Assembly: GCA_021851715.1 (NCBI GenBank)
Contig: JAJZCR010000012.1
Location: 1-64,000 of the forward strand
Length of the DNA: 64,000 bases
Source of the DNA: Planctomycetota bacterium
Lineage (GTDB): Bacteria; Planctomycetota; Phycisphaerae; WQYP01
Reading direction: 5' to 3'
The notes under the pieces are model-generated. The model was not told the origin of the DNA, ran no database searches, and was given only the letters and a program-made list of their open reading frames with translations. The position numbers were made by a program, and so were the translations under genes. Shown here in pieces: positions 1 through 64,000 of the stretch (the first letter of the stretch is position 1; the number at the start of each line of letters is the position of its first letter).

Positions 1-127
1 GGTCAATTGGGGCTGCTGCCACTGTTTACCCAGCCGCCGGCCTGGGCACCGGGTTGAATGTAGCAAGTGCATTACCGCCGCAGGCCGGTAAATCAAGGAC
101 TTTTGCTCACCACGGGGGGAAGTCAGG

Positions 128-925
128 CTATCTGCGTGCGATGGCGAAGCGGATGCGGCGGTAAATCGCCAATAGCTTCAGACCAATCCTGCTTCCAAAG
201 GCCAACACCACGATTTTGTCGCGCAGCCGCGGTATAAATAAAACGCGATTACTCCTTTCCAAGGCGCGCAGCGACATTTCAACTAAATCTCGCGGTTCGG
301 TCCACAAAAATCCGGGGATTTTGGAAGCATCAAATGTATCCTTGGGAAGTGCGGCGTTGATATTCGTTCGCACCCAACCCGGACAAAGCGCCTGTACCTT
401 AACACCCGATCCAACCAGTTCCACTTGTAGACATTCCGACATAATCCATAAATAACCTTTCGTGGCCGAATAGCCGACCGTCCGGGGAAAACGGCAGAAC
501 GCACTAATCGAACAGACATTGATAATTCGTCCATAATGGTGTTCCATCATGCGCGGAATCGCTGCCTTGCAGAACCGCATGGGAGCAATGCAGTGAACGG
601 CGATGAGGTCCAGTTGTCCCTTTAGCGGCGCTTCCGTAAACATGCCCGCCGTGCAAAAACCAGCGTTGTTCACGAGGACATTTATATCTATATCGGATAT
701 CTTTTGTTCCACCATCTCTACATCGGAAGCATCCGCAAGGTCCGCGGTAAGCGTGTCCACTTGCACACGGTAGCGTTGGCGAATATCAACCCCGGCCCGC
801 CCCAGGCCGTCGGCTGACTTGTCCACCAGTATCAGGTTGTGGCCTCGGCTAGCCAACTGCTCGGCGAACGCGAGGCCTATCCCGCTGGCACCGCCCGTAA
901 TAAGTGATATTTTAGTTGTCATCAT
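128..925 (-). CDS. SDR-family NAD(P)-dependent oxidoreductase
   Basis: A 265-residue protein with the classical short-chain dehydrogenase layout: the nucleotide-binding glycine motif TGGASGIG at residues 10-17, NNAG at 86-89, the catalytic serine around 139-141, and YSATK with Tyr152 and Lys156. Such enzymes reduce or oxidise carbonyl/alcohol substrates with NAD(P)H, and the substrate cannot be told from sequence. A basic, weakly hydrophobic C-terminal tail (about 235-265) might associate with membrane, as in some lipid-acting SDRs (inference). It is the last gene of a minus-strand run; the methyltransferase upstream ends 20 bases before its start. Two ATGs are adjacent, so the start could be one codon later. 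Confidence 0.88.
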   Translation of the reverse strand: MMTTKISLITGGASGIGLAFAEQLASRGHNLILVDKSADGLGRAGVDIRQRYRVQVDTLTADLADASDVEMVEQKISDIDINVLVNNAGFCTAGMFTEAPLKGQLDLIAVHCIAPMRFCKAAIPRMMEHHYGRIINVCSISAFCRFPRTVGYSATKGYLWIMSECLQVELVGSGVKVQALCPGWVRTNINAALPKDTFDASKIPGFLWTEPRDLVEMSLRALERSNRVLFIPRLRDKIVVLAFGSRIGLKLLAIYRRIRFAIARR

Positions 926-945
926 TAAGTTCCGGACATCTTACA

Positions 946-2181
946 CTATCGCCGACGACAATGAACATCGTATAATTTTATCACCGCGTTGGGAAGCCGG
1001 AGGTGTTTTTTTATTTGCGCATATATTTCTTTCTGAAACATCCACGACGCAATGATGATGGCTTCGGGACGGGCGCGCAGCTCCGCTGGAGCCAAGATGC
1101 GTTGGCCCACGAGCGTTCCTCCCTGCATCTTCGGACTGGAATCAACGAATGCGGCAATGTGCTCACGCTTAAGTATTCCGGCGGCCAGCAGCCGCTGTGT
1201 AAGGGTACCAACACCCCAGATCACGATTTTTCTTCCGCCGCGGGTGGCGTGGCGAATAATTTTGCGCGTGTGCCGGTCCGCTTCCTTGGATTTAGCGACG
1301 TATTTTTGCAAGGCAGCCCGGCCTTGGAGGTCGAGTCGCAGTTTCACCGGCCCAAACCCACGGCGATAGATGCCGACCACGGTTGGCTCGGTGGTTCCAA
1401 TCCCCTGCTCGCGCATCATCCGCATTTGTACGATGCGTTTTAAACCCGCAGCCGCCATCAGATTGGTTAAGGATGTCGGAGTGAAGAAGTTAATGTGTTC
1501 CACACTGAACTGTTGAAATGGAGCGTTGTGGGCCGCCGCCAAACCCAGGGCATCTGGAACGCCTGCTAATAGATGTCCTTGGGGCGTGAGCCGAGCTACC
1601 ACCTTTTGCACCGCCGCTTGGACATCGCGTATGTGCTCCAGAACCCCGGTAAGAATAATCAGGTCGTACTGCCCGTGTCGTAGGTCCAGATCAAAAACAC
1701 TGCCGGTTATGACTGGTATTCCGTAAAGTCGGGCGGCGGTCTTGGCACAGGCTAGCGAAGGATCCATCCCGTGGAGATCCTTAAAGCCACGCTTGCCGAG
1801 CACGGAAAGCAGCGCCCCCGTCGCGCAGCCCACGTCCAAAATGGCACTCCGGCGGTGCACGCGGGCCCGGTAGATGAAATTCGCAAGCCGCTCGAAGGTT
1901 CTGATATCGCTGCGGGAAACCTCACCCCCCTGGTGCCCATATTCGTATTTTGAAAATCGGCGGTAATAACCATCAAAGGCAGCCTGTTCAGGAATACAGT
2001 CCGCATAAACAAAACCGCAGTACGCGCAACTGACCACATGGTAGCCGGCAAGGAGGCTGGAATTTTGAGGTCCATCGAAACGCTGTTTAAAGATCAGGTG
2101 GCGTCGGGAGGATTGGCAAATCGGGCAGGCGCGATGTATCCGCTGTGATCGTAAATGCTCTTTGTAGTGTACCAACTTCAT
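946..2181 (-). CDS. SAM-dependent C-methyltransferase, three-domain sugar/polyketide type
   Basis: The protein has 411 residues from the chosen ATG at 2181; the longer open frame runs into the neighbouring gene and is not needed. Three parts are visible: an N-terminal putative zinc site with two CxxC pairs (Cys19/22 and near 51-54), a class I SAM domain with ILDVGCATGALL, and a C-terminal Rossmann-like part with IWGVGTLTQRLL. This matches the Methyltransf_13 / Methyltransf_11-12 / Methyltransf_14 arrangement of NDP-sugar C-methyltransferases. With GT87-like and LPG-synthase-like membrane genes just upstream, a role in making a modified sugar for envelope glycoconjugates is plausible but inferred. 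Confidence 0.85.
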   Translation of the reverse strand: MKLVHYKEHLRSQRIHRACPICQSSRRHLIFKQRFDGPQNSSLLAGYHVVSCAYCGFVYADCIPEQAAFDGYYRRFSKYEYGHQGGEVSRSDIRTFERLANFIYRARVHRRSAILDVGCATGALLSVLGKRGFKDLHGMDPSLACAKTAARLYGIPVITGSVFDLDLRHGQYDLIILTGVLEHIRDVQAAVQKVVARLTPQGHLLAGVPDALGLAAAHNAPFQQFSVEHINFFTPTSLTNLMAAAGLKRIVQMRMMREQGIGTTEPTVVGIYRRGFGPVKLRLDLQGRAALQKYVAKSKEADRHTRKIIRHATRGGRKIVIWGVGTLTQRLLAAGILKREHIAAFVDSSPKMQGGTLVGQRILAPAELRARPEAIIIASWMFQKEIYAQIKKHLRLPNAVIKLYDVHCRRR

Positions 2182-2260
2182 ACAGCATCGCTCTTTCAGA
2201 ATCAATAGAAACCGACAAACATTACCGGACGATCTTACGCGGTCATTGGGCAAAATTAAA

Positions 2261-3586
2261 TCATGAGTTGGCTGTTCTTCCCGTGATCCCATGGTTGCTC
2301 TCCATTGCGGCCACTGGCCGCGAAAATCTTCCACGCACCACCCAATACGCCCCGAGCATGCCCCAGAAAATCGGCAAAAACCGTAGGCCTTGGGCCAACG
2401 CAAAGGCTTGATTGGCACTGTCCACGCCGCGAGCAACAAAAAAATAAAGCAGCAACGCATCAAGCAAGCCCAGGCCGGCGGGCGGCACAATGGGCAGACT
2501 CACCGCCAATGCCACCACCGGTATATAAACCATAAATGTCGCAAACGGTACATGCATGGCAAACGCCTGGCCCAACAGCCACGCTACTACAGGCAGTACG
2601 CTTTGCGAAAACATGCTCACCACCAGCAACACTCCCATCAACTGAAAGTGGCCGCGGTATGCCTGCAGGCTTCGGTCCGCATGCTTGATGAATTCCGGTA
2701 AAGGCAACCGGTTCAACAGGGCATCCATTCCCAGCCAGCGTCGCAACGGCCTGTAAAAATAGATCGCCGCGCCCGCACACGCTGCAACCAGCGCCCCGCC
2801 AATAAACCACAAAATATGAAGTAAAAGGGTGTCCACCGATACCCGACCACCGCCTTCGCTCACCGCACCCAGCAGCAACACGGTGGTGATGGCCACAATC
2901 GCCACCATCATGAGCGCAATAAAGCCAATCACCCGATCCAGCAGAACAGTCACCGCAACTTTTGTCGGTTGGGTGGTCATGCGCCCCGTGTAGAGAATCT
3001 TAACCAAATCGCCGCCGCTATGACCAGGCAAAAAAGTGGAATAAAAGTGGCTGATAAATGTCAACGTCACACATTTGCCATAAGTTAAATGCAATTCCTG
3101 CACTGCCAGCAATTTTCGCCAACGCCACGTGGTGATAAACGTCGGCAACCCCAACAACAACAGTGCCGCCAGCAGAGGCCCAGTTTTGGCGGACTTGATC
3201 AGGCTAAAGAGTCCACGGCTGATCTCCAGCCGGCCATGCGTATACGCCAAGTCGGCAAGGGGTAATCTCACTACCCTTGGCCAGCCGATTGGCGGCCTAT
3301 CGGCCGCGCCAGTAACCACCCGGCCTGAGGCCAGGTGGACTGTTATTTTCTGCCCTGCCAACAGTACCTGCGGCATTCCATGTTGCCAATCGAGCACCCT
3401 CACCGGTACGGTATCCAGAATAGTAACGCCACGAATCCGTGAGCCCGCGGCCACAAACACCCGATCATGCCACGAGATCTGGGATATCACGTACCACAGC
3501 CCCACCACGGCAATCAACAGCTTGAACGCCGGAATCAGCGATCTTCGCAGCCAATGCGGTTGTCGGTTCACTAAGGCCATCTTCAT
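2261..3586 (-). CDS. Lysylphosphatidylglycerol synthase TM-region (YbhN/AglD-type) membrane protein
   Basis: A 441-residue polytopic membrane protein from ATG 3586; the longer frame would overlap the upstream gene. After one N-terminal TM segment comes an unusual soluble insert of about 130 residues, then the family core: SHFYSTFLPGHSGGDLVKILY, followed by repeated TM helices and VSLPIVPPAGLGLLDALLL. These motifs are typical of the LPG_synthase_TM/UPF0104 family, which includes flippase-like and glycosyltransferase-partner proteins. No lysyl-transferase (MprF C-terminal) domain is present, so lysyl-PG synthesis is not implied. It lies 22 bases behind the GT87 gene, as expected for an operon handling lipid-linked sugars. 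Confidence 0.85.
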   Translation of the reverse strand: MKMALVNRQPHWLRRSLIPAFKLLIAVVGLWYVISQISWHDRVFVAAGSRIRGVTILDTVPVRVLDWQHGMPQVLLAGQKITVHLASGRVVTGAADRPPIGWPRVVRLPLADLAYTHGRLEISRGLFSLIKSAKTGPLLAALLLLGLPTFITTWRWRKLLAVQELHLTYGKCVTLTFISHFYSTFLPGHSGGDLVKILYTGRMTTQPTKVAVTVLLDRVIGFIALMMVAIVAITTVLLLGAVSEGGGRVSVDTLLLHILWFIGGALVAACAGAAIYFYRPLRRWLGMDALLNRLPLPEFIKHADRSLQAYRGHFQLMGVLLVVSMFSQSVLPVVAWLLGQAFAMHVPFATFMVYIPVVALAVSLPIVPPAGLGLLDALLLYFFVARGVDSANQAFALAQGLRFLPIFWGMLGAYWVVRGRFSRPVAAMESNHGITGRTANS

Positions 3587-3608
3587 CACCGCCGCCACAT
3601 TTCCTTGG

Positions 3609-5015
3609 TTACAAAGTACCGGTCTGGGGCTGCTCTTCAGGATTAGCAAATGTTGTAGGAATTTCCGCCGCCAACGGTGTCTCTCCGAACACCCGGCATG
3701 GCATGGCATAACGCGCCACAAACCACAGCAAAAACAGTAAAGTCAACGCCTTAAACTGTCCGGCAAAGCCAATCCGGCCATTCAACACCATATAACATTG
3801 TTGCGGTGTAAATAGAATTGCAAATGCCACTAACATCGTCACTATTTTCCATAGTTGAAAATGCACTCGCCCGGAATATACATCCTCCAACAGGAAAAAA
3901 ATCACAAACATTGCCCACGGTATATACATATACAATAACGTATAATCAAAAGATACTCCGGGAGCCAACACTTGTACGATAAACACCGCAAACACACAGT
4001 TCAAAATGGGCATCCGCCGGAAGTGCCACACCATCATCGCCATCGCCATCAGCCAGGCCATCGCATAAACATGGTACCACATTCCAATCATGGTCAGCAG
4101 GCTGCCTAAACCCGCCCCGTTGACATACCCCCCCCATGCCAGCACTTGTTTCACCACTGAAAACAGCGAATGATCAACCCCAATGCCATCCGGGCTGAAA
4201 GTGAGCACATAGGTTTTTTGAAATTGCGCAATGCCCCGGCCGATGGCATGAAGTGGCTGGGCAATATGCGGAGCTGCAAACCACATCGCCACAAAATTAA
4301 TCACAAAAAACGCCACCAAAAACGTCCACGCACCCCGCCAGTCCCGCCTTCTTAAAAATAAAACAATCAGAATCAAAGGTGCCAGCTTCATCGCGGCCAC
4401 ACATCCAAAAAATATGGCCGCAATACGCCCATAATTTTTTACAAACGCCCACGCCCCCACCACCGCCATCACCCATGCCGCTCCCTCGACATTAGCCCGG
4501 TCTGCCATAAACATCAGCGGATAGGACGTCAGCAGCATCAAACCCAAAATTGCCGCCACGGGGGCCGCCAGTTGATGCCTGCGCACCGACCACACCAGCA
4601 AACCCGCCGCCAAAATGGCAATCCCGACAATGGTCGTATCAAAGGCCAGGGCCGCGGCTACCGCACTTTGGGGAAACAGACGAAAATAGAGCAGATACAC
4701 ATAAGCATCCGGTGCGGGGTAATTCATATCATGGTGGCCATTCCAGAACCTGGGCGTACCGAACAACTGAAATTTATGATAAAATTCCGTAAAATCCGAA
4801 AGGCGCAGGCTGGGGGCAAAAACAATGCTGTTAAATGGAAACGGCCACGGCTTGTCTATTTGCGTGTGCCAATACACCAGTAAATATGCCACAATCGCCA
4901 AACCGGTCAGCACAGTCACGTACCAGAATAAGCCGCGAAATACCAACTGCCGCCCCAGCCCGGCCATGGCCTGGTCCTTCAGGATTGGTGCTATTTTGCC
5001 GGTCTTCTGGCTCAA
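3609..5015 (-). CDS. GT87 (DUF2029) family polyprenyl-phosphate-mannose-type glycosyltransferase, copy 2
   Basis: A 468-residue integral membrane protein with about ten TM segments and the GT87 features: acidic/aromatic first periplasmic loop (MNYPAPDAYVYL), MFMADRANVEG and AAMKLAPLILI. Family members are GT-C enzymes that transfer mannose from polyprenyl-phosphate-mannose on the outer face of the membrane. The frame opens with TTG at 5015, overlapping the stop of the upstream paralogue by four bases (TTGA), which indicates translational coupling; an in-frame ATG at 4967 is the alternative. It is a tandem duplicate of the next gene, with blocks of near identity separated by divergent blocks. 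Confidence 0.88.
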   Translation of the reverse strand: MSQKTGKIAPILKDQAMAGLGRQLVFRGLFWYVTVLTGLAIVAYLLVYWHTQIDKPWPFPFNSIVFAPSLRLSDFTEFYHKFQLFGTPRFWNGHHDMNYPAPDAYVYLLYFRLFPQSAVAAALAFDTTIVGIAILAAGLLVWSVRRHQLAAPVAAILGLMLLTSYPLMFMADRANVEGAAWVMAVVGAWAFVKNYGRIAAIFFGCVAAMKLAPLILIVLFLRRRDWRGAWTFLVAFFVINFVAMWFAAPHIAQPLHAIGRGIAQFQKTYVLTFSPDGIGVDHSLFSVVKQVLAWGGYVNGAGLGSLLTMIGMWYHVYAMAWLMAMAMMVWHFRRMPILNCVFAVFIVQVLAPGVSFDYTLLYMYIPWAMFVIFFLLEDVYSGRVHFQLWKIVTMLVAFAILFTPQQCYMVLNGRIGFAGQFKALTLLFLLWFVARYAMPCRVFGETPLAAEIPTTFANPEEQPQTGTL

Positions 5016-6400
5016 CAGGTTTCCCCCGCCCCAATTGCCGCCTTAATCTCCAGTGCCGCCGGTGGGGCCTCCCCAAACATCCCACACGGCATGGCCTGAC
5101 AGGCTACAAAACACAGCAGAAACAGCAGACACAACGCCTTGATCTGCCCCGCGAAGTCAATCTGGGCGGGCAGCACCAGATAGGGTTGCTGCGGCGTAAA
5201 TAGAATTGCCAATGGAATTAGAACCGCCAGTATTTTCCACAAATCAAAACGCACCCGCCCCGAATAAACCTCTTGCATGAGAAAGAGCACCACAAAAATT
5301 ACAAACGGTATATACATATACAGCAACGTATAATCAAAAGACACTCCGGGGGCCAGCACCTGCACGATAAAAACTGCAAACACACAATTCAACATCGGCA
5401 TCTTTCGGAAATGCGCCACCAATAGCACCATCACGCACAGCCAACCTAGTTCATAAATGTGATAGGCCAGCCCCATAAAGGGGAAAAGCCCGCCCAACCC
5501 CAAGCCTCCCCAAAGGCCCACAAAGGCCATACCAATTTTTATCACGGCGAAAAGGGAGTGGTCCACCCCATCCCAACCACAAGTGAGCACAAACGTATGT
5601 TGAAAACCTCCCATGCCGGCGAAAATCGCCTCCAGGGATTGGGCAATGTGCGGCCCCATGAACCACATGGCCACAATATTTATCACCAAAAAAAAACCGC
5701 AAAACATAGCCGTGGCTTTCCAGTCGCGCTGCCGGAAAAACAGAAAAATCAAAATTAACGGTGCCAGCTTCATAGCGGCCGCACAGGCGAAAAATGCCGC
5801 CGCCACCAGTCCATGGTGCCTCACAAACGCCCACGCCCCCACCAGCGCCATCACCCATGCTGCACCCTCCACATTGGCCCGGTCCGCCATAAACATCAGC
5901 GGATACGAGGTCAGCAACATCAAGGCTAAAACTGCCGCGACGGGGGCCGCCAGTTGATGCCGCCGCACCGACCACACCAGCAAACCCGCCGCCAAAATGG
6001 CAATCCCGACAATGGTCGTATCAAAGGCCAGAGCCGCCGCCACCGCACTTTGGGGAAACAGCCGAAAATAAAGCAAATACACATATGCATCCGGCGCGGG
6101 GTAATTCATGACCGCGTGGCCGGTCCAAAACTTCGCAGTGCCAAACGACTGAAATTTATGATAAAATCCCGTGAAATCCGTAAACCTCAGGCTGGCTCGG
6201 TACACAATACTATTAAATGGAAATGTCTTTTGCGACTCTATTTGCGTGTGCCAGTACACCAGCAGATATGCTACAATCGCCAACCCCGTCAGGACCGTCA
6301 CGTACCAGAATAAGCCGCGAAACACCAATTCCTCACCGGAGACCGCTGCAGCGATATCTGTTTTGAGCAAGGGCTGTATTTCACTGGGGTTATGACTCAA
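5012..6400 (-). CDS. GT87 (DUF2029) family glycosyltransferase, copy 1
   Basis: Paralogue of the gene just downstream, about 462 residues. I place the start at TTG 6400: it has GGAG seven bases upstream, and its first residues (SHNPSEIQPLLK) line up with the start of the sister protein (SQKTGKIAPILK). Another TTG lies at 6427. The same GT87 motifs are present (DRANVEG, AAMKLAPLIL), plus a shared C-terminal block NCVFAVFIVQVLAPGVSFDY. The middle region after AAMKLAPL differs strongly from the copy, so acceptor or partner specificity may differ. Expected to sit in the inner membrane and use a polyprenyl-linked sugar donor (family knowledge). Confidence 0.86.
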   Translation of the reverse strand: MSHNPSEIQPLLKTDIAAAVSGEELVFRGLFWYVTVLTGLAIVAYLLVYWHTQIESQKTFPFNSIVYRASLRFTDFTGFYHKFQSFGTAKFWTGHAVMNYPAPDAYVYLLYFRLFPQSAVAAALAFDTTIVGIAILAAGLLVWSVRRHQLAAPVAAVLALMLLTSYPLMFMADRANVEGAAWVMALVGAWAFVRHHGLVAAAFFACAAAMKLAPLILIFLFFRQRDWKATAMFCGFFLVINIVAMWFMGPHIAQSLEAIFAGMGGFQHTFVLTCGWDGVDHSLFAVIKIGMAFVGLWGGLGLGGLFPFMGLAYHIYELGWLCVMVLLVAHFRKMPMLNCVFAVFIVQVLAPGVSFDYTLLYMYIPFVIFVVLFLMQEVYSGRVRFDLWKILAVLIPLAILFTPQQPYLVLPAQIDFAGQIKALCLLFLLCFVACQAMPCGMFGEAPPAALEIKAAIGAGETC

Positions 6401-6445
6401 TGGTATCTCCAGATGGAATTGACGCAACTGGCCACCAGGCGCAGC

Positions 6446-8422
6446 TTACTGGGCTTTGAATTCCCATGCTTCCAGCGCCTCGGCCAGATCACTTTGCACC
6501 CGCGTGTAATTTAACTTGGCCTGTCGCAATTGCTCCGCGACCGCGGCCACTTGGGGGTCTGCCAGCGTTCGCTCAGCCTGCTGCTTTTGCTGTTCCAGCC
6601 GTTGAATCAATTCTTCCACCGCACTCAAGCTCAGGCGGCTTAGATGTGGCGGTAATTTTGCCGATGTTGCAGGTGTCGGCCGATGACTGTCTTTAGCCGG
6701 GCGATTCTGCCGAGCCTGCGATTGCTCTCTTCGTTTTTTATCCTGCTTTTCCGCATCGCGACGCTGTAACGACACCTGCTCTGCCGCGCTCGCTGCCGCC
6801 ACCAGATAATCGCTGTAACTCCCATTGAACAATCGCCACTTCGGTCCCAGGCCTGCTTGCGTGGCAGGCTCCAGCACCAGCAGTTGATCGCACACGGAAT
6901 CTAAAAAGAACCGGTCATGTGATACCAAAATCAAGGTTCCGTCAAAACTGTCCAAGGCAGTTTCCACCACCTGGCACGTAAGCATATCCAGGTGATTGGT
7001 CGGCTCATCCATCAAGATCGTATTGGATGGATTCAGGAGCAGCTTGGCCATGGCCACACGCGATTTTTCTCCTCCCGAAAGAACCGCAATCTTTTTATCT
7101 ATGGTATCTCCCGAAAACAAAAACAGGGCTGCCAGATCGCGCATGTCCTGCGGCGACATGGCGGGCCGGACACTATGAAGTTCCTCGGCCACCGAGTTTT
7201 CCGGATTTAAATCCTGATGCTCCTGCCGGTAGTATTGCACGCTCACGGCGTGGCCCCAGCGAATCTCGCCCGTATCCGCGGTCAGATCACCCGCCAAAAT
7301 ATTCAACAGCGTACTCTTGCCCGCGCCATTGGGACCAATGATGCCCAAACGCGTACCCCGGGGCAAATGAAAGCTGATATCCGCAAAGAGCTGCTTTTTG
7401 TCAAAGCCCTTGCTTATACCCTCCAACCGAAGGGCTTCCTGACCGCTGGGCCGCGCGACTTTCAGATTCAGGATCATGGCCTTGTCCTGGCCGCGTGGCC
7501 GTGCAATCAGTGCTTCGTTTTTCAGCCGTTCTAATCTTGTTTTACGGCCACGGGCCTGCATTGCCCGCTGGCCGGCACCAAACCGACGGATATATTCCTC
7601 TTGCTTGGCAATAAACGCCTGCTGTTGGACAAACTGCCGCTGCCGGGTCAGTTGCCGCTCGGCACTCAGCGTCAGATAATCGGAGTAATTGCCCGGATAT
7701 CGTTCTATCTCACCGCCACGCATGTCCACAATGTTATTCACCACTCGATCCAGAAAATAACGGTCGTGGCTGACAATCACCATAGTAACATCGGTCATGG
7801 CCTTGAGGGTTTCTTCCAGCCAGTTGAGCATGTGCAAATCAAGATGGTTGGTGGGTTCATCAAGCAGCAGTAAATCCGCTCCGGATAACAGCATTCGGGC
7901 CAACTGAGCCCGCGATTTTTGTCCGCCGGACAGGGCTGAAATCGGAAGGGTTAAATCCCGCTGCGAAAACCCCAATTCCTGCAGTACCACTTCAACGCGG
8001 CGTTCAATATCCCAGCCACCCAGATGTTCAAAATGGTGCTGCAACGCATCGTAGCGCCGAATTGCCGCGTCATGTTCCGGACCGGATGTATGCCGGGCCA
8101 TCATATCCGCGGCCTCATGCATCTGCGTTTCCACCGTCTTGAGTTCCTCAAACACCAGCGATACCTGATGATGCAGAGTCTCATTGGGATCAAGCAGCGG
8201 CTGCTGTGACACATAGCTTAAAGTAGTCTGCCGCGACACAGTGCGCGTCCCATGGTCCGGTTCTTCCACACCCGCAAAAATCTTTAAAAGCGTGGTTTTC
8301 CCCGCGCCGTTCGGGCCAATGAGCCCGATGCGCTCACCCACTTGAAGTTCCAGTGAGATGTCCGCGAAGATCGCTCGCCCTTCGTAAGCCTTACCGATGT
8401 TTTCTACTGCCGCAACCGCCAA
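6446..8422 (-). CDS. ABC-F family ATP-binding protein (Uup/YheS-like)
   Basis: 658 residues with two ABC cassettes and no membrane domain. Cassette 1 has GPNGAGKTT near residue 38, LSGGQKSR, DEPTNHLD and SHDR. A charged linker rich in Arg/Gln follows, then cassette 2 with GPNGAGKST, LSGGEKSR, DEPTNHLD and SHDR. The C-terminal 100 residues are a charged, Gln/Lys/Arg-rich coiled coil. This is the ABC-F layout: ribosome-associated translation factors (EttA/Uup/YheS class), some giving antibiotic protection; nothing marks this one as a resistance type. The frame starts with TTG at 8422 preceded by AGGTG, and it is the first gene of the minus-strand run. Confidence 0.93.
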   Translation of the reverse strand: MAVAAVENIGKAYEGRAIFADISLELQVGERIGLIGPNGAGKTTLLKIFAGVEEPDHGTRTVSRQTTLSYVSQQPLLDPNETLHHQVSLVFEELKTVETQMHEAADMMARHTSGPEHDAAIRRYDALQHHFEHLGGWDIERRVEVVLQELGFSQRDLTLPISALSGGQKSRAQLARMLLSGADLLLLDEPTNHLDLHMLNWLEETLKAMTDVTMVIVSHDRYFLDRVVNNIVDMRGGEIERYPGNYSDYLTLSAERQLTRQRQFVQQQAFIAKQEEYIRRFGAGQRAMQARGRKTRLERLKNEALIARPRGQDKAMILNLKVARPSGQEALRLEGISKGFDKKQLFADISFHLPRGTRLGIIGPNGAGKSTLLNILAGDLTADTGEIRWGHAVSVQYYRQEHQDLNPENSVAEELHSVRPAMSPQDMRDLAALFLFSGDTIDKKIAVLSGGEKSRVAMAKLLLNPSNTILMDEPTNHLDMLTCQVVETALDSFDGTLILVSHDRFFLDSVCDQLLVLEPATQAGLGPKWRLFNGSYSDYLVAAASAAEQVSLQRRDAEKQDKKRREQSQARQNRPAKDSHRPTPATSAKLPPHLSRLSLSAVEELIQRLEQQKQQAERTLADPQVAAVAEQLRQAKLNYTRVQSDLAEALEAWEFKAQ

Positions 8423-8949
8423 TGTTCACCTGTAGCCTGACACGAAAATCAACGGCGTGGTCATCATGCCGCGCCGCTTGAGAGTCCACACTTCCATTCT
8501 TACACAATCCCAGGCAACGCCTGCATTCAGCCAAGGCAACGCCTGCCCCTCCTGTCCGGTCGGTATTTTATATGATAGCAGCCCAACGCAACAGGATACA
8601 GAAAGTACACAACATGAGCCCGAGCTTGAGGAATGCAGTCATTAGTTGTTCCTCCGCGGACCCGGCCACTGTTTGCTCCTTGCGTTCAACCCACCAATTG
8701 TGGCCAAATTGACGGACTCAAATACTGGCAGCGGAAAGATTCTCTTTCGGCAAACCACCCTTTGCACCCAGTTGACAAGAAGCATCGCAAACCTTCATCC
8801 AAGCGCTGAAAATCGCCGCTCCCCAACCTCTTCACCGCCCGACCTTGAAACGGCGTTGGCTTGGCGCTAGGATCAATATGAACGTGCGATCGGCGCATCA
8901 GGCTGCGTCATCGCCGCAACAGCGAGACGTACTTAATTAAGGATATTTC
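8423..8949. other. Divergent intergenic region, no gene seen
   Basis: A 527-base gap between the ABC-F gene (leftward) and the MoxR-type ATPase (rightward). Two short plus-strand frames (8457-8645 and 8646-8870) have no ribosome-binding site, no recognisable product and abnormal composition, so I do not call them. The region should hold both promoters, but none is convincing by eye. It contains a 13-bp direct repeat (separate entry). The rightward gene has AAGGA nine bases before its ATG. Confidence 0.6.
8512..8546. repeat. Two copies of a 13-bp direct repeat, each a small hairpin
   Basis: AGGCAACGCCTGC occurs at 8512-8524 and again at 8534-8546, 22 bases apart. Each copy contains an AGGC/GCCT inverted repeat with an AAC loop. 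The spacing of about two helical turns and the position ahead of the ABC-F start would suit a regulator site or leader structure, but nothing confirms this. Confidence 0.5.
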
Positions 8950-10371
8950 ATGACCAATCCCCCGTCTGCACGCACCGTCGGCCAGTTAAAAACCGCCGGG
9001 TACAGGCCTTGCAGTGTCAAGGATGAGCTGCGGCGCAATGTTATATCGCGATTACGCGATGGCAAGCCGCTCTTTGAGGGGCTGGTCGGTTATGAAGATA
9101 CTGTCTTGCCGCAGGTCGTTCATGCGCTGCTCAGTCGGCATGATATGCTTTTACTGGGCTTGCGCGGCCAGGCCAAAACACGGATTTTACGGCTGTTGCC
9201 GGACCTGCTCGATGAATGGATACCGGTGCTGGCAGGCTGCGAACTGCCGGAAGACCCCATCCACCCCAGGTTGGCCATGGGCCGACGAATCATTGCCGAA
9301 CAAGGCGACGATGCTCCTGTTGAATGGTTGCATCGCAGTCGCCGTTATCACGAAAAATTAGCCACGCCGGATGTTACCATTGCCGATCTAATCGGCGAAA
9401 TCGACCTGGTGCGCCACGCCCAGGGTCGCTACCTTTCCGATGAAACCACCATGCACTTCGGCCTGATTCCGCGGACCAACCGGGGAATCTTCGCCATTAA
9501 CGAACTGCCTGATCTAGCTCCGAAAATTCAGGTCGGTCTTTTTAATGTGCTGGAAGAACGCGATGTACAGATCCGCGGCTATCCCATCCGACTCGAGATT
9601 GATGTTTGCATGGTATTTTCGGCCAATCCTGAAGATTACACCAATCGCGGACGCATCGTCACGCCGCTCAAAGATCGCATCGGTTCGGTGATTCGCACCC
9701 ATTACCCGCATCGCCTGGCCGAAGCCATTGAAATCACACGTGAAAACGCCTGGCTGGAGCGAAATGCCGATATCCACGTCGAAATACCCGCCTTTATGCT
9801 GGAACTGATGGAGGAATTCGTGTCCCTGGCCCGCACCAGTCCACATATCAATCAGGCCAGCGGCGTCAGTGTGCGCTGCTCGATTGCCAATGCGGAAAAT
9901 CTGGTTTCCAGTGCGGAACGCCGCGGCATTATTTTGGGCGAAAACCGCGTTGTTGCGCGGATGGACGACCTGGCTTTTATTAGCGCCAGTTGCCGCGGAA
10001 AAATAGAATTGATGCTGGCCGAAGGCGATGAAGCTGAAGATAAGCTGATCGCGACACTGCTGGGTGAAGCGGTGAAAAAGGTGTTCAATCGACACACAGA
10101 TCTGGAAGATTACACAGAATTGGTGCAGCAATTCAAAGGGGGCTTGACTTTGCAAGTCGGCGATGACGTTCCCACCGCACTTTTAGCGGAAAACTATGGA
10201 TTGGTGAAAGGCTTGAAGACTGCAACCTCCAAGCTGGCGGAAAAGTTTGGCCTGAAAACCCTGGATGCGGCATCGCTGGTTTCCGTAGGGGAATTTCTGC
10301 TGGAAGCACTTTACGTGAACAATCGACTAAGCAAAGTTGTGGCTCCGGGAAAAACCTTTTTCCGGAAATAG
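8950..10371 (+). CDS. MoxR/magnesium-chelatase-I-like AAA+ ATPase
   Basis: 473 residues. The Walker A region reads GLRGQAKTR near residues 73-81, a known variant (GxxGxAKT) in this subfamily. The Walker B region is GIFAINELPDL, with Asn-Glu rather than Asp-Glu. Further on are sensor-like VFSANPEDYTNRGRIVTPLKDRIGS and a C-terminal lid. Proteins of this class are cytoplasmic ATPases that usually act with a VWA-domain partner as metal-insertion or remodelling chaperones. No VWA gene follows here; the next gene is a secreted phosphoesterase. Start is supported by AAGGA nine bases upstream. Confidence 0.85.
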   Translation: MTNPPSARTVGQLKTAGYRPCSVKDELRRNVISRLRDGKPLFEGLVGYEDTVLPQVVHALLSRHDMLLLGLRGQAKTRILRLLPDLLDEWIPVLAGCELPEDPIHPRLAMGRRIIAEQGDDAPVEWLHRSRRYHEKLATPDVTIADLIGEIDLVRHAQGRYLSDETTMHFGLIPRTNRGIFAINELPDLAPKIQVGLFNVLEERDVQIRGYPIRLEIDVCMVFSANPEDYTNRGRIVTPLKDRIGSVIRTHYPHRLAEAIEITRENAWLERNADIHVEIPAFMLELMEEFVSLARTSPHINQASGVSVRCSIANAENLVSSAERRGIILGENRVVARMDDLAFISASCRGKIELMLAEGDEAEDKLIATLLGEAVKKVFNRHTDLEDYTELVQQFKGGLTLQVGDDVPTALLAENYGLVKGLKTATSKLAEKFGLKTLDAASLVSVGEFLLEALYVNNRLSKVVAPGKTFFRK

Positions 10372-10542
10372 CGATTCCCGCAGCGTTATTCCTTGCCAAA
10401 GATCCGGAATGCATGGATCACTGCCTGGTGGGAATAGTGCCAACAGACCAATCAAAGCCAGCGCAGAGCTGGCGAGAGCGTCAGCAATCCCACATGCGCT
10501 GCATTCCACAGTCCCCTTCATACCACATTAACACTTTCCCAC

Positions 10543-10548
10543 TATAAT
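10543..10548 (+). promoter_or_regulatory. Candidate -10 box (TATAAT)
   Basis: A perfect TATAAT lies about 45 bases before the chosen start of the secreted phosphoesterase. No good -35 hexamer is visible at 16-18 bases upstream, so the call rests on the -10 alone. Confidence 0.35.
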
Positions 10549-10592
10549 TCCCGCGTTGGTAATGCCGGATGCAAAAGATAGGATTGGAGTTT

Positions 10593-13349
10593 ATGAAGAA
10601 AAACTACGCCTCGCCGACCTGGATGGCCCGACAGAAAAACGGCGGCCGCAAGCATCCATACCTGCTCATCCTGGCGGCAACCACGCTGCTCATAATTGCC
10701 CTGCTCCCGGCTATCAGCCACGCTGCCATGCCTTTATGTACGCTGCCGGATTCGCGCATCGTTGCCCCGGTTGGTCAAGTTAAACCAACTCCAAACTTCG
10801 CCATCGGTGTGGCTCGAATCCATAAAACACTTTTGGTGGAATGTGGGGGTGCCGCTCCAGCGCAATCATTGCTGGCCCTCAATGCACACACCCTGGCCAT
10901 TACGGATCACATCGATTTCGTGAAAGGCGCAGCCCCGGCCGGCCCGGAAAATAAAATCGCCCGTCAAAGCCTGTTTCAGGGCATGGCTGTCGGCCCAGAC
11001 AAAACGGTCTATCTCGCCGGCGGAGTCAGCGACAACGTGGTGGCGCTGCGCCTTACCGGCGGCAAACTGCGATTGTTGCGGCGCTTCCCCCTGGCGTGGC
11101 AACCATTTTCCGCTCATCAATATCCATATCAATATCAATCTCGCCAAGTCCAGCCCTACCATTTCTACCCCGATTCCGTGGCGATGGGTTCCGCCGGCGG
11201 ACACCTTTTTGTCACGGGATTGCTTTCCAACAGCGTGGCGCGGGTTAATCTGCGCACCGGCCACACGGTATACGCCAATGCCGGTTCCATGCCCTTTGCC
11301 GTGGTTCTCGCCGATCATGGCCGTAGAATCGTCGTCAGCGACTGGGGTGGCGACAGGGCCGCGGTGCTCAGTGCCGCCACCATGAAACCACTTGGATCAG
11401 TGGCCATCGGACCACCGACGGGACCGCGAAATCGCCAGGCCGGCGTCCATCCGATCGCACTGGTGGCGTCAGCCCATTCCGCCATCGTCTGGGTGGCCTG
11501 CGCCAATACCGACCAGGTCGTGGCCATTGATGTTAATCGACTGGCCATCGTCCGACGTATCAACGATGCTCCCTACCACAACGCCCCACCAGGATCGTAC
11601 CCGGATGGTTTGGCTCTTTGGAGGCACCATTTATTCGTGGCCAACGCGGGCAATGATGATGTGGCCGTATACAATACGCACAACGGCCGGCGATTGGGTC
11701 TTATTCCCACCGGATGGTATCCGTCCGCCCTGTGTATCGGCCATGCGGCTCTATACGTGGCCTGCGCCAAAGGTTTCGGATCCACCGCCAATCCGAACTA
11801 TCAATGGGTCGGCACTTCCATGCCTGGAACCGTTCAGCGCATTCCCCTTGCCGGGCTTGGCCGCCACCTCACCCGCTGGACCATGCAAGCGTTACGCAAT
11901 GATGGCTTTTCCCACGCCCAACGGGCTCACCGCGCCGCCCAAAATCACCGGGCCGCCGTGGCCCTGCGGAAACACATCCGCCACGTGGTCTTTATTTTGC
12001 GCGAAAACAAAACCTTTGATGAGGATTTCGGCACTTACCGCCGCGCCGGCCACTGGGCTGATCCGCGATTGGATTTATACAACGGCCGGGACCTTCCCAA
12101 TCTCTATGCGCTGGCCAACCGTTTCGGATTGCTGGTCAACTATCGCGTGGATGGCGAAGTGACTGCTCAGGGCCACCAGTGGACTACCGCGGCATCAGAC
12201 TCCGACTGGGTCCAGCGCACCTGGCCAATGTATTATTCCGGCCGCGGCATCACACCCAATCCCGGCTGGACCCAAAGCCTGACGGACTACAATGTCATGG
12301 GGGCCGCCACCGGATTTATCGGCACCGATAACCCGTATACGGATTATGAAAATCTCTCCAGACTCGGCGCTTATTCCAACCCCTGGATTTCTTACCCGTG
12401 CGGACTTTTCTTATTCAATGATCTACTGGCCCATCACGTATCATTTATGGATTTTGGCGAATTTGTTTCGCGCGATGAAGCCGGTGAAATTTCCCAGGCC
12501 ATGAAACAGCATCTTGGAACCACATTTCCCGGGTGGAATCGCTACATCCTTGATACCTGGCGTGCGGGACGCATTTTAGCCTGGCTCAAGGATCCCAGGC
12601 ACACCATGCCTCGCTTGATGTATGTATGGCTGCCGGATGATCATACCGCGGGGCGATCCCCGGGTTATTACACCCCCGCATATTACGTAGCCGATAACGA
12701 CCTGGCCACAGGTGAACTGGTGGCGGCGCTGAGTCGCATGCCCCAATGGAAACATACTCTCATCGTCATCACCGAAGACGATGCTCAATCCGGTGCGGAT
12801 CATATTGGCGCCCACCGCTCCCTGGCCCTGGTGGTCAGCCCCTGGATCAAAAAGGGCCTGTTGATCACCCATCGTTATTCCCAGGTGGATATCATGCGTA
12901 CCATGGAAGCGGCGGAAAAGGTGCCGCCCATGTCTCAATGGGATGCCAACGCCCGCGTGCTTGCCGGCATCTGGACACACCATCCCGATTTCGCCCCGTT
13001 TATTGTGCAACCCATTCAAATTCCGATGGCGCTAAACCCGGGACTGGCCACTCATATCCAGCGGCTGCGGCGCAAAGCCGGCCAGCAGGGCCATTGGCTT
13101 TCACCGCAGTGGCTCTCCCAGCATGGAACGGGGGAATCGAGCCTCCTGTCTCATCCCGATAAAAAGAATGCTTATACCCCCACCACATTGCTGAAAGTGC
13201 CCGGGCCGGAGCAGATGCGCCAGGAATGGATTGCCACCAAGGGCGTATCCTCTTACCGGCACGTGATGACCTACCTGCGAAACTACGCCCGGCTTCATCA
13301 TCAGCCATTGAGCCATTATCTGGCCACCGCTGACGATGGCGGCAAATAG
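10593..13349 (+). CDS. Secreted YncE-like beta-propeller / phosphoesterase (alkaline-phosphatase-fold) protein
   Basis: 918 residues from ATG 10593, chosen because AGGA lies nine bases upstream; an ATG at 10569 is in frame. A short charged N-terminus and one hydrophobic segment (about 20-42) ending near SHA form a signal sequence. Residues about 50-420 form a YVTN/YncE-type beta-propeller. From about 460 comes a PF04185-type phosphoesterase: LRENKTFDEDFG near 465-475 and the metal-binding ITEDDAQSGADHIGAHRS near 725-742. This fusion is known as the bifunctional YncE/alkaline phosphatase-like family. Likely periplasmic or surface hydrolysis of phosphoesters (substrate unknown). The MFS gene follows 58 bases later. 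Confidence 0.88.
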   Translation: MKKNYASPTWMARQKNGGRKHPYLLILAATTLLIIALLPAISHAAMPLCTLPDSRIVAPVGQVKPTPNFAIGVARIHKTLLVECGGAAPAQSLLALNAHTLAITDHIDFVKGAAPAGPENKIARQSLFQGMAVGPDKTVYLAGGVSDNVVALRLTGGKLRLLRRFPLAWQPFSAHQYPYQYQSRQVQPYHFYPDSVAMGSAGGHLFVTGLLSNSVARVNLRTGHTVYANAGSMPFAVVLADHGRRIVVSDWGGDRAAVLSAATMKPLGSVAIGPPTGPRNRQAGVHPIALVASAHSAIVWVACANTDQVVAIDVNRLAIVRRINDAPYHNAPPGSYPDGLALWRHHLFVANAGNDDVAVYNTHNGRRLGLIPTGWYPSALCIGHAALYVACAKGFGSTANPNYQWVGTSMPGTVQRIPLAGLGRHLTRWTMQALRNDGFSHAQRAHRAAQNHRAAVALRKHIRHVVFILRENKTFDEDFGTYRRAGHWADPRLDLYNGRDLPNLYALANRFGLLVNYRVDGEVTAQGHQWTTAASDSDWVQRTWPMYYSGRGITPNPGWTQSLTDYNVMGAATGFIGTDNPYTDYENLSRLGAYSNPWISYPCGLFLFNDLLAHHVSFMDFGEFVSRDEAGEISQAMKQHLGTTFPGWNRYILDTWRAGRILAWLKDPRHTMPRLMYVWLPDDHTAGRSPGYYTPAYYVADNDLATGELVAALSRMPQWKHTLIVITEDDAQSGADHIGAHRSLALVVSPWIKKGLLITHRYSQVDIMRTMEAAEKVPPMSQWDANARVLAGIWTHHPDFAPFIVQPIQIPMALNPGLATHIQRLRRKAGQQGHWLSPQWLSQHGTGESSLLSHPDKKNAYTPTTLLKVPGPEQMRQEWIATKGVSSYRHVMTYLRNYARLHHQPLSHYLATADDGGK

Positions 13350-13407
13350 GCGATTCAGGTAAAACAATTTGGACCCAGATTAAGGTAAACACTTTGGAAC
13401 TTTTGGC

Positions 13408-14808
13408 ATGAGTACACTGCTGGATCAGATGGACCGGGCCTCCATGACCAGACTGCATCGACGCCTCGCATGGTCTGCGGGGCTGGGCATCTTTCTTGAT
13501 GGCTACGATATTATGATTATCGGTGCCGTGCTGCTGCTATTACACACCCAATGGCATCTAAATGCCCATGCTGTGGGATGGCTGGGCAGTGCCGCCTTGG
13601 CCGGAGCTTTCGTGGGAGCTTTAATTGGCGGCCGAATTGCCGATCGCTTTGGCCGCAAGGCAATTTATCTTATTGATCTTATGACCTTTTTTCTGGCCGC
13701 CATTCTATGTGCCTCCGCGTGGAATGTTGCATCACTGGTGGTATTTCGATTTCTGCTGGGAGTGGGTATCGGAGCGGATTATCCCCTCAGCGCCACCTAC
13801 ATGGCCGAGTTTATGCCCACGGTAAAGCGCGGTGGCGTCATCACCTGGACATTTGGCTTGTGGACCGCGGGGGCGATTTTTGCGAGCTTGGTGGGATTCG
13901 TGCTGGTCCATCTGGGGCCATGGGCCTGGCGACTGATGTTGTTGGTTGGAGCCGCGCCAGCCCTGCTGGTGGTGTGGTTGCGGCAAAGCCTTCCGGAATC
14001 ACCCCGCTGGTATCTGCGTCGCGGCCAGGTGGAACAAGCCACGCAAGTCCTCAGGCAACTTGTTCCCGAGCTAACCGATGGGCAAGTCTCGACGATTCTT
14101 GCTGCTCAAACACAAACCCTCCTCCGGACCGCTACCCCCGTGCGCGTACTGTTTGGACGCCGCTTTCTGCGGGCTACCATGTTTGTCTGCATACCGTGGT
14201 TTATGATGGACCTGGTGGGTTACTACGTAACTATTTATATTCCACAAATTCTCGGTCATCTGGGGTTTCATGGATCTCACAGCAAACTGTTCGGCAGTAT
14301 GATTTTAAGTACCAGCTTTCTCATCGGCTATATTCCGTTGGCACTCCTGGTGGATCGCATCGGGCGCGTATGGCCGCAGATTATTGGCTTTGTCGGCGGC
14401 GGCGTTGGATTGGCAATTGTCGGCCTGACCGCTCTGCAATCCCCCACCAAAACCGTCATCCACGGGGGCATGGTGGAACATACAGCGATTTTCAGCACGG
14501 CGGCGATCGTCATCATGTTTGCCGGCATGCTCCTATCCCAGATTCTTAACAGCTTCGGTCCCGGCAACACCACCTATCTTCTGGCCTCTGAGGTCTACCC
14601 GACCGACGTGCGCGCAACAGGTCACGGCTTTGCCACGGCCTTTTCACGCCTGGGGGCGGTTGCCAGCACCTTCTTTCTGCCAGTGGTGGAACATTACACT
14701 GGTACACCCGTGTTAATGCTATGGCTGGCAGGGGGCAGCGTTTTGGGCGGCGTACTCACCTGGGTGTTGCGCGTGGAGACCACCTGCCAGCCCTTGATAC
14801 AGGAATAA
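13408..14808 (+). CDS. MFS transporter, sugar/organic-acid:H+ symporter-like
   Basis: 466 residues with twelve predicted TM helices. TM1 carries the D-G-Y-D motif (GIFLDGYDIMIIG), the TM2-3 loop has GGRIADRFGRK, the TM4 region GVGIGADYPLSATYMAEFMP, and the central loop PESPRWYLRRGQ. These are features of the sugar-porter / aromatic-acid:H+ symporter side of the major facilitator superfamily. The C-terminal half has YLLASEVYPTDVRATGHGFATAFSRLGA. Substrate unknown. Directly downstream of the secreted phosphoesterase, so it might import a product of that enzyme (inference only). Confidence 0.88.
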   Translation: MSTLLDQMDRASMTRLHRRLAWSAGLGIFLDGYDIMIIGAVLLLLHTQWHLNAHAVGWLGSAALAGAFVGALIGGRIADRFGRKAIYLIDLMTFFLAAILCASAWNVASLVVFRFLLGVGIGADYPLSATYMAEFMPTVKRGGVITWTFGLWTAGAIFASLVGFVLVHLGPWAWRLMLLVGAAPALLVVWLRQSLPESPRWYLRRGQVEQATQVLRQLVPELTDGQVSTILAAQTQTLLRTATPVRVLFGRRFLRATMFVCIPWFMMDLVGYYVTIYIPQILGHLGFHGSHSKLFGSMILSTSFLIGYIPLALLVDRIGRVWPQIIGFVGGGVGLAIVGLTALQSPTKTVIHGGMVEHTAIFSTAAIVIMFAGMLLSQILNSFGPGNTTYLLASEVYPTDVRATGHGFATAFSRLGAVASTFFLPVVEHYTGTPVLMLWLAGGSVLGGVLTWVLRVETTCQPLIQE

Positions 14809-14905
14809 TTAAATGAAAAAGCCTGACCCACGCGATTCAGCCGGCAACATGACATAGACCTCCGCACCATGGCATGTCACCCACGACCAAACGCCGTTCC
14901 CCATG

Positions 14906-14911
14906 TATAAT
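14906..14911 (+). promoter_or_regulatory. Candidate -10 box placed for a leaderless hisC transcript
   Basis: TATAAT is followed by exactly nine bases and then ATG at 14921. With normal -10 to +1 spacing, transcription would begin within about three bases of the start codon, and no Shine-Dalgarno sequence lies before that ATG. The -35 region (CACGACC) is not a good match. Confidence 0.4.
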
Positions 14912-14920
14912 CCACCCGGT

Positions 14921-15997
14921 ATGAATGCGCCTGTTCGAAAACATATTGAATTGATGCACGGCTACACGCCCGGTGAACAACCGACGGACGTTGCCGTGAT
15001 TAAACTCAACACCAACGAAAATCCGTATCCACCCTCACCGCGTGTACTATCCGCCATCGGAAACATCACGGCGGAACAACTACGGCGTTACCCCAGCCCG
15101 GACGCTCGGGATTTTCGCCGGGCCGCTGCGGCGGTTCACCACGTCGAGCCCGAAATGATTATGCCCACCAACGGTGGCGATGAGCTTCTGGCTCTGGTCG
15201 TGCGCGCCTGCGCCGGTGAAAATGACCGCGTAGCCTACCTGGACCCGGGGTATTCGCTCTATCCGGTATTGGCCAATATGCAGGCCGCCAAACCCATACC
15301 CGTGGATTACGAAATCTCCTCCCAAGAATGGCGTGTCCCCAAAAACCTTGGGGACATCGACGCTGCGGTTTTACTTATTGTCAACCCCAACGCTCCATCC
15401 GGCACACTCATTGATCTGGCCACGCTGGAAGATATTGCCCGGCGCTTTTCCGGTTTACTGCTTATTGACGAAGCCTATGTGGATTTCGCCCCCATCAGCG
15501 CCATCTCCCTGGTGGCACGTTTTCCCAGGCTGGTTCTGCTGCGTTCCATGTCCAAGGGTTACGGCCTGGCTGGAATGCGTTTTGGCTATGGCATCGCGCA
15601 GGCTCCGCTGATTGCCGAACTCTATAAAATTCGCGACAGTTACCCGTGCGATGTTATTGCCATCGCCGCCGCCACCGCCGCCATCAGTGATCAGGCGTAT
15701 GCCAAAGCCGTGTGGCAAAAGGTCATAGAGCAACGCCAATGGATGACCGGCCAACTTACAGCGCTCGGCTTTGGCGTTCCGGAAAGTCACAGCAATTTTG
15801 TGCTGGCACAGGTACCCGCGGGCATGGATGCGGCACTTTGGTATGAACAACTCAAAGCCCGCCGCATACTGGTGCGCTATTTTAATTTACCGCGCCTGAC
15901 CGATAAGCTGCGGATCACTATTGGTACACCCCAGCAGAATGAAATTTTCATTCAAACCATGGCGGAACTAAAGACAGGCATGACGCCTCCTGATTAA
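14921..15997 (+). CDS. hisC: Histidinol-phosphate aminotransferase
   Basis: PLP-dependent class I/II aminotransferase that converts imidazole-acetol phosphate plus glutamate to L-histidinol phosphate. Signature regions: KLNTNENPYPPSP near the N-terminus, NPNAPSGT, LLIDEAYVDF, and the PLP lysine in SMSKGYGLAGMRFGY (Lys near residue 212). Length of 358 residues is normal. I chose ATG 14921 over ATG 14903 because family alignments start near here and a TATAAT sits nine bases before it. hisB follows 42 bases later, so the two form a small histidine unit. Confidence 0.93.
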   Translation: MNAPVRKHIELMHGYTPGEQPTDVAVIKLNTNENPYPPSPRVLSAIGNITAEQLRRYPSPDARDFRRAAAAVHHVEPEMIMPTNGGDELLALVVRACAGENDRVAYLDPGYSLYPVLANMQAAKPIPVDYEISSQEWRVPKNLGDIDAAVLLIVNPNAPSGTLIDLATLEDIARRFSGLLLIDEAYVDFAPISAISLVARFPRLVLLRSMSKGYGLAGMRFGYGIAQAPLIAELYKIRDSYPCDVIAIAAATAAISDQAYAKAVWQKVIEQRQWMTGQLTALGFGVPESHSNFVLAQVPAGMDAALWYEQLKARRILVRYFNLPRLTDKLRITIGTPQQNEIFIQTMAELKTGMTPPD

Positions 15998-16039
15998 AAT
16001 AACTTGACCGATTCCACCTTTATTGAAAGGAGTCAGCTT

Positions 16040-16648
16040 ATGAGTAACAACATTGCACCTGCCCAGCGCCGCGTCACCCTCACCCGGAAAACGCGCGAAA
16101 CCGATATTTCCCTTAGCTTGAATCTTGACGGCACAGGTCATGCCGATATTGCTACCGGTGTGGGCTTTTTTGATCACATGCTTCACCATTTGGCCCGCCA
16201 CGGCATGTTTGATCTGGCCGTGAAGGCCATCGGCGATCTACACATTGATGCCCATCACACCGTGGAAGACGTGGCTTTGGTACTCGGTGCCGCCCTTGAC
16301 AAGGCCTTGGCGGAAAAAAAGAGTATTTACCGCTACGGCTGGGCCGATGTGCCCATGGAAGATGCCCTGGCCAAGGTAGCCCTCGATCTTTCCGGGCGAC
16401 CCGCGTTTATTTTCAATGTCGCATTCCCCACTCCGAAAATCGGTGATTTTGATGTGGAATTAATCTCCGAGGCTCTGCGATCCCTCACCAACACCGCCAA
16501 AATGAATTTGCATGTCAATGTACCGTACGGCACCAACAGCCATCATGTGGCGGAAGCCATTTTCAAGGCTTTGGCCAAATCGCTGCGGCAAGCCGTGGCC
16601 ATAGATCCGCGATCCGATCAAATTCCCAGCACCAAAGGGGTGCTCTGA
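16040..16648 (+). CDS. hisB: Imidazoleglycerol-phosphate dehydratase
   Basis: 202 residues; sixth step of histidine synthesis (dehydration of imidazole-glycerol phosphate). The manganese-binding histidine motifs are intact: FFDHMLHHLARHG, DAHHTVEDVAL and PYGTNSHHVAEAIFKA. The protein ends in the usual IPSTKGVL. The start at 16040 has AGGAG eight bases upstream; an upstream in-frame start at 16004 is less likely. This is the monofunctional enzyme, without the histidinol-phosphatase domain found in enteric HisB. Confidence 0.96.
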   Translation: MSNNIAPAQRRVTLTRKTRETDISLSLNLDGTGHADIATGVGFFDHMLHHLARHGMFDLAVKAIGDLHIDAHHTVEDVALVLGAALDKALAEKKSIYRYGWADVPMEDALAKVALDLSGRPAFIFNVAFPTPKIGDFDVELISEALRSLTNTAKMNLHVNVPYGTNSHHVAEAIFKALAKSLRQAVAIDPRSDQIPSTKGVL

Positions 16649-16678
16649 CTCACGGACCGGCCAACCGCCATCGTGGAA

Positions 16679-17389
16679 CTAAGCCCCACCCCACGATTCC
16701 ACAATCGCCACACTGGCGGAACAGCCAAGGCGATCCGCGCCCGCTTCCAACATCGCTCGCGCCGTGGACGCATCACGTATTCCGCCGGCGGCCTTCACGC
16801 GTATGCCTGATGCATGCGCCTTCAATAAACGCACCGCTTCCACGCTCGCCCCACCCGCCGGATGAAAGCCCGTGCTGGTTTTCACAAAATCCGATCCCGC
16901 TTCGCCGGCCGCCCGGCAGCCCAGTGCTATTTGCTCTGCCGTCAGCAGTGCCGTTTCCAAAATCACCTTCACCACAATGCCCTTCCTTGTCGCCCGCGCG
17001 GCCTCAACCACCGCCTGCACATCCGCCCGCGCAGTTGCCAAATCACCCGCTATAACCGCCGGTAAAAAAATTACCATGTCAATTTCCTCCGCCCCGTCAC
17101 CAATACATTCCCTGGCCTCAAAGGCTTTGCTGGCACCGCTGGCCGCTCCAAATGGAAAGCCCACACACGCACAAACCACCGTGCGAGCATCTTGCGCCAT
17201 GACTTCGCGGCCGACACCCGCCACAGCTACTAAAGAACCGGCCAGTTTGACCCAGCGCGGATTGACGCACACGCTGGCAAATTGATACTGCAATGCCTCC
17301 GCCACCAGCAACCGAATCTGCGTCTCTCCGGCTTCCGGCTTGAGCAAAGTATGGTCAATACGCCTGGCAAGCTGTCGGCGAGTCAACAT
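16679..17389 (-). CDS. deoC: Deoxyribose-phosphate aldolase
   Basis: 236 residues, class I aldolase splitting 2-deoxy-D-ribose 5-phosphate to glyceraldehyde 3-phosphate and acetaldehyde in deoxynucleoside catabolism. The Schiff-base lysine lies in DFVKTSTGF (near residue 170), and the second lysine in RVKAAGGIRD. The N-terminus has RIDHTLLKPEA, typical of the family. The start at ATG 17389 is preceded by GGAG; the longer frame to 17497 adds residues not seen in the family. Converges with hisB, 30 bases apart; divergent from mscL. Confidence 0.95.
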   Translation of the reverse strand: MLTRRQLARRIDHTLLKPEAGETQIRLLVAEALQYQFASVCVNPRWVKLAGSLVAVAGVGREVMAQDARTVVCACVGFPFGAASGASKAFEARECIGDGAEEIDMVIFLPAVIAGDLATARADVQAVVEAARATRKGIVVKVILETALLTAEQIALGCRAAGEAGSDFVKTSTGFHPAGGASVEAVRLLKAHASGIRVKAAGGIRDASTARAMLEAGADRLGCSASVAIVESWGGA

Positions 17390-17491
17390 CAAACTATTTC
17401 TCCACAACCATGATCCATACGATAATTTTATGATCATAAGGGCGGCTGGGATGGCGTCAACCCGCCGGGGATGAAAAGCCGCTGACGATAC

Positions 17492-17520
17492 TTGCAAAAC
17501 TCGCTTGGCGAGGTTTTAAT
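17492..17520 (+). promoter_or_regulatory. Promoter for mscL
   Basis: TTGCAA at 17492-17497, a 17-base spacer, then TTTAAT at 17515-17520, close to the sigma-70 consensus. Transcription would start near 17527, giving a leader of about 40 bases before mscL. The spacer itself forms a stem: AAAACTCGC pairs with GCGAGGTTTT across a TTG loop (17496-17517, one bulged base), so the element can also be read as a hairpin. Confidence 0.55.
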
Positions 17521-17565
17521 GTACCTTCATGGACATCTGTGTACGCACGCTTGGAGGTTACAAAT

Positions 17566-18102
17566 ATGCCTTTCGATGCTAAAAAGAATTTCAATCCCAA
17601 GTCCTTGCGCGATAAAAGTCTGTCTTTTCATCAGGAATTCAAAAAATTCCTTTTTCAAGGCAATGCTCTTTCACTCGCCATCGGTGTCATTATCGGCGGA
17701 GCCTTCGGTGGGTTTGTCAGTAAAGTAAACTCTGACCTGATCATGCCCATCATCAATCTTTTTCTACCCAACGGTTCCTGGCGGACCGCCGGCATTACCA
17801 TTGGCAGTGTGCCGAAACTAAACCCCACCACCTTTAAGCCTGTCTTGGATCCCAAAACCCACCAGCAGGTCATGGAACCGGTTAAATTGCTGATCGGCGA
17901 TTTGGGCAATCAGTTTCTCACGTTGATTATTACCGGTTTGGTTTGCTTTATCATCATTAAAATCCTGGTCAAGGCTCCTGCACCACCACCGCCACCGCCG
18001 CCGGCACCACCCACCAAGGCGTGCAAATTTTGTCTGGAAACCATTCCGGCGGAAGCCACCAAATGCAAAAGCTGCTGCAGCGAACAGCCGGCATCGGCGT
18101 AA
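17566..18102 (+). CDS. mscL: Large-conductance mechanosensitive channel with C-terminal zinc ribbon
   Basis: 178 residues. The first 130 are a standard MscL: amphipathic N-terminus with [21 protein letters not shown] (TM1), a periplasmic loop, and TM2 ([19 protein letters not shown]). The channel opens under membrane tension to release solutes in osmotic downshock. In place of the usual short cytoplasmic helix there is a proline run (about 145-158) and then a Cys-rich module of the zinc-ribbon type, with KFCLE followed about 14 residues later by KSCC. GGAGG eight bases before ATG 17566 fixes the start. Its own promoter lies just upstream. Confidence 0.93.
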
Positions 18103-18152
18103 GGGTAGCACCCATCGCAACGGCCGAATTTGCCGACGTATAAGCGAAAGCT

Positions 18153-19124
18153 ATGACCAATCAATTCTATCTCGGCTGGGATATCGGCGGAACCAAATCC
18201 GCGGCAATCGTTGGTACGCCGGGTGGCCAGATCGTTGCGCGAATACCATGGCCGTCGCAGGCCCAGCGCGGCCCGGAGGCCATGATCGCCGATTTCCTTA
18301 ATGCTGCATCCAAATTGCGTCAGGACTATCTCATCACCGCCGTTGGTGTCGCCGTCGGCGGACCGCTCAATGGCGACCAGGGTATTGTTCTGGGACCGCC
18401 CAATCTTCCCGGCTGGGACAACATCCCCTTGCGACAACGCCTGACGCATGCCCTGAAATTGCCGGTCCAGGTGGCACATGATGCCGCCGCCTGCGCGCTG
18501 GCTGAACATCTTTGGGGAGCCGCGCGGGGAGTCAATCATCTGGCATACCTCACTTGCGGTACGGGCTTTGGAGCAGGCCTTATTCTTGGTGGAAAGGTTT
18601 ACCTGGGAGCGGGCGGACTTAATCCGGAAATCGGCCATCTCCAGCTTCGCCCGGATGGCCCGGTTGCGTTCGGAGTGCGCGGCAGTGCCGAGGCGTACTG
18701 TTCTGCTCAGGCCTTGGCAGGCCTGGCCTGTTGGCTGCATCCCAATCGGTTTGCCCACCAGCCACCTACTCCCGCCGACATCGCCGCGCTTGCCGCCGCC
18801 GCCGACCCCGACGCCGTGCAAATATTACTCACCAGCGCCCAGGCCGTAGGTGATATATGTGCGTTACTTTCCGATCTACTTCGCCTGGAAATGATTGTCA
18901 TCGGCAGTTTGGCGGCCTATCTCGGAAATCCATGGCTGAACCAGGTGCGTAGCCGCCTGGCGGAAAAATCACTGGATGGCGGGTACCTCTGCCGTGTTGT
19001 TCCCGCCGGCCTCGCCGATCGCCTGCAAGATTGCTCCGCCCTGGCTGTTGCCGCCTCCGGCCAGGCCCATGATGTCAATCCGGATGGCACCTCCTGTGCC
19101 GGCCCTGGGCCGCACCAGGAATGA
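18153..19124 (+). CDS. ROK-family sugar kinase or regulator-like protein
   Basis: 323 residues of the ROK (repressor, ORF, kinase) family: N-terminal ATP-binding DIGGTKSAAIVG, HDAAACALAEHLWG with the catalytic aspartate, LTCGTGFGAGLILGG, and PEIGHLQL with the metal-ligand histidine. No N-terminal helix-turn-helix, so a kinase (glucokinase or amino-sugar kinase) is more likely than a repressor. The zinc-binding CGxxGCxE signature is missing; the corresponding stretch reads FGVRGSAEAYCS. Substrate is not assignable. ald starts 24 bases downstream. Confidence 0.87.
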   Translation: MTNQFYLGWDIGGTKSAAIVGTPGGQIVARIPWPSQAQRGPEAMIADFLNAASKLRQDYLITAVGVAVGGPLNGDQGIVLGPPNLPGWDNIPLRQRLTHALKLPVQVAHDAAACALAEHLWGAARGVNHLAYLTCGTGFGAGLILGGKVYLGAGGLNPEIGHLQLRPDGPVAFGVRGSAEAYCSAQALAGLACWLHPNRFAHQPPTPADIAALAAAADPDAVQILLTSAQAVGDICALLSDLLRLEMIVIGSLAAYLGNPWLNQVRSRLAEKSLDGGYLCRVVPAGLADRLQDCSALAVAASGQAHDVNPDGTSCAGPGPHQE

Positions 19125-19148
19125 CCTATTGTACCTGGAGACCAACGC

Positions 19149-20231
19149 ATGATCATTGGCGTTCCTAAAGAATGTAAAAGTGATGAATATCGTGTCGCCA
19201 TGATTCCCGCCGGCGCGGAAGCTTTGTCCAAACGCGGCCATACCGTGCTGATTGAAACGCAAGCGGGTATTGGTTCCGGGATTACCGATGCTGAATATCA
19301 ACAGGCCGGAGCGGAAATAACTCCCACCGCCAAACAAATCTGGAATCTTGCGGAATTGATCGTCAAGGTAAAAGAACCTCAAGAAAAAGAATTTACACTT
19401 TTGCATCCCCATCAAATGATTCTGACTTATTTTCATTTTGCCGCTGAGCCGGCTGTGGCCAAAGCCTGCCTTGCGGCCAACATTCACGCTATTGCCTACG
19501 AAACTATTCGTGATGACCATGGCCGGCTCCCCTGCCTCACGCCGATGAGCGAAGTCGCCGGGAAAATGTCCATTCAAGAAGGTGCCAAATATCTTGAACG
19601 GCCAATGATGGGACGTGGAATTCTGCTTGGTGGCGTTCCCGGTGTGGCTCCGGCCAATGTAGTGGTGCTTGGAGCCGGAGTCGTCGGGCATCATGCAGCT
19701 CGTGTGGCCGCGGGCTTGGGAGCCCAGGTGACTCTGATGGATGTTAATCTGGATCGACTTCGCCACCTGAGCGAGGTCATGCCCGCCAATGTAAAAACTG
19801 TTTTTTCCGATGCCCATACCATACGCGATGCTCTCCCCGATGCGGACCTGGTGATCGGTGCGGTGCTGCTGCCGGGAGCCCGCGCTCCGCGATTGATAAA
19901 AGCCGATGACTTAAAACGCATGAAACCCGGCAGCGTCATTGTGGATGTGGCCATAGATCAGGGCGGTTGCGTGGAAACAAGCCATCCTACAACACATCAA
20001 TCTCCGACCTACGTTGTTAACGGGGTGCTGCATTATTGCGTCACCAACATACCCGGTGCAGTGGGCCGTACCAGCACCTTCGCCCTGTGTAACGCCACAT
20101 TTCCCTACGTGCAAGCGATTGCCGATCAGGGCTGGAACAAAGCCGCCGCGGCCAATGCCGGACTGGCCGCCGGACTCAACATGCAGGACGGCAAAATTAC
20201 CCACCCCGCCGTCGCTGCAGCGCTAAAATAG
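19149..20231 (+). CDS. ald: Alanine dehydrogenase
   Basis: 360 residues, NAD-dependent interconversion of L-alanine and pyruvate plus ammonia. Motifs: IGVPKECKSDEYRVAMIPAG at the N-terminus, the substrate lysine in VKVKEPQ, the catalytic histidine in LTYFHFAAE, and the Rossmann motif VVLGAGVVGHHAARVAAG. Length and order are typical. CTGGAG precedes the ATG at good spacing. In the same direction as the ROK gene and probably co-transcribed with it. Confidence 0.95.
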   Translation: MIIGVPKECKSDEYRVAMIPAGAEALSKRGHTVLIETQAGIGSGITDAEYQQAGAEITPTAKQIWNLAELIVKVKEPQEKEFTLLHPHQMILTYFHFAAEPAVAKACLAANIHAIAYETIRDDHGRLPCLTPMSEVAGKMSIQEGAKYLERPMMGRGILLGGVPGVAPANVVVLGAGVVGHHAARVAAGLGAQVTLMDVNLDRLRHLSEVMPANVKTVFSDAHTIRDALPDADLVIGAVLLPGARAPRLIKADDLKRMKPGSVIVDVAIDQGGCVETSHPTTHQSPTYVVNGVLHYCVTNIPGAVGRTSTFALCNATFPYVQAIADQGWNKAAAANAGLAAGLNMQDGKITHPAVAAALK

Positions 20232-20246
20232 CGGCACACGGCCGCT
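20230..20246 (+). terminator. Hairpin after ald
   Basis: AGCGGC / GCCGCT inverted repeat with a five-base loop, starting at the ald stop codon. There is no T-tract after it, so it may be a weak terminator or an mRNA 3'-end structure only. Confidence 0.35.
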
Positions 20247-20376
20247 TGCGGACCTCAATCTTCATTGCAGTTTGCTCGAATCCACCTAGAATGACCGGTA
20301 GCGGCTGATGTGGCCGCATTTTGCCAACCCGACCGACGATGCAACGCATCGCCCCCACGATCAGGAGTGCATGGTC

Positions 20377-21609
20377 ATGTCTGATACCGCCAATTCATTG
20401 GAAGCCCCGGCGACGGAAAAATCCTGGCTTTCCAGGGATGTACTTTTCATAAGCTTGTCGGCATGTTTCGCCGATTTAGGATATCAATCAGTACTCGCCA
20501 TCTTCCCTCTATTTCTGGTGCTGAGCCTCAAGCAGCCGGTCTGGATGTTCGGTCTGGCCACGGCCATCAGTTATGGCCCGGGAGCCGTTTTCGCCCTGAT
20601 CGGCGGACACATGGCTGACCGCTTCGGTGCCAAACGCACGGCCATCTCCGGCAATATTCTTATTCCACTGCTTTCGCTCTCAGGCCTGGCCACATTGCCC
20701 GGCCTGGCCATCGCCTTATTTTCCGGCGGTTGGTGGGCACGCAATTTTCGCTCCCCGCCACGACGCACCATGCTCACGCAGGCGGTAACCAAAGAGCACC
20801 GCGGCCAGGCCTTTGGTTTTCTCCACGCACTGGACATCGGCGGCGGCTTTCTGGCGGCACTGGGTACCATGCTGCTGGTCATCGCCGGCGTAAAATTCAC
20901 CCATATTTTTCTCCTCTCCATTATCCCGCTGCTCTGTTCAACCATGTTTTTAACGCTGGTGCACGCTGGAGCAAAAGTCACCGCTGCAGCGCCTGCTCCG
21001 GCCACAGCCTCGCAAAATGCGCAAATCTCCGCCAACCAACGGATTTACCGCCGCCTCCTGCTCTCCGCGGCACTTTATGGCTTCAGTTCTTTCAGCATCG
21101 GCTTTCCCATTTTAACCGTAGACCAGGCTCGCCATGGCAGTTCCATCCACAATGCCGCCTGGGCCATATTATCCTACGTAGTCTTCTTTGGGGTCTCAGC
21201 TGTCACCGGCCTTTTAGTCGGAAAAAAGGTCAAAGGCGGCATCCGCACGCTGGCTCTCTGGGGTTATCTGCTCGGCGGCCTGGCGGCCGCCGGTATGGGC
21301 GTGGTCTGGTACACCGGAACCAATCCCCTGCTTTACTACCCCATTGTCGGCCTGATGGGACTTTCCCTTGGAGTAATCGAAACTATTGAGCCAACCATTA
21401 TTTCCCGCCTCATGCCCAGCCAATCCACGGGCCGCGGCATGGGAGCGCTCACCGCTATGCGCAGCCTGGGATTATTTGTCGGCAATCTTGCCATGGGATT
21501 GTTGTATCACTTTGGCGCGCAATGGTCCTACGGTTATGCGGCCCTGCTGGCCATTATCGCAGCCATTGTGATACTTACCATTCCAGCAGTGGGATCTGTA
21601 AGTGCATAA
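20377..21609 (+). CDS. MFS transporter
   Basis: 410 residues with about eleven to twelve TM helices. Motif A between TM2 and TM3 reads GGHMADRFGAKR, and TM4 has WWARNFRSPPRRTMLTQAV. This resembles the drug/efflux-like MFS group more than sugar porters. A long central loop is rich in alanine and proline. AGGAG nine bases before ATG 20377 supports this start; the open frame extends upstream to 20308. Substrate unknown. Followed 33 bases later by the methyltransferase. Confidence 0.85.
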   Translation: MSDTANSLEAPATEKSWLSRDVLFISLSACFADLGYQSVLAIFPLFLVLSLKQPVWMFGLATAISYGPGAVFALIGGHMADRFGAKRTAISGNILIPLLSLSGLATLPGLAIALFSGGWWARNFRSPPRRTMLTQAVTKEHRGQAFGFLHALDIGGGFLAALGTMLLVIAGVKFTHIFLLSIIPLLCSTMFLTLVHAGAKVTAAAPAPATASQNAQISANQRIYRRLLLSAALYGFSSFSIGFPILTVDQARHGSSIHNAAWAILSYVVFFGVSAVTGLLVGKKVKGGIRTLALWGYLLGGLAAAGMGVVWYTGTNPLLYYPIVGLMGLSLGVIETIEPTIISRLMPSQSTGRGMGALTAMRSLGLFVGNLAMGLLYHFGAQWSYGYAALLAIIAAIVILTIPAVGSVSA

Positions 21610-21642
21610 CCAGCCTGCCGTCAGCTTTGCGATGGAACCCGT

Positions 21643-23022
21643 ATGAACAAAAATAGAAGTTCCAATACCGCCGATGATTCCGTGGACCGCCAAAACCACG
21701 CCAACTCATCCCCGGATCAGCCCAATCCCACCGGGGCAGGCTCCAGCGGCGAGCCGGTTTCCGGAAAGCCAAGCACCATCAACGTGCCCGCCCTGCAGCG
21801 CATGGTGGCACTGCAACACCAGGGCCCGCTGCCGTGGGTGCAGCTTCGCAACGCCGTCTACAACAATGCCGTCTTTCGTAAAATGGTGGGGCGCATCGAC
21901 CCGGAAGCAACCAACGGCGGCCTGGTTCAGGTGTATGACCGTGATGGGGCAATATTTGGCACGGGTATGCTCAATACCCAATCCCAAGTCGCTCTCCGGA
22001 TGCTTTGCCATAACAATCAAACCGTGGATGAAGAATTTCTTCCCATGCGGTTGCGCAGCGCCATGGAATTGCGGCACCACACCCTGCAACTGGAAAAGGG
22101 CACCAACGCCTACCGCCTCGTGCATGCGGAAGGTGATGGTTTGCCGGGCCTTATCGTTGACCGCCTGGGCGATTATGCGGTCGTGGAACTCTTTGCGCTG
22201 GCGATGTATTTGCGGCGACAGCGCATTGCCCAGACTCTGCAAAATTTATTGAACCTGAAAGAGGTTTTAATTCGCGCCGATGAGAAGATTCAGCATGCAG
22301 AGGGCTTTCGCCTGGAAAGCACCTTCGGTCCGGCTGGCCGCCAGGCCAATTTTGAGGCCCCCACTCGCCTTTCCACCATCATCACGGAAAATACCCTGCG
22401 TTTTCAAATTGATTTGACCACTGGGCATAAAACCGGTTTTTTCTGTGACCAACGTGATAATCGCCTCGCTCTTACGCATTTTTGCCACAACGCCCAGGTT
22501 TTGGATGTGTGCTGTTACACCGGCGGCTTTGGCATTTACGCCGCCAAATTGGGCCAGGCTGCCAATGTTACCGCCGTTGATCTTGATGAAGAGTCGCTGG
22601 CTTTGGCCCGCCGTAACGCCAATCTCAATCAGATCGCCCCAGCGGTTTATCAGATGGTTCATGCCGACGCCTTCGCCTACCTGCGGCAAATGAAGCAAAA
22701 CAGCCGCAGTTACGACGTCATCGTTTTGGATCCGCCCAAACTGGTTTCCACGCGGCTGGACTTTGCCGAAGGGCGCCAGAGTTATTTTGACCTTAACAAG
22801 CTGGCCTTGACCCTGGTCCGCCCCGGCGGCCTGCTGTTGACCTGTTCCTGCAGTGGACTTGTCGACGCCGTCGAATTCACCAACATTATCCGCGGCGCGG
22901 CCCGCAGCGCCCAGCGCCGCGTGCAAATTTTAAGTCAGACCGGACCTGGCATGGACCACCCAGTGGCCACCGATTATCTCGAGGGCGGCTACCTCAAGTG
23001 CCTGTGGTGCCGCGTCTTTTAA
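21643..23022 (+). CDS. RlmI-type rRNA (cytosine-C5) methyltransferase
   Basis: 459 residues. The PUA-like N-terminal region begins around residue 47 (MVALQHQGPLPWVQ), preceded by a low-complexity Ser/Pro/Asn extension that may be untranslated if a later start is used. The catalytic domain has VDRLGDYAVVEL, GHKTGFFCDQRDNR, the SAM site VLDVCCYTGGFGIYAA, IVLDPPKLVSTR, and the catalytic cysteine in LLTCSCSG. This matches the 23S rRNA m5C1962 methyltransferase family. The last four bases overlap the convergent ammonium-transporter gene tail to tail. Confidence 0.85.
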   Translation: MNKNRSSNTADDSVDRQNHANSSPDQPNPTGAGSSGEPVSGKPSTINVPALQRMVALQHQGPLPWVQLRNAVYNNAVFRKMVGRIDPEATNGGLVQVYDRDGAIFGTGMLNTQSQVALRMLCHNNQTVDEEFLPMRLRSAMELRHHTLQLEKGTNAYRLVHAEGDGLPGLIVDRLGDYAVVELFALAMYLRRQRIAQTLQNLLNLKEVLIRADEKIQHAEGFRLESTFGPAGRQANFEAPTRLSTIITENTLRFQIDLTTGHKTGFFCDQRDNRLALTHFCHNAQVLDVCCYTGGFGIYAAKLGQAANVTAVDLDEESLALARRNANLNQIAPAVYQMVHADAFAYLRQMKQNSRSYDVIVLDPPKLVSTRLDFAEGRQSYFDLNKLALTLVRPGGLLLTCSCSGLVDAVEFTNIIRGAARSAQRRVQILSQTGPGMDHPVATDYLEGGYLKCLWCRVF

Positions 23023-24449
23023 TTGACAGGATCCACGCTGATGCTGCCCGGCAACTCCACCGCGGGGGCCGGCACGTCGGAAAGATTCCAACCCGACTCA
23101 GCATGAATCGCAATATCCAGCCCGTCTATTTCGTCACTGGAAGTCACACGCAGCCCTATGGTTTTGTCAATAATAAAGGCCAGCAACAGCGTGCCCAGCA
23201 GACAAAACGCCACCGCCACCACCGCCGCCAGACATTGAATTAAAAACTGATGGACATTGCCGCTTAATAATCCGCTGCCCGAGCCCATCAGGCGGCTGGC
23301 CAGCACACCCGTGGCGACGATCCCCAGGAAGCCGCCAACTCCGTGTACACCGAATGCGTCCAATGCATCATCGTAGCCAAAACGATTCTTGATAATAACG
23401 GCCAAGTAGCACACGACTCCAGCCACCGCTCCAATCAATAACGAACTCGCCGGGCTTACAAACCCGCACGCCGGGGTAATGGCCACCATGCCGGCAACCA
23501 GGCCGGAGGCCACGCTGATGGAAGTTGGGCGACCATGCTTAATCCAATCCGCCACCAGCCACGACATCGCCCCAGCGGCCGCCGCAATCTGTGTGTTGGT
23601 AAAGGCCAGGACCGCGGAGCGATCCATCGCAATGGCGGATCCGCCGTTAAAGCCAAACCAGCCAAACCAGAGTATGCCGGCTCCGAAAAAAGTCAGTACC
23701 AGCGAATTAGGTTGCAGCACGCTGTCCGGATATCCAATTCTCTGTCCGACATACAGCGCCATGGCCAGACCGCTCACTCCCGAGGCAATTTCCACCACCG
23801 TACCACCGGCAAAATCCATTACACCCAGACCATGCTCGGTCCCCAGCCAACCGCTACCCCACACCCAATGAGCCAGCGGACAGTAAATCAGCAACGTCCA
23901 CAGCAGAAGAAACGCCACATACGGGCCAAAGCGTACGCGTTCCACAATTGAACCCGAAACAATGGCGGCGGTGATGGCCGCAAACATTCCTTCAAACATG
24001 ATAAACACATACAGAGGAATGGGCGCATGGCCCGAGGGATTAATAGAACTGCCCGGCAACACATGCCAGAGCATAATTTGCCCCGGCGTAAATCCAATTA
24101 AGCCGGCGTAATCGTGTCCAAACGCAAGCGTGTAACCCAGCACCACCCATACCAGGCCTACCACCGCCAGAGCCACATACGAATGCATCATCGTGGCCAG
24201 AACATTTTTCCGCCGCACCATCCCGCCGTAGAAAAGGGCCAAACCTGGCACCATCAGCATCACCAGCGCCGTACTTACCAGCATCCAGACACACGACGCA
24301 TGACCAAACGAAGTTACAGGTGACGTCACAGCCGCTGAAGGATACGAAGGTGTTGCCGCTGATGCCCGCGCGGCGGCCAGCACCACGCCCGCAATCATCA
24401 CCAAGCCGATTATTTGATTCCGTTTTTTAGACGGGTATTGCAATTCCAT
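23019..24449 (-). CDS. amtB: Ammonium transporter
   Basis: 476 residues, eleven TM helices after an N-terminal signal-like segment (IIGLVMIAGVVLAAARASA). Amt/MEP family markers: VWMLVSTALVMLMVPGLALFYGGM, CPLAHWVWG, FNGGSAIAM and the pore-histidine region DDALDAFGVHGVGG. Conducts ammonium across the inner membrane for nitrogen uptake. No glnK/PII gene sits beside it, unlike in many bacteria. AAAGGG lies before ATG 24449 and a good sigma-70 promoter lies upstream. Confidence 0.94.
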   Translation of the reverse strand: MELQYPSKKRNQIIGLVMIAGVVLAAARASAATPSYPSAAVTSPVTSFGHASCVWMLVSTALVMLMVPGLALFYGGMVRRKNVLATMMHSYVALAVVGLVWVVLGYTLAFGHDYAGLIGFTPGQIMLWHVLPGSSINPSGHAPIPLYVFIMFEGMFAAITAAIVSGSIVERVRFGPYVAFLLLWTLLIYCPLAHWVWGSGWLGTEHGLGVMDFAGGTVVEIASGVSGLAMALYVGQRIGYPDSVLQPNSLVLTFFGAGILWFGWFGFNGGSAIAMDRSAVLAFTNTQIAAAAGAMSWLVADWIKHGRPTSISVASGLVAGMVAITPACGFVSPASSLLIGAVAGVVCYLAVIIKNRFGYDDALDAFGVHGVGGFLGIVATGVLASRLMGSGSGLLSGNVHQFLIQCLAAVVAVAFCLLGTLLLAFIIDKTIGLRVTSSDEIDGLDIAIHAESGWNLSDVPAPAVELPGSISVDPVN

Positions 24450-24506
24450 AACGGACCCTTTTGATAACCCACGTTACGATACATCTCCACCGTTCACGGT
24501 CGTTAT

Positions 24507-24535
24507 TTAATAAGCACAAGCACGATTTTAGTCAA
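24507..24535 (-). promoter_or_regulatory. Promoter for amtB
   Basis: On the minus strand, TTGACT (24530-24535), a 17-base spacer and TATTAA (24507-24512). Transcription would start near 24500, leaving a leader of about 50 bases before the amtB ATG. Confidence 0.55.
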
Positions 24536-24552
24536 CTCGCCTGGCGCAAATT

Positions 24553-24580
24553 ACAGGCAACTTCAAGATTTGCTGCCTGT
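24553..24580. promoter_or_regulatory. Inverted repeat upstream of amtB
   Basis: ACAGGCA (24553-24559) and TGCCTGT (24574-24580) form perfect 7-bp arms 14 bases apart, about 20 bases upstream of the amtB -35 box. The position suits an activator or repressor site; a hairpin is also possible. The rest of the 24450-24730 gap holds nothing else I recognise. Confidence 0.4.
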
Positions 24581-24730
24581 TTATACAGCATACAACCATA
24601 AAATACCCGCCAAATAAGGGCCTCCTGGCCAACCAACGCCGGTCATGGACTGATCGCAGCCGCAGGCCGCACCGCCCTTGTTTATCCCGGCCGGATGGAC
24701 AACCACATAACCCATCAGCTTTGACTTGAT

Positions 24731-25897
24731 CTAATTTCGAATACGGGCGGTAATACTATCCAGCACGCTCATAAAGTTAATGTATCCGTCATAAGGCGAT
24801 TCGTACGGGTTAAACATATTTCCCCCCGGTTCGCCAAAATGCCGGGTATTCATATAAAAGAAGTGGTCGCCGCTGGTTAAACGCCTCCAGTCACTGAGCA
24901 ATTCCTGATCTTGCCGCGTTTTTACCGCTTCTTCAAGACGATAAAGCTCCTGCATGGCATTGGCCTGCATGGCATTGCCCAGCCACGGACCTATATCCCT
25001 GTTGTCATCCGTCCAGGAAACAAACTGCGGCACGCTGATTTCATTCAACGTGGCAATTTCCTGTACGCATTGTGACGGTGTGCGGAACACATCTCCCAGC
25101 GCCAGTACATTTCCCGGCAAAGCCGCCAGAAAATTGAAAATGCCGGTTTCTTCCGGCTGGCGCTCCCCAAACGTTTCGTAGTCCATGCCCAACAGGCAGT
25201 ACGCGCCTTGGCCGCTCATGCCATTTAACCAATGGGTGTACTTTTCGGCGGTCAGCGGCCACTGTGACCAGTTTTTAATGCCGAAGCGCAGTGCAATATC
25301 CTCACTCAGACGGTAATGGCGCAGCAGCAGTTTCAGATCGGATTGCTGCAGGCGATAGGGAAAGCCCAGATTTCGCGACCCCAGCACCCCCTCCCAACCC
25401 TCCATGATCGCCGCTTCAAAATTAAGCTGCCGCACCACGCTGCCAATCGCATTGGAAAAAATGAGATTGGTATTGCGAAACACCCTAGGCGTCTGACCGA
25501 ACAGTCGCTTGATCGCCTGCCGATGCAATTTGATCTGCTGGCGGAATTCCTCCGGCGAGTACAGAAACGCCAGGCTGGAATGTGATGTTTCGCCCAGAAA
25601 TTCCACGCAGCCCGTGTCCGCCATGGCCTGAAAGGATTCCAGCACCTGTGGAGCCCAGCGCTCGAGCTGTTCCAGGGCCGTAACCGTAATACTTAAGCTG
25701 ATACGAAAATCATTCCCATAACGTTGAAACAAGTCCAGCATCAAGCGATTGGTCGGCATGTAACTTCGCCGGGCCACAAGCTCCATCACCGAAGCGTTGC
25801 GCAAATTATCAAAATAATCGGTGTCGCTTTCAAACACACCGTAGCGGCGCAGACGAAACGGTTGGTGGACTTGAAAATAAAGGCATATCGCGGCCAT
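24731..25897 (-). CDS. GH57-family glycoside hydrolase (alpha-amylase type)
   Basis: 388 residues from ATG 25897, with GGGGA just upstream; the longer frame adds unrelated residues. The protein opens with AAICLYFQVHQPFRLRRY, the typical GH57 beta-1 strand with its HQP motif. The nucleophile region is VEFLGETSHSSLAFLYS and the acid/base region MDYETFGER, then FVSWTDDNRD and GDHFFYMNTR. The family includes cytoplasmic alpha-amylases acting on maltodextrins or glycogen. No signal peptide. No glycogen genes are adjacent. The neighbouring secreted protein is divergent. Confidence 0.9.
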   Translation of the reverse strand: MAAICLYFQVHQPFRLRRYGVFESDTDYFDNLRNASVMELVARRSYMPTNRLMLDLFQRYGNDFRISLSITVTALEQLERWAPQVLESFQAMADTGCVEFLGETSHSSLAFLYSPEEFRQQIKLHRQAIKRLFGQTPRVFRNTNLIFSNAIGSVVRQLNFEAAIMEGWEGVLGSRNLGFPYRLQQSDLKLLLRHYRLSEDIALRFGIKNWSQWPLTAEKYTHWLNGMSGQGAYCLLGMDYETFGERQPEETGIFNFLAALPGNVLALGDVFRTPSQCVQEIATLNEISVPQFVSWTDDNRDIGPWLGNAMQANAMQELYRLEEAVKTRQDQELLSDWRRLTSGDHFFYMNTRHFGEPGGNMFNPYESPYDGYINFMSVLDSITARIRN

Positions 25898-26134
25898 AAA
25901 TCCCCGCCTGTTAAAGCCAATGAAAGTGCGGCCATGTCCTTTCTCCGCACTTCTCGAGTCCATTATATGGTGGAAGCAAATCGTTACCACTGTTACCATC
26001 TTGGTCGGCAATTTGGGGGGGCGGCCGGCTGGATCGGCCCAAGGCCTAATCTCCCGCCGCACTCCAATTTTAGCGGGTGCTTTTTCCGGCCAGAGCGTAC
26101 GCCGGCCGCATTACCACGGATGGAACTACAGCGG

Positions 26135-28138
26135 ATGAAAAGCATCGCAAATTTTATAATGTTCCTGTCGGCAATTTCCTGGTCCCTGCCTGCAGTTATC
26201 AGCCGAGCCGCCACTGCCGCCATTGGTATTAAGCAGCCACACCTCCACCTTCGCATCCAGGCCGATGGCCACCCATGTGGAATCTTTCATTCCAGCCGGC
26301 ACCAGATGTTTACCATTTCCATCGCCAATTTAACCAGCACTCCGCTGATACTGCGGGGTAAATTGCGATGGCAGTTCTGTTCCGGCCCGCGTCCCACGCA
26401 CTGGCATACGCTGCTGGCCGTACCTATTGCACCGGCATTGGTGGCCATGAGCCAGCGATTTACAATTCATTTTCCCGTGGCCTTTGATAAAGTCGGCTTC
26501 TACCGCCTCATTTACCAGCACCGTGATATCGCCTCCGCGTCCGGATCGGTTTTCACTTGTATTCGCCGCCCCGCCGGCCTGATTATTCCCACGCCGCTCA
26601 GCCCGTGGATACGTAATTTGCCCGCGAGGTTTTGCCGACAGCATCCTCCTGGTTATATTGCGGATTACATCCACCAAACCTCCATCCGCCGCTACATTTT
26701 TCGCCTTTGCTGGCCCCCAAAGCCGACCGCCGCCAGCAGACGCCGGCCGCCGATCAGCCCCACCCAGGTAAAAAAGATAGCGCAAAGTCTGATCCGGCAT
26801 CGCGCGGTCCTGGTCTTGGCCGTGCAATTGAGAAATGATCTTGCCGATCCTGCTGCCACGCCACGCCGCTTTACACAATTTCTGGCCCCTTGGCTGCGCG
26901 CCGCCGGCACAGATCTTGCCGCCATGGCCATTGCACCACCTGCCGGCCGCTGCAGTTTTCCGGCTCTCCGCCTGGTCCGCCAACTATGCCTGCGCGGCTA
27001 TGCAACCGCGCTAGCGATAAATCCCCAGGTAAAAGTGCTCGGCGACCCGGCACTGCGTGCGCTGAGATTCTCAGGCAAATCGTCTGCGGCCGCCGGCAAT
27101 CCGCTGGCCATTGTCAACATTTGGACACTGCCATCGCAGCGCCGAACTTTTCGGCGGCATCTATCCTGGCTCACCGGCAAAACGCCGGTGTGGGTTTTGC
27201 CGCCACGTTCCGGCGGCCTCCAACCGCAAGGCTCGCCGGGAAGAGTTGCACCTGCCCTGGCTCTGGCCCAGGGGGCAACTGTCGTGCCGGCCCCGCACCA
27301 TGATTTCGGCCTTGCCGAGCATTGGCTCGGAGGAGCATCGCTGTTTCATATTGTTCATCCATATCTGCCCCCTTTCATCGCGGCATTCCAGGGCAATCAT
27401 CACTGCGTTGCAGTCCTGGCCGGATTGGGAGCTGCAACCATGCGAGATCAGCAATGGTCCGCTGTCCGATATTGGCCGGTCCACCGAATTCACCACTTGA
27501 GACTCGCTCCCGCTGCCGCTACCCACGTTCCCACCGGCACCTTGATTGTGCTTGATCCCGCACACGATATGCAGGCAACCACCAGCCACGGTCAGCCATT
27601 AACCAGCCCGATTGCCGGCTGGCATGAAATTCCACTCAATAGCCATACCTATTACCTGGAATCCACCGGATCCGTGGTGAATCTTGTTGCGGCACTACGC
27701 ACCGCCACTCTGCAAGGTTTGCCACCCGTGGCCCTGGCCGCGTTTTTAAACACCAGCCGGCCTGCCGGCCTGATGGTCGCAGTGCGCAATGGCCGACTGG
27801 GACGTCTACGTGGGTCCATTCGTGTAAAAGTGGCAGATGCAGCCTTTTCACGCTGGCAGAAGTTTCGCCCAATTCCCTCCGGCCAATCCGCCATCATCGG
27901 GCCATTTGGCGTGCCATTGCAACCCGGTTTTCACGCGAATGTTCTTGTACAAATCCGCCGCAACGGCGTTACGTGGCAGACCGCCGGTTCCATCGAGAGT
28001 TCCGCCCCCACCACATCATCAGTCACCGTACCCGCTCCGCCCAACGCTGAACATCCCACCACGCAAACAAGCCCCACCACCAGGCCCAGTGATGGCGTAT
28101 ATCATCTGCGAATACCAGTCGTTAAAACCCTGCACTGA
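26135..28138 (+). CDS. Large secreted protein of unknown function
   Basis: 667 residues from ATG 26135, which opens a clear signal peptide (KSIANFIMFLSAISWSLPAVISRA). I do not recognise the family. Composition is rich in Ala, Pro, Arg and His. The N-terminal third looks beta-rich (a stretch near 50-130 resembles an Ig-like or glycoside-hydrolase accessory strand pattern), the middle resembles a TIM-barrel-like alternation, and the C-terminus is a Thr/Pro/Ser-rich tail. By layout it could be an exported carbohydrate-active protein, but I see no catalytic motif. The frame runs upstream to 25724 over the GH57 gene; that part is not believed. Confidence 0.6.
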   Translation: MKSIANFIMFLSAISWSLPAVISRAATAAIGIKQPHLHLRIQADGHPCGIFHSSRHQMFTISIANLTSTPLILRGKLRWQFCSGPRPTHWHTLLAVPIAPALVAMSQRFTIHFPVAFDKVGFYRLIYQHRDIASASGSVFTCIRRPAGLIIPTPLSPWIRNLPARFCRQHPPGYIADYIHQTSIRRYIFRLCWPPKPTAASRRRPPISPTQVKKIAQSLIRHRAVLVLAVQLRNDLADPAATPRRFTQFLAPWLRAAGTDLAAMAIAPPAGRCSFPALRLVRQLCLRGYATALAINPQVKVLGDPALRALRFSGKSSAAAGNPLAIVNIWTLPSQRRTFRRHLSWLTGKTPVWVLPPRSGGLQPQGSPGRVAPALALAQGATVVPAPHHDFGLAEHWLGGASLFHIVHPYLPPFIAAFQGNHHCVAVLAGLGAATMRDQQWSAVRYWPVHRIHHLRLAPAAATHVPTGTLIVLDPAHDMQATTSHGQPLTSPIAGWHEIPLNSHTYYLESTGSVVNLVAALRTATLQGLPPVALAAFLNTSRPAGLMVAVRNGRLGRLRGSIRVKVADAAFSRWQKFRPIPSGQSAIIGPFGVPLQPGFHANVLVQIRRNGVTWQTAGSIESSAPTTSSVTVPAPPNAEHPTTQTSPTTRPSDGVYHLRIPVVKTLH

Positions 28139-28295
28139 TGTTGATACAGATCACTAAGCGCCATACTTGCGTACAGGCTTCCCGCACGGCGCACAGCTTG
28201 CCCAACATGCACCGCACACTTGATTAACGAGATTCACATGCAGGGCATTGACGGTGCCGCATTTCGGGATCGCCGGTCTCTTTTTTTCCGTCCGC

Positions 28296-29327
28296 TTAGG
28301 GCCGCACCAGACTCCAGGATGAAGTTGGGTTGTACACTGTCAGTTTCCACCCGAGTGTGGAGGTATTCGGACCAAGGTCTCTTTGATAGACCAGTCCCTG
28401 CTGATTGACAATAAACGTCATGATGCCCGAGGATCCATACTTGGCGGGAAATGCCACCAAAGCAAAACCTGCGATGAGTCTGCCGTTGATGCCGTAGCGT
28501 AACGCCCCACCGGGTGCCGCTGAACCCTGCCGCCCGAGAATATGAAAATAGTAACCATAAAATGGTCGCGGCCCTTGGTGCTTACCCCGGGTATAACCCG
28601 CGGCACTGGCCTGAGCCACCAACGGCCCCAATGGACTGGCCAACTGACCCTTGGCGACAGGCCAATACAACCCATCACGGGTGCCGGGTTTGCTGATAAA
28701 GCGGCTGGCAAAGCAAGGCATGCCGGTGGCATGGGGCACGTCGGCAAAGTATTCCCGCTGGGCGGTTACGTATGCATGACACACGCGGATCGCCTCGAGT
28801 TCATTACGACCGATGCGCCGTTCTAAAATTTCCTCCAGGCCCGCCGCGGTGTCAAAAAACCACTTTCCATTGGTCATACGCACAATCGGAATCGGAAAGG
28901 GCCAGTTCTTTTTGCCGATATACACGATGGCGACGTTGGCATTTTGCTGCGCCACCCAGAATTTCTGCTTGGCGTGGGCCACGAATTGTTCAAAGTGGCG
29001 ATGATCTTCCACACGGTCGCCGGATACCAGCTCTTTTATCGCCGGACCAAAAATTCGGTGCAGTCGCGAGTGATCCTGCTGTTTCACCGCAGCAAGCAAG
29101 GCCGCCGCCGCTGCTGTGTCACTGGCAAATATGGCTTGGCCGACCTGAGGTTTGGCTGCGCCGACCAGGGGAACTTCAATCTCATCACTGTTTGAGACCG
29201 CCATCGATTTGGACCCGGAGGTCGTGGCCGCAGGCTTGGTTTGGCAGCCACTCTGGAACAAGGCCAAGGCGGCCAAAGACAAGGTTCCTGCGATCCAGCC
29301 AGCGGTTCGGAAGTGTTTTATATGCAT
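28296..29327 (-). CDS. DUF2950 family lipoprotein
   Basis: 343 residues. Signal peptide with a lipobox-like end (LFQSGC, Cys28), then a Ser/Thr-rich linker and the DUF2950 domain: KQQDHSRLHRIFGPAIKEL, NGKWFFDTAAG, PFYGYYFHILGRQG and FVNQ-type end YGSSGIMTFIVNQQGL. Function of DUF2950 is unknown; it is a periplasmic or membrane-anchored protein. Members often lie beside a DUF3300 gene with a His/Gly-rich tail. Here the upstream partner is a short Gly/His-rich exported protein 46 bases away. AGGATTACCT precedes the ATG. Confidence 0.88.
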   Translation of the reverse strand: MHIKHFRTAGWIAGTLSLAALALFQSGCQTKPAATTSGSKSMAVSNSDEIEVPLVGAAKPQVGQAIFASDTAAAAALLAAVKQQDHSRLHRIFGPAIKELVSGDRVEDHRHFEQFVAHAKQKFWVAQQNANVAIVYIGKKNWPFPIPIVRMTNGKWFFDTAAGLEEILERRIGRNELEAIRVCHAYVTAQREYFADVPHATGMPCFASRFISKPGTRDGLYWPVAKGQLASPLGPLVAQASAAGYTRGKHQGPRPFYGYYFHILGRQGSAAPGGALRYGINGRLIAGFALVAFPAKYGSSGIMTFIVNQQGLVYQRDLGPNTSTLGWKLTVYNPTSSWSLVRP

Positions 29328-29373
29328 AGGTAATCCTCACAATGTACCGTCGTTATGGAAAAAACCAGCCCTT

Positions 29374-29814
29374 TTAGTGCCTGTTGCCAAATCCACCCCG
29401 GTCTGGCTGACCCCGCGGTGGTGCCCCGCCCCCATGTCCGCCATGAAAGCCATTCCTCTGTCCACCGCCATGGAAGCCACCCGAGCCACGTTGCGGCCGA
29501 CGTCCATGGAATTCGCGCAGGCTCTGCCGACCGCGATTCACATCGTGCTGAATATGACGGTCGCCACCATAGTGACCTCCAAAGATACGTTCGGGCCCGG
29601 GAGTAACAATGGGCACCGGGGCAACGTATACCGAGGAGTAGCCGGGGTAATTTTGATATTCCTGATAGCCGGGCGTGGTATAGGTTTGATAGCCATAGCT
29701 GGACGAATAACCCATCCCTTCAAAAGCGCACGCGGCACAGGGTAGAATCATCGCAGCCACGACCATCCACTTGCACCAGCACACAAGGCGTTTTAGCGGT
29801 ACGGGACTCTTCAT
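29374..29814 (-). CDS. Small exported Gly/His/Tyr-rich protein
   Basis: 146 residues from ATG 29814. One hydrophobic N-terminal segment ends in CAAC, a possible but atypical lipobox. The mature part has a Tyr/Pro-rich stretch (YSSSYGYQTYTTPGYQEYQ), then VYVAPVPIVTPGP, and a C-terminus dominated by Gly, His, Arg and Asn. This resembles the C-terminal tail of DUF3300 proteins without their folded domain. With DUF2950 just downstream, it probably forms an envelope pair with it (inference). A strong promoter lies upstream. Confidence 0.65.
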   Translation of the reverse strand: MKSPVPLKRLVCWCKWMVVAAMILPCAACAFEGMGYSSSYGYQTYTTPGYQEYQNYPGYSSVYVAPVPIVTPGPERIFGGHYGGDRHIQHDVNRGRQSLREFHGRRPQRGSGGFHGGGQRNGFHGGHGGGAPPRGQPDRGGFGNRH

Positions 29815-29865
29815 TGCCAAACCCCTGTCAAAGATACAACGACCAGCCAATTGGCTTATCTATAA

Positions 29866-29894
29866 AGTATACCGCTGCCAAAAAATTTTGCTAA
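29866..29894 (-). promoter_or_regulatory. Promoter for the Gly/His-rich protein and DUF2950 gene
   Basis: On the minus strand, TTAGCA (29889-29894), a 17-base spacer and TATACT (29866-29871), about 50 bases before ATG 29814. Both boxes match sigma-70 consensus well. Confidence 0.55.
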
Positions 29895-29962
29895 TATGCT
29901 TCGGCAGGCAAGATGGCCGCCCCCCAAGCGACAATGCTGTGTCCAACCGGCATATGGCCGCG

Positions 29963-29968
29963 TATAAT
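29963..29968 (+). promoter_or_regulatory. Candidate -10 box for the cyclophilin gene
   Basis: TATAAT, with TGTCCA 17 bases upstream as a weak -35. It would give a leader of about 65 bases before ATG 30040 and is divergent from the promoter at 29866-29894. Confidence 0.4.
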
Positions 29969-30039
29969 ACGTTGTTCAGGTATCGGCCGTAGCCGCTGCC
30001 GAAACCATCATGGAAACTGCTACTCTTTGGAGAAACCCA

Positions 30040-31062
30040 ATGCCCATCGCCAAGGCCGCCGTCATCCTTTTCGCCATCCTGCCAACCCGCGGATACTTCC
30101 GCCCCAGTCACGCCGTCAATGTACGGTTTGTTACCGGCAGCTCAGTGCTGGACCAAAAAGCCGTACAGACGGGATTTCACACGGCGAATTTGCTTGGCAA
30201 GTTCACCTCCCCGCCCGCCCACTCCGTGATTCTCGCCAACGGCCAGCCTGCATTTCACGTTTATACCATGAGCGGCAAGCCTTTGACCGCCCGACCGGAG
30301 AGCGGAGCCATACCCCCAGGAAACGTGGTGGATATCAGCCGGTTTTTCCCGCAGGTTAAAAAAACAGGTACGTATATCATCACCTGGAAAAGAGCCAATC
30401 CCGTGGTGCTGGAAACGCTGAACAATCCCGGATTTTCCCCCGCCGATTTCAAAAATATTCCGCCCCAACAGTGGTCCGCCCTGCCGGCACATCAAAAAAA
30501 GTTGATTCGCATGCAGTTTCAGCCCTGTGTATACCACCTGGTGCCACTGCAATATGCCCGAATCAAAACATCCAAAGGAATCATCAACCTGAAGTTCTGG
30601 TACAACGTGGCACCACATACCGTAGCCAATTTTATCCGCCTGGCCCAGGAGCGATTTTATAATGGGTCCAATTTTCACCGCATTATCAAGGGTTTTATGA
30701 TTCAGGGCGGCGATTCGCTCAGCAATATTCCCGGCCGTGCGGGTACCGGCGGACCTGGTTACGCCGTGGTGCAGGAATTCAACTCCCGCCCCATGAATCG
30801 CGGCGTTATTGCCATGGCCAGGACACAACAGGTAGATTCCGCCGGATCGCAGTTTTTTATCATGCAAAATGATACTCCTTCATTGGATGGCCAATACACT
30901 GGTTTTGGCCGAACAATCAAGGGTTTACGCGTGGTGGACAAAATTGCCGCTACGCCCGTGCGCGGGCCCAATGGCACGGTGGTCGGACCTAAGCCAAAAA
31001 TCATCTCGGTACGTATTCTTCCGGCCACAGCGGCTCTGTATGGCATTAAACAACAACCATAA
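30040..31062 (+). CDS. Exported cyclophilin-type peptidylprolyl isomerase
   Basis: 340 residues with an N-terminal signal segment (AKAAVILFAILPT). Residues about 20-165 are an unrecognised domain, probably beta-rich. The cyclophilin domain follows (about 170-330): GIINLKFWYNVAPHTVANFI, FHRIIKGFMIQGGD, GVIAMARTQQVDSAGSQFFI and YTGFGRTIKGLRVVDKI. It should catalyse cis-trans proline isomerisation of exported proteins. GGAG seven bases before ATG 30040 fixes the start. mnmG follows after 17 bases. Confidence 0.9.
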   Translation: MPIAKAAVILFAILPTRGYFRPSHAVNVRFVTGSSVLDQKAVQTGFHTANLLGKFTSPPAHSVILANGQPAFHVYTMSGKPLTARPESGAIPPGNVVDISRFFPQVKKTGTYIITWKRANPVVLETLNNPGFSPADFKNIPPQQWSALPAHQKKLIRMQFQPCVYHLVPLQYARIKTSKGIINLKFWYNVAPHTVANFIRLAQERFYNGSNFHRIIKGFMIQGGDSLSNIPGRAGTGGPGYAVVQEFNSRPMNRGVIAMARTQQVDSAGSQFFIMQNDTPSLDGQYTGFGRTIKGLRVVDKIAATPVRGPNGTVVGPKPKIISVRILPATAALYGIKQQP

Positions 31063-31079
31063 CCGGTGCAGTCCTGTCT

Positions 31080-33017
31080 ATGCAGTTGGAACATGCTTTT
31101 TTCGATGTCGTGGTCGTCGGCGGCGGACACGCCGGAGCCGAAGCCGCATGGGCCGCATCCCGCATGCTGGGAGATCGCGGCAAGGTGGCGATGATCACGA
31201 TGGACCCGCACGCCATTGGACGCATGAGTTGCAACCCCGCCATCGGCGGTCTGGCCAAGGGGCAGATGGTACGGGAGATTGACGCCTTGGGCGGGCTGAT
31301 GGCTCATGCCATCGATTTTACCGGCATTCAGTTCCGCATTCTTAACCGATCCAAAGGTCCGGCGGTCCAGTCGCCGCGGGCCCAAGCGGACAAATACCGC
31401 TACGAGGCTGCGGTGCAGCAATTACTGCGGGAAAACTGCCCGAACTTGACCATTCTTGCAGCCACCGCAGACAATATTTTCACCGACGATGAATCGTCCA
31501 CCGCGGGAGCCTGCACCCAAAGTCATCGCCATGAACCACGCCGCATTACGGGCGTGGAGCTGAGCACCGGCCAGAGACTATCCTGCACGTGTGTCATTTT
31601 GACCACCGGCACGTTTCTGCGAGGACTGATGCACACCGGACCACGGAAAATCGAGGGCGGCCGCATCGGTGAACAGGCAGCCACCGGCTTATCACTTTGC
31701 CTGGAAAGGCTGGGCTTCGAATTGGCCCGATTGAAGACCGGCACGCCCCCGCGTCTGGCCAGCGAAACCATTAATTTTGCCGGCCTCGATATTCAGGCCG
31801 GCGATGAAATACCCGCACCTTTCAGCTACCTGAGCGGTTTGCCCGACGGACTTCTGGCTGCAACATTTCCCGTTTTGCCCCAGGCCGTCTGCCACATCAC
31901 GTATACCAATGCCAGGACCCACGATCTGATTCGAGCCAATCTGCACCGGGCACCGATGTACAGCGGACAGATTCAAAGCCGCGGCCCCCGTTACTGTCCC
32001 AGTATCGAGGACAAAGTTGTGCGCTTTGCCGACAAGACCCAGCACCAGATATTTCTGGAACCGGAAAGTCTGGACACCAATGAAATCTATTGCAACGGCA
32101 TTTCCACCTCCCTGCCGGTGGATGTGCAGGAAGAAATGGTTCATTCCATCACCGGGCTGGAAAAAGCCAAAGTGCTGCGCTGGGGTTATGCGGTCGAATA
32201 TGATTTTGCGCCCACCCATCAAATCCGTTCTTCGCTGGAAACCCACCGCGTGCGCGGGCTATTTTTCGCCGGGCAGATCAATGGCACCAGCGGTTATGAA
32301 GAAGCCGCGGGCCAGGGGCTTATGGCCGGCATCAACGCGGCGCGGAGTATCCAGAGACAGCCACCAGTTATTTTAAGCCGCGATCAGGCCTACATTGGGG
32401 TGATGATTGATGACCTGGTGACAAAAATTCCGACCGAACCGTACCGCATGTTCACCAGCCGGGCCGAGTTTCGCCTGACCTTGCGCAGTGACAACGCGGA
32501 TCAGCGCCTGACACCGCTGGGCCGGCAGATCGGGCTGGCCCAACCCGTGCGTGAAGAGCTGCTATCCGCCAAGCTGACCGCCATGCACAGCATCATGGAT
32601 CAACTGCAGTCATCGCGGCGGCCGGATGGTACCACCGCCGCGGATATGATCCGCCGGCCGGATATCGCCTGGAAGGATCTGGCCACGATGAACTTTCAGC
32701 CACCAGGCCGAATCATGGAGCTTATTCAATCCACTGAGCATCAGGCGGTTCTTGAGCAGATTCAAATTGAATCGCGTTATGCGGGCTATATTCAACGCGA
32801 ACAGCAGCTCGCCCGGCGCATGCATGAATTGGAAGATAAAGTGATTCCGATCGGGTTTAATTTTTCCGCCCTTACCGAACTTCGCCGCGAAGCCCGGGAC
32901 GCCTTGGTGCGCTTTGAGCCCGGCAGCATTGGACAAGCATCGCGACTGGAAGGTATTACACCCTCAGACCTGACGGTGCTGATGATGTATCTGACCGGGC
33001 GCAAATCATTGGCATAA
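31080..33017 (+). CDS. mnmG: tRNA uridine-5-carboxymethylaminomethyl modification enzyme MnmG
   Basis: 645 residues; FAD-dependent partner of MnmE that builds cmnm5U at the wobble position of certain tRNAs. FAD site VVGGGHAGAEAAWAA, then CNPAIGGLAKGQMVREID, KGPAVQSPRAQADK, RLKTGTPPRL, YCPSIEDK, LPVDVQEEMV and GQINGTSGYEEAAGQG. All family signatures are intact and the length is normal. mnmE is not in the window. The C-terminal helical domain (about 550-645) is present. Confidence 0.97.
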   Translation: MQLEHAFFDVVVVGGGHAGAEAAWAASRMLGDRGKVAMITMDPHAIGRMSCNPAIGGLAKGQMVREIDALGGLMAHAIDFTGIQFRILNRSKGPAVQSPRAQADKYRYEAAVQQLLRENCPNLTILAATADNIFTDDESSTAGACTQSHRHEPRRITGVELSTGQRLSCTCVILTTGTFLRGLMHTGPRKIEGGRIGEQAATGLSLCLERLGFELARLKTGTPPRLASETINFAGLDIQAGDEIPAPFSYLSGLPDGLLAATFPVLPQAVCHITYTNARTHDLIRANLHRAPMYSGQIQSRGPRYCPSIEDKVVRFADKTQHQIFLEPESLDTNEIYCNGISTSLPVDVQEEMVHSITGLEKAKVLRWGYAVEYDFAPTHQIRSSLETHRVRGLFFAGQINGTSGYEEAAGQGLMAGINAARSIQRQPPVILSRDQAYIGVMIDDLVTKIPTEPYRMFTSRAEFRLTLRSDNADQRLTPLGRQIGLAQPVREELLSAKLTAMHSIMDQLQSSRRPDGTTAADMIRRPDIAWKDLATMNFQPPGRIMELIQSTEHQAVLEQIQIESRYAGYIQREQQLARRMHELEDKVIPIGFNFSALTELRREARDALVRFEPGSIGQASRLEGITPSDLTVLMMYLTGRKSLA

Positions 33018-33100
33018 AATATCGTTGCAGCGATGGCGGGCACGGCGGGAGACGGGGGGCGGGAGCGGCGCTGCGTGAAAATAGAGAAATTAGAAAATCG

Positions 33101-33202
33101 GGCTACGGCGATGAGGACATCGCCGGCTACAATGGCGGGCGAGACGCCCGACCCCCACCGCGGTCAGCGGTCAGCAAGGCTACGATGGCGGGTGAGGACG
33201 CC
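33101..33202. repeat. Three imperfect copies of a GGCTAC-ATGGCGGG-GAGGACGCC repeat
   Basis: Related units start at about 33101, 33125 and 33178 (core GGCTACRATGGCGGGYGAGGACGCC, the first copy diverged). The second copy contains a CGGGCG-AGA-CGCCCG hairpin. They fill the 210-base gap between the convergent mnmG and ppk1 genes, so they may be a dispersed intergenic element and could also end transcription. Confidence 0.55.
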
Positions 33203-33227
33203 AGCGCTCCCAGGATACCCCCGGCCA

Positions 33228-35342
33228 TCAGGAATGCGGGAACTGCCGGGCCACAGCCAGTTTCATCAAACGTACCTGGGTGCCGCGCTCTTCCTCGCCG
33301 GGCTGGGGGCGGCGCTGCCGCCATATTCCATCCGCGCCAAGGTCCCACGCTTCGCGATTGTCTTCCAGCATAATCTGCAGTACTTCGCGAAGTTTTTCGC
33401 GCAAGGCCGGCTCTTCAATCGGCACGGCTGCTTCAACGCGATGCGAAAGATTGCGACTCATCCAGTCGGCGGACCCCATATAGAACTCTTCACGACCTCC
33501 ATTGGTAAACCAGAAAATACGGGAATGTTCCAAAAATCGTCCGATGACGCTGCTGACGCGGATGTTCTCGCTTAAACCAGGCACCTGCGGCCGCAAGCAG
33601 CAGAATCCACGGACAAACAAATCGATCCGCACGCCGGCCTGTCCGGCCCGGTAGAGGGCCTCAATAATTTCCGTATCTTCCAATGCATTCATCCGCGCCA
33701 CAATGCGGGCGGGCCGGCCAGTTTTGGCGCAGGAAATCTCGCGGGCAATCATATCCATAAAGCGATTGCGCATCGTTACCGGTGCCACCAGCACTTTGCG
33801 ATAATCCGCCTTGAGCGACCGCCCGGTGAGAAAAGCAAAAAGGTCCACGACATCCTGGCAAATATCTTCGTGACTGGTAAACAGCCCCAGGTCGGTATAC
33901 AACTGGGCGGTGCGTGAATTGTAATTTCCGGTTGAAATGTGCGCATAAGAACGCACCAGGTGTTCTTCCCGGCGGACCACCAGGGCAATTTTAGTGTGGG
34001 TTTTCAACCCCAGAATTCCGTACACCACATGAGCACCGGCGTTTTCCAGCGCCTGGGCCCACTGGATATTGCTTTCTTCATCAAAACGGGCTTTCAGTTC
34101 CACCAGCACCGCCACCTGCTTGCCGGCTTCCGCCGCCTGGGCCAGAGCCGATACAAACGGCGAATCGCCACTGGTGCGGTACAACGTCATTTTGATCGCC
34201 AGCACCTGCGGATCGTGCACTGCCGTGAGAATAAAGCGCTCCACCGAGCTGTCGAAGCTTTCATAGGGATGATGCACAAGAATATCATTCTGACGAATGA
34301 TGGCAAAAACATTGGCCTGTTCATCCGCCAGCGACGGCGCACACACCGGCTGCCAGAGCGGAAATTTCAGCGTTGGCTTGTCCAGCGAGGCCAGGCTCAT
34401 CAGATCACACATGCCCAGCGGTTCCGGTTCTTCCAGCAGGCCTGAGGCCGGAACTTCCAGGCCATTGATCAGATATTGGCGCATCTGCTCCGACATTCCT
34501 TCGGATATCTGCACACGCACGGTGTCGGCAAAGCGCCGGGCGCGCAGTTCTTCCTGCACCACTTCCAGAAGATCTTCAGAATCCTCAATGTCCGCTTCCA
34601 CATCGGCATTGCGGGTAACCCGAAACGACCTGGTTTCCAGAATTTCCATGCCCGGAAACAACACGCCCAGTTGATCCTGAATAATACTTTCCAACGGCAC
34701 GAAAGCCGTCCCCGCATCATCTTCCACCGAAAGCCATCTCGGAAATAACCGCGGCACTTTTACCCGCGCAAAGAGCGTTTCGGCATGGCTGGGCGCACGT
34801 AATAAAGCCCCGATCGACACGCTTAAATTGCTGATAAATGGAAAGGGATGGCCCGGATCCACCGCCAGGGGCGTCAACACCGGAAAAATCACCGTGCGAA
34901 AATACGTCGCGGCCTTTTCCCGCTGCCCCGGCGTTAAATCCGCACACTGCCGCAGCACAATTCCCTCCCGAGCCAAAGCCGGTCGAAGCTCTTCCTGCCA
35001 TACTTTCTGCTGACTGAGAACCATGTTAGCCATCCGCTGACGCACACGTTCGAACTGCTGCGTATGGGACAAGCCGTCGATACCCGGTTCTCCGGCCTTG
35101 CTTACTATCAGCCGCTTCAGCGGACCAAAGCGCTTCATGAAAAATTCATCCGTGTTGCCGGCAAAAATGGCTAAAAATTTTACCCGTTCCAGCAGGGGAT
35201 TGCGCGGGTCCATGGCCTCACACAAAACCCGATAGTTAAAATCCAGCCAGCTTAGATCCCGGTTTAAAAACCGCACCGATCCCCCGTCCGCCAGCGTGGG
35301 CGGGTCCATCATGGTGCTAAAAGCCTTCAATTCAGGCGCCAT
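33228..35342 (-). CDS. ppk1: Polyphosphate kinase 1
   Basis: 704 residues; reversibly polymerises the gamma-phosphate of ATP into inorganic polyphosphate. N-terminal RFLNRDLSWLDFNYRVL and NTDEFFMKRF, middle IRQNDILVHHPYESFD, and the autophosphorylated histidine in SYAHISTGNYNSRTA; the second active-site histidine is in FLEHSRIFWF. All are family-typical. Start is ATG 35342 with GGAG nine bases upstream (a GTG lies one codon earlier). A promoter is visible at 35390-35417. Convergent with mnmG. Confidence 0.96.
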   Translation of the reverse strand: MAPELKAFSTMMDPPTLADGGSVRFLNRDLSWLDFNYRVLCEAMDPRNPLLERVKFLAIFAGNTDEFFMKRFGPLKRLIVSKAGEPGIDGLSHTQQFERVRQRMANMVLSQQKVWQEELRPALAREGIVLRQCADLTPGQREKAATYFRTVIFPVLTPLAVDPGHPFPFISNLSVSIGALLRAPSHAETLFARVKVPRLFPRWLSVEDDAGTAFVPLESIIQDQLGVLFPGMEILETRSFRVTRNADVEADIEDSEDLLEVVQEELRARRFADTVRVQISEGMSEQMRQYLINGLEVPASGLLEEPEPLGMCDLMSLASLDKPTLKFPLWQPVCAPSLADEQANVFAIIRQNDILVHHPYESFDSSVERFILTAVHDPQVLAIKMTLYRTSGDSPFVSALAQAAEAGKQVAVLVELKARFDEESNIQWAQALENAGAHVVYGILGLKTHTKIALVVRREEHLVRSYAHISTGNYNSRTAQLYTDLGLFTSHEDICQDVVDLFAFLTGRSLKADYRKVLVAPVTMRNRFMDMIAREISCAKTGRPARIVARMNALEDTEIIEALYRAGQAGVRIDLFVRGFCCLRPQVPGLSENIRVSSVIGRFLEHSRIFWFTNGGREEFYMGSADWMSRNLSHRVEAAVPIEEPALREKLREVLQIMLEDNREAWDLGADGIWRQRRPQPGEEERGTQVRLMKLAVARQFPHS

Positions 35343-35389
35343 CACTTTATTCTCCGCGGAAATCCTTCCGGCAAACTCATCCTGTCACC

Positions 35390-35417
35390 ATTATGTCTTA
35401 TTCTTACGCGTTGCCAA
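35390..35417 (-). promoter_or_regulatory. Promoter for ppk1
   Basis: On the minus strand, TTGGCA (35412-35417), a 16-base spacer and CATAAT (35390-35395). The leader to the ppk1 ATG would be about 40 bases. Confidence 0.5.
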
Positions 35418-35435
35418 TCTTACCGCCGAGTTCGC

Positions 35436-36356
35436 TTAACCATAAATTGCGCCCAAAGCTTGCGACAAATCCGGATACCGGAAAGCGTATGCCATTTCCT
35501 GCAGCCGGCCGGGCAAACACCGACACCCATGCAGAGCCAATTCCGGCTCTGTACCCAGCATAACCGCTCCTATCCGCACAGCCAGCGCCGGTACCGGCGG
35601 ACTCCATGGGCGGTGCAGGGCGCGGCGCAGCAGGGCCATAAATTCAGCGTTGCGCGCCGGGTGGGGTGCGCAGGCCACATAAACCCCCTGCGAATCCTGC
35701 CGCCGGATCAACTCATCCACAATGCTCACGACATCAGCCAGGTGAATCCAACTCATCCACTGACGGCCGGACCCAACGGCCCCGCCCAATCCCCAACGGG
35801 TGATTGTGCCCAGCGGTGCCAGCAAACCACCGCTTGCATCCAGCACCAACCCAAGGCGCAGGATGACCTGCCGGGTTTGAGGCATGGAATGACGCAGCAC
35901 CGCGTGCTCCCACATTGCACATGTTTGCGCGATAAACCCTGTCCCCGTTCCTGTGAGTTCCGTACAAACCGCATCTCCGCTGTCGCCGTAGATGCCGATG
36001 GCACTGGTTTGAATAAGGACGGCCGGTGGCTGGCGGGCCGCGGCGATCGCCTGCGTTACCGCAAGCACGCTGCTCACGCGACTTTCAATAATTTCCGCCC
36101 GATGAGCGGCGGTATGGCGACAATTGATATTTTTGCCCGTGAGATTTACTACGGCGTGAGCACCTTCAAACTCCTCCGCCCACGCCTCCACGCTGCGTCC
36201 ATTCCATTCCACTTGCCGGACGCCATCCGTTTCGTGGATGCGGGCGCGGCGGGTTAATACCACAACGTCCCAGCCGTCATCGACGAACTTTTGGGCGATG
36301 GCAGTGCCTATAAAGCCGTTGCCACCTGCTAAGATAATTTTTTGGGGGGTGGGCAT
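35436..36356 (-). CDS. TIGR01777-type NAD(P)-dependent epimerase (YfcH-like)
   Basis: 306 residues of the extended-SDR family often annotated as nucleoside-diphosphate-sugar epimerase or SulA-like. N-terminal IILAGGNGFIGTAIAQKF is the dinucleotide motif; VVNLTGKNI and the family C-terminal DUF1731-like segment (FMALLRRALHRPWSPPVPAL...) follow. The YxxxK pair of classical SDRs is replaced, as in this family. Its substrate is unknown. It starts two bases after the stop of the PEP-CTERM gene, so the two are co-translated. Confidence 0.88.
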   Translation of the reverse strand: MPTPQKIILAGGNGFIGTAIAQKFVDDGWDVVVLTRRARIHETDGVRQVEWNGRSVEAWAEEFEGAHAVVNLTGKNINCRHTAAHRAEIIESRVSSVLAVTQAIAAARQPPAVLIQTSAIGIYGDSGDAVCTELTGTGTGFIAQTCAMWEHAVLRHSMPQTRQVILRLGLVLDASGGLLAPLGTITRWGLGGAVGSGRQWMSWIHLADVVSIVDELIRRQDSQGVYVACAPHPARNAEFMALLRRALHRPWSPPVPALAVRIGAVMLGTEPELALHGCRCLPGRLQEMAYAFRYPDLSQALGAIYG

Positions 36357-36358
36357 AT

Positions 36359-36973
36359 TTACGCCATTCGTCGCCGCATCAGCAGCAAGCCCCCTACAAC
36401 CAGCAGCGTCAGCGCAGCAGGTTCGGGTACAGGCGCGATGGATGTTTTTGGTGCGTTCACCAGCGATCCACCGGCAAAGCTGGAAAAGCCATGGCCGAAC
36501 CAGGTGGCAATCTCACTGCCGGTGGCAGGGAAACCTGCAAAGTTTTCCGGACTAAAGCCGGCGTTGTTGGAATCCAGGAGTTCCGCCACATAAACCTGAT
36601 TATCGCCAATGTTCTCTAATTCTCCGCCTATGACGTCGGACCGCCCCACCGCGCCTTCTCCGCCGCTCTGGGCGACAAACACATTCAGTGATTCCAGGGC
36701 TACATCCGAGCCCATCGGACTAACGCCATCCGCCTCCTGAGAAAATGCATTATTGCCAGAAAGCGTAAAACCCGAGGAATGACTAGTTCCGTTAACCGAA
36801 AACATGGTGGCCGGGGTATTGCCGGATGCGGCCATATCCGCCGGACCATTTTCCGAAAAATTCAGCACCGTCACCGTATTGGCTTGAGCGACGCCAACCG
36901 TGGCCGCCAGCAACAACCCCATGGTGCTCCAGCACCCGGGCCGGCTGAAAAAGTTAAACGCATGACGTTTCAT
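36359..36973 (-). CDS. PEP-CTERM sorting-domain protein, paralogue 1
   Basis: 204 residues. Signal peptide (WSTMGLLLAATVGVAQA), a beta-rich, Gly/Asn/Ser-rich body, and a C-terminal PVPEPAAL motif followed by a TM helix and RRRMA. This is the PEP-CTERM signal, cut and possibly re-anchored by an exosortase-type system when the protein is exported. AGGAGGTCACG before ATG 36973 is an excellent ribosome-binding site. The body shares a signature with the protein at 46655-47278 (NGPAD, GNNAxSQ, GGEGAxGxxDVxGGEL, QVYVAE). No exosortase gene is in the window. Confidence 0.88.
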   Translation of the reverse strand: MKRHAFNFFSRPGCWSTMGLLLAATVGVAQANTVTVLNFSENGPADMAASGNTPATMFSVNGTSHSSGFTLSGNNAFSQEADGVSPMGSDVALESLNVFVAQSGGEGAVGRSDVIGGELENIGDNQVYVAELLDSNNAGFSPENFAGFPATGSEIATWFGHGFSSFAGGSLVNAPKTSIAPVPEPAALTLLVVGGLLLMRRRMA

Positions 36974-37280
36974 CGTGACCTCCTGGAATTGCCACAGACT
37001 TACTGGCAACTCGCAGGTTGTTAAAATATGGACCCCTCTGCGGGCAGAGTCAGCTCCAATCAGGCAGTCTCCCGCCGCAACCAAGTTGTTCGATGCCCCG
37101 CTATTAGTTTGTAGGCGCGCTACGCATCAAAGGCAAGATCGCTATCCGAAAAGTCCGGAAATAGAGGCCTTGGACATGTTGAGCAGCACTTTGCGGCTGT
37201 GCCGCTGGAGCATTTTCCCTACTTTCGCTACCATAGCCTGAAGATTATGCTGGTCCGATTAGAGTCACAGGAGTTTGCGG
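36974..37280. other. Divergent intergenic region, no gene seen
   Basis: 307 bases between the PEP-CTERM gene (leftward) and the potassium-channel gene (rightward). The short frames here overlap the starts of these genes and look like shadows. It should contain both promoters; a possible TTCGCT-N16-TATGCT pair ends about 30 bases before the channel start but is weak. No hairpin or repeat of note. Confidence 0.5.
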
Positions 37281-38519
37281 ATGGCACAATTTCGACCTGT
37301 CCTACACTTTCCATTCAGGCAGCGTCTGGTGCGCATTTTCGCTCAACTTCGGCGGCGTTTTTTCTGGGACCATTGGTTTCCGCATATTGCCATCGCCGTG
37401 GCAGTGGCCGTGTTCGGACTGATTAATTTTCTCGATGGCCTGGCACGCATTGCACCTAACTTTCCGGGCTTTATGAACCTGAAGCCGGTGCTTCACCTGG
37501 GGCAAATACCCGCCTTCAAAGCCCTGGCTGGAATTCCGCAGGGCCTGGCGGGTGCGGTGCTGATGGTCATGGCCATTGGGCTGGCATTTCGTTCACGCTT
37601 TGCCTGGGCGGTTACATTGCTGCTGGCGGCTGCCACGATGGCCCTGATAATCCATCATGGCGGCCTTCATTGGGGATCGCTGGTGGCCTTTAACGGGCTG
37701 CTGCTGGTAGCCATCCTGATTTTTCATCGCGATTTTGCTCATTCCAGCCTGACGGCCGGGACTTTGTTTGGTGTGATCAGCGTTGTGCTCTTGCTGGGTT
37801 ATGCGGTTTTCGGGTCCTATATTCTGGGAGCAGGGTTTTCACCGCCCATTACCAAGTTGCCCACCGCCCTGTACTTTTCCGTGGTGACACTATCCACAGT
37901 CGGCTATGGAGATATCGTTCCGAAAACTGTTGATGCGCGGATGTTTGTGGTTTCCGTCATCATTTTAGGCATTACCGTCTTTGCCACTTCCATTTCCGCC
38001 GTGATTGTGCCGCTGGTCAACGGACGCATGCAGCGGCTGCTTGCAGGAGAAAAGAAACGTATGAAACAAAACCACTACATTATCACCGGCGATAACGCTT
38101 TGGCGCATAACACCTATCGCGAACTCAAGGCCCGGCATCTGCCTGTACTGGTGTTGCTGGCCGCACCGCCCACCACATCCTGGGTGGATGCGGATGATTT
38201 AATGATCGGCGATGCTTCTGATTCAGAAACGCTGCGCAAAGCGGGTGGTGCCGATGCCCTGGCCATTCTGGCTTTGCGGGCCGATGACAGTGAAAATGCG
38301 TTTATCGTGCTGGCCGCCAAAGAAATCGGCGGTAAAGCCCGCACGGTCGCAGCGGTGAAAAACAGCAAGAACCTGGCCCGCGTGCGCCGCGTAGGACCGG
38401 ACCTGGTCATCGCACCGGATATTCTCGGCGGCGAAGTACTGGCCATGGCCTTAAACGGGGAAACATTGAACAGCGAAAGCATTCTGCGAAACATGTTCCA
38501 AGGCGATGCCAAGTCGTGA
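37281..38519 (+). CDS. Potassium channel with C-terminal RCK (TrkA-N) domain
   Basis: 412 residues. Several N-terminal TM helices precede a pore region with the K+ selectivity filter TLSTVGYGD near residue 210, then a TM helix and a cytoplasmic Rossmann-like RCK domain (NHYIITGDNALAHNTYREL, DADDLMIGDASDSETL...). The layout resembles E. coli Kch (voltage-gated-like, six TM). It sits in the inner membrane and is probably gated by a ligand at the RCK domain. ATG 37281 has AGGAG seven bases upstream. pabB follows 27 bases later. Confidence 0.9.
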   Translation: MAQFRPVLHFPFRQRLVRIFAQLRRRFFWDHWFPHIAIAVAVAVFGLINFLDGLARIAPNFPGFMNLKPVLHLGQIPAFKALAGIPQGLAGAVLMVMAIGLAFRSRFAWAVTLLLAAATMALIIHHGGLHWGSLVAFNGLLLVAILIFHRDFAHSSLTAGTLFGVISVVLLLGYAVFGSYILGAGFSPPITKLPTALYFSVVTLSTVGYGDIVPKTVDARMFVVSVIILGITVFATSISAVIVPLVNGRMQRLLAGEKKRMKQNHYIITGDNALAHNTYRELKARHLPVLVLLAAPPTTSWVDADDLMIGDASDSETLRKAGGADALAILALRADDSENAFIVLAAKEIGGKARTVAAVKNSKNLARVRRVGPDLVIAPDILGGEVLAMALNGETLNSESILRNMFQGDAKS

Positions 38520-38546
38520 GATGGCCGAGGCCGGAGGCTGGGAACA

Positions 38547-39986
38547 ATGACCAATTTCACCTTCAAATGCTGCCTGCCCAGCCCACCCTACCAGCAGCCC
38601 ATTGATCTTTTAAACACGCTATCCGGCACCGGCGGCGATCTGGCCACGCTGCAGTTTGGCGATCCCCGCGACGAAACAGTCATCGCGTGCCAGCCAATTA
38701 TCACCTGGACGCTTTACCGTACAGCCCGTGGTACATTGGAATCCGAACTGCGGGCCGGGCCTGCAATCCTGCCGGCCAAGTCTGCAGAAACTAAAACACA
38801 GATGTCCATTTCCTGTGCATTGGATGACTGGCAGGAGCTTCTGGACGGCACCTGCATAGAGTGCGATGCCCAGGGTATGATGCCGCCGCGCTGGATGGGA
38901 TTTATCAGCTACTCCGCCGGAGAACTGCTTGAAGCTGCCACCGCCGAAGCGCGTGCGATGGGTCAATGGCCGCTGATGCGATGGCAACTGTTCGGCCGTT
39001 ATTATGTCTTCAATTCCACCACGCAACGCTGGACGCTTTGCGCCCTGGATCATGCCCAGGACCACGGAGCCGGCCGTGCCCTGGCAGTTATGAAAGAAGA
39101 CCTGCAAGCGGCTGGCAACCAGCCCATGGCCCAACCGACTGAGCCACAGGCCACCATTCTGGCAGTGCCGCAGCCGGCCCGCCTGATGGAAGACATCGCC
39201 ACCGTGCAGCAATACATTGCCGCCGGGGACATTTATCAGGCCAATCTTGCAGTACCGTGGACGGCTGGCACGCGAGAATCACCGGTGGCCATTTACCGGC
39301 GACTGTGCCAGTACACCGCGGCACCCTACAGCGCATTTTTACGTTTTGCCAATCACCATGTCATTTGCGCTTCGCCGGAGCTGTTTTTACAGCGTGCGGG
39401 GAGGCTGATACGCACCGAGCCGATCAAGGGCACACGTCCACGTCTCAGCCAGGATCCGCCAGCCGATGAAGCGCAGCGCCGGGAATTGCTGCAAAGCGTC
39501 AAAGATCAGGCGGAACTGAATATGATCACCGACTTGCTGCGTAATGATCTGGGAAAAATATGCGAATATGGATCCGTACGTGTCGAGGATCCCCGCCGGC
39601 TTCAGGCGCATCCTACCGTCTGGCACACCTGTTCCACCGTCATCGGCACACTGCGCAAGCCCGGGAGCGGATCGGGCTGGGCATCCATCATCAAGGCGAT
39701 GTGCCCCGGCGGATCCATCACCGGCGCACCCAAAATTCGGGCCATGCAGATTATTGCGGCATTGGAGCAATTTCCGCGTGACGTTTATTGCGGCCACATC
39801 GGCTGGATCAACGGCTCAAACGGCGCACTGAATATCGCCATTCGCAGTATTTTTATGCGCGGCCATAGCGCCACAGTCTATGCCGGAGCAGGCATCGTCG
39901 CGGACAGCAGTCCATCCGAAGAGTCGCGGGAGATAGTGGCCAAAGCCAAAGCACCCCTGGCCGCACTGGGCGTGGCCACCGACTGA
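38547..39986 (+). CDS. pabB: Aminodeoxychorismate synthase component I
   Basis: 479 residues of the chorismate-binding (anthranilate synthase I / PabB) family. Conserved blocks: IYQANLAVPW, CASPELFLQR, PIKGTRPR, KDQAELNMITDLLRNDLG and PGGSITGAPKIRAMQII. The lysine in PIKGT (near residue 294) is the PabB marker; anthranilate synthases have alanine there, so I assign para-aminobenzoate synthesis for folate rather than tryptophan synthesis. No PabA or PabC is adjacent. Probably co-transcribed with the channel gene. Confidence 0.88.
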   Translation: MTNFTFKCCLPSPPYQQPIDLLNTLSGTGGDLATLQFGDPRDETVIACQPIITWTLYRTARGTLESELRAGPAILPAKSAETKTQMSISCALDDWQELLDGTCIECDAQGMMPPRWMGFISYSAGELLEAATAEARAMGQWPLMRWQLFGRYYVFNSTTQRWTLCALDHAQDHGAGRALAVMKEDLQAAGNQPMAQPTEPQATILAVPQPARLMEDIATVQQYIAAGDIYQANLAVPWTAGTRESPVAIYRRLCQYTAAPYSAFLRFANHHVICASPELFLQRAGRLIRTEPIKGTRPRLSQDPPADEAQRRELLQSVKDQAELNMITDLLRNDLGKICEYGSVRVEDPRRLQAHPTVWHTCSTVIGTLRKPGSGSGWASIIKAMCPGGSITGAPKIRAMQIIAALEQFPRDVYCGHIGWINGSNGALNIAIRSIFMRGHSATVYAGAGIVADSSPSEESREIVAKAKAPLAALGVATD

Positions 39987-40035
39987 TTAATTGCCGACTG
40001 ATTCCGGCCAGGCCAAACTCAAGCGTGCGGAAAAG

Positions 40036-40050
40036 GCCGCGATACGCGGC
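40036..40050 (-). terminator. Intrinsic terminator for the SpoIIE-phosphatase gene
   Basis: GCCGCG and CGCGGC pair around an ATA loop; on the minus strand the stem is followed by CTTTT. It lies 75 bases past the stop of the phosphatase gene, in the convergent gap with pabB. On the plus strand the flanks are A-rich, so it should act mainly on the minus strand. Confidence 0.55.
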
Positions 40051-40124
40051 AAAATAGCGTACAGAACTCTCTTCATTCCAAGATGCGCCATGTTCACTAA
40101 GCCGCGGGCGTGCCGATCAAGCCG

Positions 40125-41966
40125 TCAGAGGACTTTAATGGCAACCATGGTGGTGTCATCGTAGCGGCGGCTAAGGCCGACGAAACGGCGGGTTTCCCAG
40201 AGCATCTGGCGACAGATCTGGTCGGCGGGAAGGTTAGAGTGCTGCAACAGGGCACTGCGCATGCGCTGCTTGCCAAATTTTTCACCGGAAAATGCCATGG
40301 CATCCGTCACGCCATCGGTATAAATCCAAAGCAAGTCGCCGCTTTGCAATTGCACCACGTCCTTTTCGTAATGCTCCTGCGGATTCACGCCCAACACCAT
40401 GCCGCCGGTGCGTAATTCGCGGAACTCTCCGTTACGCAGCAGCAGAGGAATATCGTGGCCGGCATTGCAATAGGTCAGCCGCTTTTTGTCACAGTCGATG
40501 GTGCCATACCAGGCGGTGACAAATTCGTTGCTGCGGGAATCGCCCGCCACGGAACGATTCACCCGGGCCATGATTTCGTCCAGATCATAAACATCACCGG
40601 CGTAAGCCCGAAAGGCCGCGCGCACAGAAGCCATTAAAAGCGAAGCGGGCAGCCCCTTACCCGCCACGTCGGCCACAGCCACGCCGATAGACCGCTCGCC
40701 GAAAAGCAGGAAGTCATAAAAATCGCCGCCGAGTTCAAAACAAGGCACGTACAATGCGCCGATGTCAAAGCCGGCAATGACGGGTGGATGGGCGGGAATC
40801 ATGCGGCGCTGCACATCGGCGGCAATCTGCACCTGCCGCTCCAGACGGTCTTTTTCGATGGACTCCTCCTGCAGCCGGGCATTTTCAATGGCTACGGCCG
40901 CCTGACTGGCGATGGATTGCAGCAACTTTTGTTCAAATTCGGAGAATTCCTTGCGCTGCCCGCTGTAGACTCTTAACACCCCGATGGGCCGATCTTTATA
41001 GATCAAGGCGGTGGACAACACCGAGGCAATGCCTTCGCGCGCAGCATCTTCCGGATAGGCCACCCGCGGGTCCGCGGCCATATCTGCTACGTATACCACT
41101 ACTCCCGTCAGAGCTTCCCGGTCCACGGCGCTTTTTTCCAGAAGAATGGGGCCTTTTTGTAAATACGCATCCGAAAGATTGCAGACACTTTTGATACGCA
41201 GCTCATTGTTCTGACCATCCAAAAGCCGCAACGACGCGGCCTTTACCCCCATGGCCTCCACCACGCTGGAAGTGACACGATCCAGGGTCTGCTGCAGACC
41301 GCGTGTTCCCGTGAGCATGGTGGAAATGTTAAAGAGCGTGGAAATCTCCAGCAAACGCCGCCGGATGAGAATTTCCTGACGGCACAATCGCGACAAGGCA
41401 TCGGCCAGCATATGCAAAAATTGCACGCTCGCCGTGCGCCGCCGGAGAGTATCCTGATTGATGGTTTCCACCAGCACGCGCACCTGGGCCGCGGGTATGT
41501 TGAGTTTTTCGGAAAGCTCCTTGACCATCGCGGTGCGCATCGGCGCGGCCTTGGCCGGCTCAATAACGATCGAACCGAGGCGCACATCGCCGACGATGAT
41601 GGGCGCGGAAAACGGCTGATCGAGATCCGTATCCCCTTTTTGGTGGCGGGCGGCGGCGATGGCGGCGGATCTGGTTTCAAAACGCTGGCTCACGGTGGTC
41701 TGAGTCAGGGGTTGTCCGGCTGTATCCAAAATCGTAGCCTTGACCTGGGCCACGGACGCCAGAGAATCTTGAATATCCTGCAGCGTTGTTGAATCGATAT
41801 AGTCCGTAAGCTTGGCCTGCGGCCCAATTTCCACGGAATCCGTCGACTTGAAGCCGCGGACCGACGAAATCGCCGCCCCACGCGCCTGGCCTCGACCATC
41901 GGCCGTGCTGATCTGTACTGAAGAATCTGTCACTTCTACCACTTCCACGTCTGATGCGCAAAACAA
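40125..41966 (-). CDS. PocR/GAF-domain, SpoIIE-type PP2C serine phosphatase
   Basis: 613 residues. Residues about 55-190 resemble a PocR sensory domain (TLQDIQDSLASVAQVKATILD...), 210-370 a GAF domain, and 400-612 a SpoIIE/RsbU phosphatase: QIAADVQRRMIPAHPP, ELGGDFYDFL, VAVADVAGKGLPASLLMA, YCNAGHDIPLLL and DGVTDAM, with metal aspartates intact. Such proteins act in partner-switching sigma/anti-sigma control, probably in the cytoplasm. No ATG precedes the domain; the frame begins with TTG 41966, and GTG 41948 is another choice. No anti-sigma gene is nearby. Confidence 0.87.
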   Translation of the reverse strand: MFCASDVEVVEVTDSSVQISTADGRGQARGAAISSVRGFKSTDSVEIGPQAKLTDYIDSTTLQDIQDSLASVAQVKATILDTAGQPLTQTTVSQRFETRSAAIAAARHQKGDTDLDQPFSAPIIVGDVRLGSIVIEPAKAAPMRTAMVKELSEKLNIPAAQVRVLVETINQDTLRRRTASVQFLHMLADALSRLCRQEILIRRRLLEISTLFNISTMLTGTRGLQQTLDRVTSSVVEAMGVKAASLRLLDGQNNELRIKSVCNLSDAYLQKGPILLEKSAVDREALTGVVVYVADMAADPRVAYPEDAAREGIASVLSTALIYKDRPIGVLRVYSGQRKEFSEFEQKLLQSIASQAAVAIENARLQEESIEKDRLERQVQIAADVQRRMIPAHPPVIAGFDIGALYVPCFELGGDFYDFLLFGERSIGVAVADVAGKGLPASLLMASVRAAFRAYAGDVYDLDEIMARVNRSVAGDSRSNEFVTAWYGTIDCDKKRLTYCNAGHDIPLLLRNGEFRELRTGGMVLGVNPQEHYEKDVVQLQSGDLLWIYTDGVTDAMAFSGEKFGKQRMRSALLQHSNLPADQICRQMLWETRRFVGLSRRYDDTTMVAIKVL

Positions 41967-42055
41967 AAATTATGCGCAAGTTAATTGCCCCACGTCGTTC
42001 CGACGTCTTTGATTGAACCGATCCGCCACGCTTCGGGCCAAGAGCGGTGCCGGCA

Positions 42056-43801
42056 CTACGGCTGATGCAGCTTGGCCGGTGCTGCGACGGGCTTTTCCAG
42101 CCAGGCCTTGCGCAAGATGCGAGGCCACACACTCTGCGGTTGAAAATCGACCCATTGTGTAAGGGTATGCCGCAGTTGCCGGCGATAACCAAGTTGGTAA
42201 TCGATATAGGACAGCAGCATCGCGGCGGAGGGGTTATCCCGCTTGACCAGTTTGTTGAGTTCCCGCCTGGCCGCCCGCAGCGAACCCGCCGGAATTAATT
42301 TCTTGATGTTATACCGCACGGCTGTTAACGCGGGATTGCGATTGAACACGAATTGCAGGTTGTAAGCCGCACTGCCGTAAAGTCCGGCGGCAATTTCAGC
42401 ATGGGCCTGACCAATAATCGCCAGCGGATTAGCGGGGCGCATGGCTAAAGCTCCCTGGAAGGCCTGGATGGCCTGCATAAACTTGCCGGCGTCGATGAGC
42501 TTCTGGCCGTAGGCCATGCTGCGATCAAATTTATCGGTCATGTTGCCGGCCAGCGCCTGCAGAGGCATCAGCTTGCGACCTGCCTGCAGTTCCGTACTGA
42601 GCTTCTTCGGAATGTTTATGCCGTTAGCCCGATTCCAAAGCCTGGCCGCCGTTGGCTTGTTACTGTGCTGTTTCGTCAAGCCTGCTACGACGTGGGCCGA
42701 GGGATTCATAATAGGCAGACCGGTGATGGGATCGATGGTTACCATGCTCTGGGCGGCGGCACTTTGTGGCACAAGATTCGTGAGAGTCATCGCGGGCTGT
42801 CCGGCCAGCCCTGGAGCGACAATGTTGATCTTTTCTCCAGTTTGCAATTCATGGAGTAAATGTTGATAAACGTCGCCGACGCCTCCCGCATTCACCTGGG
42901 CATTTTGTTTGGTGCCCAGGGGCTTGCCGATCTGCGTGGCCTTGACCACCCCACTTAACGGCGTGGTACCCACAGCGGCTCCGCTGGGCCGTGTTCGCTC
43001 CTTCTGGCTTTGCTGACCTGGGATCAAGGCTGGACCATTGTTGGGATTCTGGTTCACTGTGCCGGTCATGCGAGCATAAGCCGCCTGCTGTTGAATGGGG
43101 ATTTCACGCAAACCAAAAAGAGAATTGACATTGCTGCCGGTCGGCGCGATGAGGCCATTTTGTGCCAAACCAATGGTCCTTGGAGAAATTGCGGATGTCG
43201 GACTGCCGTAGATCGATGCAAAGGGACTCGCTGGTCCCACCGGTACCGGCCCGTTGTAGATGGCTGAATTCTGTCCCAGTCCATTTTGGCCGGTCATGCC
43301 CAGGGAAGCTGGAGAATATACACCGTTAATGGTGGCGTTAATGCGCGAGCTGGAACTGGTTACATTGCCTACATTGGAATAAGTATTGATGGGCAGTGCT
43401 CCGGGGGGCGAACTATAGCTGGGCGGAGCGCTGGTTACGATCGGAATTCGGGCGTACGTGACACCCCCGCCAGGTAGCGTAATCGGTACGGTCTGGTAAC
43501 TGGTATGGGCGGTAGAGTTGATATTGTTCATGTACTGGTTGCCGTTGAAGGGCACATAACCCGGAATGGTGGCGTTGCTGCCGCCACTGCCTACCTGATT
43601 ATTGGCATCCAATGCCTGGCCATTTTGCACCTGAACCTGCCCCTGTGCTGCGGCACAGGCCAGGGTAGCCGCGGCAATCCAGATCAAGGTCAAGATGCGA
43701 CTTCCAGATGATGGCGTCGATATTTTCCTTATACGACTGATAATATCAGTGCCATTTTGCCCCTGATTAAGGCCATTCGTCATTTTGCGTACATTTTTCA
43801 T
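42056..43801 (-). CDS. Exported protein with C-terminal TPR-like repeats
   Basis: 581 residues. Signal segment near 36-52 (LTLIWIAAATLACAAAQGQ), then about 320 residues of low-complexity Asn/Gly/Ser/Pro/Gln sequence with no domain I recognise. The last 200 residues form an alpha-helical, TPR-like array, starting with YGQKLIDAGKFMQAIQAFQGALAMRPANPLAI. Likely in the periplasm or outer membrane, as a scaffold or assembly protein; function unknown. GAGGTG before ATG 43801 is a good site. The SpoIIE-phosphatase gene follows 90 bases downstream. Confidence 0.75.
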   Translation of the reverse strand: MKNVRKMTNGLNQGQNGTDIISRIRKISTPSSGSRILTLIWIAAATLACAAAQGQVQVQNGQALDANNQVGSGGSNATIPGYVPFNGNQYMNNINSTAHTSYQTVPITLPGGGVTYARIPIVTSAPPSYSSPPGALPINTYSNVGNVTSSSSRINATINGVYSPASLGMTGQNGLGQNSAIYNGPVPVGPASPFASIYGSPTSAISPRTIGLAQNGLIAPTGSNVNSLFGLREIPIQQQAAYARMTGTVNQNPNNGPALIPGQQSQKERTRPSGAAVGTTPLSGVVKATQIGKPLGTKQNAQVNAGGVGDVYQHLLHELQTGEKINIVAPGLAGQPAMTLTNLVPQSAAAQSMVTIDPITGLPIMNPSAHVVAGLTKQHSNKPTAARLWNRANGINIPKKLSTELQAGRKLMPLQALAGNMTDKFDRSMAYGQKLIDAGKFMQAIQAFQGALAMRPANPLAIIGQAHAEIAAGLYGSAAYNLQFVFNRNPALTAVRYNIKKLIPAGSLRAARRELNKLVKRDNPSAAMLLSYIDYQLGYRRQLRHTLTQWVDFQPQSVWPRILRKAWLEKPVAAPAKLHQP

Positions 43802-43894
43802 AAAGCACCTCTAGTAATGGCTACGCCCAACCAACAACGAGCTTGCCACCACCAATGTATTATACCGTCTGGCCGGCTTAAAAGTGCAAGCGAG

Positions 43895-43920
43895 AGCCGG
43901 CTATGGGCAGCGTTGCCCAT
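43895..43920. terminator. Paired hairpins between the exported TPR gene and dtxR
   Basis: AGCCGGCT (43895-43902) is an 8-bp palindrome directly followed by an ATGGGCA-GCGT-TGCCCAT hairpin (43903-43920). It lies beyond the stop of the leftward DtxR-type gene. There is no T-tract, so a terminator role is only likely by position. Confidence 0.4.
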
Positions 43921-43972
43921 CCCAATTCGTCAGACCGCTATCCATATCATCGCCGAAATAAAGGGTTTTATT

Positions 43973-44656
43973 TCATTTTTTTCGCTCATTCAGTTGAACG
44001 AGAAACTTTTCGGCAACCGAAAAACTCATCGCCTCCACTTGGGTTTCGCCCGGTTTTATCGCCATCAATTCGACCGTTTGGGCCTGATGATTTCGGCTGG
44101 CCACACGAATTTCGGCCCCCGGTAACAAGCCACATTGATTCACATATTGCAAAAATTCAGCACTTTGATCGAGAATTCTGGCAATGCTGGTCGGCTCGCC
44201 GAGCGGACAATCCAGCAAAGTGCAGCAATCCTGGCGGCGAACCACCCCACCCGCCGTAGGTATTGGATCTCCATGCGGATCAAACGCGGGGTGATGCAGT
44301 ATTTCATCGATTCTTGCCAGCAGACGGTCTGATACTACATGCTCCAACTCCTCGGCCTCTTCGTGCACTTCGGACCAATCCAATCCCAGCACCTGTACCA
44401 GGAGCAATTCAATCAACCGATGCCGCCGCAACACATGCAGCGCCAACTGTTCACCGGCCGGAGTTAAACGCACTCCGGCACGCGGTTCATATTCCACCAA
44501 ATGAGCATCGGAAATGGCACGAACCATGGAAGTGGCAGTGCCCGGCGTAACCCCCACCGCCGTTGACAACTTCCCCATGGTCAACCATTGGGTTTCATCG
44601 GCGGGCCGGGAGAGATAAATTTGTTTGAGATAATTTTCAATCGTCCGGCTTGCCAT
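43973..44656 (-). CDS. DtxR/MntR-type metal-dependent transcriptional repressor
   Basis: 227 residues. Residues 1-65 are a winged helix-turn-helix (MASRTIENYLKQIYL, GKLSTAVGVTPGTATSMVRAI), 65-145 the metal-binding/dimer domain (HVLRRHRLIELLLVQVLGLDW, VHEEAEELEHVVSD, HPAFDPHGDPIP), and the C-terminus is an SH3-like FeoA-type domain. This is the iron- or manganese-sensing DtxR family. It diverges from the Nramp gene across a 280-base region with a strong palindrome. Expected to repress metal uptake at high metal. Confidence 0.9.
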   Translation of the reverse strand: MASRTIENYLKQIYLSRPADETQWLTMGKLSTAVGVTPGTATSMVRAISDAHLVEYEPRAGVRLTPAGEQLALHVLRRHRLIELLLVQVLGLDWSEVHEEAEELEHVVSDRLLARIDEILHHPAFDPHGDPIPTAGGVVRRQDCCTLLDCPLGEPTSIARILDQSAEFLQYVNQCGLLPGAEIRVASRNHQAQTVELMAIKPGETQVEAMSFSVAEKFLVQLNERKK

Positions 44657-44739
44657 GGGATCGCCTTTCGTTAAATTTCATGTTTTCATACAGCCTGCCA
44701 ACCACAAACCTCAGCATCCGCATTCTATACTTACCCTGC

Positions 44740-44767
44740 AATTGACTTTGGCAAAGCAAAGTTAATT
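44740..44767. promoter_or_regulatory. 28-bp palindromic operator between dtxR-type and Nramp genes
   Basis: Arms of 11 bp, AATTGACTTTG and CAAAGTTAATT, match at ten of eleven positions around a GCAAAG spacer. The length and AT-rich ends suit a dimeric DtxR/MntR-type repressor. It overlaps the likely rightward Nramp promoter and lies about 85 bases before the repressor start, so it could control both. Binding by the neighbouring repressor is an inference. Confidence 0.6.
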
Positions 44768-44777
44768 ATGCTATAAA
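44748..44777 (+). promoter_or_regulatory. Promoter for the Nramp operon
   Basis: TTGGCA at 44748-44753, an 18-base spacer and TATAAA at 44772-44777. It lies across the right half of the 28-bp palindrome, so bound repressor would block RNA polymerase. The leader would be about 150 bases before ATG 44937. Confidence 0.45.
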
Positions 44778-44936
44778 TCAAATCCATTTGCAAGCCAATA
44801 CATAATTGGTTATATTAAACATCAAATTTCCGGACGATGCGGAAAATTAGAACAAGTAAGCCGCGCCTGAGCGAGGGTGCAACAGATCACGCATGGCTGA
44901 CTCAAACCGCGCGCCGCAAACAGGAGCGTTCCAAAT

Positions 44937-46364
44937 ATGGCCGAGCCAACAGAATCGATGAGAAGCCAGCCCGCCGGGAATCTGCCGGGACTTCTGATTT
45001 CTGATAATACGGCCAATGCCTACGCTACGCCGCCGGAATCTCTCACCCGCGAAGACCTGGCACGGGCCAAGGATCGTTTCGCTGTGGAACGCGCCCGACG
45101 CAATTTTCGTCTGCCCGCTTCCTGGCGCTGGTTGCGTTTGCTCTGGCTTTTAGCAGGTCCGGGAGTGCTGGTTTTTCTGGGAGAAAATGATGCTCCAAGC
45201 ATGCTATCCTATGCGGCAACAGGATCGCAATTCGGCATCGGATTTTTTCTGCCATTTATTGTGATGACCTTTGCCGCAGCATGGATCGTGCAGGAAATGA
45301 CCGTGCGCCTGGGTGCGGTTACCCACCGCGGCCATGCAGAAATGATTTTTGACCGGTTTGGCCCATTCTGGGGAATTTTCTCCATGGGAGACCTGGTCTT
45401 GGGAAATTTCCTCACGCTCATCACTGAATTCATCGGCATCAGGGCGGGCTTGAGTTTTTTCGGCGTACCGCCGCTGGTAGCCGTCGGCGGAGCCTTGGTG
45501 CTTATTCTGGCCGTCACCATGACATCTCGCTATTGGACGTGGGAACGTATTCTGCTGACCATCGCTCTATTTAACGGCTTATTTATTCCCGTGGCCCTTC
45601 TCACCCACCCGAACTGGCACGCGGTAGGACACGCTTTTCTCACGTGGAGCCCACTGCCGGGCGGCCTGGATTCCAACAACATCATCATGATGATGGCCGA
45701 CATTGGGGCCACTGTGACACCATGGATGCTCTTTTTTCAACAAGGGGCCACCACCGACAAAGGCATGCAGCCGCGGGACGTCAACTTCGGTCGCTGGGAC
45801 ACCTCCATAGGCACCCTGCTGGCGGCCACCTTCGGTATTGCCGCGGTACTGGCCACGGTGCCGCTGCATATCCACGGCATCAGCGCAGCCAATTTCCAGG
45901 GTGCACAATTTGCCCAGGCGATTGAGCCGTATGTCGGAAGACTTGGGTCCACCCTGTTTGCCCTGGGCCTGGTGGAAGCCGGATTGGTCGCAGCCATCAG
46001 CATTTCCACATCTTCTGCCTACGCCTTCGGCGAGGTGCTGCATCACGCCCACAGTCTTAACCGCACGGTTAAAGAAGCCTGGCCGTTCTATCTCGTACTG
46101 ACCGGCTCGGCCCTGGCCGCCGGGGCCATCGTGCTGATCCCCCATGCCCCCCTGGAATTCATTGTGCTTATCGTCAATGTGATTGCCGTATTGGCCATGC
46201 CCCCGGCCCTGCTTTTTCTGCTGCTTTTAGTCAATGACCGGCAGGTTATGGGCGACCGGGTGAATAGTTTGTGGCTTAATATCGCCGGAATCTCCGTTAC
46301 CGTAGCTTTAATCGTCGCCGGCATTAGCTACGCTCTTACCGTTGTGTTTCCTCAACTGTTTTAA
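44937..46364 (+). CDS. Nramp (SLC11)-family transporter with divergent metal-site motifs
   Basis: 475 residues with about eleven TM helices after a 70-residue N-terminal tail. TM1 aligns as GPGVLVFLGENDAPSMLSY: the usual DPGN motif is replaced by NDAPS. TM6, which normally carries MPH, reads GATVTPWMLFFQQ. The methionine used to select transition metals is thus absent, as in Nramp-related magnesium transporters and other outgroup clades. Neighbouring control by a DtxR-type repressor favours iron or manganese, so its ion is unclear. Inner-membrane protein. A 78-residue membrane protein follows 13 bases later. Confidence 0.85.
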   Translation: MAEPTESMRSQPAGNLPGLLISDNTANAYATPPESLTREDLARAKDRFAVERARRNFRLPASWRWLRLLWLLAGPGVLVFLGENDAPSMLSYAATGSQFGIGFFLPFIVMTFAAAWIVQEMTVRLGAVTHRGHAEMIFDRFGPFWGIFSMGDLVLGNFLTLITEFIGIRAGLSFFGVPPLVAVGGALVLILAVTMTSRYWTWERILLTIALFNGLFIPVALLTHPNWHAVGHAFLTWSPLPGGLDSNNIIMMMADIGATVTPWMLFFQQGATTDKGMQPRDVNFGRWDTSIGTLLAATFGIAAVLATVPLHIHGISAANFQGAQFAQAIEPYVGRLGSTLFALGLVEAGLVAAISISTSSAYAFGEVLHHAHSLNRTVKEAWPFYLVLTGSALAAGAIVLIPHAPLEFIVLIVNVIAVLAMPPALLFLLLLVNDRQVMGDRVNSLWLNIAGISVTVALIVAGISYALTVVFPQLF

Positions 46365-46377
46365 GCAGGAGTCTCAT

Positions 46378-46614
46378 ATGCCAACCGCAGCCAACGACAG
46401 CAACAATCCACACGGACCGCATCCCAGCCCGGCCTCCGAGTCTAAGCTGGTTCACGCCGTACTGGAAGAGGACCAGCTCTACGCGTTTAAACAGAAAACC
46501 CATTTCGGGCGGCGCGAGATTTCACCCAACCTGCATATCCTTTTGTGGGCGCTGCGCATTTATGTTCTTGTCATGATGGTAATTGTGGTGGTGCAGATTT
46601 TACGCATCATTTAA
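46378..46614 (+). CDS. Small single-TM membrane protein following the Nramp gene
   Basis: 78 residues from ATG 46378, with AGGAG six bases upstream. A soluble N-terminus (Asn/His/Pro-rich, then acidic) precedes a single C-terminal TM segment (about 53-76, ILLWALRIYVLVMMVIVVVQ). No family recognised. The spacing and direction make it a likely accessory part of the metal transporter (inference). Confidence 0.65.
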   Translation: MPTAANDSNNPHGPHPSPASESKLVHAVLEEDQLYAFKQKTHFGRREISPNLHILLWALRIYVLVMMVIVVVQILRII

Positions 46615-46654
46615 ATCCAGGCTTCTAGACCGCTGCCGTCCGCCAACGCAGTTC

Positions 46655-47278
46655 TTATTGACGCCGACGGCACCTGACGCCCAGCAGCGATATACCCAAC
46701 ATCGCCATGAGTGCCAGCGTGCGTGATTCCGGCACCGACGTAATCGGAGGATTGGTAAACGTCGTAAGCCCGCTCCCCGGCACCGATTGGCCCGGAGCAA
46801 TGCTGTCAAAGCCGGACCCGATCTGATACGGTTGAAAACCCGCCACCGGAATAAAATCATTGTTGCCTGCCGTGCCTGCATCATCACCGCCATCCGAGAC
46901 GACCTCCGCCACGTACACCTGATCTCCGACTACTTGCTTGAGTTCTCCGCCCTGCACATCCGTCTCGCCCAGCGCACCCTCGCCGCCATTGGTACCGACA
47001 AATACACTCACGCTTTCATGCGCCACGTTGAAATCCATGCGCGAAACATCGTCAAAAAATTGCGAGTAGGCGTTATTGCCGGCCAGCGTACCGCCGCTGA
47101 TATGCGTACGAAATAATGTGGCCAGAGTGGTGCCGGAATTCATCAGATCTGCCGGGCCATTTTGCGAAACGTTGACAATAGTCACAGTGCTGCCCTTTGC
47201 CGCAGCACCGGTGCCTAGCGCCAATCCCGCCATCACCGACCAAATCATCGCATTGTGAGCCGTGTTCTGTTTACCCAT
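46655..47278 (-). CDS. PEP-CTERM-like exported protein, paralogue 2
   Basis: 207 residues from ATG 47278, behind AGGAGAGAGAATC. Signal peptide (MIWSVMAGLALGTGAAA), body sharing NGPAD, GNNAYSQ, GGEGALGETDVQGGEL and QVYVAE with the protein at 36359-36973, and a C-terminal SVPESRTLALM, a TM helix and CRRRQ. The sorting motif is VPES rather than the usual VPEP, still acceptable for the PEP-CTERM class. Probably the same kind of exported surface protein; the gene is convergent with the Nramp operon. Confidence 0.82.
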   Translation of the reverse strand: MGKQNTAHNAMIWSVMAGLALGTGAAAKGSTVTIVNVSQNGPADLMNSGTTLATLFRTHISGGTLAGNNAYSQFFDDVSRMDFNVAHESVSVFVGTNGGEGALGETDVQGGELKQVVGDQVYVAEVVSDGGDDAGTAGNNDFIPVAGFQPYQIGSGFDSIAPGQSVPGSGLTTFTNPPITSVPESRTLALMAMLGISLLGVRCRRRQ

Positions 47279-47553
47279 GATTCTCTCTCCTTTTTCGGCG
47301 TGGGACCAAGCCGATCCACATGAATACCACCGCAAGCGGCTGTCGGGGAAAACCCCGGCCCAATTAATTTTCAACCGCTTTCGCGGCAAGTTCCCTACGG
47401 AACTTCATTCTCTGCGTCTGCATACCCTTGCCAGTAGAGCTGTTACTTCCTACCCTCACCATCTCATGGAGCTATCGACTTTTCGACACCATGGCAGTAT
47501 TTTTTTTAATTATCGGCCATCATCGCCGGTAAAAGGCGGCCGGACATGCAATA

Positions 47554-48399
47554 TCAGCGACGTGTCTGCAGGGCCAATGTCGCAAACAGGCTCACGCCGT
47601 TAAACACCGAATGCATGGTGATATCGGTCCATAAATTGCCGGTGCGTTCATAAACATAACCCAATGCCACCCCCAGCAGAAACAGCGTAACAAATGCTGA
47701 AGGCTCCGCATGTGCCAGTGCAAAAAATGCACTGCTGATGAAAATGGCCCCCCATCGGTCCGCCGGGGCAATGGCCGTCGGCCGAGACTTCTCGCCGAAC
47801 TTCCCTGCTGACTGCGGCACCACAAAATGCCCACGTATATTCGCCAAAACCTGGGCCAGATAACTTTGCACCAGGCCTCGAAAAAATAATTCCTCTGACA
47901 GCGGTGCCAGTACGCACAGGCTAAACGTCATGAGTGCCAGAATTTCCGGCGCGGGATGATGCTGCACCGCCTTCAGCAGGGAATTCTGCGGCGCGTTGCG
48001 GTGCCACAATGCCTTTTCCACCGTCACGGATATGACATCGCCTAAAAATACCAGGGGCCATGCAACCGCAATGGCTCCTAATCCGATGAGAATGCCGCGC
48101 CAAACGGACCCCCCAGACTTCATCCCCACACCCTGAATGCCCCCCTGGCAGGCCGTCGCCGCAAACGTCAGCACCAGGGCAATCGTGATCAGACGCCATG
48201 TGGAATCCAACAGCCAGAACGCCGGCTGCATTGCCACCACTGAAATGTGAGACCGATGAGATAAAAAAGGTGCGCCCAGCACTCCGATCAGAAAAACCGC
48301 CGCAATAACGACCACCACATGCACGATACTGAACTTGTTGGGATCTCTGGGTCTGATCAGCAGCGGCGCATCCGAAAACACCCGCTTGTGAAACAGCAT
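47554..48399 (-). CDS. CPBP-family intramembrane metalloprotease
   Basis: 281 residues from ATG 48399. Family motifs: EELFFRGLVQSYL (motif 1), FALAHAEPSAF (motif 2) and HSVFNGVS (motif 3); these Glu and His residues form the membrane-embedded metal site of the CAAX-processing/bacteriocin-processing family. Seven or eight TM segments. The open frame continues upstream of this ATG through a further hydrophobic segment to a stop near 48482, with AAGGAG but no ATG, GTG or TTG, so the true start is uncertain (see findings). Divergent from trpC. Confidence 0.85.
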   Translation of the reverse strand: MLFHKRVFSDAPLLIRPRDPNKFSIVHVVVVIAAVFLIGVLGAPFLSHRSHISVVAMQPAFWLLDSTWRLITIALVLTFAATACQGGIQGVGMKSGGSVWRGILIGLGAIAVAWPLVFLGDVISVTVEKALWHRNAPQNSLLKAVQHHPAPEILALMTFSLCVLAPLSEELFFRGLVQSYLAQVLANIRGHFVVPQSAGKFGEKSRPTAIAPADRWGAIFISSAFFALAHAEPSAFVTLFLLGVALGYVYERTGNLWTDITMHSVFNGVSLFATLALQTRR

Positions 48400-48466
48400 C
48401 CAGATGCTGATGGGGACCCAGATAAAAATAATGATTCCGCTTATAATAGGTTCGCTGTGATGGTTG

Positions 48467-49321
48467 ATGAGCCACTCCTTTTACCAGTACCAGGGGGTCT
48501 TACCACTGAATATACTTCACCAGATCGTCGAAACCAAGAAGCAGGAAGTAGCCGCTGGTGCACTCCGCCGTCCTTTGGCGGAGTTGCAACGCCTGGCCGC
48601 AGATGCCGGACCGGTACGTAATTTTTTCTCAGCAGTCACCAAACCACCCCATGGCATGGTCAATGTGATCGCGGAAATAAAAAAGGCCTCGCCGTCGGCC
48701 GGTCTGATCCGGCCGGATTTTGACCCGGTGACCATTGCCCATACCTACCACGCCGCCGGTGCCGATGCACTCAGTGTGCTCACGGACGAAAAATATTTCC
48801 ATGGCCGCCTGGATTATATTCAACAGGTGCGACAGGCCGTGCCCCTGCCGGTGTTACGCAAGGATTTCATCATCGATCCCTGGCAGGTATGGGAATCGCG
48901 CGTTGCAGGGGCCGATGCAATTTTGCTGATTGCTCAGGTTCTCACCGATTCGATGCTTACGGACCTGCTGATTCTGGCGGCGGAACTGAAATTAACCGCC
49001 CTGGTGGAAGTTCACGAAATGGATTCGCTGCTGCGAGTGCGATCGGTGATGGGATTCCCCATGCGCAGCTACAGCCTGCTGGGCATTAACAATCGCGACC
49101 TGACCACATTCAATGTCGATTTTTCCACCTCCCTGCGGCTGGCCGAATTTGCCGAGGATAAAACCATTCTTGTGGCGGAGAGCGGCATTCGTGAAAAATC
49201 GGATGTGCAACGCCTGGCTGCCGCCGGGATACGCACGGTCCTGATCGGCGAAACGCTGATGAAAAGCGATGATGTAGCGCAAACCATGGCCAACCTGAAG
49301 GGCATCTTCCGCCAGGCGTAG
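48467..49321 (+). CDS. trpC: Indole-3-glycerol phosphate synthase
   Basis: 284 residues; closes the indole ring from CdRP in tryptophan synthesis. TIM-barrel motifs: VIAEIKKASPSAGLI, YHAAGADALSVLTDEKYF, VLRKDFIIDPWQVWESRVAGADAILLI, LLGINNRDLTTFNVD and LVAESGIREKSDV. The catalytic Lys and Glu residues are all present. The family usually begins near NILHQIV; here that point is a CTG (48506) behind GGGGG, with ATG 48467 as the first ordinary start. No other trp genes are in the window. Confidence 0.95.
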   Translation: MSHSFYQYQGVLPLNILHQIVETKKQEVAAGALRRPLAELQRLAADAGPVRNFFSAVTKPPHGMVNVIAEIKKASPSAGLIRPDFDPVTIAHTYHAAGADALSVLTDEKYFHGRLDYIQQVRQAVPLPVLRKDFIIDPWQVWESRVAGADAILLIAQVLTDSMLTDLLILAAELKLTALVEVHEMDSLLRVRSVMGFPMRSYSLLGINNRDLTTFNVDFSTSLRLAEFAEDKTILVAESGIREKSDVQRLAAAGIRTVLIGETLMKSDDVAQTMANLKGIFRQA

Positions 49322-49472
49322 CGGGACTTTCGATATCCGGATAGCTGGTCGTTCAACAGGGTGCAGGCAGCACCGGGATGCCGCGGGCGACGGTGAAACG
49401 CCAGTCCCTTCATGGCGGGCACCGTATCCTCTGCCAACCCAGTTTGTGGTTCTTGAAGCGCTGGTGGCGAAT

Positions 49473-50447
49473 TCACACGTGGTCGCCCACGGCAGCGTAA
49501 TGCAGCTCGGACGAACACGTGCTAAGTGCTTCTTCCAGTACTTCGTGGCGGGCAGTCCGTGCGGGATCCGCGGTGACAGGTTCCGCATCTTCCGCAGTGC
49601 AAATCCGCACCTGCCCCCCGCCAATTTCCAGATAGGTGGAGGGAACTTCAGTCCAGCATCCACTGTTGAAATACGCAATCGGACCCGCCACCGCCGCCGC
49701 ATGATGGGTATGGCCGCAGATCACAGCCTGGCATCCTAATTTAGCGGCGTAAGCCAGCGACCTGATCTGCACCTTGTCCAGACAGTGCAAAAATATTTTG
49801 GATTTGGCTTTAGCCAGACGGGCCACATAATGCCGCCGGTCCACCCGTTGAAGCACGTTGTAAATCTGATCGCCCAACCACGTGAGCACTGGGTGGTGAT
49901 CGATAAAATCATCAAAAATATGGCCGTGAATGACCAGCATCCGCCGTCCACCGCTCTCCAGAATGTATTCATTGAGCACCTGCACACCCAACAGGTGCGA
50001 AACAATTTCCGCCGGCCCATCGTGATTGCCGCAGGTCCAAACCACCTCGATTTTGTCGGAGAGATGCCGCAGCAGGGAAAGCACTTTCCAGTGCGTTTTT
50101 TTGAGGCGGCGAAAGTCGATGGAGTCAAACACGTCGCCGTTGATAATCAGGCGGCGCGTCGGCGGGTGACCGGCGCTGATTTTCTCGAGCATGTCTTCCA
50201 GGAGACGACACAGCCGCCGGGCTTGGCAGTTTTCGCAGCCCAAATGGATGTCGGAGATAATCATGGCATCCAGCGGCGGACTATCCAGCTTGTCACCCCA
50301 ACACTCCAGACGATCACCGATGTCACTTGGGAAGGATGGCCGTCTTCCATCGCCTCGCGACAAGACCATTCCCGCAGCGCTATCCGGGGCTGAAACCAAC
50401 AAGCCGCGTTGGCCAATCAAATTCAGATGTTCTAGTCTGTTACCCAC
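49473..50447 (-). CDS. LpxH-like UDP-2,3-diacylglucosamine pyrophosphatase / metallophosphoesterase
   Basis: 324 residues starting at GTG 50447. The calcineurin-like metallophosphoesterase motifs are in order: SDIHLGCENC, LIINGDVFDSIDF, TCGNHDG, LVIHGHIFDD, CGHTHHA. It resembles the LpxH family that cleaves UDP-diacylglucosamine to lipid X in lipid A synthesis. The first 60 residues have no counterpart there; a start at ATG 50264 is possible. TATACT lies seven bases before the GTG, suggesting a leaderless message. No other lpx genes are in view. Confidence 0.83.
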   Translation of the reverse strand: MGNRLEHLNLIGQRGLLVSAPDSAAGMVLSRGDGRRPSFPSDIGDRLECWGDKLDSPPLDAMIISDIHLGCENCQARRLCRLLEDMLEKISAGHPPTRRLIINGDVFDSIDFRRLKKTHWKVLSLLRHLSDKIEVVWTCGNHDGPAEIVSHLLGVQVLNEYILESGGRRMLVIHGHIFDDFIDHHPVLTWLGDQIYNVLQRVDRRHYVARLAKAKSKIFLHCLDKVQIRSLAYAAKLGCQAVICGHTHHAAAVAGPIAYFNSGCWTEVPSTYLEIGGGQVRICTAEDAEPVTADPARTARHEVLEEALSTCSSELHYAAVGDHV

Positions 50448-50454
50448 GTCGTAA

Positions 50455-50460
50455 AGTATA
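50455..50460 (-). promoter_or_regulatory. Candidate -10 box for a leaderless LpxH-like transcript
   Basis: On the minus strand TATACT is followed by seven bases and then GTG 50447, with no Shine-Dalgarno between. The -35 is poor. Confidence 0.35.
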
Positions 50461-50596
50461 GTCTACGCACGTTTGCGAGCGGTAAGGCTAGTATAAGCGA
50501 TCGGTAAATATTTCGGCCGGCGGTTTTAGCTGAATAATGTCGTATATCGCCACGGCAATGACGTCCGACAATCTGATGATGTCCAATATGCGAAAA

Positions 50597-52636
50597 TCAG
50601 CCGGGTTGTGGCAGCGGACCAACCCCCGCGCCGGTAGCGGTCGGGTCTGCGCCGCCCCGCACTTCCGGCCCACGACGCAATTGTTCAGCCGCCAGCAGAT
50701 CTCCTACGGTAGGTTTGGAGAGCGCCTGGCCGCTCATAATTCGTTTTACATCTTCGGCATCCAGGCTTTCGTATTTCAGCAGGGCATCTTTCAGGTTCGT
50801 CAACTCCGTTTTCTTTTCAATCAGAAGTTGGGTGGCTTCCTGATGCGCTGTTTTAATCAGTCGTTGAACTTCCGAATCAATCAGCTCCGCAGTTTTTTCG
50901 CTGTATTCGCGGGTGCGTGGCATCCAGCTCTGCTCGTCATCCTGACTGAAACGAATAGGACCCAGGGCCTCGCTCATACCATAAGAACACACCATTTCCC
51001 GGGCTATGGCCGTGGCCTGGCGAATATCCATACCCGCGCCGGAATCCACTTCATTAAGATACAATTCTTCGGCCACCCGGCCACCAAACAATATGCGCAG
51101 TTGCGCCAACAAATGTTTCTGACTCAGATAATACCGATCTTTTTCAGGCAGTGAAAAAGTGGCACCACCGAAGGGACCACGCGGAATAATCGTCACCTTG
51201 TGCAGCGGATCCGCCTGCGGCGAAAAGAACTGAATGACCGCATGACCAGCCTCATGCCACGCCGTAAGTATGCGGTCCTCTTCGTCCATGGCCCGTGTCT
51301 TGCGGGCCTTGCCAAAGCGAATTTTATCCCGGGCCTCTTCCAGATCCGTCATTTCCACAGCCTCTTTGTTCGCCATGGTCGCAATCAAAGCCGCTTCATT
51401 AATCACCGCGGCCAAATCCGCACCGCTGAACATGGGAGTCTGCCGGGCCAGCTTGAGCATATCCACATCCGCCGCCAATTTCACTTTCTTGGCGTGGACC
51501 TTGAGAATCTCGTAGCGGCCCTTGATATCCGGCAACGGCACCGTCACCTGGCGGTCGAAACGACCCGGACGGGTTAATGCCGGGTCCAGCACATCTGAAC
51601 GATTGGTCGCGGCAATGACGATGACCTGATCGTTGGTATCAAAGCCATCCATTTCCACCAAAATGGCGTTCAGGGTCTGTTCTCTTTCATCATGGCCGCC
51701 GCTGCTGAAGCCGTTGCCGCGTCTCCGGCCCACCGCATCAATTTCATCAAGAAATACAATGCATGGCGAGCTTTCTTTGGCGGTTTTAAACAGATCGCGT
51801 ACCCGCGACGCTCCCACACCCACAAACATTTCCACAAAGTCCGAACCGCTGATGGAGAAAAACGGCACATCCGCTTCGCCGGCAATGGCCTTGGCCAAAA
51901 GAGTTTTACCCACACCCGGCGAACCAATCAGCAGAACACCACGCGGAATGCGGCCGCCAAGCTTTTGAAAACGCTTGGGATTGCGCAAAAACTCCACAAT
52001 TTCCGTCAGTTCTTCCTTGGCTTCATCGATGCCCGCCACGTCGTTAAACGTCACATTGGTATGTTCTTTGGATAACAGCCGATGCCGCGACCGGCCGAAA
52101 TTGCCCAGCATGCCAATGCCGCCGCCCGCCGAGCGCATGTGCCGGAAAAACAGAAAATAAATAATAATGCCCACCAGAATCAGCGGACCGTAATCTATAA
52201 AAATAGTCCAAAACAAATGATTGGAAGGCTGTGACTTGTACGTCGGTACGCCGTGGCCTTTAAAGTCTTCCATAAGCTGATGCCAGCCGGCACCGTCAAT
52301 CGTCGATTTGGGACGATACGTTACCATGTACAGCGGACTGTTGGCCGGTTCACCAGCCAGCCTGGTTTTAAGCTTGAAGGTGATGCGCCCGCTGCCATGC
52401 ACAACCGCTTGCTCGATATTATTCTGGTTAAGCTCCTGGCGAAATTTGCTGTACGCAACGGTGGCTGGTCCGCCCATAGGATGCAACACCAGCAGCACCA
52501 ATACCCCAACGGCCAGAATCACCAGCCAGGCGAGCATACTCCGGCTGAAGCGAAGATTGTTATTGGGATCGCGCCCCGGGCGCGTGGAGCCTGGGTCATT
52601 ATTGCCATCCTGCGGGTTATCTTTCTGATCTGCCAT
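50597..52636 (-). CDS. ftsH: ATP-dependent zinc metalloprotease FtsH
   Basis: 679 residues from ATG 52636, behind AGAGG. One TM helix (about 34-52), a periplasmic domain, a second TM (about 145-165), then the AAA domain with GSPGVGKT (near 238-245) and [13 protein letters not shown], the [23 protein letters not shown], and the protease site HEAGH near 461. Inner-membrane protease that removes unassembled and regulatory proteins. The C-terminal tail is Gly/Pro-rich and somewhat longer than usual. A TATAAT lies about 60 bases upstream of the start. Confidence 0.97.
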
Positions 52637-52699
52637 CGAAATCCTCTGGTCCTGTGTTATGCCATCGGCGAAAATCACTCCTCGCCGCGACCTTGATTC

Positions 52700-52705
52700 A
52701 TTATA
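52700..52705 (-). promoter_or_regulatory. Candidate -10 box for ftsH
   Basis: Perfect TATAAT on the minus strand with TTCATT 17 bases upstream as a weak -35. The leader would be about 57 bases. Confidence 0.45.
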
Positions 52706-52810
52706 GGCGCAAACCCGCTGCAAATGAAACCAAACCGGGTGCTCCGGCGAGATTCGCCCAGCCACCAGATCTTCAAGCCGCTGTGATGGCCGGCACGCGG
52801 CCGGACACCA

Positions 52811-53341
52811 TCACCAAGGCAACTGCATTTCATCCACAATAGAGCGGGCTAAACTATCGATGGCCGCACTTTCGGCATCGGTCAGTCGCTGGCCAATTTG
52901 CGGCACAACCGTGCTGGACCTGGCAAAATTCACCCGGCGGACCAGCACCTTGCCGGTTCGCGCATCTTTCCACGTGAAATTCACCACGATGGTGATCTGC
53001 GTTTCCTGTGGCAGATTATTCTGCAATCGGTTGGTCAGGACATTTTCCTGCACCGAAACAATTTTTCCCGTCAAAATTGAATCCGCATGTGATTCACCGC
53101 TGATCTTATATGGCGTACGCGCCTCAATGTTTTTATCAATCGCCTCGGTCAGCTCAAATTCAAGATTGCGGCGAAACGTGCTGCTCTTAAACACCGGCAC
53201 CGCCACCGTTGCAATACTCGTGGGATAGATGGAACGGGTGGTGTACCCACACCCGGCCAGCGCCATGATACCCAGCCCAGCTAGCGCCATGCCCAACGCG
53301 ATTCCAGCCCGCCGCCAATTTTCAGGAAGCAGGTTCATCAT
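52811..53341 (-). CDS. lptE: LptE-like LPS-assembly lipoprotein
   Basis: 176 residues. Signal peptide ending in a lipobox, LAGCGY (Cys32). The mature part follows the LptE pattern: IYPTSIATVAVPVFKSSTFRRNLEFELTEAI, then beta-strands and a C-terminal helix. LptE plugs the LptD outer-membrane channel that delivers lipopolysaccharide. The ATG overlaps the stop of the BamD-like gene (ATGA), so the two are translated together. lptD is not in the window. Confidence 0.85.
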   Translation of the reverse strand: MMNLLPENWRRAGIALGMALAGLGIMALAGCGYTTRSIYPTSIATVAVPVFKSSTFRRNLEFELTEAIDKNIEARTPYKISGESHADSILTGKIVSVQENVLTNRLQNNLPQETQITIVVNFTWKDARTGKVLVRRVNFARSSTVVPQIGQRLTDAESAAIDSLARSIVDEMQLPW

Positions 53342-54348
53342 GGCCTTTTCTCCTTGGAATGTTTGAAACGCCGGGCATATTCCTTACGGGCCTTTTGAGC
53401 CCAGATAGTATCGGGCCAGCCGTGAATGACCCGCCGATAGTAATAGGACGCGGAATCCGGCCGGTTAAATCGCCAGTAAAATCGGGCGATTTCCAGTTCC
53501 CGTTTGCCTTCTATCTGATAAATCCGCTCTTCCAGCGCCTTTACCTGCATTTTGGCCGCGAGCACCGGGTAAAGTTCCGCAATGTTTTCCAGTTCCGCCT
53601 GGGCGTTGCGCAGCGGAGTCAAGTCAAAGCGCACCCCGCGAAATGTACCCAGCGAACACTCCGCCTTGCGCACCGTCGCTTTGACCGCAAATTGGCTGTA
53701 TGGATAGCGCCGAAGAAAATTGGTATACGACGCCAGCGCCCGTTGAAACTGAGCATTTTGGTAATAATAGTCCGCGATGCGGATGCCTGCAAGTTCCGCT
53801 AAGGGCGAACCACGCTGCCGATTTTGGATTCTCCGCAGCAATCGGATGGCATCACCATACACCGGCAGAATTCTCATGCCCAGAAGCCGCCGCTTGTAAC
53901 CCGCCAAAAATGCGCACGCGATATTGTATTCGCGCATCAAACATGGTTCATAGAGCGGGCTGGCGGGGAAATTATCCAGCAAGTCTTCATACGGAAACAG
54001 GGCCGCATATTTGTTGCCCATGGCATTTTGCGCATCTCCCTCCAACAGCAGCACCTGCGGCACCAACGGATCCTTTTTGTGATGACGCAGCCATTTTTTC
54101 GCCAGATGCACGACACGGCCCGGATGGCCGGTTTTCAGATCTTTAATCATGTCCGCCACTTGCGCCGGAGGACTTACCCGCCCCGGTATCACCACAGGCA
54201 CCCAAACCCCATTTTGCAATACCCAATTGGGCGTGGCTGGATCAGGCGGCGGCGTTTGCGCCTTCGCCCAGCAGGGCGCAGCCGCCAGTCCCATCAGCAC
54301 CACGGCAACCACGCAGGACAATTGTTTTTTTAACCACAGCTTCGGCAT
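53338..54348 (-). CDS. BamD-like outer-membrane assembly lipoprotein / TPR protein
   Basis: 336 residues from ATG 54348; the longer frame to 54522 adds residues that do not look coding. N-terminal signal segment (LSCVVAVVLMGLAAAPCWA), not a clear lipobox. The body is helical with TPR-type pairs (AVYFFYEDLLDNFPASPLY-like, FQRALASYTNFLRRYPYSQFAVKATVRKAECSLG, SASYYYRRVIHGWPDT), matching the BamD/YfiO or outer-membrane assembly TPR layout. Coupled with lptE, so an envelope-biogenesis role is likely. A promoter lies just upstream. Confidence 0.8.
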   Translation of the reverse strand: MPKLWLKKQLSCVVAVVLMGLAAAPCWAKAQTPPPDPATPNWVLQNGVWVPVVIPGRVSPPAQVADMIKDLKTGHPGRVVHLAKKWLRHHKKDPLVPQVLLLEGDAQNAMGNKYAALFPYEDLLDNFPASPLYEPCLMREYNIACAFLAGYKRRLLGMRILPVYGDAIRLLRRIQNRQRGSPLAELAGIRIADYYYQNAQFQRALASYTNFLRRYPYSQFAVKATVRKAECSLGTFRGVRFDLTPLRNAQAELENIAELYPVLAAKMQVKALEERIYQIEGKRELEIARFYWRFNRPDSASYYYRRVIHGWPDTIWAQKARKEYARRFKHSKEKRP

Positions 54349-54355
54349 CGCCGAA

Positions 54356-54383
54356 AGTATACGCCATCCCCGCCATCGAGCAA
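54356..54383 (-). promoter_or_regulatory. Promoter for the BamD-like/lptE pair, near-leaderless
   Basis: On the minus strand, TTGCTC (54378-54383), a 16-base spacer and TATACT (54356-54361), with the ATG only seven bases after the -10 box. No Shine-Dalgarno lies between, so the message would begin at or near its start codon. Confidence 0.45.
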
Positions 54384-54534
54384 GCGACCGGTTTTGCCGG
54401 CATGGCCGGGCACAGCAACTGTGTGATAAATGGGCCGCCTGGATTTCCCGCAGCATAACACCGCATGGTTGCGCAGTACCCACCACATGGTGCCGGAATC
54501 CATGACGCCTTGGCTGTTCCAACCGGATGCAAAG

Positions 54535-56067
54535 TCAGTATTTACGGTCCAGCAACCGATAACCGATTGCTTCAGTCACATGGGTGGGGGTAATAGTTTG
54601 CTGACCTTCCAGGTCGGCAATGGTACGCGCCACGCGTCGGACCTTGTCAAAGGCCCGCGCGCTCAAGCCGAGTTCTTCCATCGCCTGTTTCATCAAAAGC
54701 AGTGAGGTTTCATCCAAAGCGCAAAAGTCCTTGAGCTGTCCCGTTTTCATCGCGGCGTTGCTCATCGTGCCATCGTCTCCAAATCTTTTGGCCTGCACCC
54801 GGCGGGCGTTCTCCACCTGAGTCCGCATCTGGGTGGATGAAGTGCCCGCCGCTTTACTGGTTAAATCACGATACGTGACTGCGGGAACCTCCAGATGAAT
54901 ATCGATGCGGTCCAGCAACGGACCGGAAAGCTTGCTCATATAGCGATCCATCGCCGCTAGGTCGGTAGCCTTGGCATTGCGACGGTCCAAGGTTCCTTTT
55001 CCGCTGGCCGATGGATTCATCGCCGCCACCAGCATAAATCGCGCCGGGAAACTCACGCTGGAATGCGACCGTGCAATAGTCACCATTCCGGACTCCAATG
55101 GTTGCCGCAGCATTTCCAGAACATGGCGGGAAAATTCCGGCAGCTCATCTAAAAACAAAACTCCGTGATGCGCCAGTGATACTTCGCCCGGCCGTGGAAT
55201 ACTGCCTCCCCCGATCAGGGCCGCGCCACTGGCGGTATGGTGCGGCATGCGCACCGGACGGATCCGCAGCAGACTGGCTCCACGCGGTAAAAGACCGCAG
55301 GCGGAATACACCCGCGAGGTCTCCAGGGCCTCCTGCCGTGTCAGCGGCGGCAGAATGGTCGGCAGACGCTGGCAAAGCATGGTCTTGCCCGCACCGGGCG
55401 GCCCCAACAGCAGCAAGTTATGCCGTCCTGCGGCCGCAATGGTCAAGGCCCGCTTGGCCAGTTCCTGGCCGCGTACATCCGCAAAATCGACTTCACCGCT
55501 GGCTTCCGACGGGTTCGCTTCCGCTTCGTCAACCTGCTCGGGTTCCAACGGCAGTTGCCCATTGAGAAAGCCGACCAGCGTGGTCAAGCTGTCAATGGCG
55601 TAAACGTCAATGTCGGGCACCACGGCGGCCTCACGGGCATTGGCGGTAGGCAGCAGAATGCCGGCGAGTTTGCATTCCGCTGCCAGCATGGCCATGGAAA
55701 GCGCACCTTTAATAGGCCGTACCGAACCATCCAGAGCAAGCTCCCCCGCCACCAGATATTTTTTATAGTTATCTCCCTGAACAACTTTCGCGGCATGAAG
55801 CACGCCCAGCGCAATGGGCAGTTCCAATGCGCTGCCTTCCTTTTTAATATCCGCCGGGGCCAAATTCACCAGCAATCGCTCTTGTGGAAACCGGTAGCCG
55901 CTGTTCACCATGGCCGTATGAATGCGGTCCAAAGATTCGCTGACGGCCTTATCCGCAAGGCCCACAATCAACGGATCACCATATTCCCTTGGGGCCAGAT
56001 TCACCTCCACTTCACAGCGGATGGCATCTATGCCCTGCAGGACGAAACTGTGAACCTTAGCCAACAT
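54535..56067 (-). CDS. YifB/ComM-family Mg-chelatase-like ATPase
   Basis: 510 residues from ATG 56067, with GGAG upstream. The N-terminal 180 residues are the Lon-like (ChlI-N) domain: LAKVHSFVLQGIDAIRCEVEV, VGLADKAVSESLDRIHTAM, PADIKKEGSALELPIALG. The AAA domain has LLGPPGAGKTMLCQRLP and LDELPEF, with C-terminal RSHSSVSFPARFMLVAAMNP. The ComM family acts as a helicase on recombination branches in natural transformation. Upstream ORFs to 56166 are not needed. Confidence 0.93.
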   Translation of the reverse strand: MLAKVHSFVLQGIDAIRCEVEVNLAPREYGDPLIVGLADKAVSESLDRIHTAMVNSGYRFPQERLLVNLAPADIKKEGSALELPIALGVLHAAKVVQGDNYKKYLVAGELALDGSVRPIKGALSMAMLAAECKLAGILLPTANAREAAVVPDIDVYAIDSLTTLVGFLNGQLPLEPEQVDEAEANPSEASGEVDFADVRGQELAKRALTIAAAGRHNLLLLGPPGAGKTMLCQRLPTILPPLTRQEALETSRVYSACGLLPRGASLLRIRPVRMPHHTASGAALIGGGSIPRPGEVSLAHHGVLFLDELPEFSRHVLEMLRQPLESGMVTIARSHSSVSFPARFMLVAAMNPSASGKGTLDRRNAKATDLAAMDRYMSKLSGPLLDRIDIHLEVPAVTYRDLTSKAAGTSSTQMRTQVENARRVQAKRFGDDGTMSNAAMKTGQLKDFCALDETSLLLMKQAMEELGLSARAFDKVRRVARTIADLEGQQTITPTHVTEAIGYRLLDRKY

Positions 56068-56242
56068 GGAATTCTCTCCATAAAGTAATGCGTAAGGTAC
56101 GCGGACGCAGCGCAAATGCCAAGTGCAGACCGCACGAGAAAGATCTTTATCCAGACCTGGGGGCACGGCCCAGTGATCCTCGGCCGCCGGGTGGCGTGAA
56201 ACGAAATCTCATGCTAGTATGTTTTTTTAGACTGGAGGTGAC

Positions 56243-57019
56243 ATGATGGCGTCTTTTGTTACGATTCCATCTTTATTGGTTTTGTTTCGTATTGATCGCG
56301 AGCTTCACGAATACCAACTGGCCTTGGATGCACTCTTAAAGGACCAGGTCGCGTTGGAAGCTAAAATCGAGACCATCGCCGCGGATATCGCCCAACAGGA
56401 AGCGGCCTCGCTGAAACTGCAGGCGGCCATTGGTGCCCAGGATCTGGATCTTAAAACGCGCCAGGCCCATATCGAAAAAATGCGCGAGACTCTCAATAGT
56501 ACCAAGACCAATAAAGAATATTCGGCCATTCTGGTGCAGATTTCAGCCGATAAGGCCGAAGTCAGCAAATTGGAAGCCGCCATGCTTGAGAATATGGAAA
56601 AACTCGAAAAGGATCAGGCGGCCATCGTCGTCACCCGGCAGCAGTTGACCTTGCAACAGGGACTTTTAGCGACGGCCCAGGGTGAAAGTGAAGCTCGCGC
56701 TGCGGAACTCCGCGGCCATATCGAAAGACTCAACGCTCTGCGCAGCGGCGACGCGGCCAAAGTACCGACTGAAGCTCTTAAGCAATATGATCGGCTGCGG
56801 CTTAAATATCCCGGTGATGCCATGGCCCCGGTCGAATTTGACGACGATGATCTGGAGAACATCAGTTGCGGGGGCTGCTTCATGGCTCTGAATATGGAAG
56901 ACGTGAATCAATTGCGCGGCCGCGATGAGATCCGGCGATGCAACGCCTGCAACCGGATTTTGTACCTGCCCGAAACACTGGCTCAGGAAAAAATTCGCAC
57001 CGTGGAACATCGTGCCTGA
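56243..57019 (+). CDS. C4-type zinc-ribbon coiled-coil protein
   Basis: 258 residues. Residues 20-185 form a long coiled coil (repeated ELHEYQLALDALLKDQVALE, KLEAAMLENMEKLEKDQ and similar), and the C-terminus holds a C4 zinc ribbon with CGGC and CNAC pairs (CGGCFMALNMEDVNQL, IRRCNACNRILYL). This is the PF02591 family, whose members often precede an RNase HI gene, as here; they are thought to bind nucleic acid. GGAGGTGAC precedes two tandem ATGs. Confidence 0.9.
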   Translation: MMASFVTIPSLLVLFRIDRELHEYQLALDALLKDQVALEAKIETIAADIAQQEAASLKLQAAIGAQDLDLKTRQAHIEKMRETLNSTKTNKEYSAILVQISADKAEVSKLEAAMLENMEKLEKDQAAIVVTRQQLTLQQGLLATAQGESEARAAELRGHIERLNALRSGDAAKVPTEALKQYDRLRLKYPGDAMAPVEFDDDDLENISCGGCFMALNMEDVNQLRGRDEIRRCNACNRILYLPETLAQEKIRTVEHRA

Positions 57020-57059
57020 GCTACTTTCCTCGCCCACACTATTTTGACGGTGCTTATTC

Positions 57060-57515
57060 ATGGATGATAATCGCTCCCGCAAACTCTTGCTGCAATTTGA
57101 TGGTGGTTCTCGCGGCAATCCCGGACCGGCGGGCATAGGCGTTACTCTTACCACGCCAGAAGGCAAAACGATCTATGAACTGGCAGAATTTCTGGGCCAC
57201 CACACCAACAACTTCGCCGAGTACACCGCCCTCATCCGCGGTGTGGCCGCAGCCGTTAAACTCGGAGCAAGCGAGTTGGTCATTCGTGCGGACAGCCAGT
57301 TGGTGGTCCGCCAAATTCAGGGCCAGTACCGTGTGAAAAGCCCGGACATCCGCCCGCTCTATCAGCAGGCCATGGGGCTGCTGGAGAAGATACCCAAGTG
57401 GTCCATCAGTCATTGGTATCGGGAAAATAATTCGCGGGCGGATACTCTGGCCAATCTGGCTATGGACGGCCGCACTACGATCGAATTTCCTGGCTCCGGC
57501 GCTGCCGAAAGATGA
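57060..57515 (+). CDS. RNase HI-family protein
   Basis: 151 residues. The RNase H fold motifs are LLQFDGGSRGNPGPAG (catalytic Asp), NFAEYTALIRGV (Glu), VIRADSQLVVRQIQG (Asp) and NSRADTLANLA (Asp); all four catalytic acidic residues are present. Degrades RNA in RNA-DNA hybrids. This short form lacks the N-terminal hybrid-binding domain and is the reverse-transcriptase-like RNase HI type. It pairs with the zinc-ribbon gene 40 bases upstream. Confidence 0.92.
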   Translation: MDDNRSRKLLLQFDGGSRGNPGPAGIGVTLTTPEGKTIYELAEFLGHHTNNFAEYTALIRGVAAAVKLGASELVIRADSQLVVRQIQGQYRVKSPDIRPLYQQAMGLLEKIPKWSISHWYRENNSRADTLANLAMDGRTTIEFPGSGAAER

Positions 57516-57588
57516 AACTGGGGGATCAACATAAGCCGCTTGACCGCTTCCCGCTTTTTATGCCATGGCCCCACTGCAAAAGAATTCC

Positions 57589-57846
57589 TTAATGAAAAAC
57601 GCCCTCGCTTTCCTCAGTACGGGCCGAGCAACATACTAAGAGCAAACGTGCCAATACCGAACGCAACCAACGCGCACGAGAAAAAGACGACGGCCATATC
57701 GGCCCCAGCCCAAGCCCGGACAACGCCCAGAGCACGTCCGCAAAAATCTGCCGCTCCACCGGCCCATGCACCAGCACCCGTGGCGGGCCGGTGAGCAAAT
57801 ACGCCAGGCCCTGATTGTTGTAAGCGGTATCGATTTGGCAACCCAT
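57589..57846 (-). CDS. Short ORF starting with an RHS-like piece; possible frameshift near its end
   Basis: 85 residues. It opens with MGCQIDTAYNNQGLAYLLTG, which looks like an RHS/YD-repeat strand (compare YNNQG-YLxT stretches in planctomycete RHS proteins), then an unmatched tail. GAGG lies seven bases before the ATG, and the Sel1-repeat gene ends nine bases upstream. After about residue 45 the other frame (57614 end) would encode GADMAVVFFSCALVAFGIG, a good TM helix, so the true product may be a frameshifted RHS piece plus a membrane segment. Last gene of the accessory unit. Confidence 0.45.
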   Translation of the reverse strand: MGCQIDTAYNNQGLAYLLTGPPRVLVHGPVERQIFADVLWALSGLGLGPIWPSSFSRARWLRSVLARLLLVCCSARTEESEGVFH

Positions 57847-57855
57847 TTCAGTTCC

Positions 57856-58821
57856 TCATTTCTGCGTCGCCGGCCCCGCTCTACACTTGATCAATTCCTG
57901 CTTCGCCCGCGGATCGCCCGCCTTGGCCGCCTTTTCAAACCACGCTTTGGCCCTGGCAAGGCTCTTCTGTACACCGAGGCCTCTATAATAAAGTAATCCG
58001 ATGGATGTCATCGCCCGTGTTACGCCACCACGGGCAGCCCTCCGGAGCCAGGCCATTGCGCGGCCATAGTCGCGTGGCACGCCAAATCCGTGCTCGTATA
58101 ACAGCCCCAGGTTGTATTCACCGGACGCGAAATTTTGAATAGCCGCCAAGCGATACCAGGCAGCGGCCTTGGCATAATCCCTGCGCAAGCCACAGCCGAT
58201 CTCATACAGAAACCCAAGATTAACTTCTGCAGCCGAATTTCCCTTTAGGGCGGCGCGACGGAACCACGCGGCCGCCTTTTCATAATTTTTTCGACCCCCA
58301 CAACCCGATTGGTAGAGCACACCCAAGCTGTTCTGCGCGCGGCTGTAGCCCCCGCTTGCAGCTCTTTCGAGCCACGTGAACCCGAGCTTTCGGTCCGACG
58401 CTACGCCCTTTCCTCGCACGTAACACATGCCTAAATTATATTCAGCAGCAACGTTTCCCTGTAGCGCCGCCCTCCGATATAAGATCGCAGCCCTTTTGTC
58501 GTCTCGCCGCACCCCAAGTCCCCCACTGAACAGCGTGCCCAGATTGCACTCCGCGGCTGCGTCCCCCTGCGCAGCAGATTTGCTGTACCAAAACGCCGCG
58601 CGGGTCATGCTACGCGCGACCCCGAAGCCATGCTCATAGGCCAGCCCTAACCGAAACTGGGCCGTGGCGTCGCCGGCCCGGGCGCTGGAGCGCAACGCAT
58701 CGAGGGCATCCACGCGAGGAGACGCGGCCGCGATCGCCACGTGTAAGGATGGCGCGACCGGTAGCCCCGAAACCATGATTATGCCCAAGACGACCCGTAT
58801 GGCCTTAGCATCGATATGCAT
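57856..58821 (-). CDS. Exported Sel1-repeat protein
   Basis: 321 residues. Signal segment (RVVLGIIMVSGLPVAPSLH), then seven Sel1-like repeats of about 36 residues (consensus GDAxAxxNLGxLYxxGxGVxxDYxKAAxWxRxAA), forming an alpha-solenoid of the SLR/TPR class. Such proteins are exported adaptors that bind other proteins. It ends in a charged tail. It sits between two short RHS-like ORFs, and the next ORF starts nine bases after its stop. In RHS cassettes a gene here would be a candidate immunity or adaptor partner (inference). Confidence 0.75.
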   Translation of the reverse strand: MHIDAKAIRVVLGIIMVSGLPVAPSLHVAIAAASPRVDALDALRSSARAGDATAQFRLGLAYEHGFGVARSMTRAAFWYSKSAAQGDAAAECNLGTLFSGGLGVRRDDKRAAILYRRAALQGNVAAEYNLGMCYVRGKGVASDRKLGFTWLERAASGGYSRAQNSLGVLYQSGCGGRKNYEKAAAWFRRAALKGNSAAEVNLGFLYEIGCGLRRDYAKAAAWYRLAAIQNFASGEYNLGLLYEHGFGVPRDYGRAMAWLRRAARGGVTRAMTSIGLLYYRGLGVQKSLARAKAWFEKAAKAGDPRAKQELIKCRAGPATQK

Positions 58822-58905
58822 TTGGTGTACTCCACCACGTCCGGCAGCCTGCTGTCCTTCGGCCCGGCGTGGGTACCGTGTGTGTCCCGGCCGTCCGGCG
58901 TGTGT

Positions 58906-59400
58906 TCACGATCCTGGCACATAGCCATCTCCGGAATCCAAAGTCCCCAGCGATGCCTGATTAAGCTCTTGGAAAAGGCCATCGTTCCACGGTGCGGACC
59001 CCAGTGGACCGGTAATGGTGTAATTGTTAAGCGTCAGGGGCTCAGTGTCCGTATAAGGCAGGGCCAACCCGACCCAGAACACCGACACTCCTGGCGGACT
59101 GCTGTCGCTCCACGAGGACTGCGCCAGCAACGTATCCGACCCGATCAGCCCGCCATCAGAATACAGGCTTACGGTGGCGTAGCTGCCGCTGCCCGCCGCC
59201 TGAACCGGGCTGCCGGTGGAACTCAAGGGGCCGGTTTGGCTGGCCACCAGCCGATCACGCCAGTCGTAATTCATCAAGGTAACACGTGCGGTGCCGACGG
59301 CATTGGTACCGGCGTTGCCATCGGGGTAGGCGATGGTTTCGGTGAGGTTGCCATCACCCACAGAGCCATTGTCATAAATGTTGGATGAGACTTCGGTCAT
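58906..59400 (-). CDS. RHS/YD-repeat fragment with an unmatched tail
   Basis: 164 residues. The first 60 residues (SNIYDNGSVGDGNLTETIAYPDG, RVTLMNYDWRDRLVASQTG) read as RHS/YD repeat sequence. From about residue 65 the chain changes character to a Ser/Gly/Leu-rich beta-type tail with no family I recognise. ATG 59400 lies one base after the stop of the preceding secreted-protein gene (TAATATG), so translation is coupled. A full-length RHS protein would be over 1,000 residues; this is a small piece. It may be a truncated RHS gene or a displaced cassette. Confidence 0.5.
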   Translation of the reverse strand: MTEVSSNIYDNGSVGDGNLTETIAYPDGNAGTNAVGTARVTLMNYDWRDRLVASQTGPLSSTGSPVQAAGSGSYATVSLYSDGGLIGSDTLLAQSSWSDSSPPGVSVFWVGLALPYTDTEPLTLNNYTITGPLGSAPWNDGLFQELNQASLGTLDSGDGYVPGS

Positions 59401-59401
59401 A

Positions 59402-60418
59402 TTATTGGTTCCGACATCGCTTTTTTGGGATCTCCGCTTGCGGAATTCGGGGCAGCCCGAAACCCGATGGCGACATCGGAATGTAGCTGCCCTTATCCGG
59501 GGCCTCGTAAATCCGCAGAAAATGGAAGAAATACGCCGTTATCACGCTGGCCGGCAACCGGTTCTTGCGCGGCACAAGCGGCCGCGAGAGGAGATAAGCC
59601 AGCCACGTTGCTCTCCGAAGCGACAAGACGGGCCTTATCGTTTCAGTTGCCTTTGGCAGATGAAGCTGCGCCCGCATCCGAGCGGCGGGAGGCCGGGTCT
59701 TCAGCAGCAGCCGCAGAAGCCCGATGGTTTCCGCGCGGCTGCCGAAGGCCACGGTCTCGTAGGCCCCCAGCGCCCAAAGAAAATAATTTTGGCTTGCCAG
59801 CAGTTTCCTCCCATCCGCGTCTATCTTGGCTGCCTTGCGCGTCTTTTCGGCACCATCAGCGGGGCTGGGGAAAAGGGTTGCCGGAAGGAAATTCCGCCGT
59901 GCCCTCAGGGCCTTCAGCGCCCTAATTAAAGCTGGCACGTCGCCCTTGGCGACCGGCATCGGGGCCGACCGAATTCCGATCCGGAACGCGGAAAATGCCT
60001 GCCAACTCGCGTCGTATTCCCATTCATGGCGGAACCAGATTACCGGCATGACCAGATCAATCCCGGGGAGTGCTACCGGCGGCAGTATCCGCGGACCCGC
60101 AAAATGCCCCAGAAACGGCTGCGTTCTGCGAGCATAAATACGTATGGTCTTCCCAGCCTTGAATACCGGATTGGCTGAGTAGAGCACCTTCGAATTAAGG
60201 CGGTAAATAACCTCGAACGGCGCGGGGGCCGCACTCTGGCGGATCACAGCGATTTTGACACTCTCGACTTTTACCAAAACGAACGACGTAACAGATACTG
60301 CCTGGGCCTTGGAGTTGGCCAGAACTAGAAAAATTGCGACAACCCATTTTGCTGGCCACGCGTGCCCCGGACCGGAACGGCCGCATCCCACAACTCCTTG
60401 CCTGTCAGTCAGCAGCAT
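59402..60418 (-). CDS. Exported protein of unknown function in the RHS-fragment array
   Basis: 338 residues from ATG 60418, with AGAGG eight bases upstream; another ATG at 60433 overlaps the stop of the preceding short ORF (TAATG). Hydrophobic segment (WPAKWVVAIFLVLANSKAQA) as a signal sequence. The rest is rich in Arg, Ala, Leu and Pro, with FEVIYRLNSKVLYSANPVFKAG resembling a beta-rich N-terminal domain. No family recognised. Its position directly behind a MVALNET-type ORF, and directly before an RHS fragment, makes it a candidate partner protein (inference). Confidence 0.55.
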   Translation of the reverse strand: MLLTDRQGVVGCGRSGPGHAWPAKWVVAIFLVLANSKAQAVSVTSFVLVKVESVKIAVIRQSAAPAPFEVIYRLNSKVLYSANPVFKAGKTIRIYARRTQPFLGHFAGPRILPPVALPGIDLVMPVIWFRHEWEYDASWQAFSAFRIGIRSAPMPVAKGDVPALIRALKALRARRNFLPATLFPSPADGAEKTRKAAKIDADGRKLLASQNYFLWALGAYETVAFGSRAETIGLLRLLLKTRPPAARMRAQLHLPKATETIRPVLSLRRATWLAYLLSRPLVPRKNRLPASVITAYFFHFLRIYEAPDKGSYIPMSPSGFGLPRIPQAEIPKKRCRNQ

Positions 60419-60432
60419 CGTGTTTCCTCTCA

Positions 60433-60642
60433 TTAAAAGTAGATCCACGTCCACGGGAACAGGTCATTGGCGGTCTCACTGGTTCGCACCTCGATCAATT
60501 GCCACGAACTCGTGTAGTACAAATAATTGGTTGTACCGGACGGAATGCCCGTGCCACCTTGGGGGTAGGTAGCGGCGGCCACGCCCCCTCGCGCCGCCCG
60601 CCGCGGCCCAAGCTCCGAAGTTGTTTCATTCAACGCTACCAT
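60433..60642 (-). CDS. Cassette A: short MVALNET-type ORF with RHS piece
   Basis: 69 residues. It starts with MVALNET..E.GPR, shared with the ORF at 61739-62029, then TTNYLYYTSSWQLIEVRTS, which is a typical RHS/YD-repeat strand (compare ...YYxxxWQLIEER). It is preceded by the duplicated promoter TTGATG-N16-TATAAT with the ATG nine bases after the -10 box and no Shine-Dalgarno. Its stop codon overlaps an ATG of the next gene (TAATG). Reading it as coding rests on the shared start signature and the RHS piece. Confidence 0.5.
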   Translation of the reverse strand: MVALNETTSELGPRRAARGGVAAATYPQGGTGIPSGTTNYLYYTSSWQLIEVRTSETANDLFPWTWIYF

Positions 60643-60680
60643 AATAAACTCATTATAGACCCGCGATGCATTGCATCAAC
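60601..60680 (-). repeat. Promoter-start repeat, copy A
   Basis: 80 bases, 63 of them identical to 61988-62067 by hand alignment. It includes TTGATG, a 16-base spacer and TATAAT (60652-60679), a 13-bp palindrome GATGCATTGCATC (60665-60677), and the first codons of a MVALNET-type ORF. Confidence 0.8.
60652..60679 (-). promoter_or_regulatory. Promoter of cassette A
   Basis: Minus strand: TTGATG (60674-60679), 16-base spacer, TATAAT (60652-60657). The ATG at 60642 is nine bases downstream, so the mRNA is expected to be leaderless or nearly so. The spacer holds a 13-bp palindrome that could be an operator. Confidence 0.65.
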
Positions 60681-60811
60681 CGCCAAAATTGCTTGCTGCA
60701 ACCCGCAGGGTCCGCCATGAAAGGTTTCCACTTCATGCACAGTTACTTCCCATCGCTTTCTCCTTTCACAAGCTTTCCTTGGTGCAATCCCCGTTTCGGT
60801 CCCTGCAGGGG

Positions 60812-61297
60812 TCATCTTTTCCGGCCACCAGGCCCATTTGCTGGTCCACCGTTCCTGGGACTGATTTTTAGGTCCGGGGGGGACGCCGCGTTAGCTCGGG
60901 CATGCCGATGCCGAGCCGCCCAAACCGGCCCCGCCAGACCATACCGACCTAAATACATTCGCAGCGAATAAACGCGTGATGAACCATATAGGCCCGACCC
61001 CAGTCCGCCCGACAATAGCCAATAGACAGAGGCATAGAGCGTCAACTTGACCAGGTCGCCTCGGAACCCGTGACGCCGCGACCACACCAGTACCGCAATC
61101 TGGCAGGAAAGCGCAATGCCGCCTATGGCGAAGGCGCGCAGAGCCACCGCCCACCGCCACCATGCGAAAAATCCGGGGGAATCCAACATGCCGTGTACCC
61201 GGAGCATGAACGGGATAGCAACGTAAAAGCCTACCGCCGTTGCCACCGCACAGGCAACCTCGGCTGCCCCGGTTCTTTGAGAATCTAGGTCGGCCAT
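60812..61297 (-). CDS. Multi-TM membrane protein 2 of cassette B
   Basis: 161 residues with AAGGAG upstream of ATG 61297. Four hydrophobic segments are visible (CAVATAVGFYVAIPF, ALRAFAIGGIALSCQIAVLVW, LVKLTLYASVYWLL, then a shorter one), followed by a Pro/Gly-rich cytoplasmic tail. No family recognised. The preceding membrane gene ends 25 bases upstream. Such short polytopic proteins are common as immunity proteins for pore-forming or membrane toxins, but that is only an analogy. Confidence 0.55.
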   Translation of the reverse strand: MADLDSQRTGAAEVACAVATAVGFYVAIPFMLRVHGMLDSPGFFAWWRWAVALRAFAIGGIALSCQIAVLVWSRRHGFRGDLVKLTLYASVYWLLSGGLGSGLYGSSRVYSLRMYLGRYGLAGPVWAARHRHARANAASPPDLKISPRNGGPANGPGGRKR

Positions 61298-61321
61298 CTC
61301 GATGCTCCTTGGGGATGGGCA

Positions 61322-61702
61322 TCAGCGCAAACGCTCGGCGAACGATGCCCACCGCACCAGAACCTCGTGGGCGAAGAGCAGCACCTCGGTCGCCAACGCC
61401 ATCAGCAACCCTAACCGTAGGCAAATCCAGTACGGGGCAGCAACTGGCTTCCGAACCAGAACCAGGATCACGGCCAGCGACCCCGCCACGGCCGCAAGCC
61501 CCGCTGCGACCCAACCGGCGGCCCAGAGCGCGGTGCCGAAACCGGCTACCGCCCGGAACTGGCGTAGCGGCCAAAAACCAATTCTTGCTAAACCCAGCCC
61601 TATAGCCGCACACAGGCAGATCGCCTCGCCGGCGGCCAAGAGCCAGCCAGCAATGTTGAGGGCATGGTCCGCCACCGACCGACCCGTGGTACGACCTAAC
61701 AT
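61322..61702 (-). CDS. Multi-TM membrane protein 1 of cassette B
   Basis: 126 residues from ATG 61702 (GAGG six bases upstream); a TTG at 61723 is in frame. Four hydrophobic segments (LNIAGWLLAAGEAICLCAAIGLG, GTALWAAGWVAAGLAAVAGSLA and others) and a basic C-terminus. Lies between the MVALNET-type ORF at 61739-62029 and a second membrane protein. Function unknown. Confidence 0.55.
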   Translation of the reverse strand: MLGRTTGRSVADHALNIAGWLLAAGEAICLCAAIGLGLARIGFWPLRQFRAVAGFGTALWAAGWVAAGLAAVAGSLAVILVLVRKPVAAPYWICLRLGLLMALATEVLLFAHEVLVRWASFAERLR

Positions 61703-61738
61703 AAAGACCCTCAAGCTCGGCAAGGAAAACCTACGCCT

Positions 61739-62029
61739 TCACCAGGGTATTCCACCGGGCCAGGATATTCCACCGGGCAACGGTGAAAGGCCTACGCGGT
61801 TGACCACCACCGTCTGCTGAGCCGCGTTCCCGGCGCTCGCTGCGCCCTCAACCCACCGCGTTACCTGAACGCCAGCCGGATTGCCCCGGGCTGTCCAGCC
61901 CCAGTAGAATGTTTGCCCCCACGCCGCATAGCTGAACGACTTTCCCTTATCCGGCCCGGCCGCCACGCGGCAGGCCCTCGCCGCCGGCCGCGGTCCGGAT
62001 TCCAAAGCTGTTTCATTCAGTGCTACCAT
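61739..62029 (-). CDS. Cassette B: MVALNET-type ORF
   Basis: 96 residues, opening with MVALNETALESGPR, matched to cassette A. The rest (GKSFSYAAWGQTFYWGWTARG, TRWVEGAASAGNAAQQTVVV) does not match cassette A or any family I know. It has the same TTGATG-N16-TATAAT promoter and nine-base gap to ATG as cassette A. A Gly/Pro-rich repeat (GGISWPGGIPW) ends the chain. An alternative reading is that the duplicated DNA encodes the end of an upstream ORF in another frame (see findings). Confidence 0.5.
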   Translation of the reverse strand: MVALNETALESGPRPAARACRVAAGPDKGKSFSYAAWGQTFYWGWTARGNPAGVQVTRWVEGAASAGNAAQQTVVVNRVGLSPLPGGISWPGGIPW

Positions 62030-62067
62030 ACGATGCCCATTATAAAACCGCGTTGCATTGCATCAAC
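61988..62067 (-). repeat. Promoter-start repeat, copy B
   Basis: Second copy of the 80-bp element at 60601-60680, 63 of 80 bases identical. The -35, the -10 and the MVALNET codons match; the main differences fall just upstream of the ATG and in the codons after it. Confidence 0.8.
62039..62066 (-). promoter_or_regulatory. Promoter of cassette B
   Basis: Minus strand: TTGATG (62061-62066), 16-base spacer, TATAAT (62039-62044), ATG 62029 nine bases later. The palindrome of copy A is imperfect here (GATGCAATGCAAC on the minus strand). Confidence 0.65.
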
Positions 62068-62216
62068 TGCCATCATCAGGCCCACCGTCGATTTGCCAAC
62101 CCAATTGCGGGCGGCCCCGAATGGTTTGCCCAACTTACGCCGGCCCAAAGGACAAACTGCTTCAGGGAGCGCCATTCGTGCATTCCACCGCGCCGAGCCC
62201 CGCAAGCGTGGGGAAG

Positions 62217-63362
62217 TCACTTGGCTGGCCGGAAAATGTCCACCACGGCGCTGGGCTTGCCGCCGCGGGTGATGCCGCCCGCGAAAATCGCCTCGCCCCC
62301 GGCCGTTGCTGCGGCCGGATCATTGCGTGCCTGAGAAAGCCGCGCGGTGGACCACTTGCCATTTTTACTGTCAAAAATATCCACGACGCGGCTGTCGGTG
62401 CCGTTGGGCCCGCAGCCGCCGGCGAAAATCGCGTAGCGGCCCACGCTCGTTGCGGCTAAGTTAAATCGTGGCTGCGATAGCCGCGCCGTGGTCCATTTCT
62501 CGGTGGCGGCGTGGAAGATGTCGACCGCGGCGCTGGCCCCATTTCCCGTCGCGCAATCGCCCCCTGCAAACAGCGCCATGTCACCAACGCTAGTTGCCGC
62601 GAGCATATCCCGGGGCACCGAGAGCCTCGCGGCCGACCACTCGCCGGTCTTGGAGTTCCAAATATCGACCACGTCGCTGAAGCCCGTCCCACTACTCCCC
62701 CCACCAAAGAGCGCATAATGCCCCACCACCGTTGCCGCCATGCCCGTGCGAGCCTGGGACAGCCGCCCGCCGCGCCGTAGGGTGCCCGTGGCCGGGTTGA
62801 AGAAGTAGACGGCGTCGCTAAACGAGTTGTCCCGCCCGCCATACCCGCCTGCGATGATCGCCAGCTTGCCTATGCCGACCGCAGCGGGCGAGTCCAAGGC
62901 ATACGGCAGCTGCGCGGTTGACCATTTACCCGTGGCCACGTCGCATACGTCGATCCGCCGGGAAGAGTTGCCCCTGCTGCCAGAGCCCCCGACAAATACA
63001 ACGTAGCTGCCAACCGCAGCCCCGGCCATATTGCGCCGGGGCTGCGACAATCTCGCCACAGACCACTGGCCGCTGCCCACGTTAAGGATGTCGACCCGTC
63101 GCGTAACGTCCGCAACGCTCAGGCGAACCAGGCCGTTAGCCATGAACACGCGTTGCCCAATGCCGACTGCCACGAGACCGTAATACGGGCGGGGCAGCGC
63201 TGCCACTGTCCAAGGGCCCGCCTTCGCTTCTCTATGGCGCACACAACCGCCCAGCGCTGCCAGCACGACGGCTGCGATAGCGACGCCAGCCGGCGCTGGC
63301 ACCCCTCGCCGCACAAGGGCCCTCCAGCCAAGGAACCCTGCCATTAAAATGCTCCGCATCAT
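62217..63362 (-). CDS. Kelch/galactose-oxidase-type beta-propeller lipoprotein
   Basis: 381 residues from ATG 63362, which overlaps the stop of the upstream ORF (ATGA). Signal peptide with lipobox-like ALGGC near residue 40. The rest is six or seven Kelch-like blades, each ending in a block like WSxARLSQPRxxxAATSVGxYAIFAGG. It should be a membrane-anchored surface beta-propeller that binds protein or glycan. The blades are strongly alike, so the array probably grew by internal duplication. Its partner ORF upstream has the MVVIGET-type start. Confidence 0.78.
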   Translation of the reverse strand: MMRSILMAGFLGWRALVRRGVPAPAGVAIAAVVLAALGGCVRHREAKAGPWTVAALPRPYYGLVAVGIGQRVFMANGLVRLSVADVTRRVDILNVGSGQWSVARLSQPRRNMAGAAVGSYVVFVGGSGSRGNSSRRIDVCDVATGKWSTAQLPYALDSPAAVGIGKLAIIAGGYGGRDNSFSDAVYFFNPATGTLRRGGRLSQARTGMAATVVGHYALFGGGSSGTGFSDVVDIWNSKTGEWSAARLSVPRDMLAATSVGDMALFAGGDCATGNGASAAVDIFHAATEKWTTARLSQPRFNLAATSVGRYAIFAGGCGPNGTDSRVVDIFDSKNGKWSTARLSQARNDPAAATAGGEAIFAGGITRGGKPSAVVDIFRPAK

Positions 63363-63751
63363 GACAGCACCCATGACCCGCTGCCGCTCCAACTCCCCGC
63401 GATCACGACCTGAGCGCCCGCGCCCGTCCCGGGGCCTATGCCGCCCGAGGCCGTTAGATCCCAGTGCCAAGGCCCGTGCGGCCACTCGTAGGACGCAATG
63501 TCAACCGTCCAAAAACCGCCGACATAAAAGAAACTAAAGGATGAGTCCACCGAAACCGTGAACTCACCATGGAGGGTACTCTCGCATTTCCTGCATTTGT
63601 TTGATACCTCGACACCGCCGCCCACGCCCGTGACCTGCCCCCCGTTGTCGAGGTGCCAGCCCGCGCGAGCTTGCCCGCCACGCCCAGAAAGCCGCGACCG
63701 TTGGTCTCGCCCCGGTTCACAGTCCACAATTGTTTCGCCAATAACGACCAT
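63359..63751 (-). CDS. Cassette C: MVVIGET-type ORF coupled to the Kelch lipoprotein
   Basis: 130 residues. The start MVVIGETIVDCEPGR is a divergent form of MVALNET...GPR; upstream DNA keeps TTGTTTC, ACCATAA and CATTAT of the repeat, with GATAAT eight bases before the ATG but no -35. The body has a CxxC pair (NKCRKC), SVDSSFSFFYVGGFWTVDI, and a Gly-rich beta-type end. No family recognised. It overlaps the Kelch gene start by four bases, supporting both as expressed genes. Confidence 0.5.
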   Translation of the reverse strand: MVVIGETIVDCEPGRDQRSRLSGRGGQARAGWHLDNGGQVTGVGGGVEVSNKCRKCESTLHGEFTVSVDSSFSFFYVGGFWTVDIASYEWPHGPWHWDLTASGGIGPGTGAGAQVVIAGSWSGSGSWVLS

Positions 63752-63805
63752 AAAAACCCATTATCCCCGTTCCCAGCCCGCGCGTCTGAGCCATTCGGCC
63801 GCATT

Positions 63806-64000
63806 TCAGGTCGGCGGATTTGCCGGGCTGCTCCCGTCCGGCGGCCCTTGGCCCTGAATTGCCCGGGAAAGCTCCTCCCGCGCTGCGCGCAGCCGACGCG
63901 CGGCTGACCACACCCGAGTCACACCAGCAAACAGACCCCATACTTCGCCTGTCTGCATCCATCTGGTCAAGATGCTAACGAAGTCGCCGTGGCCGATCAC
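63806..64000 (-). CDS. Partial ORF at the window edge
   Basis: The last 64 residues of a minus-strand frame entering from beyond 64000. The visible part is helical, with SAARRLRAAREELSRAIQ and a Pro-rich end. It may be the C-terminus of a larger gene; nothing links it to a family. Its 3' end lies 55 bases before cassette C. Confidence 0.35.
   Translation of the reverse strand: MIGHGDFVSILTRWMQTGEVWGLFAGVTRVWSAARRLRAAREELSRAIQGQGPPDGSSPANPPT

Follow-up and report, generated by a model that had tools for sequence, protein, structure and literature searches.

The Nramp-related carrier encoded by this locus is probably a protein of the NRMT lineage that was recruited as an MntR-repressed importer of Mn(II), perhaps also of Fe(II), and that replaces MntH together with a small partner protein. 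Its assignment as a probable replacement importer of manganese (or iron), and not of magnesium, is argued from the gene slot, which is that of mntH, from the switch, which is the same, and from the small membrane partner encoded next to it. The features of the module within the window, the whole stretch of 64,000 nucleotides that was analysed, are collected in Table 1. An earlier sequence-only reading covered the interval that includes the third gene, which is absent from its text; 13 bases separate this gene from the stop codon of the carrier. Just 3' of the module, on the minus strand, lies a gene (46655–47389) with a PEP-CTERM-like tail (VPESRTLALMAMLGISLLGVRCRRRQ).

Table 1. Layout of the metal-uptake module (positions in the window)
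Feature	Position	Strand	Remarks
DtxR/MntR-family metalloregulator gene	43973..44656	-	227 aa; PF01325 + PF02742 + PF04023
28-bp imperfect palindrome, candidate operator	44740..44767	.	overlaps weak promoter-like match
Nramp-related carrier gene	44937..46364	+	475 aa; PF01566 E 4e-56
78-aa one-helix protein gene	46378..46614	+	AGGAG ahead of start; helix predicted from sequence

The carrier had been described as an Nramp with non-canonical motifs, and inspection of the sequence bears this out. TM1 reads LGENDAPSML and TM6 reads GATVTPWMLFF, the DPGN motif being replaced by D85-A-P-S88 and MPH by TPW. The alignments place A258-T-V-T261-P262-W263 in TM6 and give D85, S88, A258 and T261 as the residues of the metal site (DxxS/AxxT, abbreviated DS/AT). 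The canonical motifs were not recovered by alignment, as NDAPS pairs with NDAGG of EleNRMT and TPW with its APW. The carrier is a member of PF01566 (191 bits versus a curated cut-off of 29.8), as an ordinary MntH with misread motifs would be, but such an identity is extremely improbable, since the protein shares only about 22% identity with the real MntH of its family, belongs to a separate clade, and carries DAPS and TPW in columns that are fixed in 16 orthologues. Within the family, canonical MntH proteins score 381–413 bits against PF01566 and the other full-length matches 191–243. The same columns, with only the second position varying between A and G, are also fixed in the best 80 of 547 relatives found in a scan of a genome collection (57–95% identity), where the P-W of TM6 is conserved partly by construction because PWMLFFQ was one of the two scan patterns; DAPS and GATVT, unlike P-W, are independent of the scan pattern. 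All of these best 80 relatives have END[AG]PSM in TM1.

The residues of the proton path also set the carrier apart from canonical SLC11/MntH proteins. In the columns aligned with ScaDMT, the canonical His pair of TM6b is replaced by W263 and Q268 and the Asp of TM3 by L161, and Glu164 of TM3 is retained. Because most of the canonical proton-path residues are missing, proton coupling is doubtful, and metal uptake by the carrier would probably proceed uncoupled from protons. Much the same changes are described for EleNRMT (PMC8806188). In the AlphaFold model, built from 46 aligned sequences (mean pLDDT 87.1, pTM 0.86), the helices break in TM1 at residues 84–85 and in TM6 at 258–261, and the odd residues are therefore placed within the unwound metal site or at its edge. 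The closest fold is that of EleNRMT (TM-score 0.88 on the target), followed by the Deinococcus Nramp, with NRAT at rank 26; EleNRMT is likewise the best phmmer match (E 2.4e-42).

The published signatures are DxxN-A/CxxM for Fe/Mn carriers, DxxN-AxxT for NRAT, the Al(III) carriers of plants, and DxxG-TxxA/T for NRMT (PMC8806188). The DxxS-AxxT site matches none of them: two or three of its four positions differ from the NRMT signature, and with respect to NRAT the A..T of TM6 agrees and the N of TM1 is replaced by S. Transport of another ion, for example Al(III), or a role in metal or acid tolerance instead of nutrition, would draw on this shared TM6 signature and on the acidophilic habit of several hosts. 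It is nevertheless a very unlikely function, given the S of TM1, a fold nearer to EleNRMT and MntH than to NRAT, the MntR-type control and the mntH slot. After redundancy filtering, which reduced 161 Nramp ORFs to 90, to which two references were added, DxxS-AxxT proved common to 69 of the 92 sequences. All 44 DS/AT rows form one clade (support 0.926) in a FastTree tree of 114 sequences, with five DG/TA proteins as sister group (0.997), including one encoded on the Acidithiobacillus caldus SM-1 megaplasmid. Both are nested within DG/TT and DG/TA proteins, with canonical MntH outside. IQ-TREE, run on 57 of the same 114 rows, agrees (UFBoot 80 for DS/AT, 100 for DS/AT plus the five DG/TA proteins); here EleNRMT is found in another branch than DS/AT, and canonical MntH is again outside. 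Support for DS/AT monophyly is moderate. The nesting indicates that the DS/AT clade arose within the Nramp-related proteins, a group called paraphyletic in the 2026 BfraNramp preprint (PMC12873925). In line with the sequence-only reading, the carrier falls in this NRMT/Nramp-related part of the tree and not in a plain Mn/Fe Nramp clade.

Within the family the two carriers are mutually exclusive. Among 28 family genomes, 16 encode a DS/AT Nramp (at least 71% identity), nine a canonical MntH, none both and three neither, these last being bins of 53–76% completeness. Genus g4 holds both states (G007, G016 and G021 versus G023). The orthologous regulator is divergent to the DS/AT gene in 15 of the 16 genomes, the exception being G008, with no linked regulator and no exact box (see below) upstream of its DS/AT gene. 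In five genomes of sister genera (G010, G011, G012, G014 and G019) the gene transcribed divergently from the orthologous regulator encodes a protein with the DPGNW motif, and in G013 it encodes a canonical MntH. Outside the family, 19 of the 20 genomes examined with a DS/AT Nramp are without canonical MntH, and one (G456) has both. In Acidobacteriota the DS/AT clade is present in 3 of 197 genomes, and canonical MntH occurs in none of these three, a number too small to weigh as evidence of exclusivity, versus 52 of the 197; of 13 other genomes whose best match is a 36–46% relative, ten have canonical MntH. The second of two carrier/regulator modules in G003 (on C192) is almost identical to the one in G021, a genome of a different genus, and is perhaps a recent transfer or a misbinned contig.

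A 28-bp palindrome had been reported between the divergent regulator and carrier genes, and it is indeed present (AATTGACTTTGGCAAAGCAAAGTTAATT), with pairing at 9 of 10 outer arm positions around an 8-bp centre. The bare palindrome was rejected as evidence, since the window has six such 28-mers, where 20 shuffles gave 2.55 on average; it is convincing because it is conserved and not because it is rare. Its centre, GACTTTG-GCAAAG-CAAAGTT, is a degenerate version of a family box, TTTGA-N4-TCAAA, which is found in exact form upstream of the DS/AT gene in all seven g2 and all three g4 genomes and upstream of canonical mntH in seven of nine (G009 and G017 are without it in the loci read). In shuffled controls an exact box appeared in 0–1 of 2000 for each of the 14 regions outside g1, the genus of the window. 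A matrix built from the 14 non-g1 sites ranks the palindrome first in the 64-kb window (8.5 bits, the next site scoring 6.9), and a match to the box, one or two mismatches off, stands at the equivalent place in all five g1 genomes. The window copy is the weakest of these five, as 37 of 1000 intergenic shuffles score as high, compared with 1–3 of 1000 for the other four. On the basis of this conservation across genomes the palindrome is the likely operator of the regulator, as had been proposed. A weak promoter-like match, with a -35-like TTGACT (44742) inside the palindrome and AATTAT ending at 44769, would fit repression by promoter blocking.

A wider regulon was looked for with the pattern AYTTTG-N6-CAAART and rejected: the pattern occurs once in each of G000 (the genome of the window), G001, G002 and G004 and twice in G003, where the second site falls within an unrelated ORF or at its border and looks like chance. 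The number of sites proves nothing by itself, since a reversed-pattern control also gives 0–2 per genome.

The regulator is of the DtxR/MntR type, as first proposed, judging from its Pfam domains and its relatives in the PDB. An N-terminal DNA-binding domain is followed by a metal-binding/dimerisation domain and an FeoA domain; the protein aligns with Mn-type regulators and scores below the cut-offs of the NCBIfam MntR models. The metal ligands include Asp8 and Glu99 in MntR and Met10 and Cys102 in DtxR, as given in PMC4805248. In a motif scan, the window regulator has Glu at the Glu99/Cys102 site and Asn at the Asp8/Met10 site. Among 114 regulator ORFs (redundant loci included), the first site is occupied by Glu in 108, by Gly in one and by Cys in none, with five unmatched, and the second by Asn in 80 and by Asp in eight, with 26 unmatched. 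Given Glu at the 99 site and mostly Asn at the 8 site, manganese sensing is likely, not certain, and the Asn means that the ligands do not settle the choice between Mn and Fe.

This leaves some room for an iron-sensing regulator and a carrier that imports chiefly Fe(II), an arrangement that would agree with the missing Asp8, with the FeoA domain and with the use that Fe(II) control might have in an acid, iron-rich habitat. We consider it unlikely, because the regulator has neither the Met nor the Cys that mark the iron site of DtxR/IdeR and has Glu at the MntR position, and because it stands at mntH in sister genera. Two more distant relatives of the regulator are encoded near ABC-3 metal permeases, and the one in G032 lies by a ZnuA/ABC-3 operon and not by feo or siderophore genes. 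ABC-3 metal permeases with a C-terminal DtxR metal-binding domain (PF02742) were also observed at two loci (L075:1896-3431 and L070:2605-3963).

The loss of the TM6 methionine had been taken to point to magnesium. This is not supported: as PMC8806188 describes them, EcoDMT M235A and a triple NRMT-like mutant still transport Mn(II) and do not acquire transport of Mg(II). It had also been argued that substrate and regulator disagree. That puzzle dissolves because methionine loss is no mark of magnesium, and the orthologous regulator and its box stand at canonical mntH in sister genera. Transport of Mn(II) is described for EleNRMT (PMC8806188) and, without protons, for BfraNramp (PMC12873925), and Mn uptake is restored in full by NrmT of Acidobacterium capsulatum (PMC4072509).

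Against a manganese carrier speak the closest solved structure, which is that of a Mg(II) transporter, and the nesting of the DS/AT clade among DG/T proteins, which have the NRMT signature. A true NRMT importing Mg(II), placed by chance under a transition-metal sensor, would explain both this nesting and the best match to EleNRMT in sequence and fold. It would also suit the genome of the window (3.87 Mb, 154 contigs), where at 88% completeness neither CorA nor an MgtE membrane domain was found; Mg uptake there may rest on Nramp-related carriers or on carriers that were not searched for. We nonetheless judge the magnesium assignment improbable. The metal site is off the NRMT signature, the carrier occupies the mntH slot with the mntH box, and the locus is without the M-box or MgtE_N partner that is frequent, not universal, in NRMT. 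No Rfam match was found at 43500–47500, hence no M-box there, and none in six other Nramp loci; control of the module by an M-box or another riboswitch was therefore rejected. An MgtE-like partner is likewise missing from the window locus and was seen at the loci of only one of the best 80 of 547 relatives, as a distant fragment. The genome also holds three further Nramp loci, two of them with the DxxG-TxxT signature (C115 and C21), on which Mg uptake may depend; at C115 (L002:1381-4099) the NRMT-type gene is followed by a PRC/MgtE_N/CBS protein.

The third of these loci (C110, L001:1345-2640) represents an Nramp-related class, DxxS-AxxM-PW, in which the TM6 Met is kept without MPH; in Acidiphilium relatives of this class the TM1 Asp is changed to Glu (TEVGS). 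Further downstream of the C115-type NRMT locus, several related genomes encode a one-helix protein.

The replacement importer appears to come with a partner. A one-helix protein is encoded near 77 of the best 80 of 547 relatives (phmmer matches with E no higher than 0.01), downstream of the carrier in most and upstream in nine. With a wider profile it was detected beside 79 of 82 distinct DS/AT carriers, and in other classes beside 13 of 23 DG/TT, 7 of 16 DG/TA and 4 of 4 DA/TA carriers; in the DG/TT loci it lies about 1.3 kb downstream, with an MgtE-like gene between in those looked at. It was found at none of the 17 DS/AM, four ES/AM, four DG/TS and 17 canonical MntH loci. The profile was trained by score on the loci on which it was counted, and the zeros of the canonical and DS/AM classes, with flanks mostly of 1.5 kb, serve as control. 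The core of the protein consists of a basic stretch followed by a helix around L-R-x-Y-x-x-x-M, the former suggesting a cytoplasmic N-terminus. The 78-aa protein of the window matches no Pfam or NCBIfam model at E 0.001, and at E 1 a weak TrkH match appeared in one of five members tried. No one-helix component of Nramp-type transport was found in the portions of the literature returned by a search. From its conserved place beside these carriers, the 78-aa protein is probably an accessory subunit that would stabilise or gate the carrier.

On the A. caldus SM-1 megaplasmid (L257:833-5417), a DG/TA Nramp-related gene has a one-helix partner of the same kind, and the locus adjoins genes for two cation diffusion facilitators as well as cadR.

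The best 80 of 547 relatives come from Planctomycetota, Acidobacteria, metagenome-assembled genomes labelled Bacillota, Acidiphilium, Alicyclobacillus, Sulfobacillus, Methylacidiphilales, Spartobacteria and one cyanobacterium, several of these host groups being acidophiles. A DtxR-family ORF adjoins 40 of them (21 divergent, 18 upstream on the same strand and one downstream), and the other 40 have no DtxR-family gene in the flank examined. At other Nramp loci such an ORF was present in 0 of 18 DG/TT, 0 of 12 DS/AM and 6 of 9 canonical cases. That the linkage recurs in different arrangements points to a functional connection and not to one inherited block.

Taken as a repressed replacement of MntH, the module would work as follows. 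The Mn(II)-loaded regulator would bind the palindrome and silence the divergent promoter from which the carrier and its small partner are transcribed; under metal shortage the regulator would release the palindrome, and both would be expressed for uptake. The carrier would then import Mn(II), perhaps Fe(II), doing the job that MntH does in the sister genera, and at low outside pH an uncoupled carrier might avoid a proton leak. On a larger scale, and more tentatively, a magnesium-type Nramp lineage may have had its site changed to DxxS/AxxT, been captured by MntR and displaced MntH in several, often acidophilic, phyla, as a two-part carrier whose subunit is shared with NRMT.

The substrate of Nramp-type proteins is usually read from two short motifs, and the rule that no Met means Mg would misname the DS/AT genes, because here a site with neither the TM6 Met nor the NRMT signature sits under Mn-type control in the place of MntH. 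The DS/AT carriers thus offer a natural test of how Mn is chosen over Mg without methionine, and they bear on the purpose of proton coupling at low pH; the module bears on whether NRMT-type carriers have the conserved one-helix protein as a subunit. The puzzle that is left is a sharper one, namely how DxxS/AxxT selects manganese and what the one-helix partner does.

Among known systems, BfraNramp (clade B) is an uncoupled Mn(II) importer that retains the TM3 Glu (PMC12873925), a mode of transport that the window carrier may share; unlike the latter, it keeps DPGN and MPH. NrmT of A. capsulatum (Acp2977), likened here from its published description, is Nramp-related and gives Mg rescue only at low-millimolar Mg, and its gene, unlike that of the window carrier, adjoins an MgtE-N-like gene (PMC4072509). 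With NRMT (EleNRMT, 7qia/7qji; CabNRMT) the carrier has in common the change of the TM6b His to Trp and the retained TM3 Glu, and several NRMT-type loci share the same kind of small one-helix protein; the carrier differs in having DxxS/AxxT in place of DxxG/TxxA or T, and MntR-type control in place of an M-box or MgtE_N partner. Compared with canonical MntH (SLC11) under MntR, it is without DPGN and MPH, has W, Q and L instead of the TM6 His pair and TM3 Asp, and has a one-helix neighbour that is seen at none of 17 canonical loci, whereas the gene slot, the divergent regulator, the box and, presumably, the function are the same.
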